This document shows positions 1 through 64,000 of a stretch of 64,000 bases of DNA, piece by piece. The notes beneath the pieces were generated by a model. That model did no database searches, was not told where the DNA came from, and was given only the letters and a program-made list of their open reading frames with translations. The number at the start of each line of letters is the position of its first letter. The stretch's first letter is position 1. The position numbers and the translations under genes are program-made. Source of the DNA: Propionibacteriaceae bacterium AM104-82 (lineage in GTDB: Bacteria > Actinomycetota > Actinomycetes > Propionibacteriales > Propionibacteriaceae); assembly GCA_027658995.1 (NCBI GenBank), contig JAQDQK010000009.1, forward strand, positions 62,001 through 126,000. Direction: 5' to 3'.

Positions 1-774
1 AGCGGCGCCTCCGTTGCCTGAGCCGAGGCGGGCGGCCATCAGCACACCGCTGAGCGCCGAGAGGATGCCTGTGATCATGAAGATCGTGATCCGTATGCGG
101 GTCACGTTGATGCCCGCCAGCCGCGCCGAGGCCGCGTTGCCACCGACGGCGAAGACCGAACGACCAAACGGGGTGCGCGTCGAGACGAACCCGAAGAACA
201 GGAACGCGAGGATCATGATCAGCGCCGGGGTCGGCAAGCCGAGCACTGAGCCGGAGAGGAACGAGATGATCGGGTCCGAGAGAGGGATTGGCACGGGCAG
301 CGCGTCGGTGATGAACAGGGCGAGGCCGCCCAGCATCAACCAGAGGCCAAGGGTTCCGATGAAGCTCGGCACGCCAGCCTTCGCCCGCAGGACACCGACC
401 AGCATGCCCCAGCCTGCGCCGCACAGCAGCGTCAACAGGATCGCGACAATGACGGGTAGGCCAGCCGAGGTGATGATCTTGGCGAAGATCACCGACGAAA
501 GGGCAACAGCCGGGCCGATCGACACGTCGATCTCTCCGGCGATGATAACGAGGGTGACGCCGGTTGCTGCCACTCCGATCATGGCCGCATCGCGGAGGAG
601 ACCGAGCTGGTTGGGTGCGCTGATGAACCCGGTCGCAGTGAATGACAGGACTATGTACAAGATGACGATGCCTGCCAGGAGACCCAAGATGTTGAGTCCT
701 GTGCCGCTGGCAGAGATGCGGCTCCACAGCGCCGCTGCGCCGCGCTCGGTGGTGGTGTCGGTGGGCTGCGACAT
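1..774 (-). CDS. Sugar ABC transporter permease (partial, C-terminus off the window)
   Basis: Membrane subunit of a carbohydrate importer of the ribose/xylose ABC class. The 258 visible residues begin with an ATG at 772-774 and run off the left edge; relatives are usually about 320-350 residues, so the C-terminal part is missing. The reverse-strand translation starts with a polar tail (MSQPTDTTTERG), then strings of hydrophobic helices. It contains the segment GEIDVSIGPA, which matches the conserved G-x-IDLS-x-G region of this permease family. The start lies one base after the stop of the upstream ATPase gene, so the order binding protein, ATPase, permease is one operon. The substrate cannot be told from sequence. 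Confidence 0.9.
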   Translation of the reverse strand, partial: MSQPTDTTTERGAAALWSRISASGTGLNILGLLAGIVILYIVLSFTATGFISAPNQLGLLRDAAMIGVAATGVTLVIIAGEIDVSIGPAVALSSVIFAKIITSAGLPVIVAILLTLLCGAGWGMLVGVLRAKAGVPSFIGTLGLWLMLGGLALFITDALPVPIPLSDPIISFLSGSVLGLPTPALIMILAFLFFGFVSTRTPFGRSVFAVGGNAASARLAGINVTRIRITIFMITGILSALSGVLMAARLGSGNGGAA

Positions 775-775
775 G

Positions 776-2281
776 TCAGTTCTCCTTGGTGGAGTCGGTC
801 CCCATGGCGGCGGCGAGGAGATCGGAGTTGGTGATGTTAGGGGCGCGGAACTCGTGTGTGAGTTGACCGCCGCGCATGACGACTACGCGATCGCATACGA
901 GGGGGAGTTCCTCGAGCTCGCTCGACACGAACAGGACCGCTGCCCCGTCGGCGGCCAAGCCGCGCACGATGTCGTAGATCTGCGCCTTCGACCCGACGTC
1001 GACGCCGCGGGTCGGTTCATCGAGAAGTAGCACGTCGCTGCCCGCGTGCAGCCAACGCCCGATGACCGCCTTCTGCTGGTTACCGCCGCTGAGGGTTCGG
1101 ATGGGTCGCTGCAATGAGGCCGCCTTGATGGCGAGTCGCGCCTTGAGGCCCGCTGTCGCTTGGCCGACCTCGGATCCCTGCAGCACTCCTGCCTTCGTGA
1201 CCTTTGAGTAGTCCGTCAGGATGATGTTGTCCGCGATGCTGAGGTCGGCGATGATGCCCTCCGCCTTGCGGTTCTCGGGTGTCAGGCCAAGCCCCAACGC
1301 CTTCGCCTTGCGGGGGCGGCGAGCCTTGGTAGGGACGCCATTGATGATGACCTCGCCTGCGGTGACCGCGTCGAAGCCCGCGATGGCGCGCAGCAGTTCG
1401 CTACGTCCGGAGCCGAGGAGCCCCGCGATGCCAAGCACCTCACCGGCCCGTACCCGCAGGTCGATGCCACGCACCTTTGGCGGCGAAACGAGGCCTGTGA
1501 CCTCGAGTTTGACGTCGCCGAGCGCGTTGGGCTCGAGTGCGCCGGCATCGTCGTGGGTGGCACCTAGCATCAGGTCGATAATGTGGGCGGTCGAGGCTCC
1601 CTTGATGGGTTCGGTCGAGACGTGTCGTCCGTCGCGCATCACGGAGACGCTGTCAGCAATCTGTCGGATCTCATCCATCCGATGGCTGACGTAGATCACT
1701 GCAACGCCTCTGGCGGAGACCTCCTTGACGACCCGCAACACCAGGTCGACTTCGTTCGCAGCGAGCGCGCTGGTCGGCTCATCGAGAATCAGGAGCCGTG
1801 GGTCCTCACGGACGGCTCGAACGATCTCGACGATCTGCTGCTCGGCCAACGTCAGGCTGTCGACCGGGCGACGCGGCGACATGGTGAGACCAAACGAGCG
1901 CAGTGTCTCGCCTGCTGCCGTGGTCATGGCGCGTCGATCGATCCTGGCCGGGTTCCCGGGCCAGCGGCCGAGGAACATGTTCTCGGCGATCGTCATCTCT
2001 GGGATGAGGCTGAGTTCCTGATATACCGTCGCGACGCCTGCCGCTGCGGCCGCTTTGATCCCGCCTATCAATGGGGCGCCGCCGATGTGGATCGTTCCCT
2101 CGTCGGGGCTCTCCGCGCCCGAGAGCATTCGAATCAGGGTTGACTTGCCCGCGCCGTTCGCGCCGAGCAGTGCCCTGACCTCCCCCTCAGCGACCGACAG
2201 GTCGACCTGCTTCAGCGCTTGGACCCCCGGGTACCGCTTGCTCACGCCGACCGCTTGCACCACCTGTTTTGACTCATTCAT
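776..2281 (-). CDS. Sugar ABC transporter ATPase with two nucleotide-binding domains
   Basis: Cytoplasmic energy-coupling subunit of the RbsA/MglA/XylG type. Two ABC cassettes sit in tandem in 501 residues. The first has Walker A GANGAGKST and Walker [11 protein letters not shown]. The second, degenerate at its P-loop (GLLGSGRSE), has signature LSGGNQQK and Walker B LLLDEPTRG. This asymmetry is normal for the family. I chose the ATG at 2279-2281 rather than an upstream start at 2320, because AGGAGAGG lies about five bases before it. It follows the binding-protein gene after a 64-base gap holding a hairpin and is one base from the permease. Confidence 0.93.
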   Translation of the reverse strand: MNESKQVVQAVGVSKRYPGVQALKQVDLSVAEGEVRALLGANGAGKSTLIRMLSGAESPDEGTIHIGGAPLIGGIKAAAAAGVATVYQELSLIPEMTIAENMFLGRWPGNPARIDRRAMTTAAGETLRSFGLTMSPRRPVDSLTLAEQQIVEIVRAVREDPRLLILDEPTSALAANEVDLVLRVVKEVSARGVAVIYVSHRMDEIRQIADSVSVMRDGRHVSTEPIKGASTAHIIDLMLGATHDDAGALEPNALGDVKLEVTGLVSPPKVRGIDLRVRAGEVLGIAGLLGSGRSELLRAIAGFDAVTAGEVIINGVPTKARRPRKAKALGLGLTPENRKAEGIIADLSIADNIILTDYSKVTKAGVLQGSEVGQATAGLKARLAIKAASLQRPIRTLSGGNQQKAVIGRWLHAGSDVLLLDEPTRGVDVGSKAQIYDIVRGLAADGAAVLFVSSELEELPLVCDRVVVMRGGQLTHEFRAPNITNSDLLAAAMGTDSTKEN

Positions 2282-2309
2282 TGACCTCTCCTCTCGATGA
2301 CCGACCGGT

Positions 2310-2331
2310 GGGGGCGACAAGAGCCGCCCCC
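2310..2331 (-). promoter_or_regulatory. Intercistronic hairpin between binding-protein and ATPase genes
   Basis: A perfect 7-bp inverted repeat (GGGGGCG / CGCCCCC) with an 8-base loop lies just after the binding-protein stop on the minus strand. On that strand no U-run follows, so it is better read as an RNA-stabilising or partially attenuating hairpin. Such hairpins keep binding-protein mRNA above ATPase mRNA in many ABC operons. The role is inferred. Confidence 0.5.
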
Positions 2332-2345
2332 TTTTGCGGGTCAGA

Positions 2346-3365
2346 TCACGGAAGTCCGTCGGGGTGGGTGTCGAGCCACTCCTGGGCCATGTCTGGCGTG
2401 TACAGCTTCACCGGTGCGGCGACGACCTTTTCCTCGGGCGTCTCGCCGTCCATGGCGGTCTTGGCCTGCGCGAACGCCATCTTGCCGACCTCGATGCCCG
2501 AGATGTCGACGACGGCCTGGAGCACCTTGCCTTCCTTTAGTGCCGCTGCGATGTCGGAGGTCATGTCGGAGCCGAATGCGAAGACCTCGCCGGTCTTGCT
2601 GCGGTTCTCGACGGACTTGAAGGTGCCGACTGTGGCGCCGCCGGACTGCCCGTACATTCCGACGATGCCGGGGTTAGCCGTGAGCATCTGCTCGCCGACT
2701 GAGATGGCCTTGTCGGCCTCGGTGCCCTCCTGGTTGGCGACGATCTTCGCGCCGGGGAGCTTCGCCGTCAGGGCATCGCTGAAGCCCTTCATGCGCTGCT
2801 GGCAGACCTCGTACTGCTCACAGTTCAGCACCCCGATCTGAGGCTCCTCGATGCCCTTCTCCTTGTAGAAGTCCCCAGCGAAGTCGCCCGCGAGCTTCCC
2901 GAACTCAACAGGGTCCCCCAAGATGTAGGCGGTCACGTACTTGTCCATGGCCTCTTGGGAGACGCACGTGTTGTAGCAGATGACGGGGATTCCGGCCTCG
3001 GATGCCTGCTTGACGGCGGCGATGGAGCCGTCTGAAGACACGGCGGAGATAATGATCGCCGAGACACCCGAGGAGACCAGCGACTGCATGAAGGAACTCT
3101 CCTTCGACACGTCACCCGCCGATGAACTCTCGATCAGTTTCACATTCATACCGGAGGACTTGGCTGCCTCCTGCACCCCCTTCTTGACGCCGCCGTAGTA
3201 GCCCTGCGAGTCAAGGTAGAGCGCGCCAATTCGGACTTCCTTGCCGTCTTCACCGGGCTTCTCTCCCCCGCTAGTGGTGGACGAGCATGCCGTGAGGGCA
3301 GTTGCCGACATCAAGATCGCGAGCATCGCTGCGCTAACCCGCTTGAAGGTTCTTCGTGGTCGCAT
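2346..3365 (-). CDS. Sugar ABC transporter substrate-binding lipoprotein
   Basis: Extracytoplasmic binding protein of the periplasmic-binding-protein 4 (ribose-binding-like) family, 339 residues. The N-terminus is a lipoprotein signal: basic RPRRTFKR, a hydrophobic stretch, then lipobox LTAC with the modified cysteine at about residue 27. A Ser/Gly-rich linker and two Rossmann-like lobes follow. I chose the ATG at 3363-3365 because GGAGG lies eight bases upstream; an ATG at 3414-3416 would add an unlikely 17 residues before the signal. It is the first gene of the importer operon that continues into the ATPase and permease. Ligand unknown. Confidence 0.92.
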   Translation of the reverse strand: MRPRRTFKRVSAAMLAILMSATALTACSSTTSGGEKPGEDGKEVRIGALYLDSQGYYGGVKKGVQEAAKSSGMNVKLIESSSAGDVSKESSFMQSLVSSGVSAIIISAVSSDGSIAAVKQASEAGIPVICYNTCVSQEAMDKYVTAYILGDPVEFGKLAGDFAGDFYKEKGIEEPQIGVLNCEQYEVCQQRMKGFSDALTAKLPGAKIVANQEGTEADKAISVGEQMLTANPGIVGMYGQSGGATVGTFKSVENRSKTGEVFAFGSDMTSDIAAALKEGKVLQAVVDISGIEVGKMAFAQAKTAMDGETPEEKVVAAPVKLYTPDMAQEWLDTHPDGLP

Positions 3366-3526
3366 GATTGGCCTCCGTTGGCTCATGGATGGGTGCCGGT
3401 GTCGCCGGCCCGACAATCAACATTGATCATGCAACGACGATATTCTGGGGTCGTCACCAGAAAACAGGTGCAAGCCTATGAAAAACCAGGACAAAACCTT
3501 GATTGGCCCAATGGGTGACCAGGCGC
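3366..3526 (-). promoter_or_regulatory. Promoter region of the first sugar importer operon
   Basis: This gap between the polyferredoxin stop and the binding-protein start is AT-richer than its surroundings and must contain the importer promoter. An inverted repeat GCCGG-N5-CCGGC lies close to the start codon and a TGATCA palindrome lies near 3426. Either could be a LacI-family operator, but no regulator gene is adjacent and I could not assign convincing -35 and -10 boxes. Confidence 0.35.
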
Positions 3527-4564
3527 TCAGCCAAGTTGGCCGAAGAGGTGCCTGAGGGCGTCGGCGGCGAGCGAGGCCCGCGTGGCGCACGACGTGCAGC
3601 GGTCGGTCTCGCCGGCACCCAGCGGGCGGGAGCATGTCGCGCAGGCGCGGGAGGCGACCTCGATCAGCGTCGACGGCGAGGCGAGCGCCACGTCGGGCGT
3701 CAGTTCGATGGCCGACTCGGGGCACAGCCTCACGCAGTCGCCGCAGCCGATGCAGCGCTGGGCCTCGAGCAGGAGCACCACACCTTCGTCGTCGGATGAC
3801 GCTGTCAATGCATCGGCGGGGCAGGTCCTGACGCACGCCTCGCAGCCTGTGCAGGACTCGTCGATCACGGGAAGCGGCAGCAGCGGATGCCCGACACGCT
3901 CCAGCAGCAGCGAACGGGGCGTCGCCTCCGTCGACGTGGAGGCCCTCACCTGGCTCGGCTCCTGGACCGTCGCGGCGCGGCGGAAGAGGGAGCGCCTGCT
4001 GAGTTGTCTCGTCGGACGACGGGTCGCCTCGACCGTCGCGCCCGCCTCGCCGTGCACCACGTTGACCTCCGCGAGCGCGATCGCCGAGGCGTCCGCCGCG
4101 ACGCGCGCCGCGCCGCCACCCTCGCCCAGGGCGCACCCCGAGCAGTCGGCGACGACCAGGTCGACCGGCCCGTCGGCTGCGGCGGCCGCGACGGTCTCGG
4201 GATGCAGCGTCGCGGCGCAGCCCACGTCGAGGCCGGGTCGTCCGGTGTCGTCGCCCAGCGGTGCCCCGCGCCGCCGCGCCACCTCGCAGCGCAACCGCAC
4301 CCCCGTCGTGGCGGCCGAGACGATCAACTCAGGCGAGGCGGCGACCCCGCTGATCGCCCTCGTCGGACACGCTGCCTCACACAGCCCGCACGACACGCAC
4401 AGCAGCGGGTCCGCGACAGGAGGCGCGTCCGGGGTGACGGCGAGTGCCGTCCTCGGGCAGGCCGCCACGCAGGCGTCGCAGCCCGAGGCGTGTGTCCTGG
4501 TGCAGGCGGACGCGTCGATGCGCGGGCTGGGGAGCAGCCCGGTCAGCGCGTCGGCCCAGAGCAC
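3527..4564 (-). CDS. Polyferredoxin with four 4Fe-4S motifs and a central Cys domain
   Basis: Predicted cytoplasmic electron-transfer protein of 345 residues. An N-terminal pair of cluster motifs (CDACVAACP near residues 29-37 and CVSCGLCEAACP near 56-67) is followed by a middle region. That region holds a CE pair, a GC and CSGC, recalling hydrogenase delta-subunit/MvhD-like domains. A second ferredoxin pair (CTGCEACVRTCP and CIGCGDCVRLCP) comes next, and the C-terminus has CATC and CTSC resembling a zinc ribbon. The GTG start at 4562-4564 lies one base after the stop of the molybdoenzyme gene, so it is the last gene of that operon. It may pass electrons to or from the complex; the exact role is unknown. 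Confidence 0.8.
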   Translation of the reverse strand: MLWADALTGLLPSPRIDASACTRTHASGCDACVAACPRTALAVTPDAPPVADPLLCVSCGLCEAACPTRAISGVAASPELIVSAATTGVRLRCEVARRRGAPLGDDTGRPGLDVGCAATLHPETVAAAAADGPVDLVVADCSGCALGEGGGAARVAADASAIALAEVNVVHGEAGATVEATRRPTRQLSRRSLFRRAATVQEPSQVRASTSTEATPRSLLLERVGHPLLPLPVIDESCTGCEACVRTCPADALTASSDDEGVVLLLEAQRCIGCGDCVRLCPESAIELTPDVALASPSTLIEVASRACATCSRPLGAGETDRCTSCATRASLAADALRHLFGQLG

Positions 4565-4565
4565 G

Positions 4566-7500
4566 TCAGATCCGCTTCACCTGCACCCACGTGTCGAGTT
4601 GGACGGCGCCGCCGCCGATCGGGTCGGAGTAGCCGCCCCCACCCGCGAGCGTGTCGTCGTCGAGCAGGTCGTTGACGGCGATGCCCAGCCCGCGGTCGCC
4701 CGCGATGCCGAGTTCCTCGTGACCGGGGCTCATCGAGCGCCGGTCGGCCTTGTTGCCGTAGGCGGGTGCGACGGGCGTCGGCTTCCCGTCGATCGTGATC
4801 GACCGTGCCCCGTAGTGCGTGTGGCCCATGGCCGCGTCGGCGCCGACGACGCCCGGCCGGATGGCCTGGGTCAGTTGTGCAACGCCCTCGACCTGGCCCG
4901 CCGCGGACCGGATCATGATCCGGTCGCCGTTGCGGATGCCGCGCGGGTCGGCGTCGTTGGGGTTGATGCTCAGGAAGTTCTGTGTGCGCACCTCGCGCAG
5001 CCACGGCGCCGAGATGGTGCGGTGGGTGCCCTGCGAGCGGGACTTCCAGTTGGTGAACTTCAGCGGCAGGTCGTCGCGCTTGAACGGGGTGCCGTCGGTG
5101 CGGAGAGCCTCCCGGATCCGGGCGAGGCCGTCGAACGGTTTCCCGGTGATGGGGTCCTTTGACGCGGCGACCTTCGGGTCGTAGAACTGGCAGAGCCCCT
5201 CGTAGCGGTACTTCAGCCAGTCGCCCTCATAGCCGTTGGCGTGGTCCTCGCCGTGGCCCTCGAAGCGTCCGCCGCGGTTGAGCACGGTAACGACCTTCGG
5301 CCACTCCTCGGCGGTCACGGCCGCCTTCCAGACGGACTCGTCGAAGTGCTTGCCGAGCGCCTTGGTGCGGGTCGCAGTGAACAGCGCCTGCTCCTCGGCC
5401 GACGCGTCCGCGACGGGCTGCTTGCCCGCGAACGCGACGTTGGCCGCCATCTTCAGCCAGTAGTCCTCGACGGTGTCGAACGCCGTCCCCGGCCCGAAGC
5501 CGTCGGCGCCGACGCCGGGCAGTTCCATGGCCTTTGCCAGTTGCAGGTAGAACCACTCAACGGGTCGCGGGCCCTCGAATGCGACGGTCGTCGGCTGGCC
5601 GAGTTGCGTCACGGCGTACTGCTGCGACGGGTAGACAGACTCCTGCGTGAAGCGTTCCAGGTAGCTGGGGTCGGGCAGCACATAGTCGGCGTGTGCGCTG
5701 GTGTCGCCGACGGTGATGTCGAAGCTGACGATCAGCTTGATGGCGTCGGTGTCGTGCATCTGCTCGGCGATCCGGTGCCCGTTGGGGGAGGAGTTCAGCG
5801 GCGAGTGCCGGTGCAGGAACAGAGCGTTGAGCGAGTACGGGTAGCCGGCCGCGGCGCTGGGGATCACCTCGTGGCACAGGTTGCCGGGGAACTTGAACCA
5901 GCGTCGCTTCGCCGGGTAGCCGTCCTCCTTGAAGAACGACGACTCCTCGTAGGTCGACTTCTCGCGCGTCACCGGGACGCCCCACGCCTTGTTCGGCTCG
6001 GGCACCTCGTTGATGTCGTAGCGGCCCTTGACCGGCGAGAACCCCTTCTGGGCGCCGATGATGCCGCCCTTCCAGTCGTGGTTGCCGATCAGGAAGTTGA
6101 GGTAGCCGATCGCCCGGATCGCGTCGAAGCCGTTGTGGTGCATCGCCGCGCCGCGGTAGGACGTGACGGCGGCCCGCTTGCCGTGCGAGGTGAAGTCGCG
6201 CGCGATCGAGGCGATCACGGACGCCTCGGTGCCTGCGGCCTCCGCGTAGTCCTCAAGGGTGCGCTCCATGGCGCGCTGCTTGAGCAGGTGGAAGACCGTC
6301 GCGACGGGGATCTCTCCCGCGGGCGTCGTGACGGTTCCCGCCCAGTCGAGTTCGGCGCCTGGCGTCGCGTTGGCGTCGGCGCCGACCAGTTGGCCTGCGA
6401 CCCGAGCCACGGACTCGGCGTCCATCGGCTTGCCCGTCTCCGGATCGATCTGCTGCTCGGCAAGGCCAAGGTCGACCATGGTCAGCTTGCCCCGCTTGGG
6501 GTCCTCGACCTTGACCAGGTGCGACGCGTCGCTCCAGTTCGGCTCCCCGAGCGCCTTCGCCGCCGCGGCGCCGGTCGCGCGCAGGTACGCGTCGTCGTAG
6601 CGCTCGTTCTCGACGATCCAGCGGATCATGCCCCAGGCGAGGTCGGCGTCGTTGCCCGGCTTGACCGGCACCCACACGTCGGCCTTCTCCGCCGTCTTCG
6701 ACATGCGCGGGTCGATCACGACCATCTTCATGCCGAGTTCGCGGGCGCGGCCGATGCGCGGCGCCATCCACGTCGGGCCCTTGTTCGCCGTGACGGGCTC
6801 GGCGCCCCAGACGATCAGGTACCTGCAGTAGTCGATGTCGGCGTACATCCGCTGGAACCCGGTCGTGGGGTGCGAGCGGGCGTTGGCGACGACACCCGAC
6901 ATGCCGCAGGTGCCGCCATGGTTGAACTGGTTGATGGAGCCGAAGGACTGGTTGGTGAACCGGCCACCGATCAGGTTCATCCGGTCGCCGCCGATGACGG
7001 CCATCAGGTTCGACTTCGGCCCGAGTTCGGGGCGCTTCGCGTCGATCAGTGCCTCGCCCCAGGTCTTCTCGAAGTCGGCCTGCGTCATGGTGCCCGCTGC
7101 GACGGCGTCGACGTCGGCCATCACCTTCTTCTTGGGCGCGAACCGCCACCACTGCCGGATCCCAGGGGTGCCGAGCTTCGAGGACCCGTCGAGGATGTCG
7201 GCAAGCGCCTCATCCCAGGTGATCGACTCCCACTGGTCGGAGCCGCGGTCGCCCACCCGGCGCAGCGGCGTCGTCAGGCGCAGCTTGTCGTGCGCGACCT
7301 GCGGGCCCGCTTGCCCCTTGAGGCATGCGATGCCGCCGGAGCGGGAGCGTGCGGTGTGGGCCATGTCGCCGATGCCGCTGACGGCGTCCTGCGGGCTGGT
7401 GTCGTAGGGGATCGGGCCGATCGGCTGCGTCGTCAGGGCGCTGTAGGGGTTGCCCGCGATCTTGCGGACCAGCGCGGTGGCCTGCGAGTCGCCGGGAGGC

Positions 7501-7736
7501 GCGAGGCGGACCTTGATGGAGCAGAACGTGTTGCAGTTCATGCACATCGAGTAGATGACGTCCTCGGCGGTGTAGGCGTCCGAGTCGTCCCCGGTGCCGT
7601 GCGCCGTCGACTCGTGGATCGGGTCGCCGAAGCCGTCGTTGACCATGGTCGCCGCGACGACGCCGACGCCGACCGCTCCTGCGCCGACGCCGAGGACGGT
7701 GCGCCTCTTGATGCCTTCTTGCTGCTCGTCGGTCAT
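4566..7736 (-). CDS. TtrA-like molybdopterin oxidoreductase catalytic subunit
   Basis: Exported bis-MGD reductase of the DMSO reductase superfamily, 1056 residues. A twin-arginine signal (KRRTVLGVG at residues 10-18) shows Tat export. An iron-sulfur motif CMNCNTFC (Cys65, 68, 72) with a fourth Cys in ACLKG (about 138) follows, and a candidate molybdenum-ligand Cys lies in GGTCGMSG (about 277). The run ELGPKSN, then NQSFGS and NHGGTCG, resembles tetrathionate reductase TtrA more than nitrate or formate enzymes. Polysulfide, thiosulfate or arsenate activity is not excluded. The ATG at 7734-7736 overlaps the NrfD stop (ATGA), giving tight coupling. Family assignment is firm; the tetrathionate substrate is an inference. 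Confidence 0.85.
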   Translation of the reverse strand: MTDEQQEGIKRRTVLGVGAGAVGVGVVAATMVNDGFGDPIHESTAHGTGDDSDAYTAEDVIYSMCMNCNTFCSIKVRLAPPGDSQATALVRKIAGNPYSALTTQPIGPIPYDTSPQDAVSGIGDMAHTARSRSGGIACLKGQAGPQVAHDKLRLTTPLRRVGDRGSDQWESITWDEALADILDGSSKLGTPGIRQWWRFAPKKKVMADVDAVAAGTMTQADFEKTWGEALIDAKRPELGPKSNLMAVIGGDRMNLIGGRFTNQSFGSINQFNHGGTCGMSGVVANARSHPTTGFQRMYADIDYCRYLIVWGAEPVTANKGPTWMAPRIGRARELGMKMVVIDPRMSKTAEKADVWVPVKPGNDADLAWGMIRWIVENERYDDAYLRATGAAAAKALGEPNWSDASHLVKVEDPKRGKLTMVDLGLAEQQIDPETGKPMDAESVARVAGQLVGADANATPGAELDWAGTVTTPAGEIPVATVFHLLKQRAMERTLEDYAEAAGTEASVIASIARDFTSHGKRAAVTSYRGAAMHHNGFDAIRAIGYLNFLIGNHDWKGGIIGAQKGFSPVKGRYDINEVPEPNKAWGVPVTREKSTYEESSFFKEDGYPAKRRWFKFPGNLCHEVIPSAAAGYPYSLNALFLHRHSPLNSSPNGHRIAEQMHDTDAIKLIVSFDITVGDTSAHADYVLPDPSYLERFTQESVYPSQQYAVTQLGQPTTVAFEGPRPVEWFYLQLAKAMELPGVGADGFGPGTAFDTVEDYWLKMAANVAFAGKQPVADASAEEQALFTATRTKALGKHFDESVWKAAVTAEEWPKVVTVLNRGGRFEGHGEDHANGYEGDWLKYRYEGLCQFYDPKVAASKDPITGKPFDGLARIREALRTDGTPFKRDDLPLKFTNWKSRSQGTHRTISAPWLREVRTQNFLSINPNDADPRGIRNGDRIMIRSAAGQVEGVAQLTQAIRPGVVGADAAMGHTHYGARSITIDGKPTPVAPAYGNKADRRSMSPGHEELGIAGDRGLGIAVNDLLDDDTLAGGGGYSDPIGGGAVQLDTWVQVKRI

Positions 7737-8983
7737 GACTCTTCCTGCGGGACGATGGAGACCCGGACCGGGTCGTGGATGGGCTGCCAGGACGCGACGA
7801 GGCAGTAGACGAGGACGCCGCCAGCGATCAGGAACGCGGCGACCCCCCACTCGACGAGCGACGGGAAGTACCAGCCGGTGGCATAACCGTCGAGCACCGG
7901 CGTGATCTGGGGCGGGACGACGATGTTGAACCGCACGCCCATGATCCCGACCACGACGCAGGCCGCCGCGAGCGCCGTCCAACCGACCGAGGAGCGCAGC
8001 TTGGGGATCATCAGGATCACGATGGGCACCACGAGGCCGAGGCCGATCTGCAGGCCCCAGAACGTCCAGGCGTAGGGGCCGAACATCATCACCTCGAGGA
8101 TGCTGGACTCGTGGTGGTCGGCGGCGAGCAGCGGGATGCCGTACTCGTACATCGTCAGGCCCGCGTCGACGAACAGGCCGGCGAGCAGGATCCGGGCCAT
8201 GAACCCGATCAGCTTCTCGTTGGGTCGCCTGCCCGAGGCGCGCTCGGCGAGGTAGTGGATCACGATCAGCACGGCGCAGCCTGCCAGCACCGCAGAGGCG
8301 AGCAGGATGACGGGGAACAGGCCGCCCGACCAGGTGCTGCGCGCCGACACGACAGCGAACAGGGCACCCTCGGCGCCGAGGACGCCGATGATGGCCAGCG
8401 GCAGGCCGATCGCGGAGAGGATCTTCAGGGTGCGGCGGTTGCGGTTGTCGTTGCCGAGCCCGCGCTGCAGCCGGATCGCGAAGACCAGCTGGGCCACCAC
8501 GATCGCCAGGTAGACGACGTAGCTGCGCACAGCCCACGCGAGGGGGCTCGTCCAGTGGAAGAACAACATCACGTTGAGCGCGCGGTCGAGGCGACCCAGG
8601 TCGACGCCGATGAAGGCGAGGCCGACGCCGAGGCTGACGGCCGCCGTCAGGAGCGCGCTGCGGCCGATGCCCTCCGCCTGCCTGATCCGGAACCCGAACA
8701 CCAGCGAGGACAGGATCGCGGGGCCGGCGGACAGGCCCACGAAGTAGATGTAGAACGCCACCCAGGCGCCCCACGGCACCTGGGACGTGAGCTCCGTGAC
8801 GGACAGGCCGCCGACGAGTCGCATCACCATCGCGACGGCGCCCGCGCCGATCAGCGTCAGCAGCAGCGGGTACCACCACATGCGGACGCGTCTGGTCAGG
8901 AAGGGCAGCTTCTCGGGCGGGGACCACCAGTGCCTGTCGGCGCTGGCCTCGCGGCCGGTCGGGGCGGCTTCGGTCGTCGTCAT
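7733..8983 (-). CDS. NrfD/PsrC-family membrane quinol subunit
   Basis: Integral membrane subunit that exchanges electrons between menaquinone and the extracytoplasmic iron-sulfur subunit. The 416-residue product has a polar N-terminus (MTTTEAAPTGRE), then about nine or ten hydrophobic helices with loops typical of NrfD (PLLLTLIGAGAVAMV, SAGPAILSSL, FHWTSPLAWAVR). The ATG at 8981-8983 is five bases after the stop of the 4Fe-4S subunit. An upstream continuation of the frame reads through that gene and is spurious. It lacks heme-binding histidine pairs expected of cytochrome b-type subunits, consistent with the NrfD class. Confidence 0.9.
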   Translation of the reverse strand: MTTTEAAPTGREASADRHWWSPPEKLPFLTRRVRMWWYPLLLTLIGAGAVAMVMRLVGGLSVTELTSQVPWGAWVAFYIYFVGLSAGPAILSSLVFGFRIRQAEGIGRSALLTAAVSLGVGLAFIGVDLGRLDRALNVMLFFHWTSPLAWAVRSYVVYLAIVVAQLVFAIRLQRGLGNDNRNRRTLKILSAIGLPLAIIGVLGAEGALFAVVSARSTWSGGLFPVILLASAVLAGCAVLIVIHYLAERASGRRPNEKLIGFMARILLAGLFVDAGLTMYEYGIPLLAADHHESSILEVMMFGPYAWTFWGLQIGLGLVVPIVILMIPKLRSSVGWTALAAACVVVGIMGVRFNIVVPPQITPVLDGYATGWYFPSLVEWGVAAFLIAGGVLVYCLVASWQPIHDPVRVSIVPQEES

Positions 8984-8988
8984 GGCAC

Positions 8989-9609
8989 TCACTTGAGGTA
9001 GTAGACGCTTGGTTCGGTGCCGAGCTCTTCCTTGAGCCGGAACGCGCGGGAACTGGAGGCGAGCTTCGACACGACAGAGGTGGGGTCGTTGAGGTCGCCG
9101 AACAGCCGGGCGTCGCCGATGCAGGTCTCGCAGCAGGCCGGCTCCTCGCCACGCATGGTGCGGTGCGTGCAGAACGTGCACTTGCGGACGATGCCCTGCG
9201 GAGGTGGCGTCGACAGGCCGTAGTCGGGCACTGTCATCTGGCCTGCGCCGTCGAACTCCTGGTCGTAGCTCTCGCCGAAGTCGAAGCTGCGCGCGCCGTA
9301 GGGGCAGGCGGCGATGCAGTATCTGCAGCCGATGCACCGCTCGGAGTCGATCACGACGACGCCGTCGGAGTTCTTGTAGGTGGCGTTGACGGGGCAGACG
9401 GGCACGCACGGAGGGTTGTCGCACTGCATGCACGGCCGGGGGAGGTTCACGCGGCGCACGTTGGGGAAGACGCCCGTCTCCTCCTCGATCACCACGTTGA
9501 AGTTGACTCCTGGGGGCGTCTGGTTCTCGGCCTTGCAGGCGACGGTGCACGAGTCACACCCGACACATTTCTGCAGATCGATGACCATTCCCCACTTGGG
9601 TTCCGGCAC
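8989..9609 (-). CDS. 4Fe-4S electron-transfer subunit (TtrB/NrfC/PsrB-like)
   Basis: Beta subunit carrying four cubane clusters between the NrfD subunit and the molybdoenzyme, 206 residues. Visible motifs in order: CVGCDSCTVAC, CMQCDNPPCVPVCP, CIGCRYCIAACPYG, and CTFCTHR followed by CCETC. This is the full set for the family. The GTG start at 9607-9609 has GAGGTG upstream at good spacing; an internal ATG seven codons later lacks one. No Tat signal is seen, so the protein probably leaves the cell with the Tat-tagged catalytic subunit. It is the first gene of the four-gene minus-strand operon down to 3527. Confidence 0.92.
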   Translation of the reverse strand: MPEPKWGMVIDLQKCVGCDSCTVACKAENQTPPGVNFNVVIEEETGVFPNVRRVNLPRPCMQCDNPPCVPVCPVNATYKNSDGVVVIDSERCIGCRYCIAACPYGARSFDFGESYDQEFDGAGQMTVPDYGLSTPPPQGIVRKCTFCTHRTMRGEEPACCETCIGDARLFGDLNDPTSVVSKLASSSRAFRLKEELGTEPSVYYLK

Positions 9610-9879
9610 GTACTCACCTCATTCACCGCGGCGCGTCCACGCCGCGGAGCGTCGTTGCATGTCCTACTGACGGTAGTAGAAGTCTGCTGACAATCCAACT
9701 TTGCGACGTGGCGTCGCAGGACCGGCCGTGGGGTCAGTTGGCTTGCAAGCCGGATTTCTCGCCGAGCCGGCCGGCGTGCTCCTGTCTCCCTCGCTGGCGC
9801 GTGGACCGGAGGAGTACGGCGGGACTCGAGCGGTGGGTCGTCGTCACGCACCTGTCGGACGGGCTGTGGTTCGCGTCGC
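9610..9879 (-). promoter_or_regulatory. Control region upstream of the molybdoenzyme operon
   Basis: No gene is supported here. The operon promoter must lie in this stretch. An inverted repeat CTACT-N6-AGTAG at 9664-9679, about 55 bases before the GTG start, is a candidate operator. I see no clear FNR-type TTGAT-N4-ATCAA site. Confidence 0.3.
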
Positions 9880-10110
9880 TCAGCAACGGCCGTCCGCCGC
9901 CTCCAGGACGTGGCGATTCTTCTGCTCGGAGTAAGGCTGGCTTGGCTGGTCGCCCACCACGCCGACGAGGCCGCCGACGGACGTGGTGGCGGCGTCCGAG
10001 GCGGCCTTCGCCAGGTTCTCGAGCGGATTGGTCCCGCTTACCGCCTTGTCGACTGCTCCGTGGGCATCTTCCGCGGCGTCCTCGATGACCTCCTTTGGGC
10101 TCCGGCGGGG
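9880..10110 (-). pseudogene. Coding-like frame after the TorD stop, lacking a start codon
   Basis: Directly after the TGA that ends the TorD-like gene, the same frame stays open for 76 codons to a TGA at 9880-9882. It looks coding. By my count about 85 percent of codons end in G or C, and the peptide has a plausible amphipathic segment (KEVIEDAAEDAHGAVDKAV) and a Gly/Val-rich stretch. A near-perfect Shine-Dalgarno sequence, AAAGGAGGT, lies 15-25 bases after the stop, but no ATG, GTG or TTG follows at usable spacing. It may be a decayed small gene that lost its start, or a C-terminal extension cut off by a nonsense change. Function unknown. Confidence 0.4.
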
Positions 10111-10683
10111 TCAGCCCTCGGCGAGAAGGTCGATCAGGTTGAAGCGCGGCCGGAACCGCGCCTCGAAGTCGCGCCCGGTCTCGATGCTGAGCGCCAGCAG
10201 CACGACCGGCGCGGTCGCGGCGAGGGCGGGGCAGTCGCGTTGGGCGTCGACGCCGAAGCACCACTCGTGCAGCGGGGCGGTGACGGCGCGGAGTTGGTCG
10301 TGCTGGGCGAGCCGCATCAGCCTGCCCCGCTCGAGGTCGCCCTGGCGCCAGCCGTCCAACTCGGAGGCGAGCGCGCCGAGCAGGGGTTCAAGATCGGGCG
10401 CGACCAGACCCGCCCTGGCCGCGGTGATGCTCTGCCCGGTCGGCGGAACGGCATTCGCGGCCGCCCGGAGCGTGGCCAGCGGTTCGCCGAAGCGGGCGGC
10501 GTCGTCGCGCAGCCAGTCGACCGAGCCTTCGACCCCGTCGCACCAAGCGCCGTCGCTCAGCCTGGTCGCCACGTCGTCCGCGGGGCCGGTGAGCAGTTCG
10601 TCGATCAGTCGCCAGAGCGCGGCACGCTGCTCGACGACCTCGGCGAGCGAGTCGGTGACGGCGCGGGGGAGGGGCTCGGTCAT
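10111..10683 (-). CDS. TorD-like molybdoenzyme chaperone (putative)
   Basis: A 190-residue, probably all-helical protein next to the reductase operon. Its length, position and sequence character fit TorD/DmsD family chaperones, which hold the Tat substrate and help insert molybdopterin. Recognisable family features are weak: a run of helical segments, a Trp/His-containing LHEWCFG segment and a C-terminal RPRFNLIDLL. I assign the family mainly on context. The ATG at 10681-10683 was chosen over a longer frame reaching 10845, because the extension runs into the palindromic repeat and is Arg-rich. It may be co-transcribed with the coding-like remnant behind it. Confidence 0.65.
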   Translation of the reverse strand: MTEPLPRAVTDSLAEVVEQRAALWRLIDELLTGPADDVATRLSDGAWCDGVEGSVDWLRDDAARFGEPLATLRAAANAVPPTGQSITAARAGLVAPDLEPLLGALASELDGWRQGDLERGRLMRLAQHDQLRAVTAPLHEWCFGVDAQRDCPALAATAPVVLLALSIETGRDFEARFRPRFNLIDLLAEG

Positions 10684-10779
10684 GTGCCTGAGTCTGGCAC
10701 GGCGTCGCCCCAAAGGCCCGTTGAGCAGGCTTCTCGCCGACGCCTCTCGGCGGCGAGTGGCGCGGCGCGGGTCTGGTGT

Positions 10780-10859
10780 TTGAGCATGTTTGGTAACTCG
10801 TCTGCGATTTGATCGTTCAAACAAGTCCCGGAGCGCAACGAGCAACCAAACATGCTCAA
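10780..10859. repeat. 80-bp palindromic intergenic element, copy A
   Basis: An 80-bp unit bounded by a perfect 15-bp inverted repeat (TTGAGCATGTTTGGT / ACCAAACATGCTCAA). Inside, a two-base mismatch is followed by a second arm pair, CTCGT / ACGAG. It lies between the ArsR stop and the TorD-like start. Copies B (33642-33721) and C (63011-63090) have exactly the same length; by hand alignment copy A matches B at 64 of 80 positions and C at 52 of 80. No target-site duplication is obvious. Confidence 0.85.
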
Positions 10860-10923
10860 GGTTGAGTCGACCCGAGAGTCTTCGGTGTCGGGTCCGTCGA
10901 CCGTCCGCGGTCGAGCGCGGGCG

Positions 10924-11493
10924 CTAAATCTCCTCGCTGGCGCTGAGGATCGTCAGGCTCCAGCTCAGGTCGTCGTCGCTCGGGTCGTCGCGGTAGCGGG
11001 CGATCACCTCGTGGAGTTCCTCGATCAGGTCGTGGTGACGCTCCCGCGTCAGTCGGAGTCGGGCCTCCGCAAGCGTGCCCCGCTCGACGGGGTCCTCGCC
11101 TGTCACGAAGGACGACGCCCACTTCGCGATGCGCGCCAACTGGTCCTGAGTGCCGGCGACGGAGGCGGCGAGCACCGCGTTGCCGAGCGCGACGTCGGCG
11201 ACCGGGTCGTCGGGGGAGCCGAGGGACAGTTGCCCAGAGGTCGGCTTCCAGACGCGGTCGCGCCGATCGCGCGCCTTCTCGGGGGCCTCCTCGATCAGCC
11301 CGGCGTCGGCGAGTACCCGAAGATGGAAGCTCAGCGTGTTCGCGGGGACCTCGAGGCTGTCGGCCAGGTCGGCGGCCCGCGCGAAGCGCAACCGGGAGAC
11401 CTCACGCCACACCTGATGGCGCAGCGGGTTGGCGAGCGCCTTCAGTACCTCGGTCGACATGGTCGGCGCTGGCAAGGACTTCTTCGGGGCCAT
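10924..11493 (-). CDS. ArsR-family winged-helix regulator with C-terminal extension
   Basis: DNA-binding repressor of 189 residues. A winged-helix domain spans about residues 12-80 (LKALANPLRHQVWREV, then LADSLEVPANTLSFHLRVLADAGLI, the recognition helix region). The C-terminal hundred residues form an extension with no metal-binding Cys motif, so this is probably not a metal sensor. It is divergent from an MFS exporter, with a strong palindromic operator between them at 11525-11557. Repression of the exporter and of itself is the simplest reading. The ATG at 11491-11493 gives MAPKKSL; a second ATG twelve codons in is also possible. Confidence 0.85.
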   Translation of the reverse strand: MAPKKSLPAPTMSTEVLKALANPLRHQVWREVSRLRFARAADLADSLEVPANTLSFHLRVLADAGLIEEAPEKARDRRDRVWKPTSGQLSLGSPDDPVADVALGNAVLAASVAGTQDQLARIAKWASSFVTGEDPVERGTLAEARLRLTRERHHDLIEELHEVIARYRDDPSDDDLSWSLTILSASEEI

Positions 11494-11524
11494 GGGTCAA
11501 GGATACCCAGAAGCCCAGAAATAA

Positions 11525-11557
11525 TTGCGCAAATCTACTTGCGCAAGAAGATTTGCG
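11525..11557. promoter_or_regulatory. Operator for the ArsR/MFS divergent pair
   Basis: Two copies of the palindrome TTGCGCAA (11525-11532 and 11539-11546) overlap a 9-bp inverted repeat CGCAAATCT / AGATTTGCG (11528-11536 and 11549-11557). The block sits just upstream of the exporter start and between the divergent genes. That is where an ArsR dimer would block the promoter. Binding is inferred. Confidence 0.7.
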
Positions 11558-11573
11558 GATTTACTCTGAGTTC

Positions 11574-12857
11574 ATGAACCAGACTCCAAGGCAGAGCATG
11601 TGGCGCGGCGGCTACCCGCTGTGGCTGGTCAGCGACACGGCGTTCGAACTCACCAGCGCGCTTATCGGCTTCGTGGTCCCACTGCTGGCGCTCATGGTCA
11701 CCGACGATCCAGGCCTCGCGGGCATCATCGGCGGGGTCGGGCTGGCCGTGAGGGTCGTCTCGTCGCTGATCGGCGGCGTGCTCGCCGACCGGCACAACCG
11801 CGTGCTGCTGATGGTGCTCGGTGCGCTGGTCGGCCTGTTCCTCGCGGCCGTGTTCACCGCGCTGACGGTGGGGCAGTGGCTGACCTTCTCGACGCTGCTC
11901 GCGCTCAACGTCGGGTTCGCGGTGCGCAACGGGCTCTTCGGTGCCCCGAACCAGGCGGCGTTGAAGGACGTCGTGCCAGACTCGGCGCTCGGCAGGACGC
12001 AGGCCGCGAACCAGGGCCGCGACGCCGTGATCGGCCTCGGCGGGGCGCCGCTTGGTGGGTTGCTGCTCGGCATCGGGGCACCGGTCGTGGGCGTGGCGAT
12101 GATGCTCTGCCAGGCGGTGGCCGCGACGTTCGCGTCGGTGCTGAGCCGCAGGGTCGCCCCGTTCGTCGCCCCTGAGCGGGACCCCGACTCCCGCTTCCTC
12201 CGCGAACTCGGAGACGGGTTCCGGTGGGTGTTCTCGCGACCAGACCTGCAGGGGTCACTGGTCGTCAGCACCCTCGTGAACCTCGGGTTCAACGCCTCGA
12301 TCATCACGATCATCTACTCGCTGCAGCAAGGAGGCTCTTCACCCGCGACCATCGGGCTGGTCTCCGGCGGACTCGGGGTCGGCATGCTTGTAGGGGCCGC
12401 GCTCGCGCCGCTGCTGGTGCCGCGCGTTCCGGCCGGATGGCTTGGCATCGGCGGGCTGGCCCTGATCACTGCGGCAACGGCGGTGCTGCCGCTGGTCGAG
12501 CGACCGTTCGGGGTCGCGCTCGTGATGGCGGTAGGGATCATGGGCGCCCCAGCGCTCAACGCCGCGCTGCTCGGCTACTTCATGGTGGCCACGCCGTCCC
12601 ACCTGATCGGCCGCGCGACCTCGGCCCTGTCCGTCTTCGCGATGGGCGCGATGCCGCTGGCACCGTTGTTCGCCGGCTTCGGGTTGAACCTGGTCGGGCG
12701 CGGCTGGACGCTGCTCGGCTCGGCGGTCATCACGCTGGCGGCCGCGATGCTTGCGATCCTGACGCCGAGCCTGCGCAGCATCCCGGCCGAGGCGGGCTGG
12801 GTCGAGCACGCCAAGGCCCATGAGCGTGCCGCGTCGCCCGCCGTGGCCGACGCATAG
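11574..12857 (+). CDS. MFS exporter (macrolide/siderophore-efflux-like)
   Basis: Twelve-helix major facilitator of 427 residues, similar in layout to the MefA/EntS efflux group. Loop 2-3 carries GGVLADRHNRV, the GxLaDrxxrkxxl motif of the superfamily. It begins MNQTPRQSMWRGGYPLWLVSD at the ATG 11574-11576. An in-frame TTG at 11553 lies inside the operator and is unlikely. No strong ribosome binding site is seen, so the mRNA may be almost leaderless. The adjacent ArsR regulator and shared operator point to inducible export of a small toxic molecule. The substrate is not predictable. Confidence 0.85.
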   Translation: MNQTPRQSMWRGGYPLWLVSDTAFELTSALIGFVVPLLALMVTDDPGLAGIIGGVGLAVRVVSSLIGGVLADRHNRVLLMVLGALVGLFLAAVFTALTVGQWLTFSTLLALNVGFAVRNGLFGAPNQAALKDVVPDSALGRTQAANQGRDAVIGLGGAPLGGLLLGIGAPVVGVAMMLCQAVAATFASVLSRRVAPFVAPERDPDSRFLRELGDGFRWVFSRPDLQGSLVVSTLVNLGFNASIITIIYSLQQGGSSPATIGLVSGGLGVGMLVGAALAPLLVPRVPAGWLGIGGLALITAATAVLPLVERPFGVALVMAVGIMGAPALNAALLGYFMVATPSHLIGRATSALSVFAMGAMPLAPLFAGFGLNLVGRGWTLLGSAVITLAAAMLAILTPSLRSIPAEAGWVEHAKAHERAASPAVADA

Positions 12858-12868
12858 CCAGGGACTGG

Positions 12869-12911
12869 CCGCCCGCCGCGCACTCAGCATGATGGTAGGC
12901 ACGGCGGGCGG
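12869..12911. terminator. Hairpin after the MFS gene
   Basis: A perfect 10-bp inverted repeat CCGCCCGCCG / CGGCGGGCGG with a 23-base loop begins 11 bases after the exporter stop. It lies between convergent genes and could serve both strands. There is no U-tract. Confidence 0.5.
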
Positions 12912-13030
12912 TTCGCGAACGGCGCCCCGACGCAGACCCAGGTGCCACTGTCGGCAGGTCGCCCACCTCCTGCGGCGGGCGACATCGGCTCGCAGGCCCT
13001 GGGACGCCGACCGACCGGCCAGAAGCGTCG

Positions 13031-15769
13031 TCACTCCGCCTCGGCGCTCGCCCGGGGAGTCGACAGGTGGATGGCCAACTGGACGCGGCGCGCGAGGCCC
13101 TGTGGCAGGTCGCGGTTGGCCGCTCGGACGGTGCGGTTCAAGGCGACGACCGCCCGCTCCAGGTCAGAGCGCCGCCCCGCGATGGCGAGGGCGTGGATCT
13201 CACGGACGCTCAGTTCGTCGTCCTCAGGAGCCGCGAGGCGGCCGCGGGCAACTGCCCAGAGCGCCTGATCGGGATCCCGCTGATCGATCGCCCGATCGGC
13301 GAGCACGCTGGCAGCGTCGACGATCATCGCGACCATGTCGGCGCGCATCGTCTCGGCCCAGTGCCACTGGAAGGCCAGCGGACCGAGCGGCTCGCCTCGC
13401 ACCAGGCGGAGGGCTTGGCGAAGGGCCGCCGTCGACGCGAGGTTCACCCCTCCCGCCAGGAGCGCCTCGAACCGTTCCCAGTCGGAGGTGACCCTCGGGT
13501 CGAGTCGGATCCGGCCTGAGTAGGCATCCGGCAGGTAGGCGCCGCCGTCGGGCGCGGTGCCGAGCCAGGACCGGAGCCTGCTCATGTTCGACCGACGGGT
13601 GGTCTCGGCGACGAGCAGGGAGGACACCATCTCGGATGCCGTGGCGCCCGCGTGGCTGAGCAGCCAGGCGCAGTACTCCATGCACTGGGACAGCGCCCGG
13701 TTGGGCGGGGACCCGGCTGGGTCGAGGAGCGCCACCTCGCCAAGCAGAAGCAGGGTGGGGTGGTCATTGTCTTCAGGCGGGTCAGGCATGGGTTGCTCCT
13801 GAGCGTGGGCCGCGAAGCGGGGGAGCGGGAGGACGTTGGGTGGCAGGTCGTCGGTGTCCTGCCACCAGGGGGCAGGCTCGGTCGACGAGGATCCGGTGGC
13901 GCGGAGCAGGTCGATGAGCGCCCGGCGGGCCGGGGCGGCGATCAGTTGCGGGGTGAAGGGGAGCGCCGGCTCAGCGCGGCCGGCGAAGGTTGCGGACCCG
14001 GCGCCGATGTCGAGGTGGGTCGCGTCGATGTGCGGGGCCGCCTCGGCGCGGGCAAGCACGCTGACGCCTACCCGCCCGAGCGCGAGCGCATCGGAGACCC
14101 GGTCCAGGTCGGCTGGGCTGAGAGGCGCCTCGAAGACGAAGACGGTAGGTGCCCACTGTGGGGCCAGGTCCGCATCGGACCGGACCGACTCCAGGGTTTG
14201 CTCGCGCAGCGCCAGCCGACGGGTCGAGCACAGCCTGGTGAGCCGGATCAGGGCCGCGTCCGGATCGGGCTCCTCGTCGATGCGTGGTTCGTCGACCGCG
14301 CCTGGCCAGTCGTGGCCCCCGACGCACACCACCTCGACGGGCTGGCTCCATGGGGCAGAACTGAGGCTGGTCAGGGCCGTGGCCAGGCTGCCGGCCGACT
14401 CGGTGCCGGTGAGGATGGTGGCGCGGTCCTGCTCGAGGTCGAGCCACACCTCAGCCCCGTCGGACTCCCAGCCGAACAGCACCTGAGTGGGCCCTCTACC
14501 GTGGTCGGTGCCCGTCGGCGCGTCGTCGTGGGACAGGGCCGCCCAGAGGCGCGAGACCTGTGGCGTCATCGGCGTGAGTCGGCGGCCCACCGGGCGCGCA
14601 TGAAGTTGCGCCCGGCGCCTGGCCGCCAGCCCGCCGAGGACACCGACGGCGAGCAGGGAGCCGAGTGCACCCAGCGCGACGGCAGGGTCGACGCCGCGCT
14701 CGGTGGTCTCGACCCTTTCGGTTCCGTGTTCGGTATCGGCCTTCTCGGTTCCGGAATCGGTGGCCTCGACCTCTTTGGTTCCGCGTTCGGCGGTCCCGGC
14801 CTCTTCGGTTCCGAGTTCGGATGGGCGCTCCGCGTCCCGTGGCGGGACGGGCGGTGGGGTCGGAAGCCCGGGACGGACCTCGGCGCTCCCGACGACCCCA
14901 GAGGCGTCGGCCTCTCCGTGAGCGCCGGCCGAGGACGGCCGCGGCGGGGCTTGCGCGGGCTCGGATGGTGAGGGGAGGGCGAGGACCCAGCCGATGTCGA
15001 TCTCGTCCGGGTCGGCGATCTGGTCACGGTTGAGGTCGAAGATCTCCGGCCATCTCTCTCCGTCCCCGAGGACGCGCTCGGCGATCGACCAGAGCGAGTC
15101 GCCGCGCTGCACCACCACGACCATGGCCCCCGCGTCATCGGGCGGTGTTGCGGCCAAGGGGAGCCGAAGGCTCTGCCCCGGGCGGACCTTGAGCGAGTCG
15201 TCGATGTCGGGGTTGAGGGCGACGATCTCCCTCCACCTCGCGCCCGAGCCGAGTTGCTCCTCCGCGATGGTCCATAACTCGTCGCCAGGACGCACCTGGT
15301 ACTGCCGGGAGTCTGGTTGGGGCGAAGCGTTGGCGCGCTCGTCGGGTGTGTCCGACCTGGTGGTTGCCGTCGCTGTCGGCGCGGGGGACGGCTGACCCGG
15401 CTCCGGCGGGGCGGCCTGAGCGACGCTCGGAACCGCGAGCGCCGCCGCAACCAGAGCGCCCATCGCGGGGCGGAGCCAGGCGGTGCCGGGCAGCGCGAGC
15501 CGGATCCGGTGGCGTGAGGCGACCGCGAGCACCTCGAAGGTGATCGTCAGCGTCAGCACCAGCCACGCGACCCAGCCGACGATGCTGAGCAGCCCGATGA
15601 TCAGCCGCGGGTCGGCAGGGCGCGACAGGACCACCGCCCAGTCGACGGACAGCAGGGCCGCCGGTGAGCCCCACTGGAGAAGGAGCACCGGCGCCCCGAC
15701 GACCACGGCCAGCAGCAGCGCGGCCGCGCAGACCGCCCTGACCCACCTCACGGCACGCCCCTGCCGCAC
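13031..15769 (-). CDS. Membrane protein with two LysM domains and BTAD-like C-terminus
   Basis: A 912-residue multi-domain protein at the end of the Tad operon. Three hydrophobic segments fall in about residues 8-120 and two LysM cell-wall-binding repeats (YQVRPGDELWTIAEEQLG near 157-205, VVVQRGDSLWSIAERVLG near 218-268). An acidic, Thr-rich linker of imperfect GTE repeats and another membrane helix near 355-378 precede a long cytoplasmic part. The last 200 residues resemble BTAD tetratricopeptide-like regions of actinobacterial SARP regulators, without an obvious DNA-binding domain. Start is GTG at 15767-15769 with GGGCAGGC just upstream; a second GTG six codons later is possible. It likely links pilus assembly to the wall; this is inference. 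Confidence 0.75.
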   Translation of the reverse strand: MRQGRAVRWVRAVCAAALLLAVVVGAPVLLLQWGSPAALLSVDWAVVLSRPADPRLIIGLLSIVGWVAWLVLTLTITFEVLAVASRHRIRLALPGTAWLRPAMGALVAAALAVPSVAQAAPPEPGQPSPAPTATATTRSDTPDERANASPQPDSRQYQVRPGDELWTIAEEQLGSGARWREIVALNPDIDDSLKVRPGQSLRLPLAATPPDDAGAMVVVVQRGDSLWSIAERVLGDGERWPEIFDLNRDQIADPDEIDIGWVLALPSPSEPAQAPPRPSSAGAHGEADASGVVGSAEVRPGLPTPPPVPPRDAERPSELGTEEAGTAERGTKEVEATDSGTEKADTEHGTERVETTERGVDPAVALGALGSLLAVGVLGGLAARRRAQLHARPVGRRLTPMTPQVSRLWAALSHDDAPTGTDHGRGPTQVLFGWESDGAEVWLDLEQDRATILTGTESAGSLATALTSLSSAPWSQPVEVVCVGGHDWPGAVDEPRIDEEPDPDAALIRLTRLCSTRRLALREQTLESVRSDADLAPQWAPTVFVFEAPLSPADLDRVSDALALGRVGVSVLARAEAAPHIDATHLDIGAGSATFAGRAEPALPFTPQLIAAPARRALIDLLRATGSSSTEPAPWWQDTDDLPPNVLPLPRFAAHAQEQPMPDPPEDNDHPTLLLLGEVALLDPAGSPPNRALSQCMEYCAWLLSHAGATASEMVSSLLVAETTRRSNMSRLRSWLGTAPDGGAYLPDAYSGRIRLDPRVTSDWERFEALLAGGVNLASTAALRQALRLVRGEPLGPLAFQWHWAETMRADMVAMIVDAASVLADRAIDQRDPDQALWAVARGRLAAPEDDELSVREIHALAIAGRRSDLERAVVALNRTVRAANRDLPQGLARRVQLAIHLSTPRASAEAE

Positions 15770-15784
15770 GCCTGCCCGCTCATC

Positions 15785-15970
15785 TCACTTGGGCAGGTTC
15801 TTCGTCACGTAGGCGGTGATGGCCGTGATGATGATCAGGGCGATCGCCGCCGCCCCCGCGAGCAGGATCGCGTTCTCGGTGCTCTGCGAAAGCCCTCGCT
15901 CGTCGCGTTCGGGCGGCGCGCCGCGGGTGAGTTGAACGATCAGGCCGATGGCCTGGTGGATGGTCGACAT
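15785..15970 (-). CDS. Small Flp-like pilin subunit
   Basis: A 61-residue protein whose C-terminal half is one hydrophobic helix, AILLAGAAAIALIIITAITA, preceded by the polar sequence RGLSQSTENA. Size, the Glu close to the helix start and position inside a Tad gene cluster fit Flp/Fap pilins, which are cleaved by TadV-type peptidases and polymerise into thin adhesive fibres. I chose the ATG at 15968-15970 because AGGAGGAACC directly precedes it; the frame upstream to 16051 is unsupported. No prepilin peptidase gene is present in this cluster, so it must be encoded elsewhere. Confidence 0.75.
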   Translation of the reverse strand: MSTIHQAIGLIVQLTRGAPPERDERGLSQSTENAILLAGAAAIALIIITAITAYVTKNLPK

Positions 15971-16054
15971 GGTTCCTCCTATGAGTGTTTCTTGGCGGGT
16001 TGTCCGCAGCGTTTTCAGTTGTCCACAGGTGCGACGGGAAAGACTGTCCACAGG

Positions 16055-16936
16055 TCACCCGCTTCCCAGCAGCGTCAGGAGTGCCGGCGCCAGCAGAGCT
16101 ACGCCGAGCAGGAGGGCGGGAATGGTCATCCAGAGCGACAGCGACTCGCTCGCGGACTGGGCGTCGGCTTTCTGCCGGTTCAGGTGGGCGTCGCGCAACT
16201 CCCTGACGCGCGCCTGCAGCACCTCCGCGAGCCCGGCGCCCTGCTCCTCCAGTTGCATCACATCGGCGAAGTCGGCCAACTCCGCGACCTGCCACTCGGC
16301 CCCGATGGCGCGGAGTTCATCCCACGGCGCCACCTGTTCCATGCGCGCCCGCTCCAGGCCCGCTGAGATCCTGCGGAACAAGGGCGCATCGGAGACGGCG
16401 GCGGCGTTGGCGGCAGCCTGCGGCGCAGAGGCGTTCGCGAGGCGCTCAAGCACCACCAGGTCGAAGAAGGTGTGGATGCCGTCGATGGCCGACCTGCGGT
16501 AGCTGTCGGCCCCGCGCCGTAGGCGGACGTCCGCGACGAAGTAGCCGACGGCGCCGCACACCAGGGCGACCCACAGCGGCGCAAGGGTCGGCGGCTGCCC
16601 CGCGACGAGTTGGACGACCGCCCACAGCAGCGGAAGAAGCAGGCCCGCGAGCGTCCAGACCAGCTTCTCCGTGAAGAAGTCGCCCACACTTCGGCCCTGA
16701 AGCTTCAGGAGCCGCTGCTGGGCCTCCGTCAGCGGAAGCCGCAGCGTGCGCTGTAGCCCCTGGCTGAGGCGCTCGATCCCCGAGTCCCCCTGCTCGTGTT
16801 CGGCGGCCAGCGGCGCCCTGCGCTCCAGGACAGCCAGCGCGTCGCCAAGTCGCAGCGGCGAGGCGACGGAGCCGCGCACCACCAGGTAGGCGCCGAGCCC
16901 CACCAGCATCCCCAGGACGATCAGTGGGCCGATCAC
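16055..16936 (-). CDS. tadC: TadC-like inner-membrane pilus assembly protein
   Basis: Type II secretion F-domain membrane protein of 293 residues. It has an N-terminal helix (MIGPLIVLGMLVGLGAYLVV), a central helix pair near residues 95-140 and a C-terminal helix (IPALLLGVALLAPALLTLL). The cytoplasmic GspF-type domain around residues 145-260 contains the acidic LADFADVMQLEEQGAGLAEVL stretch of the family. It forms the platform on which TadA acts, together with TadB. Its ATG overlaps the tadB stop by four bases, giving translational coupling. About 84 bases separate it from the pilin start. Confidence 0.85.
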   Translation of the reverse strand: MIGPLIVLGMLVGLGAYLVVRGSVASPLRLGDALAVLERRAPLAAEHEQGDSGIERLSQGLQRTLRLPLTEAQQRLLKLQGRSVGDFFTEKLVWTLAGLLLPLLWAVVQLVAGQPPTLAPLWVALVCGAVGYFVADVRLRRGADSYRRSAIDGIHTFFDLVVLERLANASAPQAAANAAAVSDAPLFRRISAGLERARMEQVAPWDELRAIGAEWQVAELADFADVMQLEEQGAGLAEVLQARVRELRDAHLNRQKADAQSASESLSLWMTIPALLLGVALLAPALLTLLGSG

Positions 16937-17793
16937 GGCGCGCTCCGCAGGAATCTCGGCGTCGGCGGGGGCACCGTGCGACGCCGCAGCATCGCGAGGC
17001 AGCCGAGGTAGACGGCGACCAGGGTCGCGGCCAGCAGTTGCCCGAGCGGCGTGCCGTACGGGGTGAAGAAGGCCGGGTTCAGGACGAGCGCCCCGATCAG
17101 GACCACGAGCGTGATGACGGTGACCTGGCGCACCACGGCGCGCGGCTTGGCGCGCTCGGCCGCGATCTCGCGCAGCGCCCGGAGCCGGTGCTGGATGGTG
17201 TCGGAGAGCGCCTCCAGCGTCGCGCGGGCACCTGCGCCGCCGTGCGCACCCGCGATCGCGAGGGCCGCGAGGACGGCGTCGCCGTCGGCGGAGTCCATCT
17301 CGTCACCCATCGCCCACAGCGCCTCGCGCAGCGACCAACGCTGGTCGAGGCGCGCGCACAACTTGGCCACCGGCGCCTGCAGCACGTCGGGAACCTGCCG
17401 TCGGGTCGCGAAGATGGCGTCGCGGATCGACTTGCCCGACGAGAGCGAGGCGCCCAGCAGTCGCACCCAACGGTCCAGTCCGGCGAGCGTCTCGACCTCG
17501 CGGTGGGTCGGCGCGCTCAGCAGCCACGGGACGACGAGGAAGACGACGGGGATCAGGACTGCGGCAAGCAGCCAGCCCGAGGCGACCGCGGCGAGTACCC
17601 CTGCCGCCAGCGCGCCGAGCACCCAGGCGCGACGCCGCCTCGACAAGGTTTCCCACCGTCGCCGGAGTCTTGTCCACAGGGTTGTGGATGGTTGTGTGGA
17701 TAAGTCGGGGACGGTGCGGATCATCCCCGCGACGAGCAGGATCGCGCCGAGCCCGACGCTGCAGCCGGCGAGGATCGCGATGCTCAGCCCCAT
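16933..17793 (-). CDS. tadB: TadB-like inner-membrane pilus assembly protein
   Basis: The second F-domain platform protein, 286 residues. The N-terminus has one helix (LSIAILAGCSVGLGAILLV), then a basic cytoplasmic stretch, a helix pair near residues 60-90, the F domain with GDAVLAALAIAGAHGGAGA, and helices near the C-terminus. The ATG at 17791-17793 overlaps the tadA stop by ten bases, so I chose it over the far longer open frame extending to 18903, which is antisense-like translation of tadA in another frame. TadB and TadC normally form a heteromeric membrane complex. Confidence 0.85.
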   Translation of the reverse strand: MGLSIAILAGCSVGLGAILLVAGMIRTVPDLSTQPSTTLWTRLRRRWETLSRRRRAWVLGALAAGVLAAVASGWLLAAVLIPVVFLVVPWLLSAPTHREVETLAGLDRWVRLLGASLSSGKSIRDAIFATRRQVPDVLQAPVAKLCARLDQRWSLREALWAMGDEMDSADGDAVLAALAIAGAHGGAGARATLEALSDTIQHRLRALREIAAERAKPRAVVRQVTVITLVVLIGALVLNPAFFTPYGTPLGQLLAATLVAVYLGCLAMLRRRTVPPPTPRFLRSAP

Positions 17794-19208
17794 TGCGCCG
17801 CCCTCTCGAACTGGGCCAGTTCGGCCGCCATCTCCGCCTCCGGTTGGTACACCTCGGGCTGTGTCTCGGAGGCCGCGCGGTAGACGAGATGTGTCGTGGG
17901 CCGCCCTGCCTCCATCGAGCCGGTCAGTTGCCGCACCTCGGAGACGAACCGGCGGCGCAACCCGCCGCGCCACGCATCGTCCTGGAGCGTCACATGGACG
18001 ACGAAGTCCATGTGGTGCGCGATCTGGCGCATGGCGTCGTCGAGGCTCATCACCCGGCCCTGCGCGACGCGGGCCGCAAGTCGGTCGATCGTGGAGGACG
18101 CCGAGTGCGAATGCGTCGTCGACAACGTTCCCGCCCCGGACTGCATCGCCTCGAACATCGCTCCGGCCTCTTCTCCGCGCACCTCGCCGACGACCAGCCG
18201 GGTCAGGTTCTGCCGCAGCGCCTCGGGGATCAGGTCGGCGACCGTGTACGACCCGACGCTGTGGCCGCCAGTGACCTCTCCCATCCCGATCCGGGATTGC
18301 AGTGCGAGCACGTTGCGACGGTTGGCGAGCAGGTGGGTGAGCAGTTCGTAGTCGGTCTCGAGGGTGCCGAACCGCTCGTTGGGATGGATCGCGGAGATCA
18401 GCGCCCGCAGCAGCGTCGTCTTGCCCGCGCCCTGATCGCCGGAGATCACGATCGACTTGCGGGCAAGCACCGCCGACTGCAACATCCGGGCCAGCCGCTG
18501 CGGCAGCATGCCGTCCTCGGCCAGGTCGGCGAGCGTCACGTCGGTCAGGAGATGCTGGCGGATGACGACGCTCGGCCGGAACGTGAGGCCGAAGCCCATC
18601 GCGTGCAGACGGAACCGGTCGCCGAGCGCGAGCGTCATCGTCGGGTGGAGTGCGTCGAACGGGCGCGGCGGGTCGGCGGTCTCGCCGAGGAAGCGGATGG
18701 CCTCGACCAACTCCTCGTCGGAGTCGGCGACCGGCGGGTGCGATACCCGCCGCCCGTCGGGGTACTGAACGCTGACGGAGTCGTAGCCGTTGATCTCGAT
18801 GTTCTCGGCGGTCGGGATCTCGAAGAGAGGCTGCATCCTCCCGTAGCCGAAGATGGCGCTCTCGACGGCGTCGGCGTAGCGCTCCTCCAACTCCAAGGGC
18901 CACAGCGCCTCGCCGCTCTCCCCGAGGCTCTGGGCACGCGCGTGGACGACCGACCGGATGATCGCGCGCCCCTGGGCGCGCCGGTCCTGCTCGGGCATCG
19001 GCGCCCCGCGCGAGGCCAGCCAGGACGACCCCGCCGCCGCGATCCGCTCGGCCGCCTCCCTGCGCATCGGCAGGATCACCTGCCAGTCCACATCGACGAC
19101 GACCGTACGCTCGGGCGCCGCCCGCTGGGCGGTGAGCACATCCGGGTCGCGAACGATACCCAGTTGGCCGAACGCGCCCGCAAGCGACGGCAGGCCCCCG
19201 ACGCTCAT
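17784..19208 (-). CDS. tadA: TadA/CpaF-family pilus assembly ATPase
   Basis: Secretion ATPase of the GspE/VirB11 superfamily, 474 residues, powering Flp pilus assembly at the cytoplasmic face. The N-terminal domain covers about residues 1-240. The catalytic domain has Walker A GDQGAGKTTLL, an Asp box LETDYELL, Walker B-like LVVGEVRGEEA and a His box HSHSASSTIDRL. All key residues are present, so it should be active. The ATG at 19206-19208 overlaps the stop of the upstream TadZ-like gene (ATGA). Its own stop overlaps tadB, so TadZ, TadA, TadB and TadC are made in a coupled series. Confidence 0.93.
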   Translation of the reverse strand: MSVGGLPSLAGAFGQLGIVRDPDVLTAQRAAPERTVVVDVDWQVILPMRREAAERIAAAGSSWLASRGAPMPEQDRRAQGRAIIRSVVHARAQSLGESGEALWPLELEERYADAVESAIFGYGRMQPLFEIPTAENIEINGYDSVSVQYPDGRRVSHPPVADSDEELVEAIRFLGETADPPRPFDALHPTMTLALGDRFRLHAMGFGLTFRPSVVIRQHLLTDVTLADLAEDGMLPQRLARMLQSAVLARKSIVISGDQGAGKTTLLRALISAIHPNERFGTLETDYELLTHLLANRRNVLALQSRIGMGEVTGGHSVGSYTVADLIPEALRQNLTRLVVGEVRGEEAGAMFEAMQSGAGTLSTTHSHSASSTIDRLAARVAQGRVMSLDDAMRQIAHHMDFVVHVTLQDDAWRGGLRRRFVSEVRQLTGSMEAGRPTTHLVYRAASETQPEVYQPEAEMAAELAQFERAAQWG

Positions 19209-19996
19209 CTCGCCGCCTCCGCCGTCACCATCGACAACCGCTGCACGCGTTCGTGCAGCGCGGCCGACTCGCGCCGTAACCGCCCCATGAACGCGCCCGC
19301 GTGGAACCGCTTCGGCTCGACGGCGCCGTCGCTGAGCACCTCGGCCGCCCGCGGATCCCAGGCGGGCTCCAGCCAGGACGGCAGCCCGAACTGGGCCGCG
19401 ATGTCGGACGACGAGTACGGCCTGCCCGCCCCGACGATGGCAAGCGCGGCGGGGCGCGGCACCGACAGCGCACCCAACTGATCCTCAAGCGTCAGGAGGT
19501 GGATCCGCGCCGCCGCCAGCGATCGCAGCGACGACCGCACGCACAGCAGGACGGCGTCCGAGACCGCAAGCAGCGCGGGTGGTAGGCCGTGCACGGAGAC
19601 CCTGCCCGCGTCGACGATCACGTCGACGCCCTGGGCGTCGAGCATCCCGAACGCATCGGCCAACCCCGCCCAGACGTGTTCGAACAGCCGCGACGATCCC
19701 GCCGACGTGAAGCCTGGCAGCAGGCGGCGCTGGACGGTGCCGCCCTGGACGAGCGGGAGGGTCTGGCGCCACAGTTCCGGGGCGAGCGCGACGCCCTCGC
19801 GATGCAACCGGGCGACCGCCATCAGCCCGCGCCCGCCGTGGTCCATGCCGCGCAGATAGCCGGCCTGCACTGCCTGGGCCGCGTCGCGGTCGCAGTCGGC
19901 CAGCAGCACGTGGCGCGGCCAGGTAAGCGCCATCCCGAGCGCCGTGGTCGTCACGCCGGGCGAACCGGCGCAGGAGGCGAGCAGGACGACGGCCAT
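19205..19996 (-). CDS. TadZ/CpaE-like MinD-fold protein with degenerate P-loop
   Basis: A 263-residue protein of the ParA/MinD fold at the position where Tad operons carry tadZ, which places the pilus machine at a site on the membrane. The expected P-loop KGGxGKTT reads instead CAGSPGVTTTA, so the catalytic lysine is replaced by valine and ATP hydrolysis is doubtful. Beta-strand and helix segments such as HVLLADCDRD and VDVIVDAGRV agree with the MinD core. The ATG at 19994-19996 overlaps the upstream stop as TGATG; a GTG one codon earlier is equally possible. Confidence 0.75.
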   Translation of the reverse strand: MAVVLLASCAGSPGVTTTALGMALTWPRHVLLADCDRDAAQAVQAGYLRGMDHGGRGLMAVARLHREGVALAPELWRQTLPLVQGGTVQRRLLPGFTSAGSSRLFEHVWAGLADAFGMLDAQGVDVIVDAGRVSVHGLPPALLAVSDAVLLCVRSSLRSLAAARIHLLTLEDQLGALSVPRPAALAIVGAGRPYSSSDIAAQFGLPSWLEPAWDPRAAEVLSDGAVEPKRFHAGAFMGRLRRESAALHERVQRLSMVTAEAAR

Positions 19997-20640
19997 CACT
20001 GACCCACCACGACCACGGCGACCAGGTCGCCAGCGGCGAGGCGCGCGACGGCGTCCGCCTCGGCATCGGCGACGGTCACCTCCAGCGCGAACGTCATGCC
20101 GTCCTCCAACGCGAGCGGGACGCTGGCCGTCAGCGCGTCCACCGACGACTGGTCGCCCTCCGCGAGGCCGACGACCCGCACCACGGTACCGACGGGCAGA
20201 TCGGCCGAGGGAAGCTTGCCCAGCGGTAGCCGGAGACCGACGACGGTGCGGCCCGACGGCAGGGGAGCGGTGCCCACGTGGCTGCCGAGCGGAAACGCCC
20301 CGGACGGCAGATCCGTCAGCGCCTCCTGACCGAGCAGCGAATCGAACCGGTCGGCGGGCAGCGCGGCGATCCCGGTGGAGCCGGGCAGGTCGACCAACCT
20401 CAGGTCGCCCGGTTCGATCTGCTCGCCCCGCCGGACGTCCGAGGCCATCACGATCACCTGACGCTGGTCGGTGTTCATCGAGTACAGGGCGGCCGCGCCG
20501 AGGCCACCGAGGACCACCAGGAGTACGCCGAGCGCGATCAGACGGGGGCTGCGGCGGGCGCGCAACTGCACGACGTCGGGGCGTGGTGTCGACGGCGGCG
20601 TCAGATCTGGCTTCGTCGGTCGCTGCTGCGGGCTGTGCAT
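19996..20640 (-). CDS. CpaB/RcpC-like SAF-domain pilus protein
   Basis: First gene of the Tad operon, 214 residues. A polar N-terminus is followed by one membrane helix (LIALGVLLVVLGGLGAAAL), then an extracytoplasmic SAF domain (VIVMASDVRRGEQIEPGDLRLVDL), as in CpaB/RcpC and flagellar FlgA. These proteins bind glycan or guide the pilus through the envelope. I chose the ATG at 20638-20640, which has GGGGGAGGAGG about seven bases upstream; the frame reaching 20820 adds sixty unlikely residues. The promoter should lie in 20641-20898, shared with the divergent secreted-protein gene. Confidence 0.8.
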   Translation of the reverse strand: MHSPQQRPTKPDLTPPSTPRPDVVQLRARRSPRLIALGVLLVVLGGLGAAALYSMNTDQRQVIVMASDVRRGEQIEPGDLRLVDLPGSTGIAALPADRFDSLLGQEALTDLPSGAFPLGSHVGTAPLPSGRTVVGLRLPLGKLPSADLPVGTVVRVVGLAEGDQSSVDALTASVPLALEDGMTFALEVTVADAEADAVARLAAGDLVAVVVVGQ

Positions 20641-20898
20641 CGCACGCCTCCTCCCCCCGGAAGCCTCATTCAAGCCCGAAGTGGCCTCTGACGTGGGGTT
20701 TTTGGCCAAGTCCCGCCCCTTTGTGGATAACTTCGCGCGTGATCCGCCCGGCCTGTGGACGAATCGGCCCCCGGTGACCACGCAAACCGGTCCCGGATGC
20801 TGAGCAGCGGTTATGCACATGACCGACCCCGGAGTTTGACTTCCTGAGATTCCTGAGAGAATCTTGGGGAGGAAAAATCCGGGTTAGAGGAGTGCTTC

Positions 20899-21732
20899 GT
20901 GCGCAAATGGATCGCAGCAGCGGCCACAGGGCTGGCCGCAGCCGTCGTATCCGTCGTCGCTACCACCGCGACCGCGCTTCCCCTCGCGCCGACCCCGGTC
21001 GCGCCGGTCACCGGCATCCCCAACCCCTGCGCCCCGACGTTCCCGTTTCCTGAGGATGCGTCGATCTCGGAGCTCAAGGACGGCATCACCACCAACTTCG
21101 GCTTCAAGCTGACCGGTTCCCAGTGGACCGAGGAGCGCCGCCCGTCGATCAAGATCCTGTGGGAGACGCTCGACGCGATGGAGTGCACCTCCTACCGCAA
21201 GGACCTGCAGGCGAAGGTGGACGGCAACGTCGGCCTCAACGCCGCCAGGATCAGCGGCTACGCCTGGGGTGACTGGAGCCTCACCAAGGGCAACTACGTC
21301 ACCTACGACTTCTCCAAGTTCCAGAAGGCGCTCGACTCCGGCGATGAGGGCCGCCTGACGCGCCTCGTCGCCCATGAACTTGGTCACGTCCTCAACTCGG
21401 ATCGCTACAGCGAGCCCGAGTACTGGCAGACCTTCAAGAAGCTGTTCGCCAAGGAGGGCAAGTTCTCCTCCTACGCAGGCGGCAGCGTCACCGAGACCTT
21501 CGCCGACGTGATCGGCTACTACGTGGGCCGCTGCGCGCTCGACAACCCGTACGACACCGGCAAGTACGACGCCTACTACGAGTACGCGAAGACCCACGTC
21601 TTCGGCGGCAAGGAGTTCGGCCCCGCCCCCGGCGAGAAGCCCAACTGCACCACGCCGTCCGCCGACGCGGAGGCGCCGATGCCGGGCGCCGAGCCGACCG
21701 CCGACTGGCTGGAAGGTCTCAGCGGCGAGTAA
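20899..21732 (+). CDS. Secreted zinc metalloprotease-like protein
   Basis: A 277-residue exported protein. A signal peptide (RKWIAAAATGLAAAVVSVVATTATA) precedes the mature part. The motif VAHELGHVLN near residues 155-165 is the HExxH zinc site, and ETFADVIGYY downstream could supply the third ligand Glu or Asp, as in gluzincins. Six cysteines could form disulfides. The family is not one I can name. Start is GTG at 20899-20901 with GAGGAG about seven bases before. It is divergent from the pilus operon and followed after 33 bases by a small membrane-anchored protein. Confidence 0.7.
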   Translation: MRKWIAAAATGLAAAVVSVVATTATALPLAPTPVAPVTGIPNPCAPTFPFPEDASISELKDGITTNFGFKLTGSQWTEERRPSIKILWETLDAMECTSYRKDLQAKVDGNVGLNAARISGYAWGDWSLTKGNYVTYDFSKFQKALDSGDEGRLTRLVAHELGHVLNSDRYSEPEYWQTFKKLFAKEGKFSSYAGGSVTETFADVIGYYVGRCALDNPYDTGKYDAYYEYAKTHVFGGKEFGPAPGEKPNCTTPSADAEAPMPGAEPTADWLEGLSGE

Positions 21733-21765
21733 GCCCTGGACCGCCCCTCAGGCATCCTTGACGCC

Positions 21766-22233
21766 ATGAAAAAGCGTCCCGTCTTCTGGGTGCTCATCGG
21801 CCTGGCTGTCGCGATCCTGCTCGGCCTCATCATCACCCTCGCCTTCGCCATCGGCCGGTTCATCGGCGGCGAGGCAGGCTGTGACCGTGGGCTCGGCGCC
21901 ACCGACTGCCCCGTCGACACGGAGACCATCGAGGATCTGACCCGCATGGACCTGCCCGAGGGCACCACGATCGAGTCGTCGAGTTACTCGTCGTTCCAGG
22001 ACTGGAGCCTCGACGCGACCTTCACCATCCCTGCCGACGGCGTCGCCGCCTGGGAGGCCTCGCTCACCGGCTACGGTGAGCCGGGCGCCGAGTGCTTCGG
22101 GCTCCCGAACCTCGCGCCCGACCAGGTGTGCGCGAGCACCCCGGACGACACCACCGTCGAGGTCTCCCGCTACGCCCGCGCCGATCAGCCCGACGGATCC
22201 GTCAAGGTCGCGGTGCAGGCATTCGGCGGCTGA
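21766..22233 (+). CDS. Single-pass membrane protein of unknown function
   Basis: 155 residues. A short basic N-terminus (MKKRP) leads into one long hydrophobic helix (FWVLIGLAVAILLGLIITLA), then an extracytoplasmic domain of about 120 residues with several Cys, no known motif and a repeated pattern of acidic residues. Looks like a type II membrane anchor or an uncleaved signal. It follows the metalloprotease-like gene in the same direction and may be co-transcribed. I do not recognise a family. Confidence 0.7.
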   Translation: MKKRPVFWVLIGLAVAILLGLIITLAFAIGRFIGGEAGCDRGLGATDCPVDTETIEDLTRMDLPEGTTIESSSYSSFQDWSLDATFTIPADGVAAWEASLTGYGEPGAECFGLPNLAPDQVCASTPDDTTVEVSRYARADQPDGSVKVAVQAFGG

Positions 22234-22303
22234 CGCGGCGGTAGGCTAGCGCCGAGCCCGAGCGACGGGCCGACCAGCACTCTTCGTTTTCCTTGGAGGA
22301 AGC

Positions 22304-23350
22304 ATGCCCGAGGTAGCCGCATACGCCATCGATTCGCCGACCGGCGCCTACCACCCGACCACCATCACGCGCCGCGAGCCCGGCCCGACGGAGGTCTACT
22401 TCGACATCCATTACGCGGGCATCTGCCACTCGGACATCCACACCGCGCGCGGCGAGTGGGGCCCCATCAGCTACCCGTTCGTCGGCGGCCACGAGATCGC
22501 GGGCATCGTCAGCGCCGTCGGCTCCGACGTGACCAAGTTCGCGATCGGCGACCGGGTCGGCGTCGGCTGCTTCGTCGACTCCTGCGGCGAGTGCGAGATG
22601 TGCGAGCAGGGCGAGGAGCAGTTCTGCACCGGTCGCCCCGGCACCGTGTGGACCTACAACGGCATCGGCCGCGACGGCCTGCCGACCAACGGCGGCTACT
22701 CCAAGGGCATCACGGTCGAACAGGACTACCTGATCCGCGTCCCCGACTCCGTCAGCCTCGAGCACGCCGCCCCGCTGATGTGCGCGGGCATCACCACCTA
22801 CAACCCGCTCAAGCGCTGGGGCGCCGGCCCCGGCAAGCGCGTCGGCATCGTCGGCATGGGCGGCCTCGGCCACATGGGCGTGCAGTTCGCCGCGGCGCTG
22901 GGCGCCGAGACCATCGTGCTCGGCCGCTCGCTCTCCAAGCGCGAAGACGGACTCAAGCTCGGTGCGACCGACTACGTCTCGACGCAGGACCCCGACTCGA
23001 TGCGCGCGCTGCGCGGCAGCTTCGACCTGATCCTGTCGACGATCTCCGACGGCATCGACCTCGACCAGATGCTGAAGCTCCTCAAGGCCCACGGCGTGCT
23101 CGTCAACGTCGGCCTGCCCGAGAACTCCTCGACGCTCGACATCGGCGTCCTGACGGGGCAGGCGCGCGTGCTGGCTGGCTCCAACATCGGTGGCATCGCC
23201 GAGACCCAGGCGATGCTCGACTTCTGCGCCGAACATGACCTGCGTCCGATCGTGGAGGTCATTTCCGCAGACAGGATCAACGAGGCCTACGACAACGTCG
23301 TCGCATCGAAGGTGCGCTACCGCTACGTCATCGACGCTTCGACGATCTGA
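22304..23350 (+). CDS. Zinc-dependent alcohol dehydrogenase (YahK/cinnamyl-ADH type)
   Basis: Medium-chain dehydrogenase/reductase of 348 residues, oxidising or reducing alcohols and aldehydes with NAD(P). Catalytic zinc ligands are visible: Cys in YAGICHSDIH, His-Glu in GGHEIAGIV, and a later Cys in LMCAGITTY. Structural zinc cysteines appear in CGECEMCEQGEEQFC. The Rossmann motif GMGGLGHMGVQFA follows, and a Ser-rich turn GRSLSKRED suggests NADP preference. It begins at the ATG 22304-22306 with TTGGAGGAAGC just upstream. Monocistronic: a hairpin lies after the stop. Confidence 0.92.
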   Translation: MPEVAAYAIDSPTGAYHPTTITRREPGPTEVYFDIHYAGICHSDIHTARGEWGPISYPFVGGHEIAGIVSAVGSDVTKFAIGDRVGVGCFVDSCGECEMCEQGEEQFCTGRPGTVWTYNGIGRDGLPTNGGYSKGITVEQDYLIRVPDSVSLEHAAPLMCAGITTYNPLKRWGAGPGKRVGIVGMGGLGHMGVQFAAALGAETIVLGRSLSKREDGLKLGATDYVSTQDPDSMRALRGSFDLILSTISDGIDLDQMLKLLKAHGVLVNVGLPENSSTLDIGVLTGQARVLAGSNIGGIAETQAMLDFCAEHDLRPIVEVISADRINEAYDNVVASKVRYRYVIDASTI

Positions 23351-23372
23351 GGCATCAGCCCTTGTCACACCG

Positions 23373-23406
23373 GGTCGCGGGAGGGTAGCACAGCCCTTCC
23401 GCGACC
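23373..23406 (+). terminator. Hairpin terminator after the alcohol dehydrogenase gene
   Basis: Near-perfect 13-bp stem (GGTCGCGG plus AGGG paired with CCCT plus CCGCGACC, one G-T pair) with an 8-base loop, 22 bases after the stop. No U-run. The remaining 243 bases up to the next start hold no gene I can support. Confidence 0.6.
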
Positions 23407-23649
23407 TACCCGGCACCCCCCGGGCTGCCCGCAGGGGCGGGGTGAGACGATGAGGAACAGCAGGTACAGCGTCCACTGTCCTGCGGCCGGCCGGGTCGGC
23501 CCGACAGCTCCCGGCACTCGGGCCGACCCTACGGGGCCTGCCGCGGCCGGACGCTTGCCTGCCGCTCAACGTCGAGCGCCCCTCGGGGCACAATCCGCGT
23601 GTCCGCGCCTGTCAGGACCAGCGCCGCTAGGGTGGCCGGGGAGGCGAGC

Positions 23650-24969
23650 GTGAGCGAGAACGGATACGGCCGTGCGGCCTGGCTGGTCTGGGGCGTGGGC
23701 CTCTTCGCCTACGCCGTCGTCGTCATGCACCGCACCTCGCTCGGCGTCGCCGGGCTCGAGGCGGCCCAGCACTTCGGCACCACCCCCGGCGTCATCTCCA
23801 CCTTCGTCGTCCTCCAACTGGCCACCTACGCGCTCGCCCAGGTGCCCGTCGGGCTGCTGCTCGACCGGTTCGGGTCCCGGGCGCTGCTCACCGCAGGCGT
23901 GCTGCTCGCGGGAGGTGGGCAGGTGCTGCTCGCCTTCGCCGAGGATCTGCCGCTCGCCTACGCGGCCCGACTTCTGCTCGGCGTCGGCGACGCGTGCATC
24001 TTCAACTCCGTGCTGCGCCTGCTTCCCCGCTGGTTCGACGCGAGAAGGGTGCCGATCCTCAGCCAGGTGACCGGCATGTTCTCGGCCGTCGGGCAGATCG
24101 CGGCCGTGGCCGTCGTGCTGCCCCTGATCCAGCACCTCGGCTGGACCACCGGACTGCTGATCGCCGCCTCCAGTTGCCTGCTGGCGGCCCTCGCCACCGT
24201 CACCTTCGTGCGCAACGCCCCACGCGGCGAGGCCACCGCGGTCGTGACGGACCCGTTGCGCGAGATCCCGCGCAACGTGCTCGGCGTCACCAAACACCCG
24301 GCGACCCAACTCGGCTTCTGGATCCACTTCACCTCCGGCTTCTCCATGAACGCCTTCCTGTTCATGTGGGGCATGCCCTACCTGATCGTCGGGCAGGGGC
24401 TGACGCAACTGGAGGCGTCCGGCCTGTTCACGCTGCTTTCGGTCGCCTCGATGGTCGCGGGGCCGATCATCGGGGCCCTGACGGCGCGGCATCCGCTGCG
24501 GCGCAGCAACCTGGCGCTGATCGTGATCGGCGCGCTGATCGGTTCCTGGGCCGCCGTGCTGCTGTGGCCGGGGAAGGCCCCGGCGCCGCTGCTGTTCCTG
24601 CTCATCGTCGTCATCGCCGCCAACGGCCCGGGCACCGGAATCGGCTTCGACTTCCCGCGCACCAACCTGCCCGTGACGCGCCTCGGCGCCGCGAACGGCG
24701 TCGTCATCGCGGGCGGCTTCACCGGCGGCACCATCCTGATCCTGCTGATGGGCATCTTCCTGGACTGGATCGCGGGGGGTGCCGACTACACCGCGCAGGA
24801 CCTGCGCCTGGCATGGGCGCTGCAGGCCCCGTTCTTCGTCGTCGGCCTCGTCGGCATCCTGATCAGCAGGCGCAGGCTGCGCGCGCTGATGGCCGAGGAC
24901 GGGGTGATCGTGCCGAGTTGGCGCGAGGTGGCCGAGCGGATCCGCCGCAACCGCGGCGCGGGACGCTGA
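23650..24969 (+). CDS. MFS transporter
   Basis: Major facilitator of 439 residues with about twelve helices. The first loop has VPVGLLLDRFGSRALL, the superfamily motif between helices 2 and 3. Helix 4-5 region GVGDACIFNSVLRLLPRWF resembles the nitrate/oxalate and phthalate carrier groups. I chose GTG at 23650-23652 because GGGGAGG lies six bases upstream; the earlier in-frame GTG at 23599 has none and adds seventeen residues. Substrate unknown. It ends four bases from the convergent PRPP-synthetase-like gene with no hairpin between. Confidence 0.85.
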   Translation: MSENGYGRAAWLVWGVGLFAYAVVVMHRTSLGVAGLEAAQHFGTTPGVISTFVVLQLATYALAQVPVGLLLDRFGSRALLTAGVLLAGGGQVLLAFAEDLPLAYAARLLLGVGDACIFNSVLRLLPRWFDARRVPILSQVTGMFSAVGQIAAVAVVLPLIQHLGWTTGLLIAASSCLLAALATVTFVRNAPRGEATAVVTDPLREIPRNVLGVTKHPATQLGFWIHFTSGFSMNAFLFMWGMPYLIVGQGLTQLEASGLFTLLSVASMVAGPIIGALTARHPLRRSNLALIVIGALIGSWAAVLLWPGKAPAPLLFLLIVVIAANGPGTGIGFDFPRTNLPVTRLGAANGVVIAGGFTGGTILILLMGIFLDWIAGGADYTAQDLRLAWALQAPFFVVGLVGILISRRRLRALMAEDGVIVPSWREVAERIRRNRGAGR

Positions 24970-24972
24970 GGC

Positions 24973-25956
24973 TCAGAAGAGCCCCTCGGGGAGTTCCGGA
25001 GGCGGCGCGTAGGCCGGGTCGACGCCGTTGAACAGTTTGCTGACCGAGCGACCCGTGTGGATCCGGGCGATCGCGTCGGCGAAGAGTTCCGCGATGCTCA
25101 GTTGCGTCAGCCCGGGGAAATCGGCGGGGGCGGGAACGGTGTTGGTCGAGACGACCTCGAAGATCCGGTCCGACGAGGTCAGCTTCCCCACCGCATTGCC
25201 CGTGAACAGGCCGTGCGTGCAGGCAACCGACACCTCGCCGCAGCCGAAGTCGCCGAGCCGGTTCACGATCTCCATGATGGAGCCGCCGGTGGCGATCTCG
25301 TCGTCGAGGACGATCGCGTTCTTGCCCGCCACGTCGCCGACGATGGAGTCGATCACGACCCGGTCGTCGGCGAGCCGCTGCTTCGAGCCAGCCGCGACCG
25401 GCAGGTTGAGGAGCCGGGCAAGCAGCGTCGCCTGCTTCGCGTTGCCGAGGTCGGGGGAGACGACGACGTAGTTGGTCAGGTCCCTGCCGCGGTAATGGTC
25501 GGCGATCACGCCAAGCGCCGTCAGGTGGTCGACCGGCACCGAGAAGAAGCCGTGCACCTGCGGGGCGTGCAGCGCCATCGTCAGGACCCGGTCGACGCCG
25601 GCGGTGGTCAGCAGGTCCGCGACGAGGCGGCCGCCGAGCGAGATCCGCGACGCGTCCTTCTTGTCGGAGCGGGCGTAGGCGTAGTGCGGCATCACGGCCG
25701 TGATCTGCTGCGCCGACGCGCCGCGGGCGGCATCGACCATCAGCAGCAGTTCCATCAGGTGCTCCTGCGTCGGGGGCACGAGCGGTTGGACGATGTAGAC
25801 GTCGCGTTGCCTGCAGTTGGCCAGCAACTGCGCCTGGAGGCAGTCGTTGCTGAACCGGGAGATGTTGACGCCGGACCGCTCGATGCCGAGGTTGGTGCAG
25901 ATCTCGTCGGCGAGAGCAGGGTGCGCCGAGCCGGAGAAAACGACGATGCCCTTCAC
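24973..25956 (-). CDS. Ribose-phosphate pyrophosphokinase-like protein
   Basis: A 327-residue member of the PRPP synthetase family, which normally makes PRPP from ribose 5-phosphate and ATP. Both halves of the fold are visible: FSGSAHPALADEI at the N-terminus, the flexible loop YARSDKKDASRISLGGRLVADLL, and the PRPP loop VLDDEIATGGS. Differences from canonical bacterial Prs: the Mg-binding DLH motif reads ALH, and the PRPP loop usually reads VDDMIDTGGT. It may be a second, diverged or specialised paralogue. I chose GTG at 25954-25956 with AGGGAAAGG nine bases before; another GTG ten codons upstream has no binding site. Confidence 0.8.
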   Translation of the reverse strand: MKGIVVFSGSAHPALADEICTNLGIERSGVNISRFSNDCLQAQLLANCRQRDVYIVQPLVPPTQEHLMELLLMVDAARGASAQQITAVMPHYAYARSDKKDASRISLGGRLVADLLTTAGVDRVLTMALHAPQVHGFFSVPVDHLTALGVIADHYRGRDLTNYVVVSPDLGNAKQATLLARLLNLPVAAGSKQRLADDRVVIDSIVGDVAGKNAIVLDDEIATGGSIMEIVNRLGDFGCGEVSVACTHGLFTGNAVGKLTSSDRIFEVVSTNTVPAPADFPGLTQLSIAELFADAIARIHTGRSVSKLFNGVDPAYAPPPELPEGLF

Positions 25957-26122
25957 AAGGTGTGGCCTTTCCCTGGAGTTGGCCACAGCCTAGCGACCCG
26001 GCCGAATCGCGAGGAACGAACCTCGTCAATCGGTTGAGGCTTGCCCTGGCTGCAATACTGGTGCGCATGCCAACCACTGACTCGGAGAGTCATAAACGCA
26101 TCCCGCCCCATGAGGCCGCCCG

Positions 26123-27468
<1,346 letters not shown>

Positions 27469-27472
<4 letters not shown>

Positions 27473-28503
27473 TCCCCCTCGCCATGAACGGCTGGACCGT
27501 CACGATCTGGACGGTCGTCATCATCGCGCTCAGCGCCTTCTTCGTTGCCGCAGAGTTCGCCCTGATGGCCGCCAAGCAGCACCGCCTCGAGCGACGCGCG
27601 TCCTCTGCCGCGGGGAGGGCGGCGCTGAAGAACTCCGCCGAACTCACCCTCGTGCTCGCCGGCGCCCAACTCGGCATCACCATCTGCACCCTCGCGCTCG
27701 GCGCCATCACCAAGCCAGCGGTGCACCACGCGCTGATGCCGCTGCTGGAGAGCGGCATGCCGACGGCCGTCGCCGACGTGGTCGCCTTCGTGCTGGCCCT
27801 GATCATCGTCACGTTCCTGCACCTGGTGATCGGCGAGATGGCGCCCAAGTCGTGGGCCATCGCGCACCCCGAGGACTCCTCGGTGCTGCTCGCGCTCCCG
27901 CTGCGCGGCTACATGTGGCTGACCCGCCCGATCCTCAGGGCCATGAACTCCGCGGCCAACTGGCTGGTGAGGCGCGCGGGCGCGGAGCCGGTCAACGAAC
28001 TGGACCACGGCCAGGACGCTGCGGGCCTGCGCGCGCTCGTCGAACACTCCGCGAACGTCGGTGCCCTCGACTCGCGCTACACCGGCTCGCTCGAGCAGGT
28101 GCTGACGCTGCGCGACACGAAGGTCCGCGAGGTGCTCCCCGAACACCAGGTGCTCTCCGAGGTGCCCGTCGACGCGACCCTCGCCGACGTGCAGGAGGTG
28201 ACGCGCTACAGCCGCCACCGGCGGGTGCTGGTCAGGGACGGCGCGCACACCGTCGGCGTCGTCCACGTCCGCGACACGCTCAACGCGCCCGACCTTGCCG
28301 CCCCTGCCCTCACGATTGCACGGACCCCCGTGGTGGTGTCGGCCGACATGGGGCTCGCCACCGCGGTGTCGATGATCCGTCAGGAGCGCACCCAGTTGGC
28401 GATCGTCGTCGACGAGGACCGCGAGGTCGGGGTGCTGACGTTCGAGGACGTGCTGCCGAGCCTGATGCCGTCGGCGATGCTGAGGGCCGAGGAGGCCGCG
28501 TGA
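27469..28503 (+). CDS. Second CNNM/hemolysin-family membrane protein
   Basis: 344 residues, a shorter paralogue of the preceding protein: a DUF21 domain with four helices, then two CBS motifs (near residues 195-325) and no C-terminal CorC_HlyC domain. Paired genes of this type are common in Actinobacteria, where the two proteins may form a heteromer. The ATG at 27469 overlaps the previous stop, so the two are translated together. Its stop overlaps the start of an SMI1/KNR4 protein (GTGA). Confidence 0.88.
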
Positions 28504-29102
28504 CCGGTGCCGACGAGGCGGAGGGGGTCGCGCGGATCCGCGACGTGTTTCCCCGGTTTCGTCGGCTGGTCGAGGACCTGCTCCCCGACAACGCGCCCTT
28601 CCTGCCCGGGGCGAGCCAGGACGACTTGACGCTGCTCGAGTGGGAGTTGGGTTTCCCCGTCCCGCCGGAGTTGCGGGCCATGCTCGAACTCGCCAACGGG
28701 CAGGATCGGCAGGTCGCGCTGGACGGGCCGATCCAGTGGGCGCGGCTGCTGAGCGTCGACGAGGTCGCCTCCACCTACCGGTTCCTCTCCGAGGCGGTCT
28801 CCGACATGGCGGTGCCCGCGGTCCAGCCGAGCCACTACAGCTACGAGGTGATCTCGCCGGGGTGGGTGCCGTTCGCGGAACTGGCCGACTGCTTCTGGTG
28901 CCTCGACATGTCACCGGGCAGCCTGGGCGTCGCGGGCCAGGTGTTCTACCTGCCCAACGTCCCCGACCTCTCGTCTCCTGAGGCGGTCAGTCTCTCGGCG
29001 TTCCTCACCCGGTTCTGCGACGGGGTCGCCGACGGTTCGTTCGAGGTCTCAGAAGGCACCTTCCTGCTACCGCTTGGCGACCGGTCGACACAGCCCGAGT
29101 AG
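28500..29102 (+). CDS. SMI1/KNR4-family protein
   Basis: 200-residue soluble protein. The SMI1/KNR4 (SUKH) core is seen in DDLTLLEWELGFPVPPELRAML near residues 40-62, followed by WxP-type features and a C-terminal beta-rich part. SUKH proteins include immunity proteins against contact-dependent toxins but also housekeeping regulators; no toxin is nearby. GTG at 28500-28502 overlaps the stop of the CNNM gene, so it is coupled to that operon. Its last 36 bases overlap the convergent heme A synthase gene. Confidence 0.75.
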   Translation: MTGADEAEGVARIRDVFPRFRRLVEDLLPDNAPFLPGASQDDLTLLEWELGFPVPPELRAMLELANGQDRQVALDGPIQWARLLSVDEVASTYRFLSEAVSDMAVPAVQPSHYSYEVISPGWVPFAELADCFWCLDMSPGSLGVAGQVFYLPNVPDLSSPEAVSLSAFLTRFCDGVADGSFEVSEGTFLLPLGDRSTQPE

Positions 29103-29984
29103 CCAGGCGAGCGACCACACGATCGTGACGGCGGCGGCCGCGTAGGCCACCGCGACAGGAAGATGGATGCCATTGGTCTGCGTCGACGCGAGTCCTCCCG
29201 CGGAGATCACGACGCCGAGCACCACCTCCACCGCGGTCGCAACGGCCACCAGCAGGCCGGCGAGCCGGAGCCGACGATGCCGCAGCGCGAGCGTCACGAT
29301 CCAGACGATCAGGGCGAGGGCCGCCGCGGCGAAGACGATCCGGACCACCTGCAGCGCCGGGAACCGGTCGATGGCCGGCAGCACCCACAGCGGCCAACTG
29401 AGGCAGCGCGTGAACGACCCCGTTCCCGCGCTCGTGGTGCCCGCGACGACGCTGCCGAGCAGGTGCATCACGATGAGCGTCGCGAGCGTGGTGCGGATCA
29501 GCCGGGCGATCCTTGGCTGCCGCGTCGGCGTCCGGTCCCTGCGCAGCGCGGCGTCCGTGACCGCGATCAGGACCATCGCGACCAGCGCGAAGAGCAGGTC
29601 GAGCAGGCCCAGCGCCAACGGCAGGTGGAACAGGACGATCATCATCCCGAAGACGGCTGATCCGACGCCGCACAGCAGCGCCGCCCACGGGAAGACGCGC
29701 AGGCGCACGTCGGGGGAGCGGCGCCCCAACCAGCCGGAGACGCCCAGCAGGACGAGCGCCGAGAAGCTGATGAAGCGGTGCACGAACTCGATGACGGGGT
29801 TCTCCAGCAGCCCGGGGCGCAGGTCGGGCCCGACCCTGTCGGCGTAGCAGGCAGGCCAGGCCGGGCACGTCGAACTGGAGTCGGTGGCGCACACGACCGC
29901 GCCCAGCAGGACCGTGACGAAGATCAAGGCGTTGGCCCATCGCGTCACGGCGCGGTGCTGCCTCGTCGGTTCGGCGACCAGCAT
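29067..29984 (-). CDS. ctaA: Heme A synthase (CtaA/Cox15)
   Basis: Eight-helix membrane enzyme of 305 residues converting heme O to heme A for cytochrome aa3 oxidase. The four helix-associated histidines are visible in EFVHRFIS, VLFHLPLAL, IVMHLLGS and GIHLPVAV. A Cys pair in CPAWPACY near the N-terminus is the loop cysteine pair of the family. I chose the ATG at 29982-29984, which has GGAGGAGGT about eight bases before it. Implies aerobic respiration as well as the anaerobic module at 3.5-10 kb. Ends inside the convergent SUKH gene. Confidence 0.85.
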   Translation of the reverse strand: MLVAEPTRQHRAVTRWANALIFVTVLLGAVVCATDSSSTCPAWPACYADRVGPDLRPGLLENPVIEFVHRFISFSALVLLGVSGWLGRRSPDVRLRVFPWAALLCGVGSAVFGMMIVLFHLPLALGLLDLLFALVAMVLIAVTDAALRRDRTPTRQPRIARLIRTTLATLIVMHLLGSVVAGTTSAGTGSFTRCLSWPLWVLPAIDRFPALQVVRIVFAAAALALIVWIVTLALRHRRLRLAGLLVAVATAVEVVLGVVISAGGLASTQTNGIHLPVAVAYAAAAVTIVWSLAWLLGLCRPVAKR

Positions 29985-30057
29985 GGGCGCAGACCTCCTC
30001 CGGAGATGACTGCGTTCATCCAATCAGCAGGCGGCCCGGCGCCCGCGTCGGGGTCGG

Positions 30058-30579
30058 CTACCCGGTGGCGTCGTCACCTGTGCCGGTGGCGAGTCGCGCG
30101 GCGATGGCACGGTGGGTCGCCTCATCGAAGGCGACCAGCACGGCCTCGCGCACCCGCGTCGGGGTCTGACGCAGCGTCTCGACGGCGGCGTCGATGGCGT
30201 CGTCCTTGGGCCAGCCGTAGATGCCTGCGCTGATCAGCGGGAAGGCGACGCGCTCGGCGCCCAGTTCGTCGGCGACCTCGAGGCTGCGTCGATAGCACGA
30301 GGTGAGCAGCGAGCGGTCCCGTTCGCCGCCCACATAGTTCGGGCCGACGGTGTGGATCACCCAGCGGGCAGGCAGGTCGCCCGCGGTGGTCCAGCCAGCA
30401 TCGCCGGTGGCGAGCCCGTCGGGGAAGCGTTTGATGCAGTCGGCAAGGATCTGTGGGCCGCCTGCCCGGTGGATGGCGCCGTCGACGCCGCCCCCGCCGC
30501 GCATGGCGCGATTGGCGGCGTTGACCACCGCGTCGACCCGTTGCCGTGTGATGTCGCCGAGCAGAACCGAGATCTCCAT
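30058..30579 (-). CDS. Macro-domain protein (O-acetyl-ADP-ribose deacetylase-like)
   Basis: 173-residue macro domain. Conserved elements: GDITRQRVDAVVNAAN at the start, the GGGGVDGAIH ADP-ribose loop, the central LPARWVIHTVGP, and AFPLISAGIYGWP near the end. These match the MacroD/YmdB class that removes ADP-ribose from proteins or O-acetyl-ADP-ribose. The start is uncertain: ATG at 30577-30579 fits the family N-terminus (MEISVLLGD), another ATG lies three codons upstream. The next gene upstream is a MerR regulator, 25 bases away, in the same direction. Confidence 0.88.
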   Translation of the reverse strand: MEISVLLGDITRQRVDAVVNAANRAMRGGGGVDGAIHRAGGPQILADCIKRFPDGLATGDAGWTTAGDLPARWVIHTVGPNYVGGERDRSLLTSCYRRSLEVADELGAERVAFPLISAGIYGWPKDDAIDAAVETLRQTPTRVREAVLVAFDEATHRAIAARLATGTGDDATG

Positions 30580-30604
30580 GGACCCCATTCTCGGCGCAGC
30601 GGCG

Positions 30605-31249
30605 TCAGGACGCGGGCGTCGGCTCAGGCTGCTGCTGCGCCCCGCCGAAGACCTCGTGCGAAACGGCCTTCTGCGCAAGGCGACGAAGCGTCAGGATGAG
30701 CGGATCCATCAGCACGGTGCCGAGCACCACGCGGCGCAGCGCCTCGGCGGGCGAGTCGGCCGAGCCGGTCATCTCGATGTCCACCTCGGCGATCGAGCGG
30801 GCGGCCTCGATGTAGCGCTCCAACACGTCGGTCGGAAGGTGCAACCCCGCCGCCCTGGCGTGCTCCATGGCCGCGGTGACGGCGCCGGCGAGTTCGAGAT
30901 GGTCGGGGCCCTTGTCCCAGCCGACCTCCGCGAGCACGTCGAGCACCTCGTCCGAGGGCTCGACCGGCTGCGAGGGGAAGGGCAGGCTGCGGTGAGCGAC
31001 CCCGAGGAACTCCCACGGGGAGGTCGGGGGCGTCTCGAGGGCCTCGAGGACGCGTCGGGTGCCCGCGATGCCGACACCTCCGGATTCGAGCAGCGCCCGG
31101 ATCAATCGGACCCTGTCGACGTGGCGCTGGTCGTAGGTGGCGCGGGTGCGGCTCGTCGCGTGTCCGGGCATCAGCAGGCCCTCGCGCAGGTAGTACTTGA
31201 GAGTCGCAACGGGGACATCGGTGGCCGCAGCGAGACCAGAGATCCACAT
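30605..31249 (-). CDS. MerR-family transcriptional regulator
   Basis: 214-residue regulator with an N-terminal MerR helix-turn-helix (MWISGLAAATDVPVATLKYYLREGLL, then TRATYDQRHVDRVRLIRALL) and a long C-terminal effector region without a Cys metal site. I chose the ATG at 31247-31249, because this is where MerR proteins usually begin; an in-frame ATG at 31273 would put eight residues in front. A promoter-like array with an internal inverted repeat lies at 31283-31312 and may be autoregulated. It could control the macro-domain gene behind it or the divergent acetyltransferase. Ligand unknown. Confidence 0.85.
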   Translation of the reverse strand: MWISGLAAATDVPVATLKYYLREGLLMPGHATSRTRATYDQRHVDRVRLIRALLESGGVGIAGTRRVLEALETPPTSPWEFLGVAHRSLPFPSQPVEPSDEVLDVLAEVGWDKGPDHLELAGAVTAAMEHARAAGLHLPTDVLERYIEAARSIAEVDIEMTGSADSPAEALRRVVLGTVLMDPLILTLRRLAQKAVSHEVFGGAQQQPEPTPAS

Positions 31250-31282
31250 GGTTGAATCCGTTTGGGTAAACATCAGGTGGGC

Positions 31283-31312
31283 AGAATATCCACTTCACCC
31301 TTTGGGGTGCAA
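31283..31312 (-). promoter_or_regulatory. Candidate promoter/operator of the MerR regulator gene
   Basis: Reading the minus strand: TTGCAC at 31307-31312, an 18-base spacer and TATTCT at 31283-31288. An inverted repeat CACCC-N4-GGGTG covers 31296-31309. A slightly long spacer holding a palindrome is the classic MerR layout. The predicted transcript would begin close to 31276. The surrounding 31250-31400 is visibly AT-richer than the genome. Confidence 0.5.
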
Positions 31313-31419
31313 TTTAACAAGGCTCTTTACTAACGAAAGGCTACATGGTTTCGCGGTCAACGTCGACCCGGCAATATGCGACGGTCGACCGCACCGTAAA
31401 GCACTGGTAGACATCTCGG

Positions 31420-31920
31420 GTGAGCGATCTCCACATCCGTGCCGCCCGGCCCGACGATCACCCTGGGGCGGCCGCCGTCTGTGCGACCCTCGGTCGCGCG
31501 GTCTGGCCCGAGTCGGCGTTCGAGGAGCGCCCGGACCGGCTCGCGCTGGTCGCCACGCACGAGGGGCGGGTGGTCGGGTTCGCCAAGACCCATCACCACC
31601 CCGAGCCCGACGCTCCGGCGCCCGCAGGGCACTACCTGGGCGGCGTCGTCGTCGCGGAACAGTGGCGGCGCAGGGGTCTGGGGTTCCGGCTGACCGCAGC
31701 CCGCCTCGACTGGATCGCGGGGCGGGCGACGGAGGCGTTCTACTTCACCAACGAGAACAACGCCGCCTCGATCGCGCTGCACGAGCCGTTCGGCTTCCGG
31801 CTCGTCACTGCCCTCCCGACGATCCGCGGCGTCAGCGCCGACGACGGAAAGGCCCTGATCAGGCTCTACCGCTCGGCCCTCGCGGCGCCCCGGAACAGAC
31901 CTGAGATGATGGCCCCATGA
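31420..31920 (+). CDS. GNAT-family acetyltransferase
   Basis: 166-residue Gcn5-related N-acetyltransferase. The acetyl-CoA binding segment VVVAEQWRRRGLGFRLTAAR (near residues 75-95) has the V-x-x-x-R-x-x-G-x-G/A pattern, and the helix with NENNAASIALHEPFGF is typical of motif B. Substrate not predictable. Start is GTG at 31420-31422. The stop overlaps the ATG of the acyl-CoA ligase gene (ATGA), which suggests a shared operon and maybe linked roles in acyl-CoA use. Confidence 0.85.
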   Translation: MSDLHIRAARPDDHPGAAAVCATLGRAVWPESAFEERPDRLALVATHEGRVVGFAKTHHHPEPDAPAPAGHYLGGVVVAEQWRRRGLGFRLTAARLDWIAGRATEAFYFTNENNAASIALHEPFGFRLVTALPTIRGVSADDGKALIRLYRSALAAPRNRPEMMAP

Positions 31921-33623
31921 GTACATCGTCCCTACCCGCACCCTGGACCAAGCACTATCAGCCGGGGGTCCCCGCCGAGATCGAACTGCCCACCGAATCG
32001 CTGGTCGGGCTCTACGAGAGATCGGTGGCGGAGGGAGGTGACGCCGTCGCGCTGGAGTTCTTCGGCAAGGAGACCACCTACGCCGCGCTCGGCGACCAGA
32101 TCTCCCGCGCCGCGGAGGGGTTGCGGCGGCTCGGGGTCAAGGCCGGTGACCGGGTCGCGCTGATCCTGCCCAACTGCCCCCAGCACGTCGCCGCGTTCTA
32201 CGCCGTGCTGCGCCTCGGTGCGATCGTCGTCGAGCACAACCCGCTCTACACCGCCCGCGAACTCCGTCACCTTTTCGAGGACCACGGCGCGCGCGTCGTC
32301 ATCGCGTGGGACGTCGCCGTCGCGAAACTGCGCGAACAGCCCGCCGACATCACGCTCGACGCTATCGTGGCGGTCAACCTGCTGCAGGCATTCCCCACCG
32401 TCAAGCGCCTTGCGCTCAGCCTCCCCATCAAGAAACTGCGGCAGACCCGCAACAAGCTCACCCAGCCCGCGCCCGACACCATCAGTTGGGAGAAGTTGCT
32501 GAGCAACCCGCCGATCGACCCGGGCCACCCGCGTCCGACGGTCGACGACGTCGCGGTCATCCAGTACACCTCCGGCACCACGGGGCAGCCCAAGGGTGCG
32601 ATCCTGACGCACTCCAACCTGTTCTCCAACGCCCGCCAGGGCGAGGCGTGGATGCACGGCGCGCAGTACCGCAAGGAGACGTTCTACGCGATCCTGCCGA
32701 TGTTCCACGCGTTCGGCATGACGCTGTTTCTCACCTACGGCATCCTCAAGCAGGCCCGCCTGGTGCTGTTCCCGCAGTTCGACGTCGACATGGTGCTCGA
32801 CGCCGCCAAGAAGCATCCGCCGACGGTGTACTGCGCGGTCCCGCCGATCTACGAGGCGACGGCCAAGCGCGCCAAGGAGCGCGGCATCTCGCTGCGCAGC
32901 GCCAAGTACTGCATCTCCGGCGCGATGTCGCTTCCCGACTCCACCGTCGAACTGTGGGAGTCCGTCTCGGGTGGGCTGCTCGTCGAGGGCTACGGCATGA
33001 CGGAGGCCTCGCCGGTGTGCCTCGGTAACCCGTTCGCGCCTTCGCGCCGGACCGGCACCATCGGCGTCCCGTTCCCGAGCACCTGGATGAAGGTGGTCGA
33101 CCCCGAGGACCCGACCCGCGAGGTCGCCCAGGGGGAGCGCGGCGAACTGTTGATCCACGGGCCGCAGGTGTTCCAGGGCTACTGGCACAACGAGGCGGAG
33201 ACCGAGAAGACGCTGCTTCCCGGGCGCTGGCTGCGTACCGGTGACATCGTCACGGTCGACGAGGATGGCTTCACCTCGATCGTCGACCGGGTCAAGGAGT
33301 TGATCATCACCGGCGGCTTCAACGTCTCGCCCTCCGAGGTGGAGGCGGTCCTGCTCACGCACCCGGGGGTGCGTGACGTCGCCGTCGTCGGCCTGCCCAA
33401 CGAGGAGGTCGGCGGCGAGCGCGTCATCGCGGCCGTCACCCCGGAACCGGGCACCAGTCTGAGCCACGCCGACCTGCGCTCCTGGTGCAAGGAGCGGCTG
33501 ACCGGCTACAAGGTGCCGCGCGACTTCTACGTCATCGACGAACTGCCAAAGTCGATGCTGGGGAAGGTGCTGCGCAAGCAGGTCCGCGACGATCTCGCTG
33601 CCCTGTCGCCGCTGCCTCACTAG
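31917..33623 (+). CDS. Long-chain fatty acid-CoA ligase (FadD-like)
   Basis: 568-residue AMP-forming acyl-CoA synthetase, activating fatty acids with ATP and CoA at the membrane or in the cytoplasm. The AMP-binding motif YTSGTTGQPKGA lies near residues 220-231, the A5 region EGYGMTEASPV near 360, TGD and the hinge DRVKELIITGGFNVSP near 455-470, and the catalytic lysine in PKSMLGKVLRK near the C-terminus. All are intact. The chain length cannot be told. The gene overlaps the upstream acetyltransferase and is followed 18 bases later by palindromic repeat B. Confidence 0.93.
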   Translation: MSTSSLPAPWTKHYQPGVPAEIELPTESLVGLYERSVAEGGDAVALEFFGKETTYAALGDQISRAAEGLRRLGVKAGDRVALILPNCPQHVAAFYAVLRLGAIVVEHNPLYTARELRHLFEDHGARVVIAWDVAVAKLREQPADITLDAIVAVNLLQAFPTVKRLALSLPIKKLRQTRNKLTQPAPDTISWEKLLSNPPIDPGHPRPTVDDVAVIQYTSGTTGQPKGAILTHSNLFSNARQGEAWMHGAQYRKETFYAILPMFHAFGMTLFLTYGILKQARLVLFPQFDVDMVLDAAKKHPPTVYCAVPPIYEATAKRAKERGISLRSAKYCISGAMSLPDSTVELWESVSGGLLVEGYGMTEASPVCLGNPFAPSRRTGTIGVPFPSTWMKVVDPEDPTREVAQGERGELLIHGPQVFQGYWHNEAETEKTLLPGRWLRTGDIVTVDEDGFTSIVDRVKELIITGGFNVSPSEVEAVLLTHPGVRDVAVVGLPNEEVGGERVIAAVTPEPGTSLSHADLRSWCKERLTGYKVPRDFYVIDELPKSMLGKVLRKQVRDDLAALSPLPH

Positions 33624-33641
33624 CTCGGCGAGGGTGCTGCG

Positions 33642-33721
33642 TTGAGCATGTTTGGTGACTCGTTTCCGATTGGCACGTTCACATAGGCCTTGGGGAGCAT
33701 CGAGCAGCCAAACATGCTCAA
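33642..33721. repeat. 80-bp palindromic intergenic element, copy B
   Basis: Outer inverted repeat TTGAGCATGTTTGG / CCAAACATGCTCAA, 14 bp perfect, with inner arms CTCG / CGAG. The unit is exactly 80 bp and matches copy A at 64 of 80 positions. It lies between convergent genes. Its right arm contributes the TGA stop codon of the hydrolase gene at 33718-33720, so insertion or capture of the element has set that gene's end. Confidence 0.85.
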
Positions 33722-34434
33722 GGTCGGGTCGCGCCCAACCGGTCCACGTGGGCGTGGATCACGGCCCAGGACGCCGGGTCGCGGACCGAACGGAAGTGGC
33801 CGCCGACCGGAAGCGTCTCGTTGACGGCGCCGTCGAGGTGCGATCCGGCCGGGACGACCTGGTCGAAGCTCGGCTGCAGCGACACGATCCGGGCGTTGAC
33901 GGAGCCGTCGACGGCGAGCCCGGCCAGTTCGACGCTCGCCGGGTGGAACAGGCCGAGCGGGGAGCGGCGCACCGCGGCGGTCGCCTGCGCCCGCTCCCAC
34001 AGCACCGACCCGGAGAACGGGGTAGCGACGGCGACCATGCCGATCAGCATCCCCTCGGACCGAGGGTCGCGCAGCATCGCCTTGCCGATCAGCCCGCCCT
34101 TGGAGTGCGCCACCACGACGGCGTCGCGCAGGCCGAGCCGTCCGATCTCGTCGAAGACCCGGTCGACGGAGGTCGCAAGGCCCGACACGTTCCAGCCGAG
34201 CGAGGCCACCGTCGTGACGGGGTGCCCGGCGGCGGACAGCCACGTCGTGAAGGGGCTCAGGTAGCGGGGGTTCTCCAGGATGCCCGGCAGCACCACGACG
34301 GGGATCCGGGCGCAGGCGCCGCCCGGCGTGGGGTGGTCGCTCCGGCGGCCTGGGAGGATCGCCCGGGCCAGGTCGCCCAGCCCGATCGCCCAGTCCCGGG
34401 CGAACGACGCGAGGCGGCCGATGCGCTCACGCAC
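33718..34434 (-). CDS. Alpha/beta hydrolase (lipase-like)
   Basis: 238-residue serine hydrolase. Segments seen: VVVLPGILENPR (oxyanion-hole loop) near residue 45, nucleophile elbow AHSKGG near 125, acid SFDQVVP near 195 and His in VGGHFRS near 215. This order agrees with a lipase/esterase catalytic triad. Its start (34434) overlaps the stop of the next hydrolase gene upstream by eight bases, so the two hydrolases form an operon. Its stop codon comes from palindromic element B, raising the chance that the true ancestral C-terminus was different. Substrate unknown. Confidence 0.8.
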   Translation of the reverse strand: MRERIGRLASFARDWAIGLGDLARAILPGRRSDHPTPGGACARIPVVVLPGILENPRYLSPFTTWLSAAGHPVTTVASLGWNVSGLATSVDRVFDEIGRLGLRDAVVVAHSKGGLIGKAMLRDPRSEGMLIGMVAVATPFSGSVLWERAQATAAVRRSPLGLFHPASVELAGLAVDGSVNARIVSLQPSFDQVVPAGSHLDGAVNETLPVGGHFRSVRDPASWAVIHAHVDRLGATRP

Positions 34435-35167
34435 CGGCGTCCCCGCAGATCAGGTCGGCCACCACGTCGGGCCGGGTGAACATCGCCTGGTGCGAGGCGT
34501 GCGGCACGACCCGGACCTCCGCGCTTCCTGCGGCGCGCTGCCCCAGGTAGTCCAGCCAGTCCCGCGGGGCCGTCTCGTCCAGTTCGCCGGTGATCAGCAG
34601 CACGTCGGCCGGGACGGCGCGGATCCGTTCCTCGATGGGGTAGGCGACCATGATCGGGAAGGTCCGCACGAAGGAGCGCAGCCCGCCGCCGAGCAGCGCC
34701 TTCACCGACGCGGCGGCCGATGGGACCGACTCGCGCGCCGCGGAGCGGGCGAACCGCCAGGCGAGCGTGCGGGGCCTCCGCTCCCGGATGTTGACGACGG
34801 GGGACAGCAGCACGACGCGGGTGGCGATCGTCGGGTCCTGCGCGACCGCTTCCGTGACGACCTGCGTCCCCATCGAGTGCCCCACCCAGACGGCGCTCGT
34901 GACGCCGCTGCGGGCGACCGCCTCCCGCGCCACGCGCGCGAACTGGGAGATCCGCACGGCGTGGTCGGGGTCCTTTGTCGGCCCGAAGCCGGGCAGGTTG
35001 ACGGCGACGACGCGGCCGCGGGTGCGCAGTTGGCGGGCGAGCGGTTCGAAGTAGGAGGCGGCGACGCCGATGCCGTGGATGAGCACGAACGTCTGGTCCT
35101 CGTCGGAGGCGTCGGACGCGACGACCTGTACCTCGAGGTCTTCGATCCGATACATCCACTGCTGCAC
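34427..35167 (-). CDS. Alpha/beta hydrolase
   Basis: 246-residue hydrolase. HGIGV forms the oxyanion-hole loop near residue 31, GHSMG near 95 the nucleophile elbow, GELDETAP near 193 the acidic residue, and PHASHQAMF near 222 carries the catalytic His. The set is complete, as in hydrolases of lipids, lactones or aromatic ring-cleavage products. Start GTG at 35165-35167 has AAGGTGG four bases before it; an ATG four codons later is possible. Followed with an 8-base overlap by the second hydrolase. Confidence 0.85.
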   Translation of the reverse strand: MQQWMYRIEDLEVQVVASDASDEDQTFVLIHGIGVAASYFEPLARQLRTRGRVVAVNLPGFGPTKDPDHAVRISQFARVAREAVARSGVTSAVWVGHSMGTQVVTEAVAQDPTIATRVVLLSPVVNIRERRPRTLAWRFARSAARESVPSAAASVKALLGGGLRSFVRTFPIMVAYPIEERIRAVPADVLLITGELDETAPRDWLDYLGQRAAGSAEVRVVPHASHQAMFTRPDVVADLICGDAGA

Positions 35168-35187
35168 GGGACCACCTTAGAACGCGA

Positions 35188-35221
35188 CGACGGCACGCCC
35201 CCTTCCGGGAGCGTGCCGTCG
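35188..35221 (-). terminator. Hairpin terminator after the multiple-sugar importer operon
   Basis: Perfect 11-bp stem CGACGGCACGC / GCGTGCCGTCG with a 12-base loop. It lies 18 bases past the permease stop on the minus strand. Only a weak U-rich stretch follows. Separates the importer operon from the hydrolase pair. Confidence 0.65.
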
Positions 35222-35239
35222 CGTCGGAAATGTGGAGGA

Positions 35240-36415
35240 TCAGGCCTTGGCGGCCGCGGCCCTCCGCTTGTTCCAGATGTCGAAGGCGACCGCGAGCAGC
35301 AGCACGAGGCCCTTGACGATCTGCTGGATCGACGTCGGGACGCCCATCAACTGCATGCCGTTGGTCATCACGGCCATCACGAGGCCACCGACCATCGCGC
35401 CGCCGACGGTGCCGACACCGCCGGTGACGGCAGCGCCACCGATGAAACAGGCGGCGATGGCGTCGAGTTCGATGCCGTTACCAGCGGCGGGCTGGGCGCC
35501 GTTCGAGCGCGACGAGTAGACGATGCCCGCGATGCCCGCGAGCAGGCCCATGTTCACGTAGGCCATGAACAGCGTCCGCTTCACCTTCACGCCGGAGAGC
35601 AGCGCGGCGTTGAGGTTGCCGCCGATGGCGAAGACGTGGCGACCGTAGATGGTGTTCTTCGACACGTAGCCGTAGATCAGGATCAGCGCGGCGAGGATGA
35701 ACAGCACGATCGGGAAGCCGCGCGAGGTGGCCAGCTTCCAGGCGAAGAACATCACGACGATCGCGATCAGCACCAGCTTGACGATGAACAGCCCGATCGA
35801 CTCGACCTGCTGCTCGTACTTGATGCGGGCCATCCGGGTGCGCCACTGCGACCAGGCGTAGCCCGCGACGGCGAGCGCGCCGACCACCATGGTGAACAGG
35901 TCGAAGCCCATGCCTCCCAACAGTCCGTTGAGGAAGCCTGTCGCGATCCGCTGGTACTCCGGCGTCATGGGGGAGAGCGACACCGAGTCGAGCACCAGGA
36001 ACGTCATGCCGCGGAACAGCAACATGCCCGACAGCGTCACGATGAAGCCGGGGATGCCGACGTATGCGACCCAGAAGCCCTGCCAGGCGCCGATCAGGAG
36101 GCCGACCCCGATGCCTGCGATGACGGCGAGCCACCACGGCATGCCCATCTTGATGATCATCGTCGCCGCGATGGCGCCGACCAGCGCCATCACCGAGCCG
36201 ACCGACAGGTCGATGTGCCCGATGACGATGACGAAGAGCATGCCGATCGCGAGGATCAGGATGTAGGAGTACTGCAGGACGATGTTGGTGACGTTCTGGG
36301 GGTCCAGGAGGACGCCCTTGGTCAGGATCGTGAACAGCAGGGTGATGGCGACGAAGGCGATCAGGATGCCGCTCTGCCGCAGGTTCTTGGTGAACATGTC
36401 CTTGAGGGCGGTCAT
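35240..36415 (-). CDS. mmsB: Multiple-monosaccharide ABC transporter permease (MmsB/XylH-like)
   Basis: 391-residue membrane subunit with about ten to eleven helices. The family motif IGHIDLSVGSVMALVG is clear near residue 65. It is longer than ribose permeases (about 320) because of extra cytoplasmic residues around 180-200, a feature of XylH/GguB-type proteins. The start ATG at 36413-36415 overlaps the ATPase stop (TGATG); a GTG one codon earlier is possible. Works with the ATPase and ChvE-like lipoprotein genes upstream. Confidence 0.9.
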   Translation of the reverse strand: MTALKDMFTKNLRQSGILIAFVAITLLFTILTKGVLLDPQNVTNIVLQYSYILILAIGMLFVIVIGHIDLSVGSVMALVGAIAATMIIKMGMPWWLAVIAGIGVGLLIGAWQGFWVAYVGIPGFIVTLSGMLLFRGMTFLVLDSVSLSPMTPEYQRIATGFLNGLLGGMGFDLFTMVVGALAVAGYAWSQWRTRMARIKYEQQVESIGLFIVKLVLIAIVVMFFAWKLATSRGFPIVLFILAALILIYGYVSKNTIYGRHVFAIGGNLNAALLSGVKVKRTLFMAYVNMGLLAGIAGIVYSSRSNGAQPAAGNGIELDAIAACFIGGAAVTGGVGTVGGAMVGGLVMAVMTNGMQLMGVPTSIQQIVKGLVLLLAVAFDIWNKRRAAAAKA

Positions 36416-37947
36416 CACGCGACCTCCCTTTCCTTGGTCATGAGCTTCATGAGGTTCTCCTGGTTGGCCTCTTCGCGCGGAAGCTGGCCGGTGATGCGGC
36501 CGAAGGCCAGCGTGAAAATACGGTCGCAGATGCCGAGCAGTTCGGGGAGCTCCGAGGAGATCACCACGACCGCCTTCCCGGCGTCGGCGAGCGCGTTGAT
36601 GATGGTGTAGATCTCGTACTTGGCGCCGACGTCGATGCCGCGGGTCGGCTCATCGAGGATCAGGACGTCCGGCTCGGTCATCATCCACTTGGAGAGCACG
36701 ACCTTCTGCTGGTTGCCGCCCGAGAGCTGCCCGACGATGTTCATCACCGTCGGCGTCTTGATCCGCATCGACTTGCGGAACCCCTCCGCGACCTTGATCT
36801 CCTCGTTGGAGTTGACCACGGTCGCGGCGTTGGAGATCTTCTTCAGCGACGCGGCGGAGATGTTGTGCCGGATGTCGTCGATCAGGTTCAGGCCGTACCT
36901 CTTGCGGTCCTCCGTCGCGTAGGCGAGCCCCGCCTCGATGGCGGCGTCGACGCTCTTCAGCGAGACCGGCTGGCCGTGCAGGTAGAGCTGTCCGCCGATC
37001 TTGCGACCGTAGGACTCCCCGAAGATGCTCATCGCGAGCTCGGTGCGACCGGCGCCCATCAGGCCCGCGATGCCGACGATCTCGCCCGCGCGGACGTCGA
37101 AGCTGGCAGCGTCGGCCACCTTGCGGCCCGCGACGGTCGGGTGCATGACCGTCCAGTCCTCGACCCGCATGATCTCCTCGCCGATGTTGGGCGTGTGATC
37201 GGGGAAGAGGCTGTCGAGGTCGCGACCGACCATGCCGCGGATGATCCGTTCCTGGGTCATCTCCGGGCCGCGCTGCAGCGTCTCGATGGTCGAGCCGTCG
37301 CGGATCACCGTGGTGGAATCCGCGATCGCCACGATCTCGTTGAGCTTGTGCGAGATCATGATCGACGTGATGCCCTCGGCCTTGAGTTGGCGGAGCAGTT
37401 CCAGCAGGTGCGCCGAGTCGGTGTCGTTGAGCGCAGCGGTCGGCTCGTCGAGGATCAGGAGCTTGACCTCCTTGGAGAGCGCCTTGGCGATCTCGACCAA
37501 CTGCTGCTTGCCGACGCCGATCTGGTTGATGGGCGTGACGGGATTCTCATCCAGTCCGACCCGGGCCAGCAGCTTCGCCGCCTCGTGGTTGGTGCGGTTC
37601 CAGTTGATCCGTCCGGACTCGACCTGCTCGTTGCCGAGGAAGATGTTCTCGGCGATCGAGAGCAGCGGCACCAGCGCCAACTCCTGGTGGATGATGACGA
37701 TGCCCGCCTTCTCCGAGTCGTTGATGTTGGAGAAGCTGCAGACCTTGTCCTCGAAGACGATGTCGCCCTCATAGGTGCCCATCGGGTAGACGCCCGAGAG
37801 CACCTTCATCAGCGTCGACTTGCCTGCGCCGTTCTCGCCGCAGATGGCGTGGATCTCGCCCTCCTCGACCTCGAGGTTGACGTTGGACAGCGCCTTGACG
37901 CCGGGAAATGTCTTGGTGATGTTCTCCATCCGGAGAATCTTGGCCAT
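36415..37947 (-). CDS. mmsA: Multiple-monosaccharide ABC transporter ATPase (MmsA/XylG-like)
   Basis: 510-residue tandem ABC ATPase of a xylose/glucose/galactose-type importer. First cassette: Walker [11 protein letters not shown], Walker [12 protein letters not shown]. Second: LSGGNQQK signature and [11 protein letters not shown] chose the ATG at 37945-37947 because AGGAACAG lies just before it, and because the sequence then begins [14 protein letters not shown] as relatives do; the frame to 38001 is unsupported. The gene lies 83 bases after the binding-protein stop, with a hairpin in between. Confidence 0.93.
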
Positions 37948-37983
37948 CTGTTCCTGACCTTTCTGTGTGGAGCTGAGGGTGAA

Positions 37984-38016
37984 ACGGCCCGGCACCGACA
38001 CGCGATGCCGGGCCGT
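37984..38016 (-). promoter_or_regulatory. Intercistronic hairpin between binding-protein and ATPase genes
   Basis: Perfect 11-bp stem ACGGCCCGGCA / TGCCGGGCCGT with an 11-base loop, just past the binding-protein stop. Mirrors the hairpin at 2310-2331 in the other sugar operon. Likely protects or partly terminates the mRNA so that binding protein exceeds ATPase; inferred. Confidence 0.6.
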
Positions 38017-38030
38017 ACCACGGGCTCAGA

Positions 38031-39176
38031 TCAGGCGACGCCCTTGTCGATCTGCTCCTGGGTCCAGTAGCCGGTGTCGACCAGCGCCTCGGTGATGTTG
38101 GCCTTGGTGACCGTCACCACGTCGAGGAGGTACGAGGGAACGACCTTCACGCCGTTGTCGTAGTCCTTGGTGTTGTTGGCCTCAGGCTCCTTGCCCTCGA
38201 GCAGGTCGGTCGCCGACTTCACGGCCTGCGCGGCCAGGAGACGGGTGTCCTTGAAGATGGTCGAGTACTGGATGCCGTCCTGGATCAGCTTGACGGAGGC
38301 GATCTCGGCGTCCTGGCCGGTCACGACGGGGAAGCCGGCGCCGACGGTGCCGGAGTAGCCGTTGTTCTGCAGGGCGGTGATGATGCCGCGGGACAGGCCG
38401 TCGTAGGCCGACAGCACGCCGTCAACCTTGGTGCCGCCCTGGTAGTTGGCCGTCAGCAGGTCCTCCATGCGCTTCTGCGCGGTCTCCTGCTGCCAACGCA
38501 GCGTCGCGGCCTGGTCGATCGAGGTCTGGCCGGAGACGATCTTGATCTCGCCGCTGTCGATCAGCGGCTGGATGACAGACATCGCGCCGTTGAAGAAGAA
38601 GTGCGCGTTGTTGTCGTCGAGGGAGCCTGCGAACAGCTCGACGTTCCACGGTGCGGGCTTGCCGCTGGCCTTGAGGCCCTCGATGAGGGACTCGCCCTGG
38701 GCGACGCCGACCTTGAAGTTGTCGAAGGAGACGTAGAAGTCGACGTTCTTGGAGTCGCGGATCAGGCGGTCGTACGCGATGACCTTGATGCCCTGGGCGG
38801 CGGCCGCGTCGAGCTGCGGCGCGAGAGCGGTGCCGTCGATCGAGGCGATGATGAGGACCTTGACGCCCTGGGTGATCATCTGGTCGATCTGCTGCGCCTG
38901 CGTCGGGATGTCGTCATTGGCGAACTGCAGCGAGACCTCGTAGCCGGCCTCCTTGAGCTGGCTCTCGACGGCGTTGCCGTCCTGGATCCAGCGCTCGGAC
39001 GTGCGGGTCGGCATCGACACGCCGACCTTGCCGCCAGCAGTCGCGGGCTTGGACTCGCCGCCGCCGGCGGTGGGGGCGGGGGTGCTGCCCGAGCCGGCGC
39101 CGCCACCGGCGCACGCGGCCATCGACAGCGTCAGCAGCAGGCCGGCCGCGGCCACTGCAAGCTTGCGAAGCTTCAT
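38031..39176 (-). CDS. ChvE-like multiple-sugar binding lipoprotein
   Basis: 381-residue substrate-binding lipoprotein. Signal MKLRKLAVAAAGLLLTLS leads to lipobox SMAAC (Cys22) and a Gly/Ser/Pro linker. The mature domain begins KVGVSMPTRTSERWIQDG, which closely recalls ChvE/MmsE-type binding proteins for arabinose, galactose, glucose or xylose; motifs DRLIRDSKNVDFYVSFDN follow. I chose the ATG at 39174-39176 with AGGAGGAACGA before it. First gene of the mmsAB operon. Confidence 0.9.
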   Translation of the reverse strand: MKLRKLAVAAAGLLLTLSMAACAGGGAGSGSTPAPTAGGGESKPATAGGKVGVSMPTRTSERWIQDGNAVESQLKEAGYEVSLQFANDDIPTQAQQIDQMITQGVKVLIIASIDGTALAPQLDAAAAQGIKVIAYDRLIRDSKNVDFYVSFDNFKVGVAQGESLIEGLKASGKPAPWNVELFAGSLDDNNAHFFFNGAMSVIQPLIDSGEIKIVSGQTSIDQAATLRWQQETAQKRMEDLLTANYQGGTKVDGVLSAYDGLSRGIITALQNNGYSGTVGAGFPVVTGQDAEIASVKLIQDGIQYSTIFKDTRLLAAQAVKSATDLLEGKEPEANNTKDYDNGVKVVPSYLLDVVTVTKANITEALVDTGYWTQEQIDKGVA

Positions 39177-39559
39177 TCGTTCCTCCTGAGAACGTCTGGG
39201 CGGCCGGCTCCATGCCAGCCCCCCGAGGTGTCGACCCGATCTCCTCCGAACTCCTGTGTCAGAGTGGATCTCAGGGGTCTCCATTGGGAAGTTTCGACCC
39301 GCGCAACCCCTGCGTCAAGCCAAAACGGTGTCCCCCAGGTTGCAGATCCGTAACGATTCATGTGCTATCAAATCGGACCGTTAATCCCAAGAGTTTGTCA
39401 CCCGGGGTCAGTGTAGGACAGGAATGTTACCGGTAAATCCCGGGGGTCGCTTTGAGTACGGTCTGAACGGCGCAGCGGTGGGCTTTGTCAGCAGACGTTG
39501 CGCAGAGTCGAGACGAGGTCGGCGTGCGTGGCGACGACGGGGTCGGTGGCCATGCACCA
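39177..39559 (-). promoter_or_regulatory. Region upstream of the sugar operon, with a short coding-like tail
   Basis: 383 bases between the ChvE-like start and the helicase stop. 39340-39420 is AT-rich on an otherwise GC-rich background and probably carries the sugar operon promoter; I could not fix -35 and -10 boxes with confidence. At 39488-39559 the minus strand keeps the helicase frame open beyond its TAG stop with a coding-like peptide, MATDPVVATHADLVST and so on, described under findings. Nothing else is seen. Confidence 0.35.
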
Positions 39560-42181
39560 CTACCAGTGGCGTCGGGTGACGACGGAGAGCCCGGCGTCGG
39601 AGCCGAACGGCGAGGTCCACTTCAGCGCCTGCAGCAGGCCGGTGCCCTCGGGGGTGCCGACGAAGACCGCGCGGCCCGGGCCGACGTGTCGGGTCCATGC
39701 CTCGGCGAACAGGTCGGCCCTGCTGCGCAGCGTGGCCAGGGTGCTCGGCACCTGGTGCCACACCTCCCGGTCGGGCGTGGGCGGACGGAGCGCGTCGACG
39801 AGGCGGACGGTCGTGTCGTCCCAGACGGGACGCGAGATCAGGTAGCGCGGTTGTTCGATCATCCCCAGCACCTCGGTCAGCGCCTGAGTGAACACCTCGG
39901 TGGCCTCCTCGTCCACGCCCTCGAGGTGGATGCGCGTCTCGCCGCCTGCGGTGATCTCGACGACCACGCCCTCGGCGCCGACGGGGGACTGCCCGTCTGC
40001 ATGCAGCGCGTCGGCGACCGCCCGCGCGTAGTCGCTCGTCGACGGCGGTGTCGTCACGGCCCTGCGCACCCTCCTCGCCCGGAACAACCACCAACCGCCT
40101 CCGACGACGAGGGCGACCAGCAGGAGGATCAGCGTGGCGGGAAGGCTGTCGAGGCCGATTCCGATGCCGAGAGCCACCAGCGCCCCTCCCGAGGCGGCGA
40201 GACCGGCCGACCTTGCAGGCACCGGTGGAGGCGCCTCGCGGCGCGCGACGGTCGTCCTCGGGGTGCGGTCGCCGACCACGCGGAGCGTCGAGACCGGGTG
40301 GAGTCGCCCCGGGTCGACCTCGGCCCAGGCCGTGCGGATCGCCTCGGGGTCCTGGGCGCGGCGCAGCGCGCGGGCGTTGAGTTCGGCCAGCGGGTCGGCG
40401 CCCGAGCCGGGGTGCGCGCCCGGCGGTGCGATCGCCTTTGCGTCGGCCTGTTCGACCGTCGCGTCGCCGGGGGCGACGTCGGGGCTCAGCCTGGAGTCGA
40501 GGTGCGCGACCCCGTCGACCACGTCGCCCTCCTCGTCGACGGCGAACCACCCGGCATGCTTGCGGACCAGTCTGCGGTAGTCGGCGTCGCCCTGCGGCCG
40601 GTCGGGCGCCACGCACGTCACCGTCCAGTTCACCGCGACCTTGTCGGGGTGCAGGGGGTCGGAGCGCAGCGACCTGCCGCGGGTCTGCACGATCGCGGTC
40701 GACGTCGTCGCCGACGTCAGGTCGACCACCCCCGACACGGCCCGCGCGTCCCACCCCTCGCCGAGCAGTCCGCGGGTGCCGACCAGACAGCGGGTCCAGC
40801 CACGGTTCAGGGCGTCGGTGGCCGCCGCCAGCCACCGCGACGCGCCGGTGCCCTCCAGCACCACGACGCCCTCGCCGGTGATCGTCTCGTCTGGCAGCAG
40901 CTCCCGAAGCACCGACGCCTCGGCGCCGACGCTGGTGCCCGTCACCATCACCGGTCGCGCCCGGGCGATCCGCTCGTCGGCGACCATCGCCTCGAGCAGC
41001 CAGCGAGCCGAACCCGACTGCGGTTCGATCACGCCGTCAAGGTCTGCGGGCAGCGCCGTCGCGGTGGAGAAGTCCGTCAGGACGAGCACCCTCGCGTCCG
41101 GGTCATCCCCGACGGTGTGGGCGACGATCTCCGCGGCGGCGGCCGACTTCGAGGCGCTGCGGCTCAGCACCCGGTCGACGAGCGGGACCCCGGGCTTGAC
41201 CCCCGTCTTGGTCAGCCGGTAGCCCACCCCTGGCAGCAGGTCGCCGATCCGCCGCGCGAACGCGCGCTGCTCCGGCTCGGCGGTCGCCAGCGCCTCCAAC
41301 CAGAGGTCGGCGACCGTCAGCCAGTCCGCGAGCGTGACGTCCTGACGGTGCCGCTCGAAGACGTGCGCGTGCTCGGGCATGTCGAGGTGACCGGCGAGCG
41401 CGAGCCGGACGACGGCGTCGCCGACCTCGGGCGAGAAGTCGCGGAAGTCCCACATCTGGACCCAGGTCAGCAGCGGCACGTGGGTGTCGACGCTCGTCAG
41501 TTCCGTGATCAGCTCCGCGGCCCGCACCGCCCGGGCGTCGAGCCACTCGTCCTCGCGCGGCGTCGGACGGGTGAACCAGGCGAGTTCCGCGAACGGCGCC
41601 AGGTCTCCCTCGGCGACCAGCGCGGGGATGCCCGCCTGGTACGTGATGGTGCCGAACAGGCGGTGCACCCGCTCGGCCTGGGTCGTCGTCAGCAGGTCGG
41701 GAGGCGTGGCCGTCAGGGCGACGATGCGCGCCTCCGGCAGGTCGGCGAGGATCTCGTCGAGCAGGTCGCCCCACACCTCGAGCAGGTGGTGGCACTCGTC
41801 GAGGACAAGGGTGATGGGGCCAGCGGCGTGGAGCCGTTCGACAAGGGCGAGGCCGTTGGGGTGCAGGCGGGTCTTCGCGCTGGTGCCGTCGGATTCGGAG
41901 TCGAACACCGCGAGCGTCTGGTAGGTGAGGGCGGTAAAGCGCGTCGGGAGTTCCCGGTCCGAGGTGGCCTTCTCGCCCGTGAACGCCTCCCAGGCGGCCC
42001 TCCACTGGGCCACGATCGCCAGGTTGGGGCCGAACGCGACGATCTTGCCTTCCCAGCCCGCCGCGGCGCCGACGCCGACGAGCGTCTTGCCGCCGCCCGG
42101 AGGCAGCACCACCCAGTGACGGTCGTCGTCAGGGATCGCGATGGCGTCGAGCGCCTCGCGTTGGTGCCGCCGCCAGCGCAC
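39560..42181 (-). CDS. SF2 DEAD/DEAH helicase with internal transmembrane hairpin
   Basis: 873-residue protein. The N-terminal two-thirds is a superfamily 2 helicase: motif I PPGGGKTLVG, II DECHH, III TATPP, and VI QTRGRSLR, all intact. Residues about 659-703 form two adjacent hydrophobic helices (GALVALGIGIGLDSL and ATLILLLVALVVGGGWWLF), then a basic patch and a C-terminal domain of about 165 residues with no recognised motif. A helicase anchored in the membrane is unusual. Start is GTG at 42179-42181, three bases after an MFS stop, so both may be co-transcribed. The sequence after the TAG stop stays open in frame and looks coding, so the natural end may lie further on. Confidence 0.85.
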   Translation of the reverse strand: MRWRRHQREALDAIAIPDDDRHWVVLPPGGGKTLVGVGAAAGWEGKIVAFGPNLAIVAQWRAAWEAFTGEKATSDRELPTRFTALTYQTLAVFDSESDGTSAKTRLHPNGLALVERLHAAGPITLVLDECHHLLEVWGDLLDEILADLPEARIVALTATPPDLLTTTQAERVHRLFGTITYQAGIPALVAEGDLAPFAELAWFTRPTPREDEWLDARAVRAAELITELTSVDTHVPLLTWVQMWDFRDFSPEVGDAVVRLALAGHLDMPEHAHVFERHRQDVTLADWLTVADLWLEALATAEPEQRAFARRIGDLLPGVGYRLTKTGVKPGVPLVDRVLSRSASKSAAAAEIVAHTVGDDPDARVLVLTDFSTATALPADLDGVIEPQSGSARWLLEAMVADERIARARPVMVTGTSVGAEASVLRELLPDETITGEGVVVLEGTGASRWLAAATDALNRGWTRCLVGTRGLLGEGWDARAVSGVVDLTSATTSTAIVQTRGRSLRSDPLHPDKVAVNWTVTCVAPDRPQGDADYRRLVRKHAGWFAVDEEGDVVDGVAHLDSRLSPDVAPGDATVEQADAKAIAPPGAHPGSGADPLAELNARALRRAQDPEAIRTAWAEVDPGRLHPVSTLRVVGDRTPRTTVARREAPPPVPARSAGLAASGGALVALGIGIGLDSLPATLILLLVALVVGGGWWLFRARRVRRAVTTPPSTSDYARAVADALHADGQSPVGAEGVVVEITAGGETRIHLEGVDEEATEVFTQALTEVLGMIEQPRYLISRPVWDDTTVRLVDALRPPTPDREVWHQVPSTLATLRSRADLFAEAWTRHVGPGRAVFVGTPEGTGLLQALKWTSPFGSDAGLSVVTRRHW

Positions 42182-42184
42182 CGC

Positions 42185-43519
42185 TCAGGCCGCCTCGACC
42201 TCGGTCGCCCGGGGCGGGTCCTTCACGAACAGCGCGAGCAGCAGGCCCGCGAGCAGCACGACGACGACGCCGAGGATGCCCCAGTACTGCGCCGCCTCCT
42301 GCGAGGCGCTGAGCACCGACTGGCCGATGGTGATGCCGAGGCCGAACAGCAGCGGCGAGAGGAAGCTGACGGCGCGACCGGTGGTCGCGTAGAGGCCGAA
42401 GATCTCGCCGCTCATGCCCTCCGGGATGAGCCGCGCCAGGAAGCTACGGCTCGCCGACTGGGCTGGGCCGACGAACAGGCACATCAGCAGGCCGAGCGCC
42501 CAGAACACGGGCTTGCCTCCGTCGTGGAAGACGAAGACACCGGTGCCGAGCAGCACAAGGCTGATCAGCGAGATGAGGATGACGCGCTTGGGGCCAAGCT
42601 TGTCGTCGAGGAGCCCGAACAGCATGGTCGCGACCCCCGCCGTCACGTTGGCGGCGACGCCGAAGATGACGACCTCGCTGAACTTGAATCCGAAGGTGCC
42701 TGCCGCGAGCACGCCTCCGAAGGTGAACACGCCCGCGAGGCCGTCGCGGAACAGCGCGGAGGCCAGCAGGAAGAACAGGGTGTTGGGGGAGGTGCGCCAC
42801 AGGTTCCGGATCGAGGCGAACAGGGCCTTGTAGGAGCCGACGACGCCGAGCGACGGGGCAGCGGTGGTGGGCTTGCGGTCCTTCAGCGCCACGAAGATCG
42901 GGATGGTGAACAGCAGCGTCCACGCGCCGCAGATCAGCATCGCGATCCGCACATCGGAGGCGGGGAAGTCGGAGCCCAGCGCCACGATGATGACAAGCAG
43001 GATCGTGATGCCGCCCAGGTAGCCGAGGCCCCAGCCCAGACCGCTGACCCGGCCGACGTTGCGCGGGGTCGACACCTGGTCGATGGCGGCGTAGTAGTTG
43101 ACGTTGGCGATCTCGGAGACGACGTTGCCGCCGGCGAGCAGGATCGCGCCGAGCCAGAAGTACTCGGGGGACGGCGCCACGAAGTACATGGCTGCCGACA
43201 CCGCGGCAAGCAGCCACGTCTGCCAGCGCAGGTGGAACATCCGTCGGCCCTTGCGGTCGGCCCCTTGGCCGAGCACCGGGGCGAGCAGCGCGACGCAGAT
43301 GCCAGCGATTCCCGTCGCCCAGGCCAGGTTCTTGGTGAGGGTGTCGTTGTCGCCGAACGCGTCGCTGGTCAGATAGACGGCGAACACGAAGGTGGTGATG
43401 ACGGTCGCGAAGGGCTGGGTGCCCCAGTCCCACATCGCCCAGGAGATCACCTTGCCCGTGGATGCCTTGGACGAGGCCAGCGCCGTCTTGGGCGGCGTCA
43501 CTTCATGCGTGCTGCTCAC
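42185..43519 (-). CDS. MFS transporter of the UMF1 (Atg22-like) family
   Basis: 444-residue, twelve-helix carrier. AMWDWGTQPFATVITTFVF at the N-terminus is the hallmark of the UMF1/Atg22-like family (WDWxxxxF), and GQGADRKGRRMF is the loop motif. Relatives move amino acids or other small solutes, but substrates in bacteria are not known. GTG start at 43517-43519. Its stop is three bases before the helicase start, which suggests an operon of unrelated functions. Confidence 0.85.
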   Translation of the reverse strand: MSSTHEVTPPKTALASSKASTGKVISWAMWDWGTQPFATVITTFVFAVYLTSDAFGDNDTLTKNLAWATGIAGICVALLAPVLGQGADRKGRRMFHLRWQTWLLAAVSAAMYFVAPSPEYFWLGAILLAGGNVVSEIANVNYYAAIDQVSTPRNVGRVSGLGWGLGYLGGITILLVIIVALGSDFPASDVRIAMLICGAWTLLFTIPIFVALKDRKPTTAAPSLGVVGSYKALFASIRNLWRTSPNTLFFLLASALFRDGLAGVFTFGGVLAAGTFGFKFSEVVIFGVAANVTAGVATMLFGLLDDKLGPKRVILISLISLVLLGTGVFVFHDGGKPVFWALGLLMCLFVGPAQSASRSFLARLIPEGMSGEIFGLYATTGRAVSFLSPLLFGLGITIGQSVLSASQEAAQYWGILGVVVVLLAGLLLALFVKDPPRATEVEAA

Positions 43520-43637
43520 GCCGTCAACCTACTGGCCCCCGCCCGGATTGCCGCGCAATCCCGCAAAACGCGGGCCGTCGCCGCCCTGCAGCGTTACGAT
43601 TCCGATACTCCACCCCCCAAAAGAATGGAGAACAGCC

Positions 43638-43880
43638 ATGCGTATCGGCACTTCCGTCGTCCTGATCGCCCTCGGCGCGATCCTGGCGTTCGCGGTCAAC
43701 GCAGACGTCCCATACGTCAGCCTCGACATGATCGGCTACATCCTGATGGGTGCGGGCGTGATCGGGCTGATCTGGTCGCTCGCGACGATGAACCGCTCCC
43801 GCGTCACCGAGTCGCGCACCGTGCAGGATCCGGGCACCGGGGAGACCGTGCACCGGTCGGAGACCCACGACGGCCTCTGA
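43638..43880 (+). CDS. Small two-helix membrane protein (DUF6458-like)
   Basis: 80 residues: helix one GTSVVLIALGAILAFAVNA, helix two MIGYILMGAGVIGLIWSLAT, then a polar basic tail. Small proteins of this shape are widespread in Actinobacteria (DUF6458-like, from memory); function unknown. I chose the ATG at 43638-43640 with TGGAG eight bases upstream, not the longer frame from 43392, which overlaps the divergent MFS gene. A terminator follows. Confidence 0.75.
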   Translation: MRIGTSVVLIALGAILAFAVNADVPYVSLDMIGYILMGAGVIGLIWSLATMNRSRVTESRTVQDPGTGETVHRSETHDGL

Positions 43881-43898
43881 GAGCAAACTCTGCTGATC

Positions 43899-43927
43899 GG
43901 CCCCACCCGTCCATAGCGGGTGGGGCC
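43899..43927 (+). terminator. Hairpin terminator after the small membrane protein
   Basis: Perfect 10-bp stem GGCCCCACCC / GGGTGGGGCC with a 9-base loop, 18 bases after the stop. Confidence 0.7.
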
Positions 43928-44070
43928 GTGCTATGTCCAGCGCCTCTGGACTGGGCGAACGATCCTTACAAGTTGTTCGCAAGGGGTTGTATGGTGGGGT
44001 TCCGCACAGCCCCACAGAGCTAACCGGCGCCCATGGCGGCCGTCCGGAAAACCAGAGAAAGGCGAATCGC

Positions 44071-45357
44071 ATGACCGATAGCGGAGTCCTCAAGTACGGG
44101 GAAACCGAACTCGAGCTGCCGACGGTGGAAGCCACACAGGGCAACGACGGGCTCGACATCGGAAAGCTGCTGTCCACGACAGGAGTGACCACCCTCGACC
44201 CCGGCTTCGTCAACACCGCGTCATGTGTCTCGTCGATCACCTTCATCGATGGCGACAAGGGCGTGCTGCAGTACCGCGGCTACCCGATCGAACAGCTCGC
44301 CGAGAAGGCGACGTTCATCGAGGTCGCCTACCTGCTGATCTACGGAGAGCTCCCCACCCAGGCGCAGCTCGACGAGTTCAACGGGAAGATCGCCCGCCGG
44401 ATGCTGCTTGACGAGCGGATGCGCGAACTGTTCCGCGCCTTCCCGCGCGGCGCCCACCCCATGCAGGTGCTCGCCGCTGGCGTCACCGCGCTCGGCTCCT
44501 TCAACCGCGACACCCTCGACGTGCACGATGAGGAGCAGGTCGAGGAGGCCAGCCTTCGCCTGCTCGGCTCGATGCCGACGCTGGCCGCCTACGCCTACAA
44601 GTCGTCGATCGGCGCCCCCTTCCTCTACTCGCGCAACAACCTCGGCTACGTCGAGAACTACCTGCGGCTGTCGTTCGGCACCCCGCAGGAGGAGTACGAG
44701 ATCGACCCCGACGTGGTTCGGGCATTCGAAACGCTGTTCATCCTGCACGCCGACCACGAGCAGAACGCCTCCACCTCGACGGTGCGTCTCGTCGGTTCGG
44801 CCGACGCCAACATCTACGCGTCGATGGCCTCCGGCGTCCACGCGCTGTCGGGCCCGCTGCACGGCGGCGCCAACCAGGCCGTCCTCGAGATGCTCCGCGA
44901 GATCTCGAAGGAGGGCCTCGACATCAAGGACTTCGTCTCGCAGGTCAAGGACAAGAAGTCCGGCGTGAAGCTGATGGGCTTCGGGCACCGCGTCTACAAG
45001 AACTACGACCCGCGCGCCAAGATCATCAAGGGCCACGCAGACCAGTTGCTGCGCAACTCCGGCACCTCCAACCACCTCCTCGAGATGGCCCTGGAGTTGG
45101 AGGAGACGGCGCTGAACGACGATTACTTCATCGAGCGCAAGCTGTACCCCAACGTCGACTTCTACACCGGTCTCATCTACGAGGCGATGGGCTTCCCGGC
45201 GCAGCACTTCACCGCGCTGTTCGCCCTGGGTCGCCTCCCAGGCTGGATCGCGCAGTGGCGCGAGCAGCACGCCGAGAAGGGCCGCAAGATCGGGCGTCCG
45301 CGCCAGATCTACGTCGGCCCCACCGAGCGCGACTACGTGCCGATCAACGAGCGCTGA
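44071..45357 (+). CDS. gltA: Citrate synthase
   Basis: 428-residue hexameric-type citrate synthase that condenses acetyl-CoA and oxaloacetate at the entry to the TCA cycle. Catalytic residues visible: His in LHADHEQNAS, His in GFGHRVYKNYDP (the second active-site His) and Asp in NVDFYTG. I chose the ATG at 44071-44073, giving MTDSGVLKYGETELE; AGAGAAAGG is seven bases before it. A strong terminator follows, so it is monocistronic. Confidence 0.97.
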   Translation: MTDSGVLKYGETELELPTVEATQGNDGLDIGKLLSTTGVTTLDPGFVNTASCVSSITFIDGDKGVLQYRGYPIEQLAEKATFIEVAYLLIYGELPTQAQLDEFNGKIARRMLLDERMRELFRAFPRGAHPMQVLAAGVTALGSFNRDTLDVHDEEQVEEASLRLLGSMPTLAAYAYKSSIGAPFLYSRNNLGYVENYLRLSFGTPQEEYEIDPDVVRAFETLFILHADHEQNASTSTVRLVGSADANIYASMASGVHALSGPLHGGANQAVLEMLREISKEGLDIKDFVSQVKDKKSGVKLMGFGHRVYKNYDPRAKIIKGHADQLLRNSGTSNHLLEMALELEETALNDDYFIERKLYPNVDFYTGLIYEAMGFPAQHFTALFALGRLPGWIAQWREQHAEKGRKIGRPRQIYVGPTERDYVPINER

Positions 45358-45371
45358 CCCACATCGCACGA

Positions 45372-45400
45372 AGACCCCGCGGCCCCAGGCCGCGGGGTCT
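45372..45400 (+). terminator. Strong hairpin terminator after citrate synthase
   Basis: Perfect 13-bp stem AGACCCCGCGGCC / GGCCGCGGGGTCT with a 3-base loop, 14 bases after the stop. Confidence 0.8.
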
Positions 45401-45535
45401 CGTCGTGTCCGGGGAGCGTCTCGTCGCCGTTGCTCGGCTCGAACGCCTGCCTCGCTCGGCCATCTCCGATCGCTCCCGATTTCTGTTGCGTCCGCGACGC
45501 TTGGCAACCGGCGCAGCAGGTGCCATCGTGGAGGC

Positions 45536-46759
45536 ATGCGCGCCCTGCCCTTCTCCGTCGTGACCAAGCCGACCGGGGCCGCGTGCAACCTGGACTGCAC
45601 CTACTGCTTCTTCCTGTCCAAGGAACTGCTCTACGACGCCGACGGGCAGCGGATGAGCGCAGAGACGCTCGAGACCTACGTCCGCGAGTTCCTCGCCGGA
45701 CAGCCCGACGGCGAGGTGATGTTCGCCTGGCAGGGCGGCGAACCGACCATGCGCGGGCTGGCCTTCTTCCGCGAGGCGGTCCGGCTCGGCAGGCAGTACG
45801 CCCGACCCCGCCAGGTGGTGCGCCACTCGATCCAGACCAACGGCACCCTCCTCGACGACGACTGGGGGCGCTTCCTGAAGGACGAGGGCTTCCTCGTCGG
45901 GCTCTCGGTCGACGGCCCAGCGGAACTGCACGACGCCTACCGCGTCAACAAGGCCGGACGCGGAACCCACAAGCAGGTCGTCCGTGGCTGGGAGGTGCTG
46001 CGCCGCCACGGCGTCGAGGTCAACGTGCTGTGCACCGTCAACGCCGCAAACGCCGACCACGGGCTCGACGTCTACCGCTACTTCCGCGACGACCTGGGCG
46101 TCGAGTTCATGCAGTTCATCCCGATCGTTGAACGGGTCGAGGCGAAGGACCTTGCCGTCGCCGAGCAGGGCTGGACCGGCCCCGACGGCGCGCGACTGCT
46201 CTACCAGCAGCACGGCGACGCGGTCACGTCCCGCTCCGTCACCGCCGCGCAGTGGGGAGGCTTCCTCAGCGCCGTCTTCGACGAGTGGGTGCGCCACGAC
46301 GTCGGCCGCGTCTACGTGCAGCACTTCGACGTGATGCTCGCGGCCCGCTTCGGCCAGTACTCGCTGTGCGTCCACTCGCCCGAGTGTGGCGGCGCGCTCG
46401 CCGTCGAACACAACGGGGACGTGTACTCCTGTGACCACTATGTCGAGCCCGACTACAAGCTCGGCAACATCCACGAATCGGGCTTCCAGCGGCTGCTGAC
46501 CTCCGAGGCGCAGCGCGAGTTCGGTCGCTACAAGCGGGTCGCTCTGACGCAGCAGTGCCAGCGCTGTCCCGTCAGGTGGGCCTGCCACGGCGGCTGCCCC
46601 AAGGACCGGTTCATCGCCTCTGCGGACGGGCAGCCCGGCCAGAACTACCTGTGCGAGGGCTACTTCTCGTTCTTCACGCACGCGGCCCCGTCGATCGAGA
46701 CGATGGCCGAACTGCTCGCCTCCGGCCGTCCGCCCGCCGACATCATGGCGCTGGGATAG
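45536..46759 (+). CDS. Radical SAM protein, anaerobic sulfatase-maturase-like
   Basis: 407-residue radical SAM/SPASM enzyme. The SAM cluster motif CNLDCTYC is at residues 17-24. The SPASM region has cysteines in CVHSPECGG, CDHY, CQRCPVRWACHGGC and CEGY, enough for two auxiliary clusters. The overall plan matches AslB/anSME, which turn a Cys or Ser of a sulfatase into formylglycine without oxygen. No sulfatase gene is in the window, so the substrate may be encoded elsewhere or be a different peptide. ATG at 45536-45538 with GGAGG close before it. Confidence 0.88.
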   Translation: MRALPFSVVTKPTGAACNLDCTYCFFLSKELLYDADGQRMSAETLETYVREFLAGQPDGEVMFAWQGGEPTMRGLAFFREAVRLGRQYARPRQVVRHSIQTNGTLLDDDWGRFLKDEGFLVGLSVDGPAELHDAYRVNKAGRGTHKQVVRGWEVLRRHGVEVNVLCTVNAANADHGLDVYRYFRDDLGVEFMQFIPIVERVEAKDLAVAEQGWTGPDGARLLYQQHGDAVTSRSVTAAQWGGFLSAVFDEWVRHDVGRVYVQHFDVMLAARFGQYSLCVHSPECGGALAVEHNGDVYSCDHYVEPDYKLGNIHESGFQRLLTSEAQREFGRYKRVALTQQCQRCPVRWACHGGCPKDRFIASADGQPGQNYLCEGYFSFFTHAAPSIETMAELLASGRPPADIMALG

Positions 46760-46768
46760 GCGCTCCCC

Positions 46769-46793
46769 GGACGGCCAGACAGACCGGCCGTCC
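46769..46793 (+). terminator. Hairpin after the radical SAM gene
   Basis: Perfect 8-bp stem GGACGGCC / GGCCGTCC with a 9-base loop, beginning 10 bases past the stop. Confidence 0.6.
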
Positions 46794-46927
46794 GCTCGCC
46801 GACGGGTCACCGCCACGGGCCGACTTTCCTCCCGCGGCGAAACGTTGAGTGCTGACGACGCGTGGCGTCCCCAGTGGCGTTTGATTCCTTGGCGCGGCGG
46901 TCTAGAGTTCGGGCCGAAGGAGCACCC

Positions 46928-48739
46928 ATGCGAAGCATCGTCAGAATCCTCGGCACGGCCAGGGAACTGTGGCATCTGTATCTCGGCATCATCGTCGGCG
47001 CCATCGCCATCGCGGCGACCGCCCTGCTGATGCCGTTCGTCATCGCCCGCGCGACCGACGTGGTCGTCAGCATGGTCGGGGGCAAGGGCGGCACGGTCGC
47101 AACGCTGCTGTGGCTGGCGGGTGGCCTGCTCGTGCTTTCGCTCGCCAACTCGGTGTTGACGAACCTGACCGGCTACTGGGGCGACCTGATGGCGACAAGG
47201 CTCCGGGCGATCCTCTCGCGGCGCTACTTCCGCAAGCTGCTGAAGCTGCCGCAGCGCTACTACGACAACGAGCTCACGGGCACGATCATCTCCAGGCTCA
47301 ACCGGTCGATCACGTCGATCACCGACTTCCTCCAGATGTTCTCCAACAACTTCTTCCCGATGCTGATCACCGTCTTCGCGGTCCTGGTGATCTCGCTTGT
47401 CTACTCGCCGTGGCTGGCGCTGCTGCTGATCATCATCTACCCGACCTTCGTGTGGCTGACGGCCCTGACGTCGAAGCGGTGGCAGGTCTGGGAGCACCAG
47501 AAGAACGAGCACTACGACATCGCGGGCGGCCGGTTCGCCGAGGTGATCGGCCAGATGCGCGTCGTGAAGTCGTTCGTGACCGAGCGCGACGAGCTGAAGA
47601 AGTTCGGCGACCACTACGACGACGCCGTCGGCCTCACCGCTGAACAGTCGGCCTACTGGCACAAGATGGACACGCTGCGCCGGGCGGTGCTCGACGTCGT
47701 GTTCTTCATCATCTACGCCATCATCTTCGTCCAGACGGCGCAGGGCGCGTTCAGCATCGGCGTGATGGTGATGCTCATCCAGTTGGTCAACATGGCCAAG
47801 CAGCCGGTCACCGGCATGAGCTACCTCGTCGACACCACGCAGCGCGCCATCGCTGGCAGCCACGAGTATTTCAAGGTGATGGGCGAGATCGACGAGCCCA
47901 ACAACCCCCTCGAACTCGACGAGTCTGGCGCGGTTCAGCCGAGCGTCGAGTGGCGCGAGGAGGACCCCGTCGTCGCCTTCGACGACGTCAGCTTCGGCTA
48001 CGGCGACACCACCGAACTGGTCCTCAACGACATCAACCTCGCCATCGACCGAGGCGAACGGGTCGCGTTCGTCGGCGAGTCGGGCGGCGGCAAGACCACG
48101 CTCGTCAACCTGCTCATGAAGCTGTACCCGGCGACGTCGGGCACCGTCGAGGTGCACGGCCAGTCGGTGCGCGACGTGCCCTCCGAACTGCTGCGCCGCG
48201 AGATCGGCGTCGTGTTCCAGGACGCGAGCCTGTTCAGCGGCACCATCCGCGAGAACATCGCCTACGGCATCGACGATGTCACCGACGAGCAGTTGGAGAC
48301 GGCCGCCCGGCGCGCCAACGCGATGAGCTTCATCTCGCGGTTGAAGGACGGCTTCGACACCGAGATCGGCGAGCGGGGCATCAAGCTGTCCGGCGGCCAG
48401 AAGCAGCGGCTGTCGGTCGCCCGGGCGCTGCTGAAGGACGCCCCGATCCTGATCCTCGACGAGGCCACCAGTTCGCTCGACACCAAGTCGGAGCGCGCCG
48501 TGCAGGCAGGTCTCGACGAGTTGATGGAGGGTCGCACCACCGTGATCATCGCGCACCGGTTGTCGACCATCTCGACGGTCGACCGGATCGTGACGCTCCG
48601 CGAGGGCCGCATCGACGAGATCGGCACCCCCGCCGAACTGGCGAGAACCGACGGCATCTACGCGGAACTGCTCGCCCTGCAGGGATCGACCTCGAAGGCC
48701 GACAAGGCGAAGCTCGCGCGCTACGACATCGTGCGCTGA
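46928..48739 (+). CDS. ABC exporter half-transporter (MsbA/multidrug type)
   Basis: 603-residue protein with a six-helix membrane domain (residues 1-330) fused to an ABC ATPase. Walker A GESGGGKTTL, Q-loop VVFQDASLFSG, signature LSGGQKQRL, Walker B ILILDEATSSLD and H-loop IIAHRLST are all intact. It should work as a homodimer that exports lipids, peptides or drugs. I chose ATG at 46928-46930 because AAGGAG sits six bases upstream; the upstream frame from 46862 is not supported. Confidence 0.92.
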   Translation: MRSIVRILGTARELWHLYLGIIVGAIAIAATALLMPFVIARATDVVVSMVGGKGGTVATLLWLAGGLLVLSLANSVLTNLTGYWGDLMATRLRAILSRRYFRKLLKLPQRYYDNELTGTIISRLNRSITSITDFLQMFSNNFFPMLITVFAVLVISLVYSPWLALLLIIIYPTFVWLTALTSKRWQVWEHQKNEHYDIAGGRFAEVIGQMRVVKSFVTERDELKKFGDHYDDAVGLTAEQSAYWHKMDTLRRAVLDVVFFIIYAIIFVQTAQGAFSIGVMVMLIQLVNMAKQPVTGMSYLVDTTQRAIAGSHEYFKVMGEIDEPNNPLELDESGAVQPSVEWREEDPVVAFDDVSFGYGDTTELVLNDINLAIDRGERVAFVGESGGGKTTLVNLLMKLYPATSGTVEVHGQSVRDVPSELLRREIGVVFQDASLFSGTIRENIAYGIDDVTDEQLETAARRANAMSFISRLKDGFDTEIGERGIKLSGGQKQRLSVARALLKDAPILILDEATSSLDTKSERAVQAGLDELMEGRTTVIIAHRLSTISTVDRIVTLREGRIDEIGTPAELARTDGIYAELLALQGSTSKADKAKLARYDIVR

Positions 48740-48854
48740 CCTCCGCCTGACGGTGCCCTCTGGGGCCTCCGACGCGGGCTCGCACGCGGCTGCGGACCGG
48801 TCGTCGGTCTCAACTCGGCGGCGGAACCGGATGGGGTTTGTCACATCCGACACA

Positions 48855-50021
48855 ATGGAGCCTATGACCTCCATGGATATCGGGGCCCTTGCCATCGCGA
48901 TTGTGGCGGGCGGCGTGATGTTCCTCATCGGCGCCGTGGCCAACCGGTTCTTCCACGACCGGATCTTCGTCGGCCTGACGCCCGGCCTCGTGCCCGCGCT
49001 CGGCCAGAGCGCTCCGGAGACCAAGGTGCAGCCCGGTCGGGAGTACTCGGGCGAGGTCGCGGTCGCGTTCTCCCCGCCCCGCGGGCTCAGGCCCGGGCTC
49101 GTCGGCACCATCGTCGACGGGCAGGCGGAGATGCGCGACCTGACGGCGACCATCGTCGACCTGGCGGTGCGCGGCTGGCTCAAGATCGAGGCGGTCGACG
49201 TCGACCCGAAGCGGCAGCAGGACCCGAAGAAGAAGGCCCGCGACTGGCGCATCACCCCGATCCATCCCGGCCCTCCCGCCGACCGGCTCGACCAGTTTGA
49301 GGCCGACCTGTTGGGCTCGTTGCTCGGCATGCCCCGCGCCGGGGACGGGGTCCTGATGAGCCAGTGGACCAAGAAGCGCGGGGGAGATCTGCGCAGCGCC
49401 CAGGAGGACCTGTACCGCCAGACCGTCGAGAACGGCTGGTACGAGAAGGACCCGAGGCCGGCGGAGGCCGGCTGCCTGGCGGTGCTCGGCTGGGTCGTGC
49501 TGCTCGGCTGGTGCGTGCTGGTCTGGACCATGTCCTCGACGATCTGGACGGTACTCAGCGCCCTGATCCTCATCGGCGGCGCCCTCTTCCTCAGCAGGCG
49601 GTTGAAGCGCCGCGTGCCCCGCACCGCGCTCGGCACCGCGACGATGATCCAGGCGCTCGGCTTCAAGAAGTACCTGGCTACGGCCGAGGCCGACCAGTTC
49701 AGCTTCGAGGAGGCCGCGGGCATCTTCAGCCGCTACCTGCCCTACGCGCTCGTGTTCGGCGTGGCCGACCACTGGTCGAAGGTGTTCGGGGAGGTGGCCA
49801 GCCGCAGCCACGAGGCGGGCGACATGGAGGTGCTCGACGGCCTGATCTGGATGGACCTGGGCCTGGACGTGGCCTGGAACCTGGCGTTCCTCGCCGACGG
49901 GTTCGGCGGGATCGCGGACATGGGAGACGCGATCGGCGGCGTCGGTGACATCGCCGACGGGATCGGCGGCTTCGTCGAGGGCGTCGGGGACTTCATCTCC
50001 GACATCGACCTCGACTTCTGA
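48855..50021 (+). CDS. DUF2207-like membrane protein
   Basis: About 388 residues: a first helix (IGALAIAIVAGGVMFLIGAVA), a cytoplasmic winged-helix-like region around residues 90-200 (FEADLLGSLLG), two helices near 220-265 (LAVLGWVVLLGWCVLVWTM), and a long Gly/Ile/Asp-rich tail (DGFGGIADMGDAIGG). It resembles the C-terminal half of DUF2207 proteins but lacks the N-terminal exported beta domain. The start is uncertain: ATGs at 48855, 48864 and 48873 are all in frame, and GGAG lies three bases before 48864. No known activity. Confidence 0.7.
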   Translation: MEPMTSMDIGALAIAIVAGGVMFLIGAVANRFFHDRIFVGLTPGLVPALGQSAPETKVQPGREYSGEVAVAFSPPRGLRPGLVGTIVDGQAEMRDLTATIVDLAVRGWLKIEAVDVDPKRQQDPKKKARDWRITPIHPGPPADRLDQFEADLLGSLLGMPRAGDGVLMSQWTKKRGGDLRSAQEDLYRQTVENGWYEKDPRPAEAGCLAVLGWVVLLGWCVLVWTMSSTIWTVLSALILIGGALFLSRRLKRRVPRTALGTATMIQALGFKKYLATAEADQFSFEEAAGIFSRYLPYALVFGVADHWSKVFGEVASRSHEAGDMEVLDGLIWMDLGLDVAWNLAFLADGFGGIADMGDAIGGVGDIADGIGGFVEGVGDFISDIDLDF

Positions 50022-50023
50022 CC

Positions 50024-51097
50024 TCAGCCGGCCAACTGGTCCCGCACCGCGAGAGCCGCGACCCTGCCTGCCCGCGTCGCGCCGATCGTCGAGGCTGATG
50101 GGCCGTAGCCGACGAAGTGGATCCGCGGATCCCTGGTCGCCGTGGTGAACGTGTGCGGATCGCGCGGCGCCTCCAGTTGGATGCCGCCGTTCGGCCCACG
50201 CAGCCTGAGAGGCGAAAGGTGCGAGATGCTCGGCCTGAACCCGGTTGCCCAGAGGATCGCGTCGGCATGCTCGAAGTGCCCGTCCTCCCAGGCGACGCCG
50301 TGCGGTTCGACGCGCTCGAACATCGGGCGGCGCGCGTCGTAGAGGCCCATCTCGGCGGCCAGACGTTCCTGCGGTCGGAGCATCAGCCCGGTCACGCTGA
50401 CGACCGAGCGGGGCGGCAGTCCCTGCCGGACGCGGTCCTCGACGAGGGCGACCGCCTCGCGCCCGGCGTCCGGGTTGAACTCGCCGGTGCGCCAGATCGG
50501 CTCGCGCCGCGTCACCCAGACGATGTCCGACGCGACCCCCGCCAACTCGCCGATGAACTGCACAGCCGAGGCGCCGCCGCCGACGACCACGACCCGCAGC
50601 CCGCGGAAGAACTCGGGGCCGGGGTAGCCGGACGCGTGGAACTGGGGGCCGAGGAAGTCGCGGGCGCCTGGGTAGTAGGGCAGGAACGGCGTGTCCCAGG
50701 TGCCGGTGGCGTTGACGATCGCGCGGGTCTGAATCTCGCCATCGGTGGTGGTGACCGTGAGCGTCGCATCCGGCCCGGGCCCGTCTGCGGTGACGCTTCG
50801 CACGGTGACGGGACGCCGGACGGGAAGGTCGAAGCGCCGCTCGTAGTCGGCGAAATAGGCGGGCACGGTGGTGTTCGCGCGCGCCTCTGGATCGAAGTCG
50901 GGCACCGGCATGCCCGGCAGGTCGGCGACCCCGTGCACGTCGTGCATCGTCAGGGAGTCCCACCGGTGCTGCCACGCTCCGCCGGGCCGGTCGTTTGCGT
51001 CGAGGACGACGAAGTCGATGCCCAGCCGTCGAAGGTGGTACGCGGCCGAAAGCCCGGCCTGCCCCGCCCCGATCACGACCGCCTCGACCCGCGTCAT
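50024..51097 (-). CDS. Flavin-containing monooxygenase-like NAD(P)/FAD oxidoreductase
   Basis: 357-residue class B-type flavoprotein. FAD-binding motif VIGAGQAGLSAAYHL at the N-terminus, NADP-binding VVVGGGASAVQFIGEL near residue 165 and the LWATGFRPS motif near 285 are visible. Similar to YczR/CzcO-type putative monooxygenases, which oxidise S, N or carbonyl groups. It ends two bases from the convergent DUF2207-like gene. No ferredoxin partner nearby. Substrate unknown. Confidence 0.88.
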   Translation of the reverse strand: MTRVEAVVIGAGQAGLSAAYHLRRLGIDFVVLDANDRPGGAWQHRWDSLTMHDVHGVADLPGMPVPDFDPEARANTTVPAYFADYERRFDLPVRRPVTVRSVTADGPGPDATLTVTTTDGEIQTRAIVNATGTWDTPFLPYYPGARDFLGPQFHASGYPGPEFFRGLRVVVVGGGASAVQFIGELAGVASDIVWVTRREPIWRTGEFNPDAGREAVALVEDRVRQGLPPRSVVSVTGLMLRPQERLAAEMGLYDARRPMFERVEPHGVAWEDGHFEHADAILWATGFRPSISHLSPLRLRGPNGGIQLEAPRDPHTFTTATRDPRIHFVGYGPSASTIGATRAGRVAALAVRDQLAG

Positions 51098-51140
51098 CTG
51101 CCACCTCTCCTCGCCGCGAGCCTAGACCAGGCGCTCGTCG

Positions 51141-51719
51141 CTAGAAGAGTTGTGGGAGCAGCGTTCGGATGTGCTCGGCGAATGCCGGACAGCCAGCCCT
51201 TCTCAGCGCCGAGGGCAGATTGGGTTCGCGGCCGAGGCCCAGGTGGTACTCGCACATCGTTTTCGTCACTCTTGTGACTAGCGTGGGGGCCGCATCGGCC
51301 ACCAACATGAGGAAGTCGTCGGGGCTCGCCACCTCATACGGGCTGGAGTTGTCATCCCACTCGAAGTCCCGCGCGTTGTTCGTGACCAGCATGTCTGCAC
51401 CGCAGGCGAGTGCCGCAGCATGGACGTGAGCGTCGGCCGGATCGACTCCGCGATAGCTACCGTCGACCACGAAATCGGCCACCCGGCCGTTCTCGAATGT
51501 CTCCTCCAAGTGGTCCCGGAAGATAGAGAGTTTTCGACCGTCCCAATCGGGGTGTTCCTTGCGGAGGTGATACATGGCCTCCGCGAGGATGTCCTCGGTC
51601 CACCTCACGCGAAAAGGATCCGTCTCGCCTGTCGTGTAGAGGAGTGCGATCCAGTCCCGCTGCGTCCTGGAGTACCAGACGTTGGCATCCACCAGGATGG
51701 TGGGCACAGGGTCAAACAC
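51141..51719 (-). CDS. PIN-domain toxin-like ribonuclease
   Basis: 192-residue PIN-domain protein. The N-terminal acidic motif ILVDANVWYS, a mid-chain ED pair (TEDILAEAMYHL) and the later D-P-A-D and NNARDF segments (GVDPADAHV, LVTNNARDFEWD) provide the four acidic residues of a metal-dependent RNase. The C-terminal 60 residues are an extension beyond the usual 130-140 residues of VapC. It lies 35 bases after an HTH protein gene, so the two form a candidate toxin-antitoxin pair. Confidence 0.85.
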   Translation of the reverse strand: MFDPVPTILVDANVWYSRTQRDWIALLYTTGETDPFRVRWTEDILAEAMYHLRKEHPDWDGRKLSIFRDHLEETFENGRVADFVVDGSYRGVDPADAHVHAAALACGADMLVTNNARDFEWDDNSSPYEVASPDDFLMLVADAAPTLVTRVTKTMCEYHLGLGREPNLPSALRRAGCPAFAEHIRTLLPQLF

Positions 51720-51754
51720 GCCTCAAGTCTAGGCTGACAAGCATTGCTTCGCTG

Positions 51755-52177
51755 CTATTCGCCGTCCTCGAGGCCCATGAGTTCCTGGTAGGCCGCCCGC
51801 TCGCGGGCGCGGCGAGCGCGGAGGGCAGCGTAGACATCGTTCGCCTTCAGGCGGGTGTGCGTCCCGACCTTGTGGGACGGCAGCTCGCCGTTGTCCACCA
51901 TGCGCATCAGGGTCGGCCGCGAGACGCCGAGGAGTCCTGCCGCTGTGGTCGTCGTCAGCACCTCAGGCACGCTACCGACGGTGACCGTTCCCCCTCGCGC
52001 GACAACATCGAGGACGTGCTGCAGCAACCGTCCGACCTCCACGGGAAGAGGCGAGACGGCCTCGTGACGGGTGACGGCCAAGGCCCCGTCCGGTCCGGAC
52101 AGTTGGTCGAGGACCTGCGCGGCGAGCATCTGCTCCCGGTCGTTCGCCAAGACTCGGTCGCGTGTATCGAGCTTCAT
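51755..52177 (-). CDS. HTH antitoxin-like (excisionase-type) DNA-binding protein
   Basis: 140-residue protein, first gene of a pair with the PIN protein. The C-terminal half has an excisionase/MerR-type helix-turn-helix (LTTTTAAGLLGVSRPTLMRMVDNGELP, then KVGTHTRLKANDVYAAL). The N-terminal half is predicted helical and may neutralise the toxin. I chose the ATG at 52175-52177 with AAGGA directly before and a second GGAGG further up; the frame from 52276 is unlikely. Probably autorepresses the pair; the 52178-52432 gap is AT-richer and carries the promoter. Confidence 0.8.
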   Translation of the reverse strand: MKLDTRDRVLANDREQMLAAQVLDQLSGPDGALAVTRHEAVSPLPVEVGRLLQHVLDVVARGGTVTVGSVPEVLTTTTAAGLLGVSRPTLMRMVDNGELPSHKVGTHTRLKANDVYAALRARRARERAAYQELMGLEDGE

Positions 52178-52432
52178 TCCTTGCAACCTCCTTGCACCTG
52201 TAAGTGTAAACATAGCAAGTTGTAGATGCAATGCGTGTTCGGTCGTGGTGGTCTGTCGCGGTGCGGGAGTCAACACTGGGCAGTGTCAGACCGTCCCGGG
52301 CGCAGCGAGTGAACGGTCCGGAAGGGCTCGCGGGCGGTCGCACGATCGCGATTGGAGGTGACGTGGCCCCGGCGGGCGCGGGCCGGGCGGCGGGCGTATG
52401 GTGCGACCTGAGCGGAGAGAAGGGAGTCTCCC

Positions 52433-53458
52433 ATGACGTCTTCCGCCGACTGGGCGCCACCGTCGATGTCCGACCCGCAGCCCGAACCTGCGCAGCCGGA
52501 GCCTGACCTGCCGACGATCCCGCCAGCCGCGATCGTGGCCTACATCGTGCTGGCCTGCGGGCTCGCATGGCTGGTCGCCCTCCCGCTCTGGCTCGGCAAG
52601 GGGCTGGCCGAGCCGATCGCCGTCGTGCTGCTGCCCGCCATGATGTTCACCCCCTTGATCGCCGTCCTCATCGTGATGCTCACCATGAGGCCGGTCGCGA
52701 AGGGGTGGCGGCTGTGGTTCCTCGGCGTTTGGCCGCTGCGGCCCACACGGCGCATCGTGTGGCTGTCGGTGCTGGCGGTGCTCGGGACCATCGTGGTCGT
52801 CGTGGCCGCCATGTTCGTCGCGATCGCGTTCGGGTGGCTCACACCCGACTTCGCGGGGCTGTCCGGGTTGGCGCAGATCCTGGAGGCCAGCGCGCCGCCC
52901 GGCACCGACCTGCCGCCGATGTGGGTCGTCGCGATTGCGCAACTGGCGTCGATCCCGATCGCCGCGTTCACCGTCAACGCCCTCCTGGCCCTCGGCGAGG
53001 AGATCGGCTGGCGCGGCTTCCTGGTCCCTGCGCTGCGCCGCTACGGCACCTGGCCCGCGCTGATCGTCAGCGGCATCGTCTGGGGCCTGTGGCATGCTCC
53101 GGTGATCCTGCTCGGCTACAACTTCGCCCGCCCCAACGCGCTCGGCCTGCTGCTGATGGTGGCCGGGTGCCTGGTCTGGGGCGTGCTGCTCGGCCTCCTG
53201 CGGTTGCGCAGCGGCGCGGTGTGGCCTGCGGTGTTCGCGCACGGCGCCATGAACGCGTCGATGGGGCTTCCGATGCTCTTCTTCGCCGCGGGCAGCCAGC
53301 CCGACCCCGCCCTGATGCTCGGGCTCGGCGCGTCCGGGTGGATCGCGGGAGGGCTCACCATCGCGGTGCTCCTCGCCACGGGCCAGTTCCGCAGGCAGCA
53401 CACGCTGGCCGCCCCCACGGGCAGGCCGAGGCGCGCCGATCCGGCTACTCGAGGATGA
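52433..53458 (+). CDS. CPBP-family intramembrane protease
   Basis: 341-residue membrane protein with about eight helices. The CPBP/Abi motifs are complete: LGEEIGWRGFLVPAL (EExxxR) near residue 186, WGLWHAP near 220 and FAHGAMN near 270. Relatives cleave prenylated or small membrane proteins, or contribute to bacteriocin self-immunity. ATG at 52433-52435 with AAGGGAG nine bases upstream. Its last 14 bases overlap the convergent helR gene. Confidence 0.88.
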   Translation: MTSSADWAPPSMSDPQPEPAQPEPDLPTIPPAAIVAYIVLACGLAWLVALPLWLGKGLAEPIAVVLLPAMMFTPLIAVLIVMLTMRPVAKGWRLWFLGVWPLRPTRRIVWLSVLAVLGTIVVVVAAMFVAIAFGWLTPDFAGLSGLAQILEASAPPGTDLPPMWVVAIAQLASIPIAAFTVNALLALGEEIGWRGFLVPALRRYGTWPALIVSGIVWGLWHAPVILLGYNFARPNALGLLLMVAGCLVWGVLLGLLRLRSGAVWPAVFAHGAMNASMGLPMLFFAAGSQPDPALMLGLGASGWIAGGLTIAVLLATGQFRRQHTLAAPTGRPRRADPATRG

Positions 53459-55568
53459 CCAGTTCGCCGGTCGCCCTCGTCATGGCGACGTAGCGGTCGA
53501 CCGCGCCCTGCACGCCCGTCCCGAACGACCCGGGTCGCACCAGCACCACGAGGTCGAACTCGAGGCCCTTCGTCAGTTCCGGCGCGAGCACGCTGACCCG
53601 CTCTGAAGGGGCGAACCCGGGATCGCCGACGACGACCGCGACGCCGTCCTCGTGGCCAGCCAGCCACTCCGCGACCACCTCGCGCACCCGGCCCGCGTCA
53701 CCTCGCCGGACGGCGGCCCCCTCGCGGACGGAGTCGGGCACGTTGGCGTCTGGAAGGACCGCTCGGATCACAGGTGCTGCCTCCTCCATCACCTGGCGCG
53801 GAGTCCGGTAGTTCAGGTTCAGGCGTCGCTCGGTGACCGACCCGAAGCCGACCCTCCGCAGCCTCTCCTCCCAGCTTTCGGGGAAGCCGCGGCGGGCCTG
53901 CGCCCGGTCGCCGACCACCGTCACGCTCCGCGACGGGCACCGGGCGAGCACCATCTGCCACTGGGCGTCGGTCAACTCCTGCGCCTCGTCGACGATGACG
54001 TGACCGAACGGGCCCTCGAGCGGGTCCAGGTCGACTCCCGGGGCGACGTCCTCGTCGACCAGGGCCTCCCGGATGCTGTCGCGGTTCAGCAGCGGGAGAG
54101 GCGACTCTGGATCGTCGTTGGCCTCCAACAGGTCGGCGACGACCTCGTCCATGAAGGCCCTGCTCTCGGCCAACGCGGCCGCCTTGCGCTGCCGGATCTC
54201 CGGGGCGGCCGGGTCGCCGAGCCGCCGCCTCATCGCGTCGAGCATCGGCAGGTCCTCAATCGTCCAGGGCGATCCCTCGGGGCGACGCAGCGCCGCGCGT
54301 TCCTCGGGCGTCAGCCAGGGCGCGCAGCGGCGCAGGTAGGCGGGCACGGACCACAGGTCGGAGACGAGATCGGCAGGCTCGAGGATCGGCCAGCCTCGTC
54401 GCATCGTGACCCGCAGGTCGTGGTCTGCCGCCAGGGCCGCGCGCACCTCCGACTCCTCCAGGTCGTCGTCGAGGCCGTGCTTGTCGACCAGGACGTCCAG
54501 CAGTGCCTCCCACACCAGCGACTGGGCCTCGTTGTGCGGGGTGCCGGGGTCGGGTGAGGAGAAGGCCTCGGCCCAGTCGGCCGCGTCCATCTCGACCTCC
54601 GCCCACGGCGTCTCGACGGTCAGTTCCTCGGTCGGCGGCTCCTCGTAGAACGCGACGGCGGCCTCGACCGCGTCAAGCAGGCGCGCGTCCGATTTGAGGT
54701 GGGGCACCTCGGCGTCCGACTCCTGCGTCGCGGCGGCGCCCTGCGGGACGAGGTCGGCGAGGGTCGCGATCGACACGCCGTCCTCGCCGAGGTTCGGCAG
54801 CACGTCGGCGACGTAGCGCAGGTAAGGACGGTGCGGCCCGATCACGAGCACCCCGCCGCGGCTTCCGAGCCTCGGATCCTCGTACAGCAGATAGGCCGCG
54901 CGGTGCAGGGCCACCACGGTCTTGCCCGTGCCGGGGCCGCCGTCGACGACCAGCGCGCCGTCGGCGTCGGAGCGGATGATGGCGTCCTGGTCGGCGGCGA
55001 TGGTGGCAAGCACGTCGCGCATGGTGTCGCTCCGGCTCGCGCCGAGGCTGGCGATGAAGGCGGACTGGTCATCCAGGGCGGCGGGGGAGTCGGGGTCTCC
55101 GGTGAACACCTCGTCCCAGTAGTCGACGATCCGCCCGTCGGCCCAGCGGTAGCGCCTCCGGCTGGCGAGCCCCATCGGCTCGGCGTGCGTGGCGGCGAAG
55201 AACGGCTCTGCGGCGGGGGCGCGCCAGTCGATCAGCAGCGGCTCGCCGTCGGCATCGGTGAGCCCGATGCGGCCGACGTAGACGGGGGCGGCGCCGTCGG
55301 CTGGCACCATCCGGCCGAGGCAGACGTCGAGGCCGAAGCGGCGCAGCACCGACAGCCGGGATGAGAGGCGGTGGATCTCCAGGTCGCGGTCCAACGCGCC
55401 ATGGCCGGGGCCTGCTGGCTCGAGGCGCAGGTCGGCAAGGCGGGACCGGGTCGCACGGACCTGTCCGTCCAGCAGGTCGGCGACGAGCGACAGGTGCGCC
55501 TCGTCGCGGTCGAGGTGGGTGCCCGCTGCCTTCGCGGCCTTCGCGGAGGGGAGGTTGAAAACTGACAT
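53445..55568 (-). CDS. helR: HelR/HelD-like RNA polymerase recycling ATPase
   Basis: 707-residue UvrD/Rep-like motor. Walker A VDGGPGTGKTVVALHR near residues 207-222, DEAQELTDAQW (motif II), GDRAQARRGF (III), LNLNYRTP and AMTRATGELV (VI-like) are visible. The N-terminal segment before the motor, and its lack of nuclease, mark the HelD class that frees RNA polymerase from nucleic acid. HelR-type relatives displace rifamycin from the polymerase and give resistance. A rifamycin-associated element lies upstream (55618-55637), supporting the HelR name. ATG at 55566-55568 with AAGGAG before it. Confidence 0.85.
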   Translation of the reverse strand: MSVFNLPSAKAAKAAGTHLDRDEAHLSLVADLLDGQVRATRSRLADLRLEPAGPGHGALDRDLEIHRLSSRLSVLRRFGLDVCLGRMVPADGAAPVYVGRIGLTDADGEPLLIDWRAPAAEPFFAATHAEPMGLASRRRYRWADGRIVDYWDEVFTGDPDSPAALDDQSAFIASLGASRSDTMRDVLATIAADQDAIIRSDADGALVVDGGPGTGKTVVALHRAAYLLYEDPRLGSRGGVLVIGPHRPYLRYVADVLPNLGEDGVSIATLADLVPQGAAATQESDAEVPHLKSDARLLDAVEAAVAFYEEPPTEELTVETPWAEVEMDAADWAEAFSSPDPGTPHNEAQSLVWEALLDVLVDKHGLDDDLEESEVRAALAADHDLRVTMRRGWPILEPADLVSDLWSVPAYLRRCAPWLTPEERAALRRPEGSPWTIEDLPMLDAMRRRLGDPAAPEIRQRKAAALAESRAFMDEVVADLLEANDDPESPLPLLNRDSIREALVDEDVAPGVDLDPLEGPFGHVIVDEAQELTDAQWQMVLARCPSRSVTVVGDRAQARRGFPESWEERLRRVGFGSVTERRLNLNYRTPRQVMEEAAPVIRAVLPDANVPDSVREGAAVRRGDAGRVREVVAEWLAGHEDGVAVVVGDPGFAPSERVSVLAPELTKGLEFDLVVLVRPGSFGTGVQGAVDRYVAMTRATGELVILE

Positions 55569-55617
55569 GTGTGGCTCCTTGGGTAGCCGATGCAGTCAGC
55601 GATTCTGCGCTCCGGTA

Positions 55618-55637
55618 GGGCCTTGCCACAAGGCCCC
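55618..55637 (-). promoter_or_regulatory. Rifamycin-associated element upstream of helR
   Basis: Minus-strand sequence GGGGCCTTGTGGCAAGGCCC. It contains the perfect inverted repeat GGGCCTTG-N3-CAAGGCCC. It is 50 bases before the helR start and is very close to the actinobacterial rifamycin-associated element consensus (from memory GGGGCTTGCGGCAAGGCCCC), which drives drug-inducible resistance genes. Confidence 0.75.
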
Positions 55638-55659
55638 CTCGGCGTTGTATGGTGGAACT

Positions 55660-55682
55660 GCGAGGTGGTCGATCCACCTCGC
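55660..55682 (-). terminator. Hairpin terminator between the GNAT gene and helR
   Basis: Perfect 9-bp stem GCGAGGTGG / CCACCTCGC with a 5-base loop, 18 bases after the GNAT stop. Separates that gene from the helR promoter. Confidence 0.65.
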
Positions 55683-55699
55683 TTTCGCGTTCCCGGGGC

Positions 55700-56203
55700 T
55701 CAGTCCAGCTGGCGCGTGAACATCAGGCAGGCGTCGTCGTCGAGCGCCACCGAGGCGCCCGGCTCGACGGGTTGGCCTGCGTAGACGATGCCCTGGCCGT
55801 CGGGCAGGTAGCCCCGTGCGACGTACATCGGCTGTGCAGGGCCGTAGTCCGCGTACAGGCCGACGCCGAGTCCGACGGTGTCGCCGCGGGTCGCGGCCTC
55901 GCGCTCAAGGGCGTCCACTAGGGCTGCCGCGACGCCGCGACGGCGGAAGTCTGGAAGAACGTTGAGGTCGACGATCTCGGGGATGCGCGCCGCGCGGAAC
56001 GGCGGATAGCCCGAGTTCCAGCACAGCGTGCAGTACCCGGCGAGCCGCCCGTCGACCTCCGCGACCAGGCAGACGCGGTCGCCAGCCTGGGCCTCGGCGA
56101 CGTAGCGCTCGAACTGGGCGCTCGGCTTGTCCCAGCCGATGGCGGCGAACGCCCCCTGCAGGGGGAGGGCATCGTCGGGCGTCATGGCGCGAAGGGTGAC
56201 CAT
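55700..56203 (-). CDS. GNAT-family acetyltransferase
   Basis: 167-residue acetyltransferase. The acetyl-CoA motif LNVLPDFRRRGVAAALVDALER near residues 83-105 is typical of the family, and the C-terminal region with ARGYLPDGQGIVYAG completes the fold. Substrate not predictable. ATG at 56201-56203. Transcription of this gene should end at the hairpin before the helR control region, so the two are independent. Confidence 0.85.
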   Translation of the reverse strand: MVTLRAMTPDDALPLQGAFAAIGWDKPSAQFERYVAEAQAGDRVCLVAEVDGRLAGYCTLCWNSGYPPFRAARIPEIVDLNVLPDFRRRGVAAALVDALEREAATRGDTVGLGVGLYADYGPAQPMYVARGYLPDGQGIVYAGQPVEPGASVALDDDACLMFTRQLD

Positions 56204-56281
56204 GCACCCATCGTGGTGCCGACGGTCGCCCTTGTCGAGACATTGATGGGGGATGTGGGTATCGGGCCTTCGCCAGCCGGT

Positions 56282-56451
56282 CGTTCGTCGAGCTTGTCGA
56301 GACGTCCGAGGGCCGCACTGTGGTTTCGGACCCTTCGACGGGCTCGGGGACCGCCCGTTCGTCGAGCTTGTCGAGACGTCGAACGCCGAGCGGGGGTTCG
56401 GACCCTTCGACGGCCTCAGGGACCGCCCTTCGGCGGGCTCAGGGACCGCCC
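56282..56451. repeat. Tandem intergenic repeats (GTCGAGCTTGTCGAGAC type)
   Basis: A 25-bp unit beginning CGTTCGTCGAGCTTGTCGAG occurs at 56282 and again, unchanged, at 56356. A second motif, ACCCTTCGACGG-CTC-GGGACCGCCC, occurs at about 56329 and 56402, with a partial copy at 56428-56451. The spacing makes a tandem duplication of roughly 73 bp. Both motifs are of the short GC-rich kind found scattered in many actinobacterial intergenic regions. The gap 56204-56507 holds no gene. Confidence 0.75.
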
Positions 56452-56507
56452 TCCAACTGGCCAGGGACCGCTGCTCGTGGGAGCGTCGTTCCTCGTCCTT
56501 ACGAGAC

Positions 56508-56978
56508 TCAGAGCGGGCCGAGCACCTCGTCGACGGCGCCCTCGAGGGCGAGCCCGTCGAGCACCGTCAGCAGTTGCCGCTCCTCGTAGCGGAAGTGACT
56601 CTCCATGATCGCGGCGATGCCCTCGAGGTGCCGGTCGAGGTCCTCGGGCGAACCGCCGGCCTCTATGGCCGACTGCAGGGAGCCGAGCAGATGCGCGATC
56701 ATCGAGTGGTCCTGCTCCAGGGCGGCCAGGGTAGGGGCCAACCCCGGGTGGGCCTCCCGGATCGCAGGGAAGAGCGAGCGGTCCTCACCCCGGTGGTGGC
56801 CGTCGAGCGCGGCGCAGAATCCGTGGCAGTAGAGCAGCAAGTCTCGGCGGGCTGGCTCGGCAGGTCGACCCTCCCGCACGGCGTCCCGGGTGACCTGCAG
56901 CGCCTCGCGCAGGCGTTGATGCACGCGCCGAAGCTCGGCGCTCCAGGCGACCAGCCTGGAAGAGTCCCGCTCAGTCAC
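56508..56978 (-). CDS. Hemerythrin-domain protein
   Basis: 156-residue four-helix protein. Iron-binding pattern visible: VHQ near residue 20, LDGHHRGEDRSLFP near 60-73, EQDHSMI near 90 and ESHFRYEE near 126. These give the five His and two carboxylate ligands of a di-iron hemerythrin, used for oxygen or nitric oxide sensing and storage, or iron-sulfur repair. GTG start at 56976-56978; no strong binding site. Consistent with a facultative lifestyle. Confidence 0.85.
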   Translation of the reverse strand: MTERDSSRLVAWSAELRRVHQRLREALQVTRDAVREGRPAEPARRDLLLYCHGFCAALDGHHRGEDRSLFPAIREAHPGLAPTLAALEQDHSMIAHLLGSLQSAIEAGGSPEDLDRHLEGIAAIMESHFRYEERQLLTVLDGLALEGAVDEVLGPL

Positions 56979-57183
56979 GGGTGTGCTGGGAAGTCGATGG
57001 GTTCATCGCGATCCCTCCGGTGTGGCGCCTCCATGCCTGGGACGGACTCCCACCGGCACGCGACGCTTCCCCGATCCTAGACGAGCCACCGAGAAATCCA
57101 GCCGAGCGCCGCCTCGTCGAAACCCTCGGGATGACGTCTGCCCGCTAGTCGCGGACGCACCCCGAGGGCACTCGACGAACGGG

Positions 57184-62691
<5,508 letters not shown>

Positions 62692-63224
62692 CTAACCTCC
62701 TGGGCACGACAAACGCCGGACTATGCAAGACTTCCGCATCCCCGGGCCCCGAGGGCGCAATCTCACACCCAATGTCGGTTCGCGAAGTTTGTGGAGAATC
62801 TACAAGCCACCGGGCCATCGAGCGCATCGAGCGAGGCGTGACGGCCTTGTCACGGAGCCGACGGCGCCATCGTCAGGAGTGGACCCGACAGATTCGCCGT
62901 TGCGAGCTGGCTGGCACTGCACCGCGATCGGCCGCGGGCAAGCGGGCAGATCTGGGCGTCGGACGGCATGAGCCGGGTTCGCGCAGCGGATGTGGGTGCT
63001 CGGCTGAGCATTGAGCAGCATCCGTAACTCGTCCGCGGTTCGAACGATCAAGTCGTGCCGCGTGAGGAACGAACACCGACTACTGCTCAACGCCCAGCCA
63101 ACCCGCGGTTCGGTCGAGGGCGAAAGGGGTAGTCAGTCGCGGATGGTCGCGCGGCGCGAGCGGGTGGGCGCCGCGGGTGGCGAGTCCCTCACATATGTCG
63201 CGGGAGTGGGGCAGCATTGGCCGT
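62692..63224. promoter_or_regulatory. Divergent control region between acyl-CoA carboxylase and kup
   Basis: 533 bases with no supported gene. It must hold promoters for both divergent genes and contains palindromic element C at 63011-63090. I see no riboswitch-like conserved core, and a minus-strand open frame that crosses element C is not coding-like. Confidence 0.4.
63011..63090. repeat. 80-bp palindromic intergenic element, copy C
   Basis: The most diverged copy, 52 of 80 positions matching copy A. The outer arms are TTGAGCAG / CTGCTCAA, 8 bp. The eighth pair has changed from T-A in copies A and B to G-C here, a compensatory change. The core segment around GTAACTCGTCCGCGGTT is the best-kept part. 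Lies between the divergent carboxylase and kup genes. Confidence 0.75.
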
Positions 63225-64000
63225 GTGAGTACCCCAGGGTCGCCGCATCCCAGGCACGCCATCCCGCCCGAGCCCGACAAGGCGCGCGACGGCGCGAAGG
63301 TTCCGTTGGCGGTCGGCGCGCTGGGCGTCGTCTTCGGCGACATCGGCACCAGCCCGCTCTACTCGCTGCAGACGGTCTTCTCCCTCGACCACAACGCCGT
63401 CGAACCCACCCCTGCCGACGTGTACGGCGTGATCTCGCTCGTCTTCTGGGTCGTCACCATCATCGTGACCGTCAAGTACGTGCTGCTCGTGATGCGCGCC
63501 GACAACGACGGCGAGGGCGGCATCCTGGCGCTCGTCGCGTTGCTGCGCGGCCGACTCAGAGGCAAGAAGAAGCTGGTCGGCGTCGCCACCATCCTCGGCA
63601 TCGTCGGGGCGGGCCTGTTCTACGGCGACTCGGTCATCACGCCCGCGATCTCGGTGATGTCGGCCTTCGAGGGGCTCGAACTGGTCACCCCGAAGGCGGC
63701 CGAGGTGGTGCTGCCCGCCTCGATCCTGGTGTTGACGGCGCTGTTCGCCGTCCAACGTTTCGGCACGTCGAAGGTCGGGCGGACGTTCGGGCCCATCATG
63801 CTGCTCTGGTTCATCGTGATCGCGGTGCTCGGCGTGCCGCACATCCTCGACCATCCCGAGATCCTCGCCGCGATCTCCCCGCACCACGCGCTGTTCTTCG
63901 CGGCGGAGCGTCCCCTCATCGCGTTCATCGCGATGGGCGCCATCGTGCTGTGCATCACCGGAGCCGAGGCGCTCTACGCCGACATGGGCCACTTCGGCGC
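63225..64000 (+). CDS. kup: Kup potassium transporter (partial, C-terminus off the window)
   Basis: Membrane proton/potassium symporter of the KUP/HAK family. The visible 258 residues begin VSTPGSPHPRHAIPPEPDKA, followed by the signature LGVVFGDIGTSPLYSL near residue 45, and GLFYGDSVITPAISVMSA and GAEALYADMGHFG later, all typical of Kup. The protein is usually about 620-680 residues, so more than half lies past the right edge. I chose GTG at 63225-63227, in frame and next to GGGAGTGGGG; the alternative GTG two bases earlier is out of frame. Confidence 0.93.
   Translation, partial: MSTPGSPHPRHAIPPEPDKARDGAKVPLAVGALGVVFGDIGTSPLYSLQTVFSLDHNAVEPTPADVYGVISLVFWVVTIIVTVKYVLLVMRADNDGEGGILALVALLRGRLRGKKKLVGVATILGIVGAGLFYGDSVITPAISVMSAFEGLELVTPKAAEVVLPASILVLTALFAVQRFGTSKVGRTFGPIMLLWFIVIAVLGVPHILDHPEILAAISPHHALFFAAERPLIAFIAMGAIVLCITGAEALYADMGHFG

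Follow-up and report, generated by a model that had tools for sequence, protein, structure and literature searches.

The three 80-bp palindromic copies found in the window, by which the whole analysed stretch of 64,000 nucleotides is meant, belong, as far as genome comparisons tell, to a large dispersed family of repeats of the Propionibacteriales. The explanation which we consider rather probable is that of a REPIN-like DNA repeat, an inverted dimer of a short unit that was spread by a candidate enzyme other than a Y1/RAYT transposase, is long-lived and serves as a target of recombination and of insertion sequences (IS). Of the three natures offered in the preliminary description of the window (folded RNA, protein-binding site, non-autonomous mobile unit), a dispersed and probably non-autonomous DNA unit fits best, although no matching transposase was found.

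On recomputation, the positions of the three copies and their length of 80 bp each (Table 1) were borne out, and the same figures as described before were obtained for the identity of copies A and B (64 of 80 positions) and A and C (52 of 80; B and C: 49) as well as for the perfect outer inverted repeats of A (15 bp) and B (14 bp; C: 8 bp). A and B have their arm sequence in common, and copy C represents a second arm subfamily. The ends are kept in copy C as claimed, but the supposed central core GTAACTCGT is not at the centre of the element and forms the left arm's inner end. The location between genes applies to copy A (genes 10111-10683(-) and 10924-11493(-)) and to copy C, which lies between divergent genes. 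Copy B, located between convergent genes, departs from it by 4 bp, since the predicted gene 33718-34434(-) runs with its 3' end into the last four bases of the copy (33718-33721) and has its TGA stop inside the TTGAGC end.

Table 1. Coordinates of the repeat copies and of the features associated with them.
Feature	Position	Strand	Details
Copy A, 80 bp	window 10780-10859	.	arms 10780-10802 and 10837-10859, spacer 10803-10836
Copy B, 80 bp	window 33642-33721	.	arms 33642-33664 and 33699-33721, spacer 33665-33698
Copy C, 80 bp	window 63011-63090	.	arms 63011-63033 and 63068-63090, spacer 63034-63067
Left outer flank of copy A	window 10760-10779	.	G011 synteny ends at 10760; carries the outward T-poor, C-rich flank motif of the family
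IS30-split element, G011	L119 6190-7566
IS30-split element, G011	L120 3919-5294
Hma island, G022 contig C1	2875744-2888345		L230 15745-20000 and L216 1-8344

No fourth copy is present in the window, where every other place showed at most 40 of 80 identical positions to any copy on either strand, and a covariance model likewise returned the same three places only, matched on both strands. Folded as single-stranded DNA, the copies reached z-scores of -6.8 (A), -5.5 (B) and -2.6 (C) compared to shuffles, the weaker fold of copy C being equalled by 1 of 200 shuffles. With up to 3 mismatches, the 22-mer arm of A and B was found 3 times in the window (GC content of 69.2%) compared to 0.01 expected occurrences. 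Based on the z-scores of the folds and on the arm count, the three copies are beyond chance. No Rfam family matched the window at gathering score, and no match to the element was obtained in plasmid and phage records.

The element comprises two inverted copies of a 23-bp arm flanking a 34-bp spacer. Across species the format is common (a TTGAGCA end, a TCG inner motif and usually 79-81 bp) and the arm sequences, which resemble each other within a subfamily, vary. A set of 36 copies from several genomes could be aligned without gaps over 80 columns, 18 of which were invariant, comprising TTGAGCA, TGCTCAA, TC at positions 19-20 and GA at 61-62. Positions 8-15 vary by subfamily and are mostly complementary between the arms, positions 16-18 often retain a mismatch, and position 22 carries either A or T, the choice in one arm being largely independent of that in the other. 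In G018 and G022, the two arms of one element can even be different sequences that are unpaired in the middle. The spacers frequently contain GAACGTTCAA-like or CGACACGCCG pieces. Outside the 80 bp, an outward T-poor, C-rich motif of 15-20 bp was determined from 93 of the 107 rows of the anatomy set (some of which are chance hits of the first scan, and 7 of which are 78, 82 or 83 bp long), with no clear pairing beyond composition.

The family was detected most frequently in G011, a genome consisting of a single contig of 3,934,699 bp, which aligns with window positions 10760-64000 in blocks of 87-94% identity (about 90% where syntenic). It comprises both arm types of the window and 108 pattern places, at least one of which (415878) is a different repeat, and tandem copies occur at 106-183 bp. 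Together, the window and 27 stretches of G011 contained 61 candidates, of which 56 are exactly 80 bp long and one (82 bp, L126 3879-3960) is a different repeat. All 61 lie between genes as predicted by a codon-usage gene caller written for this analysis, with a short overlap of a few bases with a gene end in some cases. In other genomes, 3 of 32 matches overlapped predicted open reading frames (ORFs; L209 1310-1389, L209 16724-16803 and L205 6895-6973). Four elements of G011 (L099, L103, L105 and L118) end in TGCTCAT instead of TGCTCAA, which gives ATGAGC on the opposite strand. The different repeat, having TTGAGCATGCTCAA ends, is common to G011 (L126 3879-3960) and G012 (L033) and is perhaps an insertion-sequence end.

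A first pattern scan of public genome contigs yielded 12 stretches, five of them from two Tessaracoccus species. The other seven, from Rhizobium (twice), an uncultured bacterium, Bacteroidetes, Lachnospiraceae, Acidobacteriaceae and Acidiferrobacteraceae, were rejected by eye as non-elements that look like chance, and so were both viral stretches. With a looser pattern, in which only the TTGAGCA ends were fixed and 76-84 bp were allowed, 53 places were found in Tessaracoccus bendigoensis and 9 in T. lapidicaptus. The window itself most likely derives from Tessaracoccus or one of its close relatives. T. bendigoensis also carries a palindrome with TTGAGCAGGAT ends that is longer (about 90 bp; L021 2002-2092 and L019 1761) and possibly represents a further subfamily. 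Among 198 genomes of Propionibacteriaceae, 35 showed at least one pattern place and eleven at least four (108, 53, 32, 21, 20, 15, 15, 9, 6, 5 and 4), compared to 0-2 places per genome for a reversed control pattern. Such repeats were not reported for Propionibacteriaceae in the titles and the opening parts of abstracts screened in the open-access literature.

The searches of related genomes by pattern and, as proposed in the preliminary description, with a covariance model gave many intergenic copies in sister genomes with arms changing together; further copies, covariation and conservation in sister species, the lack of which was to speak against the element, were all observed. Of 391 genomes sampled within the order, 26 had matches with an E-value of 1e-3 or better; a class-wide draw of 394 genomes gave 6 with a match, namely T. 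bendigoensis and five genomes with 1-2 matches each (E 9e-9 to 1e-3); in both tallies, both strands were counted and at most 11 candidates per genome were scored. Nine of the 26 genomes, searched deeper, gave 47, 44, 33, 14, 14, 12, 12, 8 and 2 model matches, again counting both strands. The model also turned up new arm types, for example GTGAGCAATTGG (G020, G030) and ATGAGCAC (G018, G022). An intergenic 84-bp version in G216 (L174, L214 and L215), whose single arms are palindromic hairpins (AATGATCACG TTTG CGTGATCATT), is likely kin to the family. An element in G092, which sits downstream of an ORF that we take to be that of ribosomal protein L17, was set aside as a presumed terminator.

The history of the copies was followed at six orthologous sites, two between the window and G011 and four between G018 and G022. 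The arms were identical at 268 of 276 positions (97%) without a gap, the spacers at 179 of 199 (90%), and the flanks at 204 of 232 within 20 bp and at 388 of 439 (88%) at 21-60 bp; the conservation of the arms compared to this outer flank gave a p of 2e-5. The orthologues in G011 showed 78 of 80 identical positions for copy C and 70 of 80 for copy A, and copy B is absent at its site. Since GCTCAA is left over there and GCTC is shared, this absence suggests a deletion of about 93 bp in G011 and not an insertion in the window. A clean insertion, meaning an empty site with exact boundaries, was seen at none of the sites compared. In the stretches of G018 and G022 that were compared, which had been picked around elements and expected synteny and not at random, all 10 elements of G018 have a G022 element at the same place. 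Of the 18 elements found in the stretches of G022, six had no placement in the G018 stretches and two (2485411 and 2485772) are absent from G018, which has other DNA there. Judged from these alignments, the stability of the sites between the two genomes gives no sign of present movement, and the element copies appear long-lived in place. Between more distant species, the arms differ completely. A repeat population undergoing homogenisation within a genome would be expected to show both.

The constant length with drift in the loop had been taken before to suggest selection on a structure. The copies fold stably and the arms change together. Paired cells amounted to 85.0%, while shuffled alignments reached 71.3% and slid ones at most 37%; the score for covariation was 0.359 compared to 0.140. 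Two of the five measures were not above shuffles, namely pairs changed on both sides (14 compared to 13.3) and further pair types (34 compared to 35.2). As copies of a single unit, the arms would vary in concert in any case, and covariation is therefore no proof of selection on the fold and was rejected as proof of an RNA; the differing arms of some G018 and G022 elements, unpaired in the middle, also speak against such a proof. A structured RNA at gene ends, acting as a bidirectional terminator or mRNA stabiliser with its hairpin under selection, is the alternative that survives best, although we regard it as unlikely. It would account for the stable folds, for the conserved arms at orthologous sites and for a moderate enrichment in convergent gaps (13 of 44 element sites compared to 19 of 136 element-free gaps, p 0.024). 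However, 22 of the 44 sites are tandem and 9 divergent, divergent gaps being avoided if anything (p 0.064), the A/B arms have no preferred orientation relative to transcription, and the ratio of G-U over A-C on the presumed transcript was 34 to 20 (p 0.076). Moreover, a terminator gives no explanation for species-specific arms and conserved mismatches at positions 16-18. Some copies may act as terminators or on mRNA, but this leaves arm turnover and the fixed length unexplained.

With regard to a mobiliser, the Y1_Tnp domain of the RAYT family (PF01797) was found in 19 of the 198 Propionibacteriaceae genomes and in none of 17 element-rich genomes. These comprise the eleven with at least four pattern places (G153 by pattern count alone) and six in which the model matched 12-47 times, both strands counted (G018, G020, G022, G030, G033 and G117). 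G147, which has one PF01797 gene, was left out for its low number of matches (8 on both strands) and its inclusion would change the result to 1 of 18, while G216 was outside the test; G137 carries two PF01797 genes and 2 weak model matches. The association between the absence of PF01797 and element richness was not significant (p 0.38). As far as these genomes tell, the family evidently needs no detectable RAYT, and membership in the classic REPIN/RAYT system was rejected based on the 0 of 17 result.

A matching transposase and flanking duplications had been named before as support for a mobile unit. No transposase with matching ends was found, and no direct repeats around the 80-bp elements were seen by eye in the listed flanks, for which no exact empty site was available for comparison. 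In G011, unpartnered arms (listed genome-wide for the A/B subfamily and in the stretches examined for the C subfamily) and close element pairs led to ordinary genes only, as did the element-bearing stretches of G015, G018, G020, G022, G030 and G216, judged by eye from the first 60-70 residues and without family scans. Among the genes inspected beside elements, some by family scans and the rest by eye, no recombinase was seen except an inserted IS30. A miniature inverted-repeat element (MITE) derived from an insertion sequence with a DDE transposase, whose autonomous copies were lost or not seen, would agree with the inverted ends, the constant length, the missing coding capacity and the dispersed copies. 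This origin is also unlikely and slightly less credible than the RNA. No gene bounded by solo arms was seen in G011 save the inserted IS30, direct repeats at the ends were not seen by eye, and whole arms, not just the tips, change between species while the sites persist.

The IS30 copies of G011 were rejected as mobiliser, as the alignment of the two shows that the IS was inserted into the repeat. Both comprise 1295 identical bp (family assignment by NF033563 with 259.8 bits compared to a cut-off of 80), and each is inserted in the spacer of a different element at element position 33-35. The duplications were read as 2-bp (GC and AG), and once IS30 and the duplication are removed, the elements are 80 and 79 bp long. 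The target specificity rests on these two cases, since both were found through the elements they split and other IS30 copies of G011 lay outside the search.

Larger rearrangements coincide with the elements as well. In G022, an island of about 12.6 kb is located between two direct element copies, where G018 has one copy and no island. Its content includes an HmaB-like methylase (1100 bits), an HmaC-like ATPase (886 bits) and helicase domains, and the bounding copies agree over the 79 bp, with 2 differences, and beyond them over about 7 bp on the left and 17 of 18 bp on the right. In the window, synteny with G011 stops 20 bp left of copy A, and positions 8901-10700 gave no more than short matches in G011 (best 176 bp at 78%). 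On this side lies an operon of molybdopterin oxidoreductase, NrfD and Fe-S protein; over positions 1-10760, genes for a tetrathionate-reductase-like molybdoenzyme, NrfD, Fe-S proteins and a sugar ABC transporter were noted. Altogether, the elements coincide with two IS30 insertions, one island boundary and one synteny break. These cases are few in number and do not allow homologous recombination to be told from the site-specific kind. That the element is an att-like site through which islands enter and leave, as the G022 island and the DNA beside copy A that was not found in G011 might indicate, is the least probable alternative: a scan of eight island frames gave no recombinase family, homologous recombination might already be possible with about 100 bp of identity, and most elements read have no island beside them.

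According to the explanation by a REPIN-like repeat, an enzyme would recognise the arms, either as hairpin or as paired DNA, and the family would spread within the genome. This enzyme would change together with the arms and would not be a recognisable Y1/RAYT transposase. The copies would be homogenised by the spreading enzyme or by gene conversion, and homogenisation may even proceed without a dedicated enzyme. Being repeats, the elements would also act as sites for recombination and IS landing, and a benefit for the host would not be required. More speculatively, the family could form a separate inverted-dimer lineage of the Propionibacteriales, copied by a non-Y1/RAYT enzyme that reads the fast-changing arms, with its sites as exchange points for defence islands such as Hma.

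Among known systems, the ERIC/IRU elements of enterobacteria are palindromic, intergenic and of fixed length, and no transposase is known for them. Their length is about 127 bp and, by contrast, the arms of the window family differ between species and subfamilies. Repetitive extragenic palindromes (REPs) are known as IS targets, the IS breaking the repeat at nearly one point and leaving a short duplication, and the families named in the accessible part of the source are IS3, IS110, IS4, IS256 and IS5 (PMC1525189). The case of G011 is alike in break point and short duplication and differs in being IS30, with two copies only.

As described in the available portion of the text, GTAG and CGTC REPs form species-specific inverted dimers, are mostly located between convergent or tandem genes and supply stop codons to their neighbours; CGTC REPs lack a dedicated transposase, and the phyla listed do not include Actinobacteria, a word absent from that text (PMC3733652). 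The window family resembles them in its species-specific inverted dimers, in its location mostly between convergent or tandem genes and in supplying a stop codon, and CGTC REPs in that no dedicated transposase was found. It differs in the tags, which were counted in 100 elements (200 arms) out of the 107 rows of the anatomy set. GTAG or CTAC occurred anywhere in 20 of 100 elements and the commonest outer foot was GGCG (38 of 200 arms), while CGTT (100) was the commonest inner tetranucleotide instead of the CGTC, TGTC or CCTC tags, followed by CGAT (38), CGAC (11) and CGTC (10; CCTC 1). Taken singly, the left arms of A and B gave folds that were not more stable than those of shuffles, and the perfect stem of 8-9 bp with a loop of 4-5 bp per unit is absent from single A and B arms; the arms of G216 are an exception, as judged by eye.

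REPINs are well-studied short bacterial repeats, for which a dependence on RAYT transposases is assumed. A REPIN-like family with no RAYT detected suggests either that such a system can also be driven by another enzyme or that the repeats last without one. The presence of two subfamilies in one genome and of sister species with orthologous sites makes this question testable, and the elements mark IS and island sites in a little-studied group. The accessible part of the source describes REPINs as pairs of a conserved arm in inverted orientation, separated by a spacer that is constant in length but conserved to a lesser degree; they are intergenic, genome-specific and hairpin-capable, and several groups can share one genome (PMC3116915). 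Compared to these, the window family differs in its occurrence in Propionibacteriales, in the lack of a Y1_Tnp/RAYT gene in the 17 element-rich genomes and in having no RAYT-flanking copy. Since the RAYT gene, a defining feature, was tested and not found, the element is not classed as a REPIN but functions as REPIN-like, and the family is a REPIN-like one of the Propionibacteriales, without a detected RAYT and with IS30 and island associations. Common to both are the inverted arms with a less conserved spacer that is constant in length, the capacity for hairpin formation and the genome-specific arms in many intergenic copies, with two arm subfamilies in one genome.
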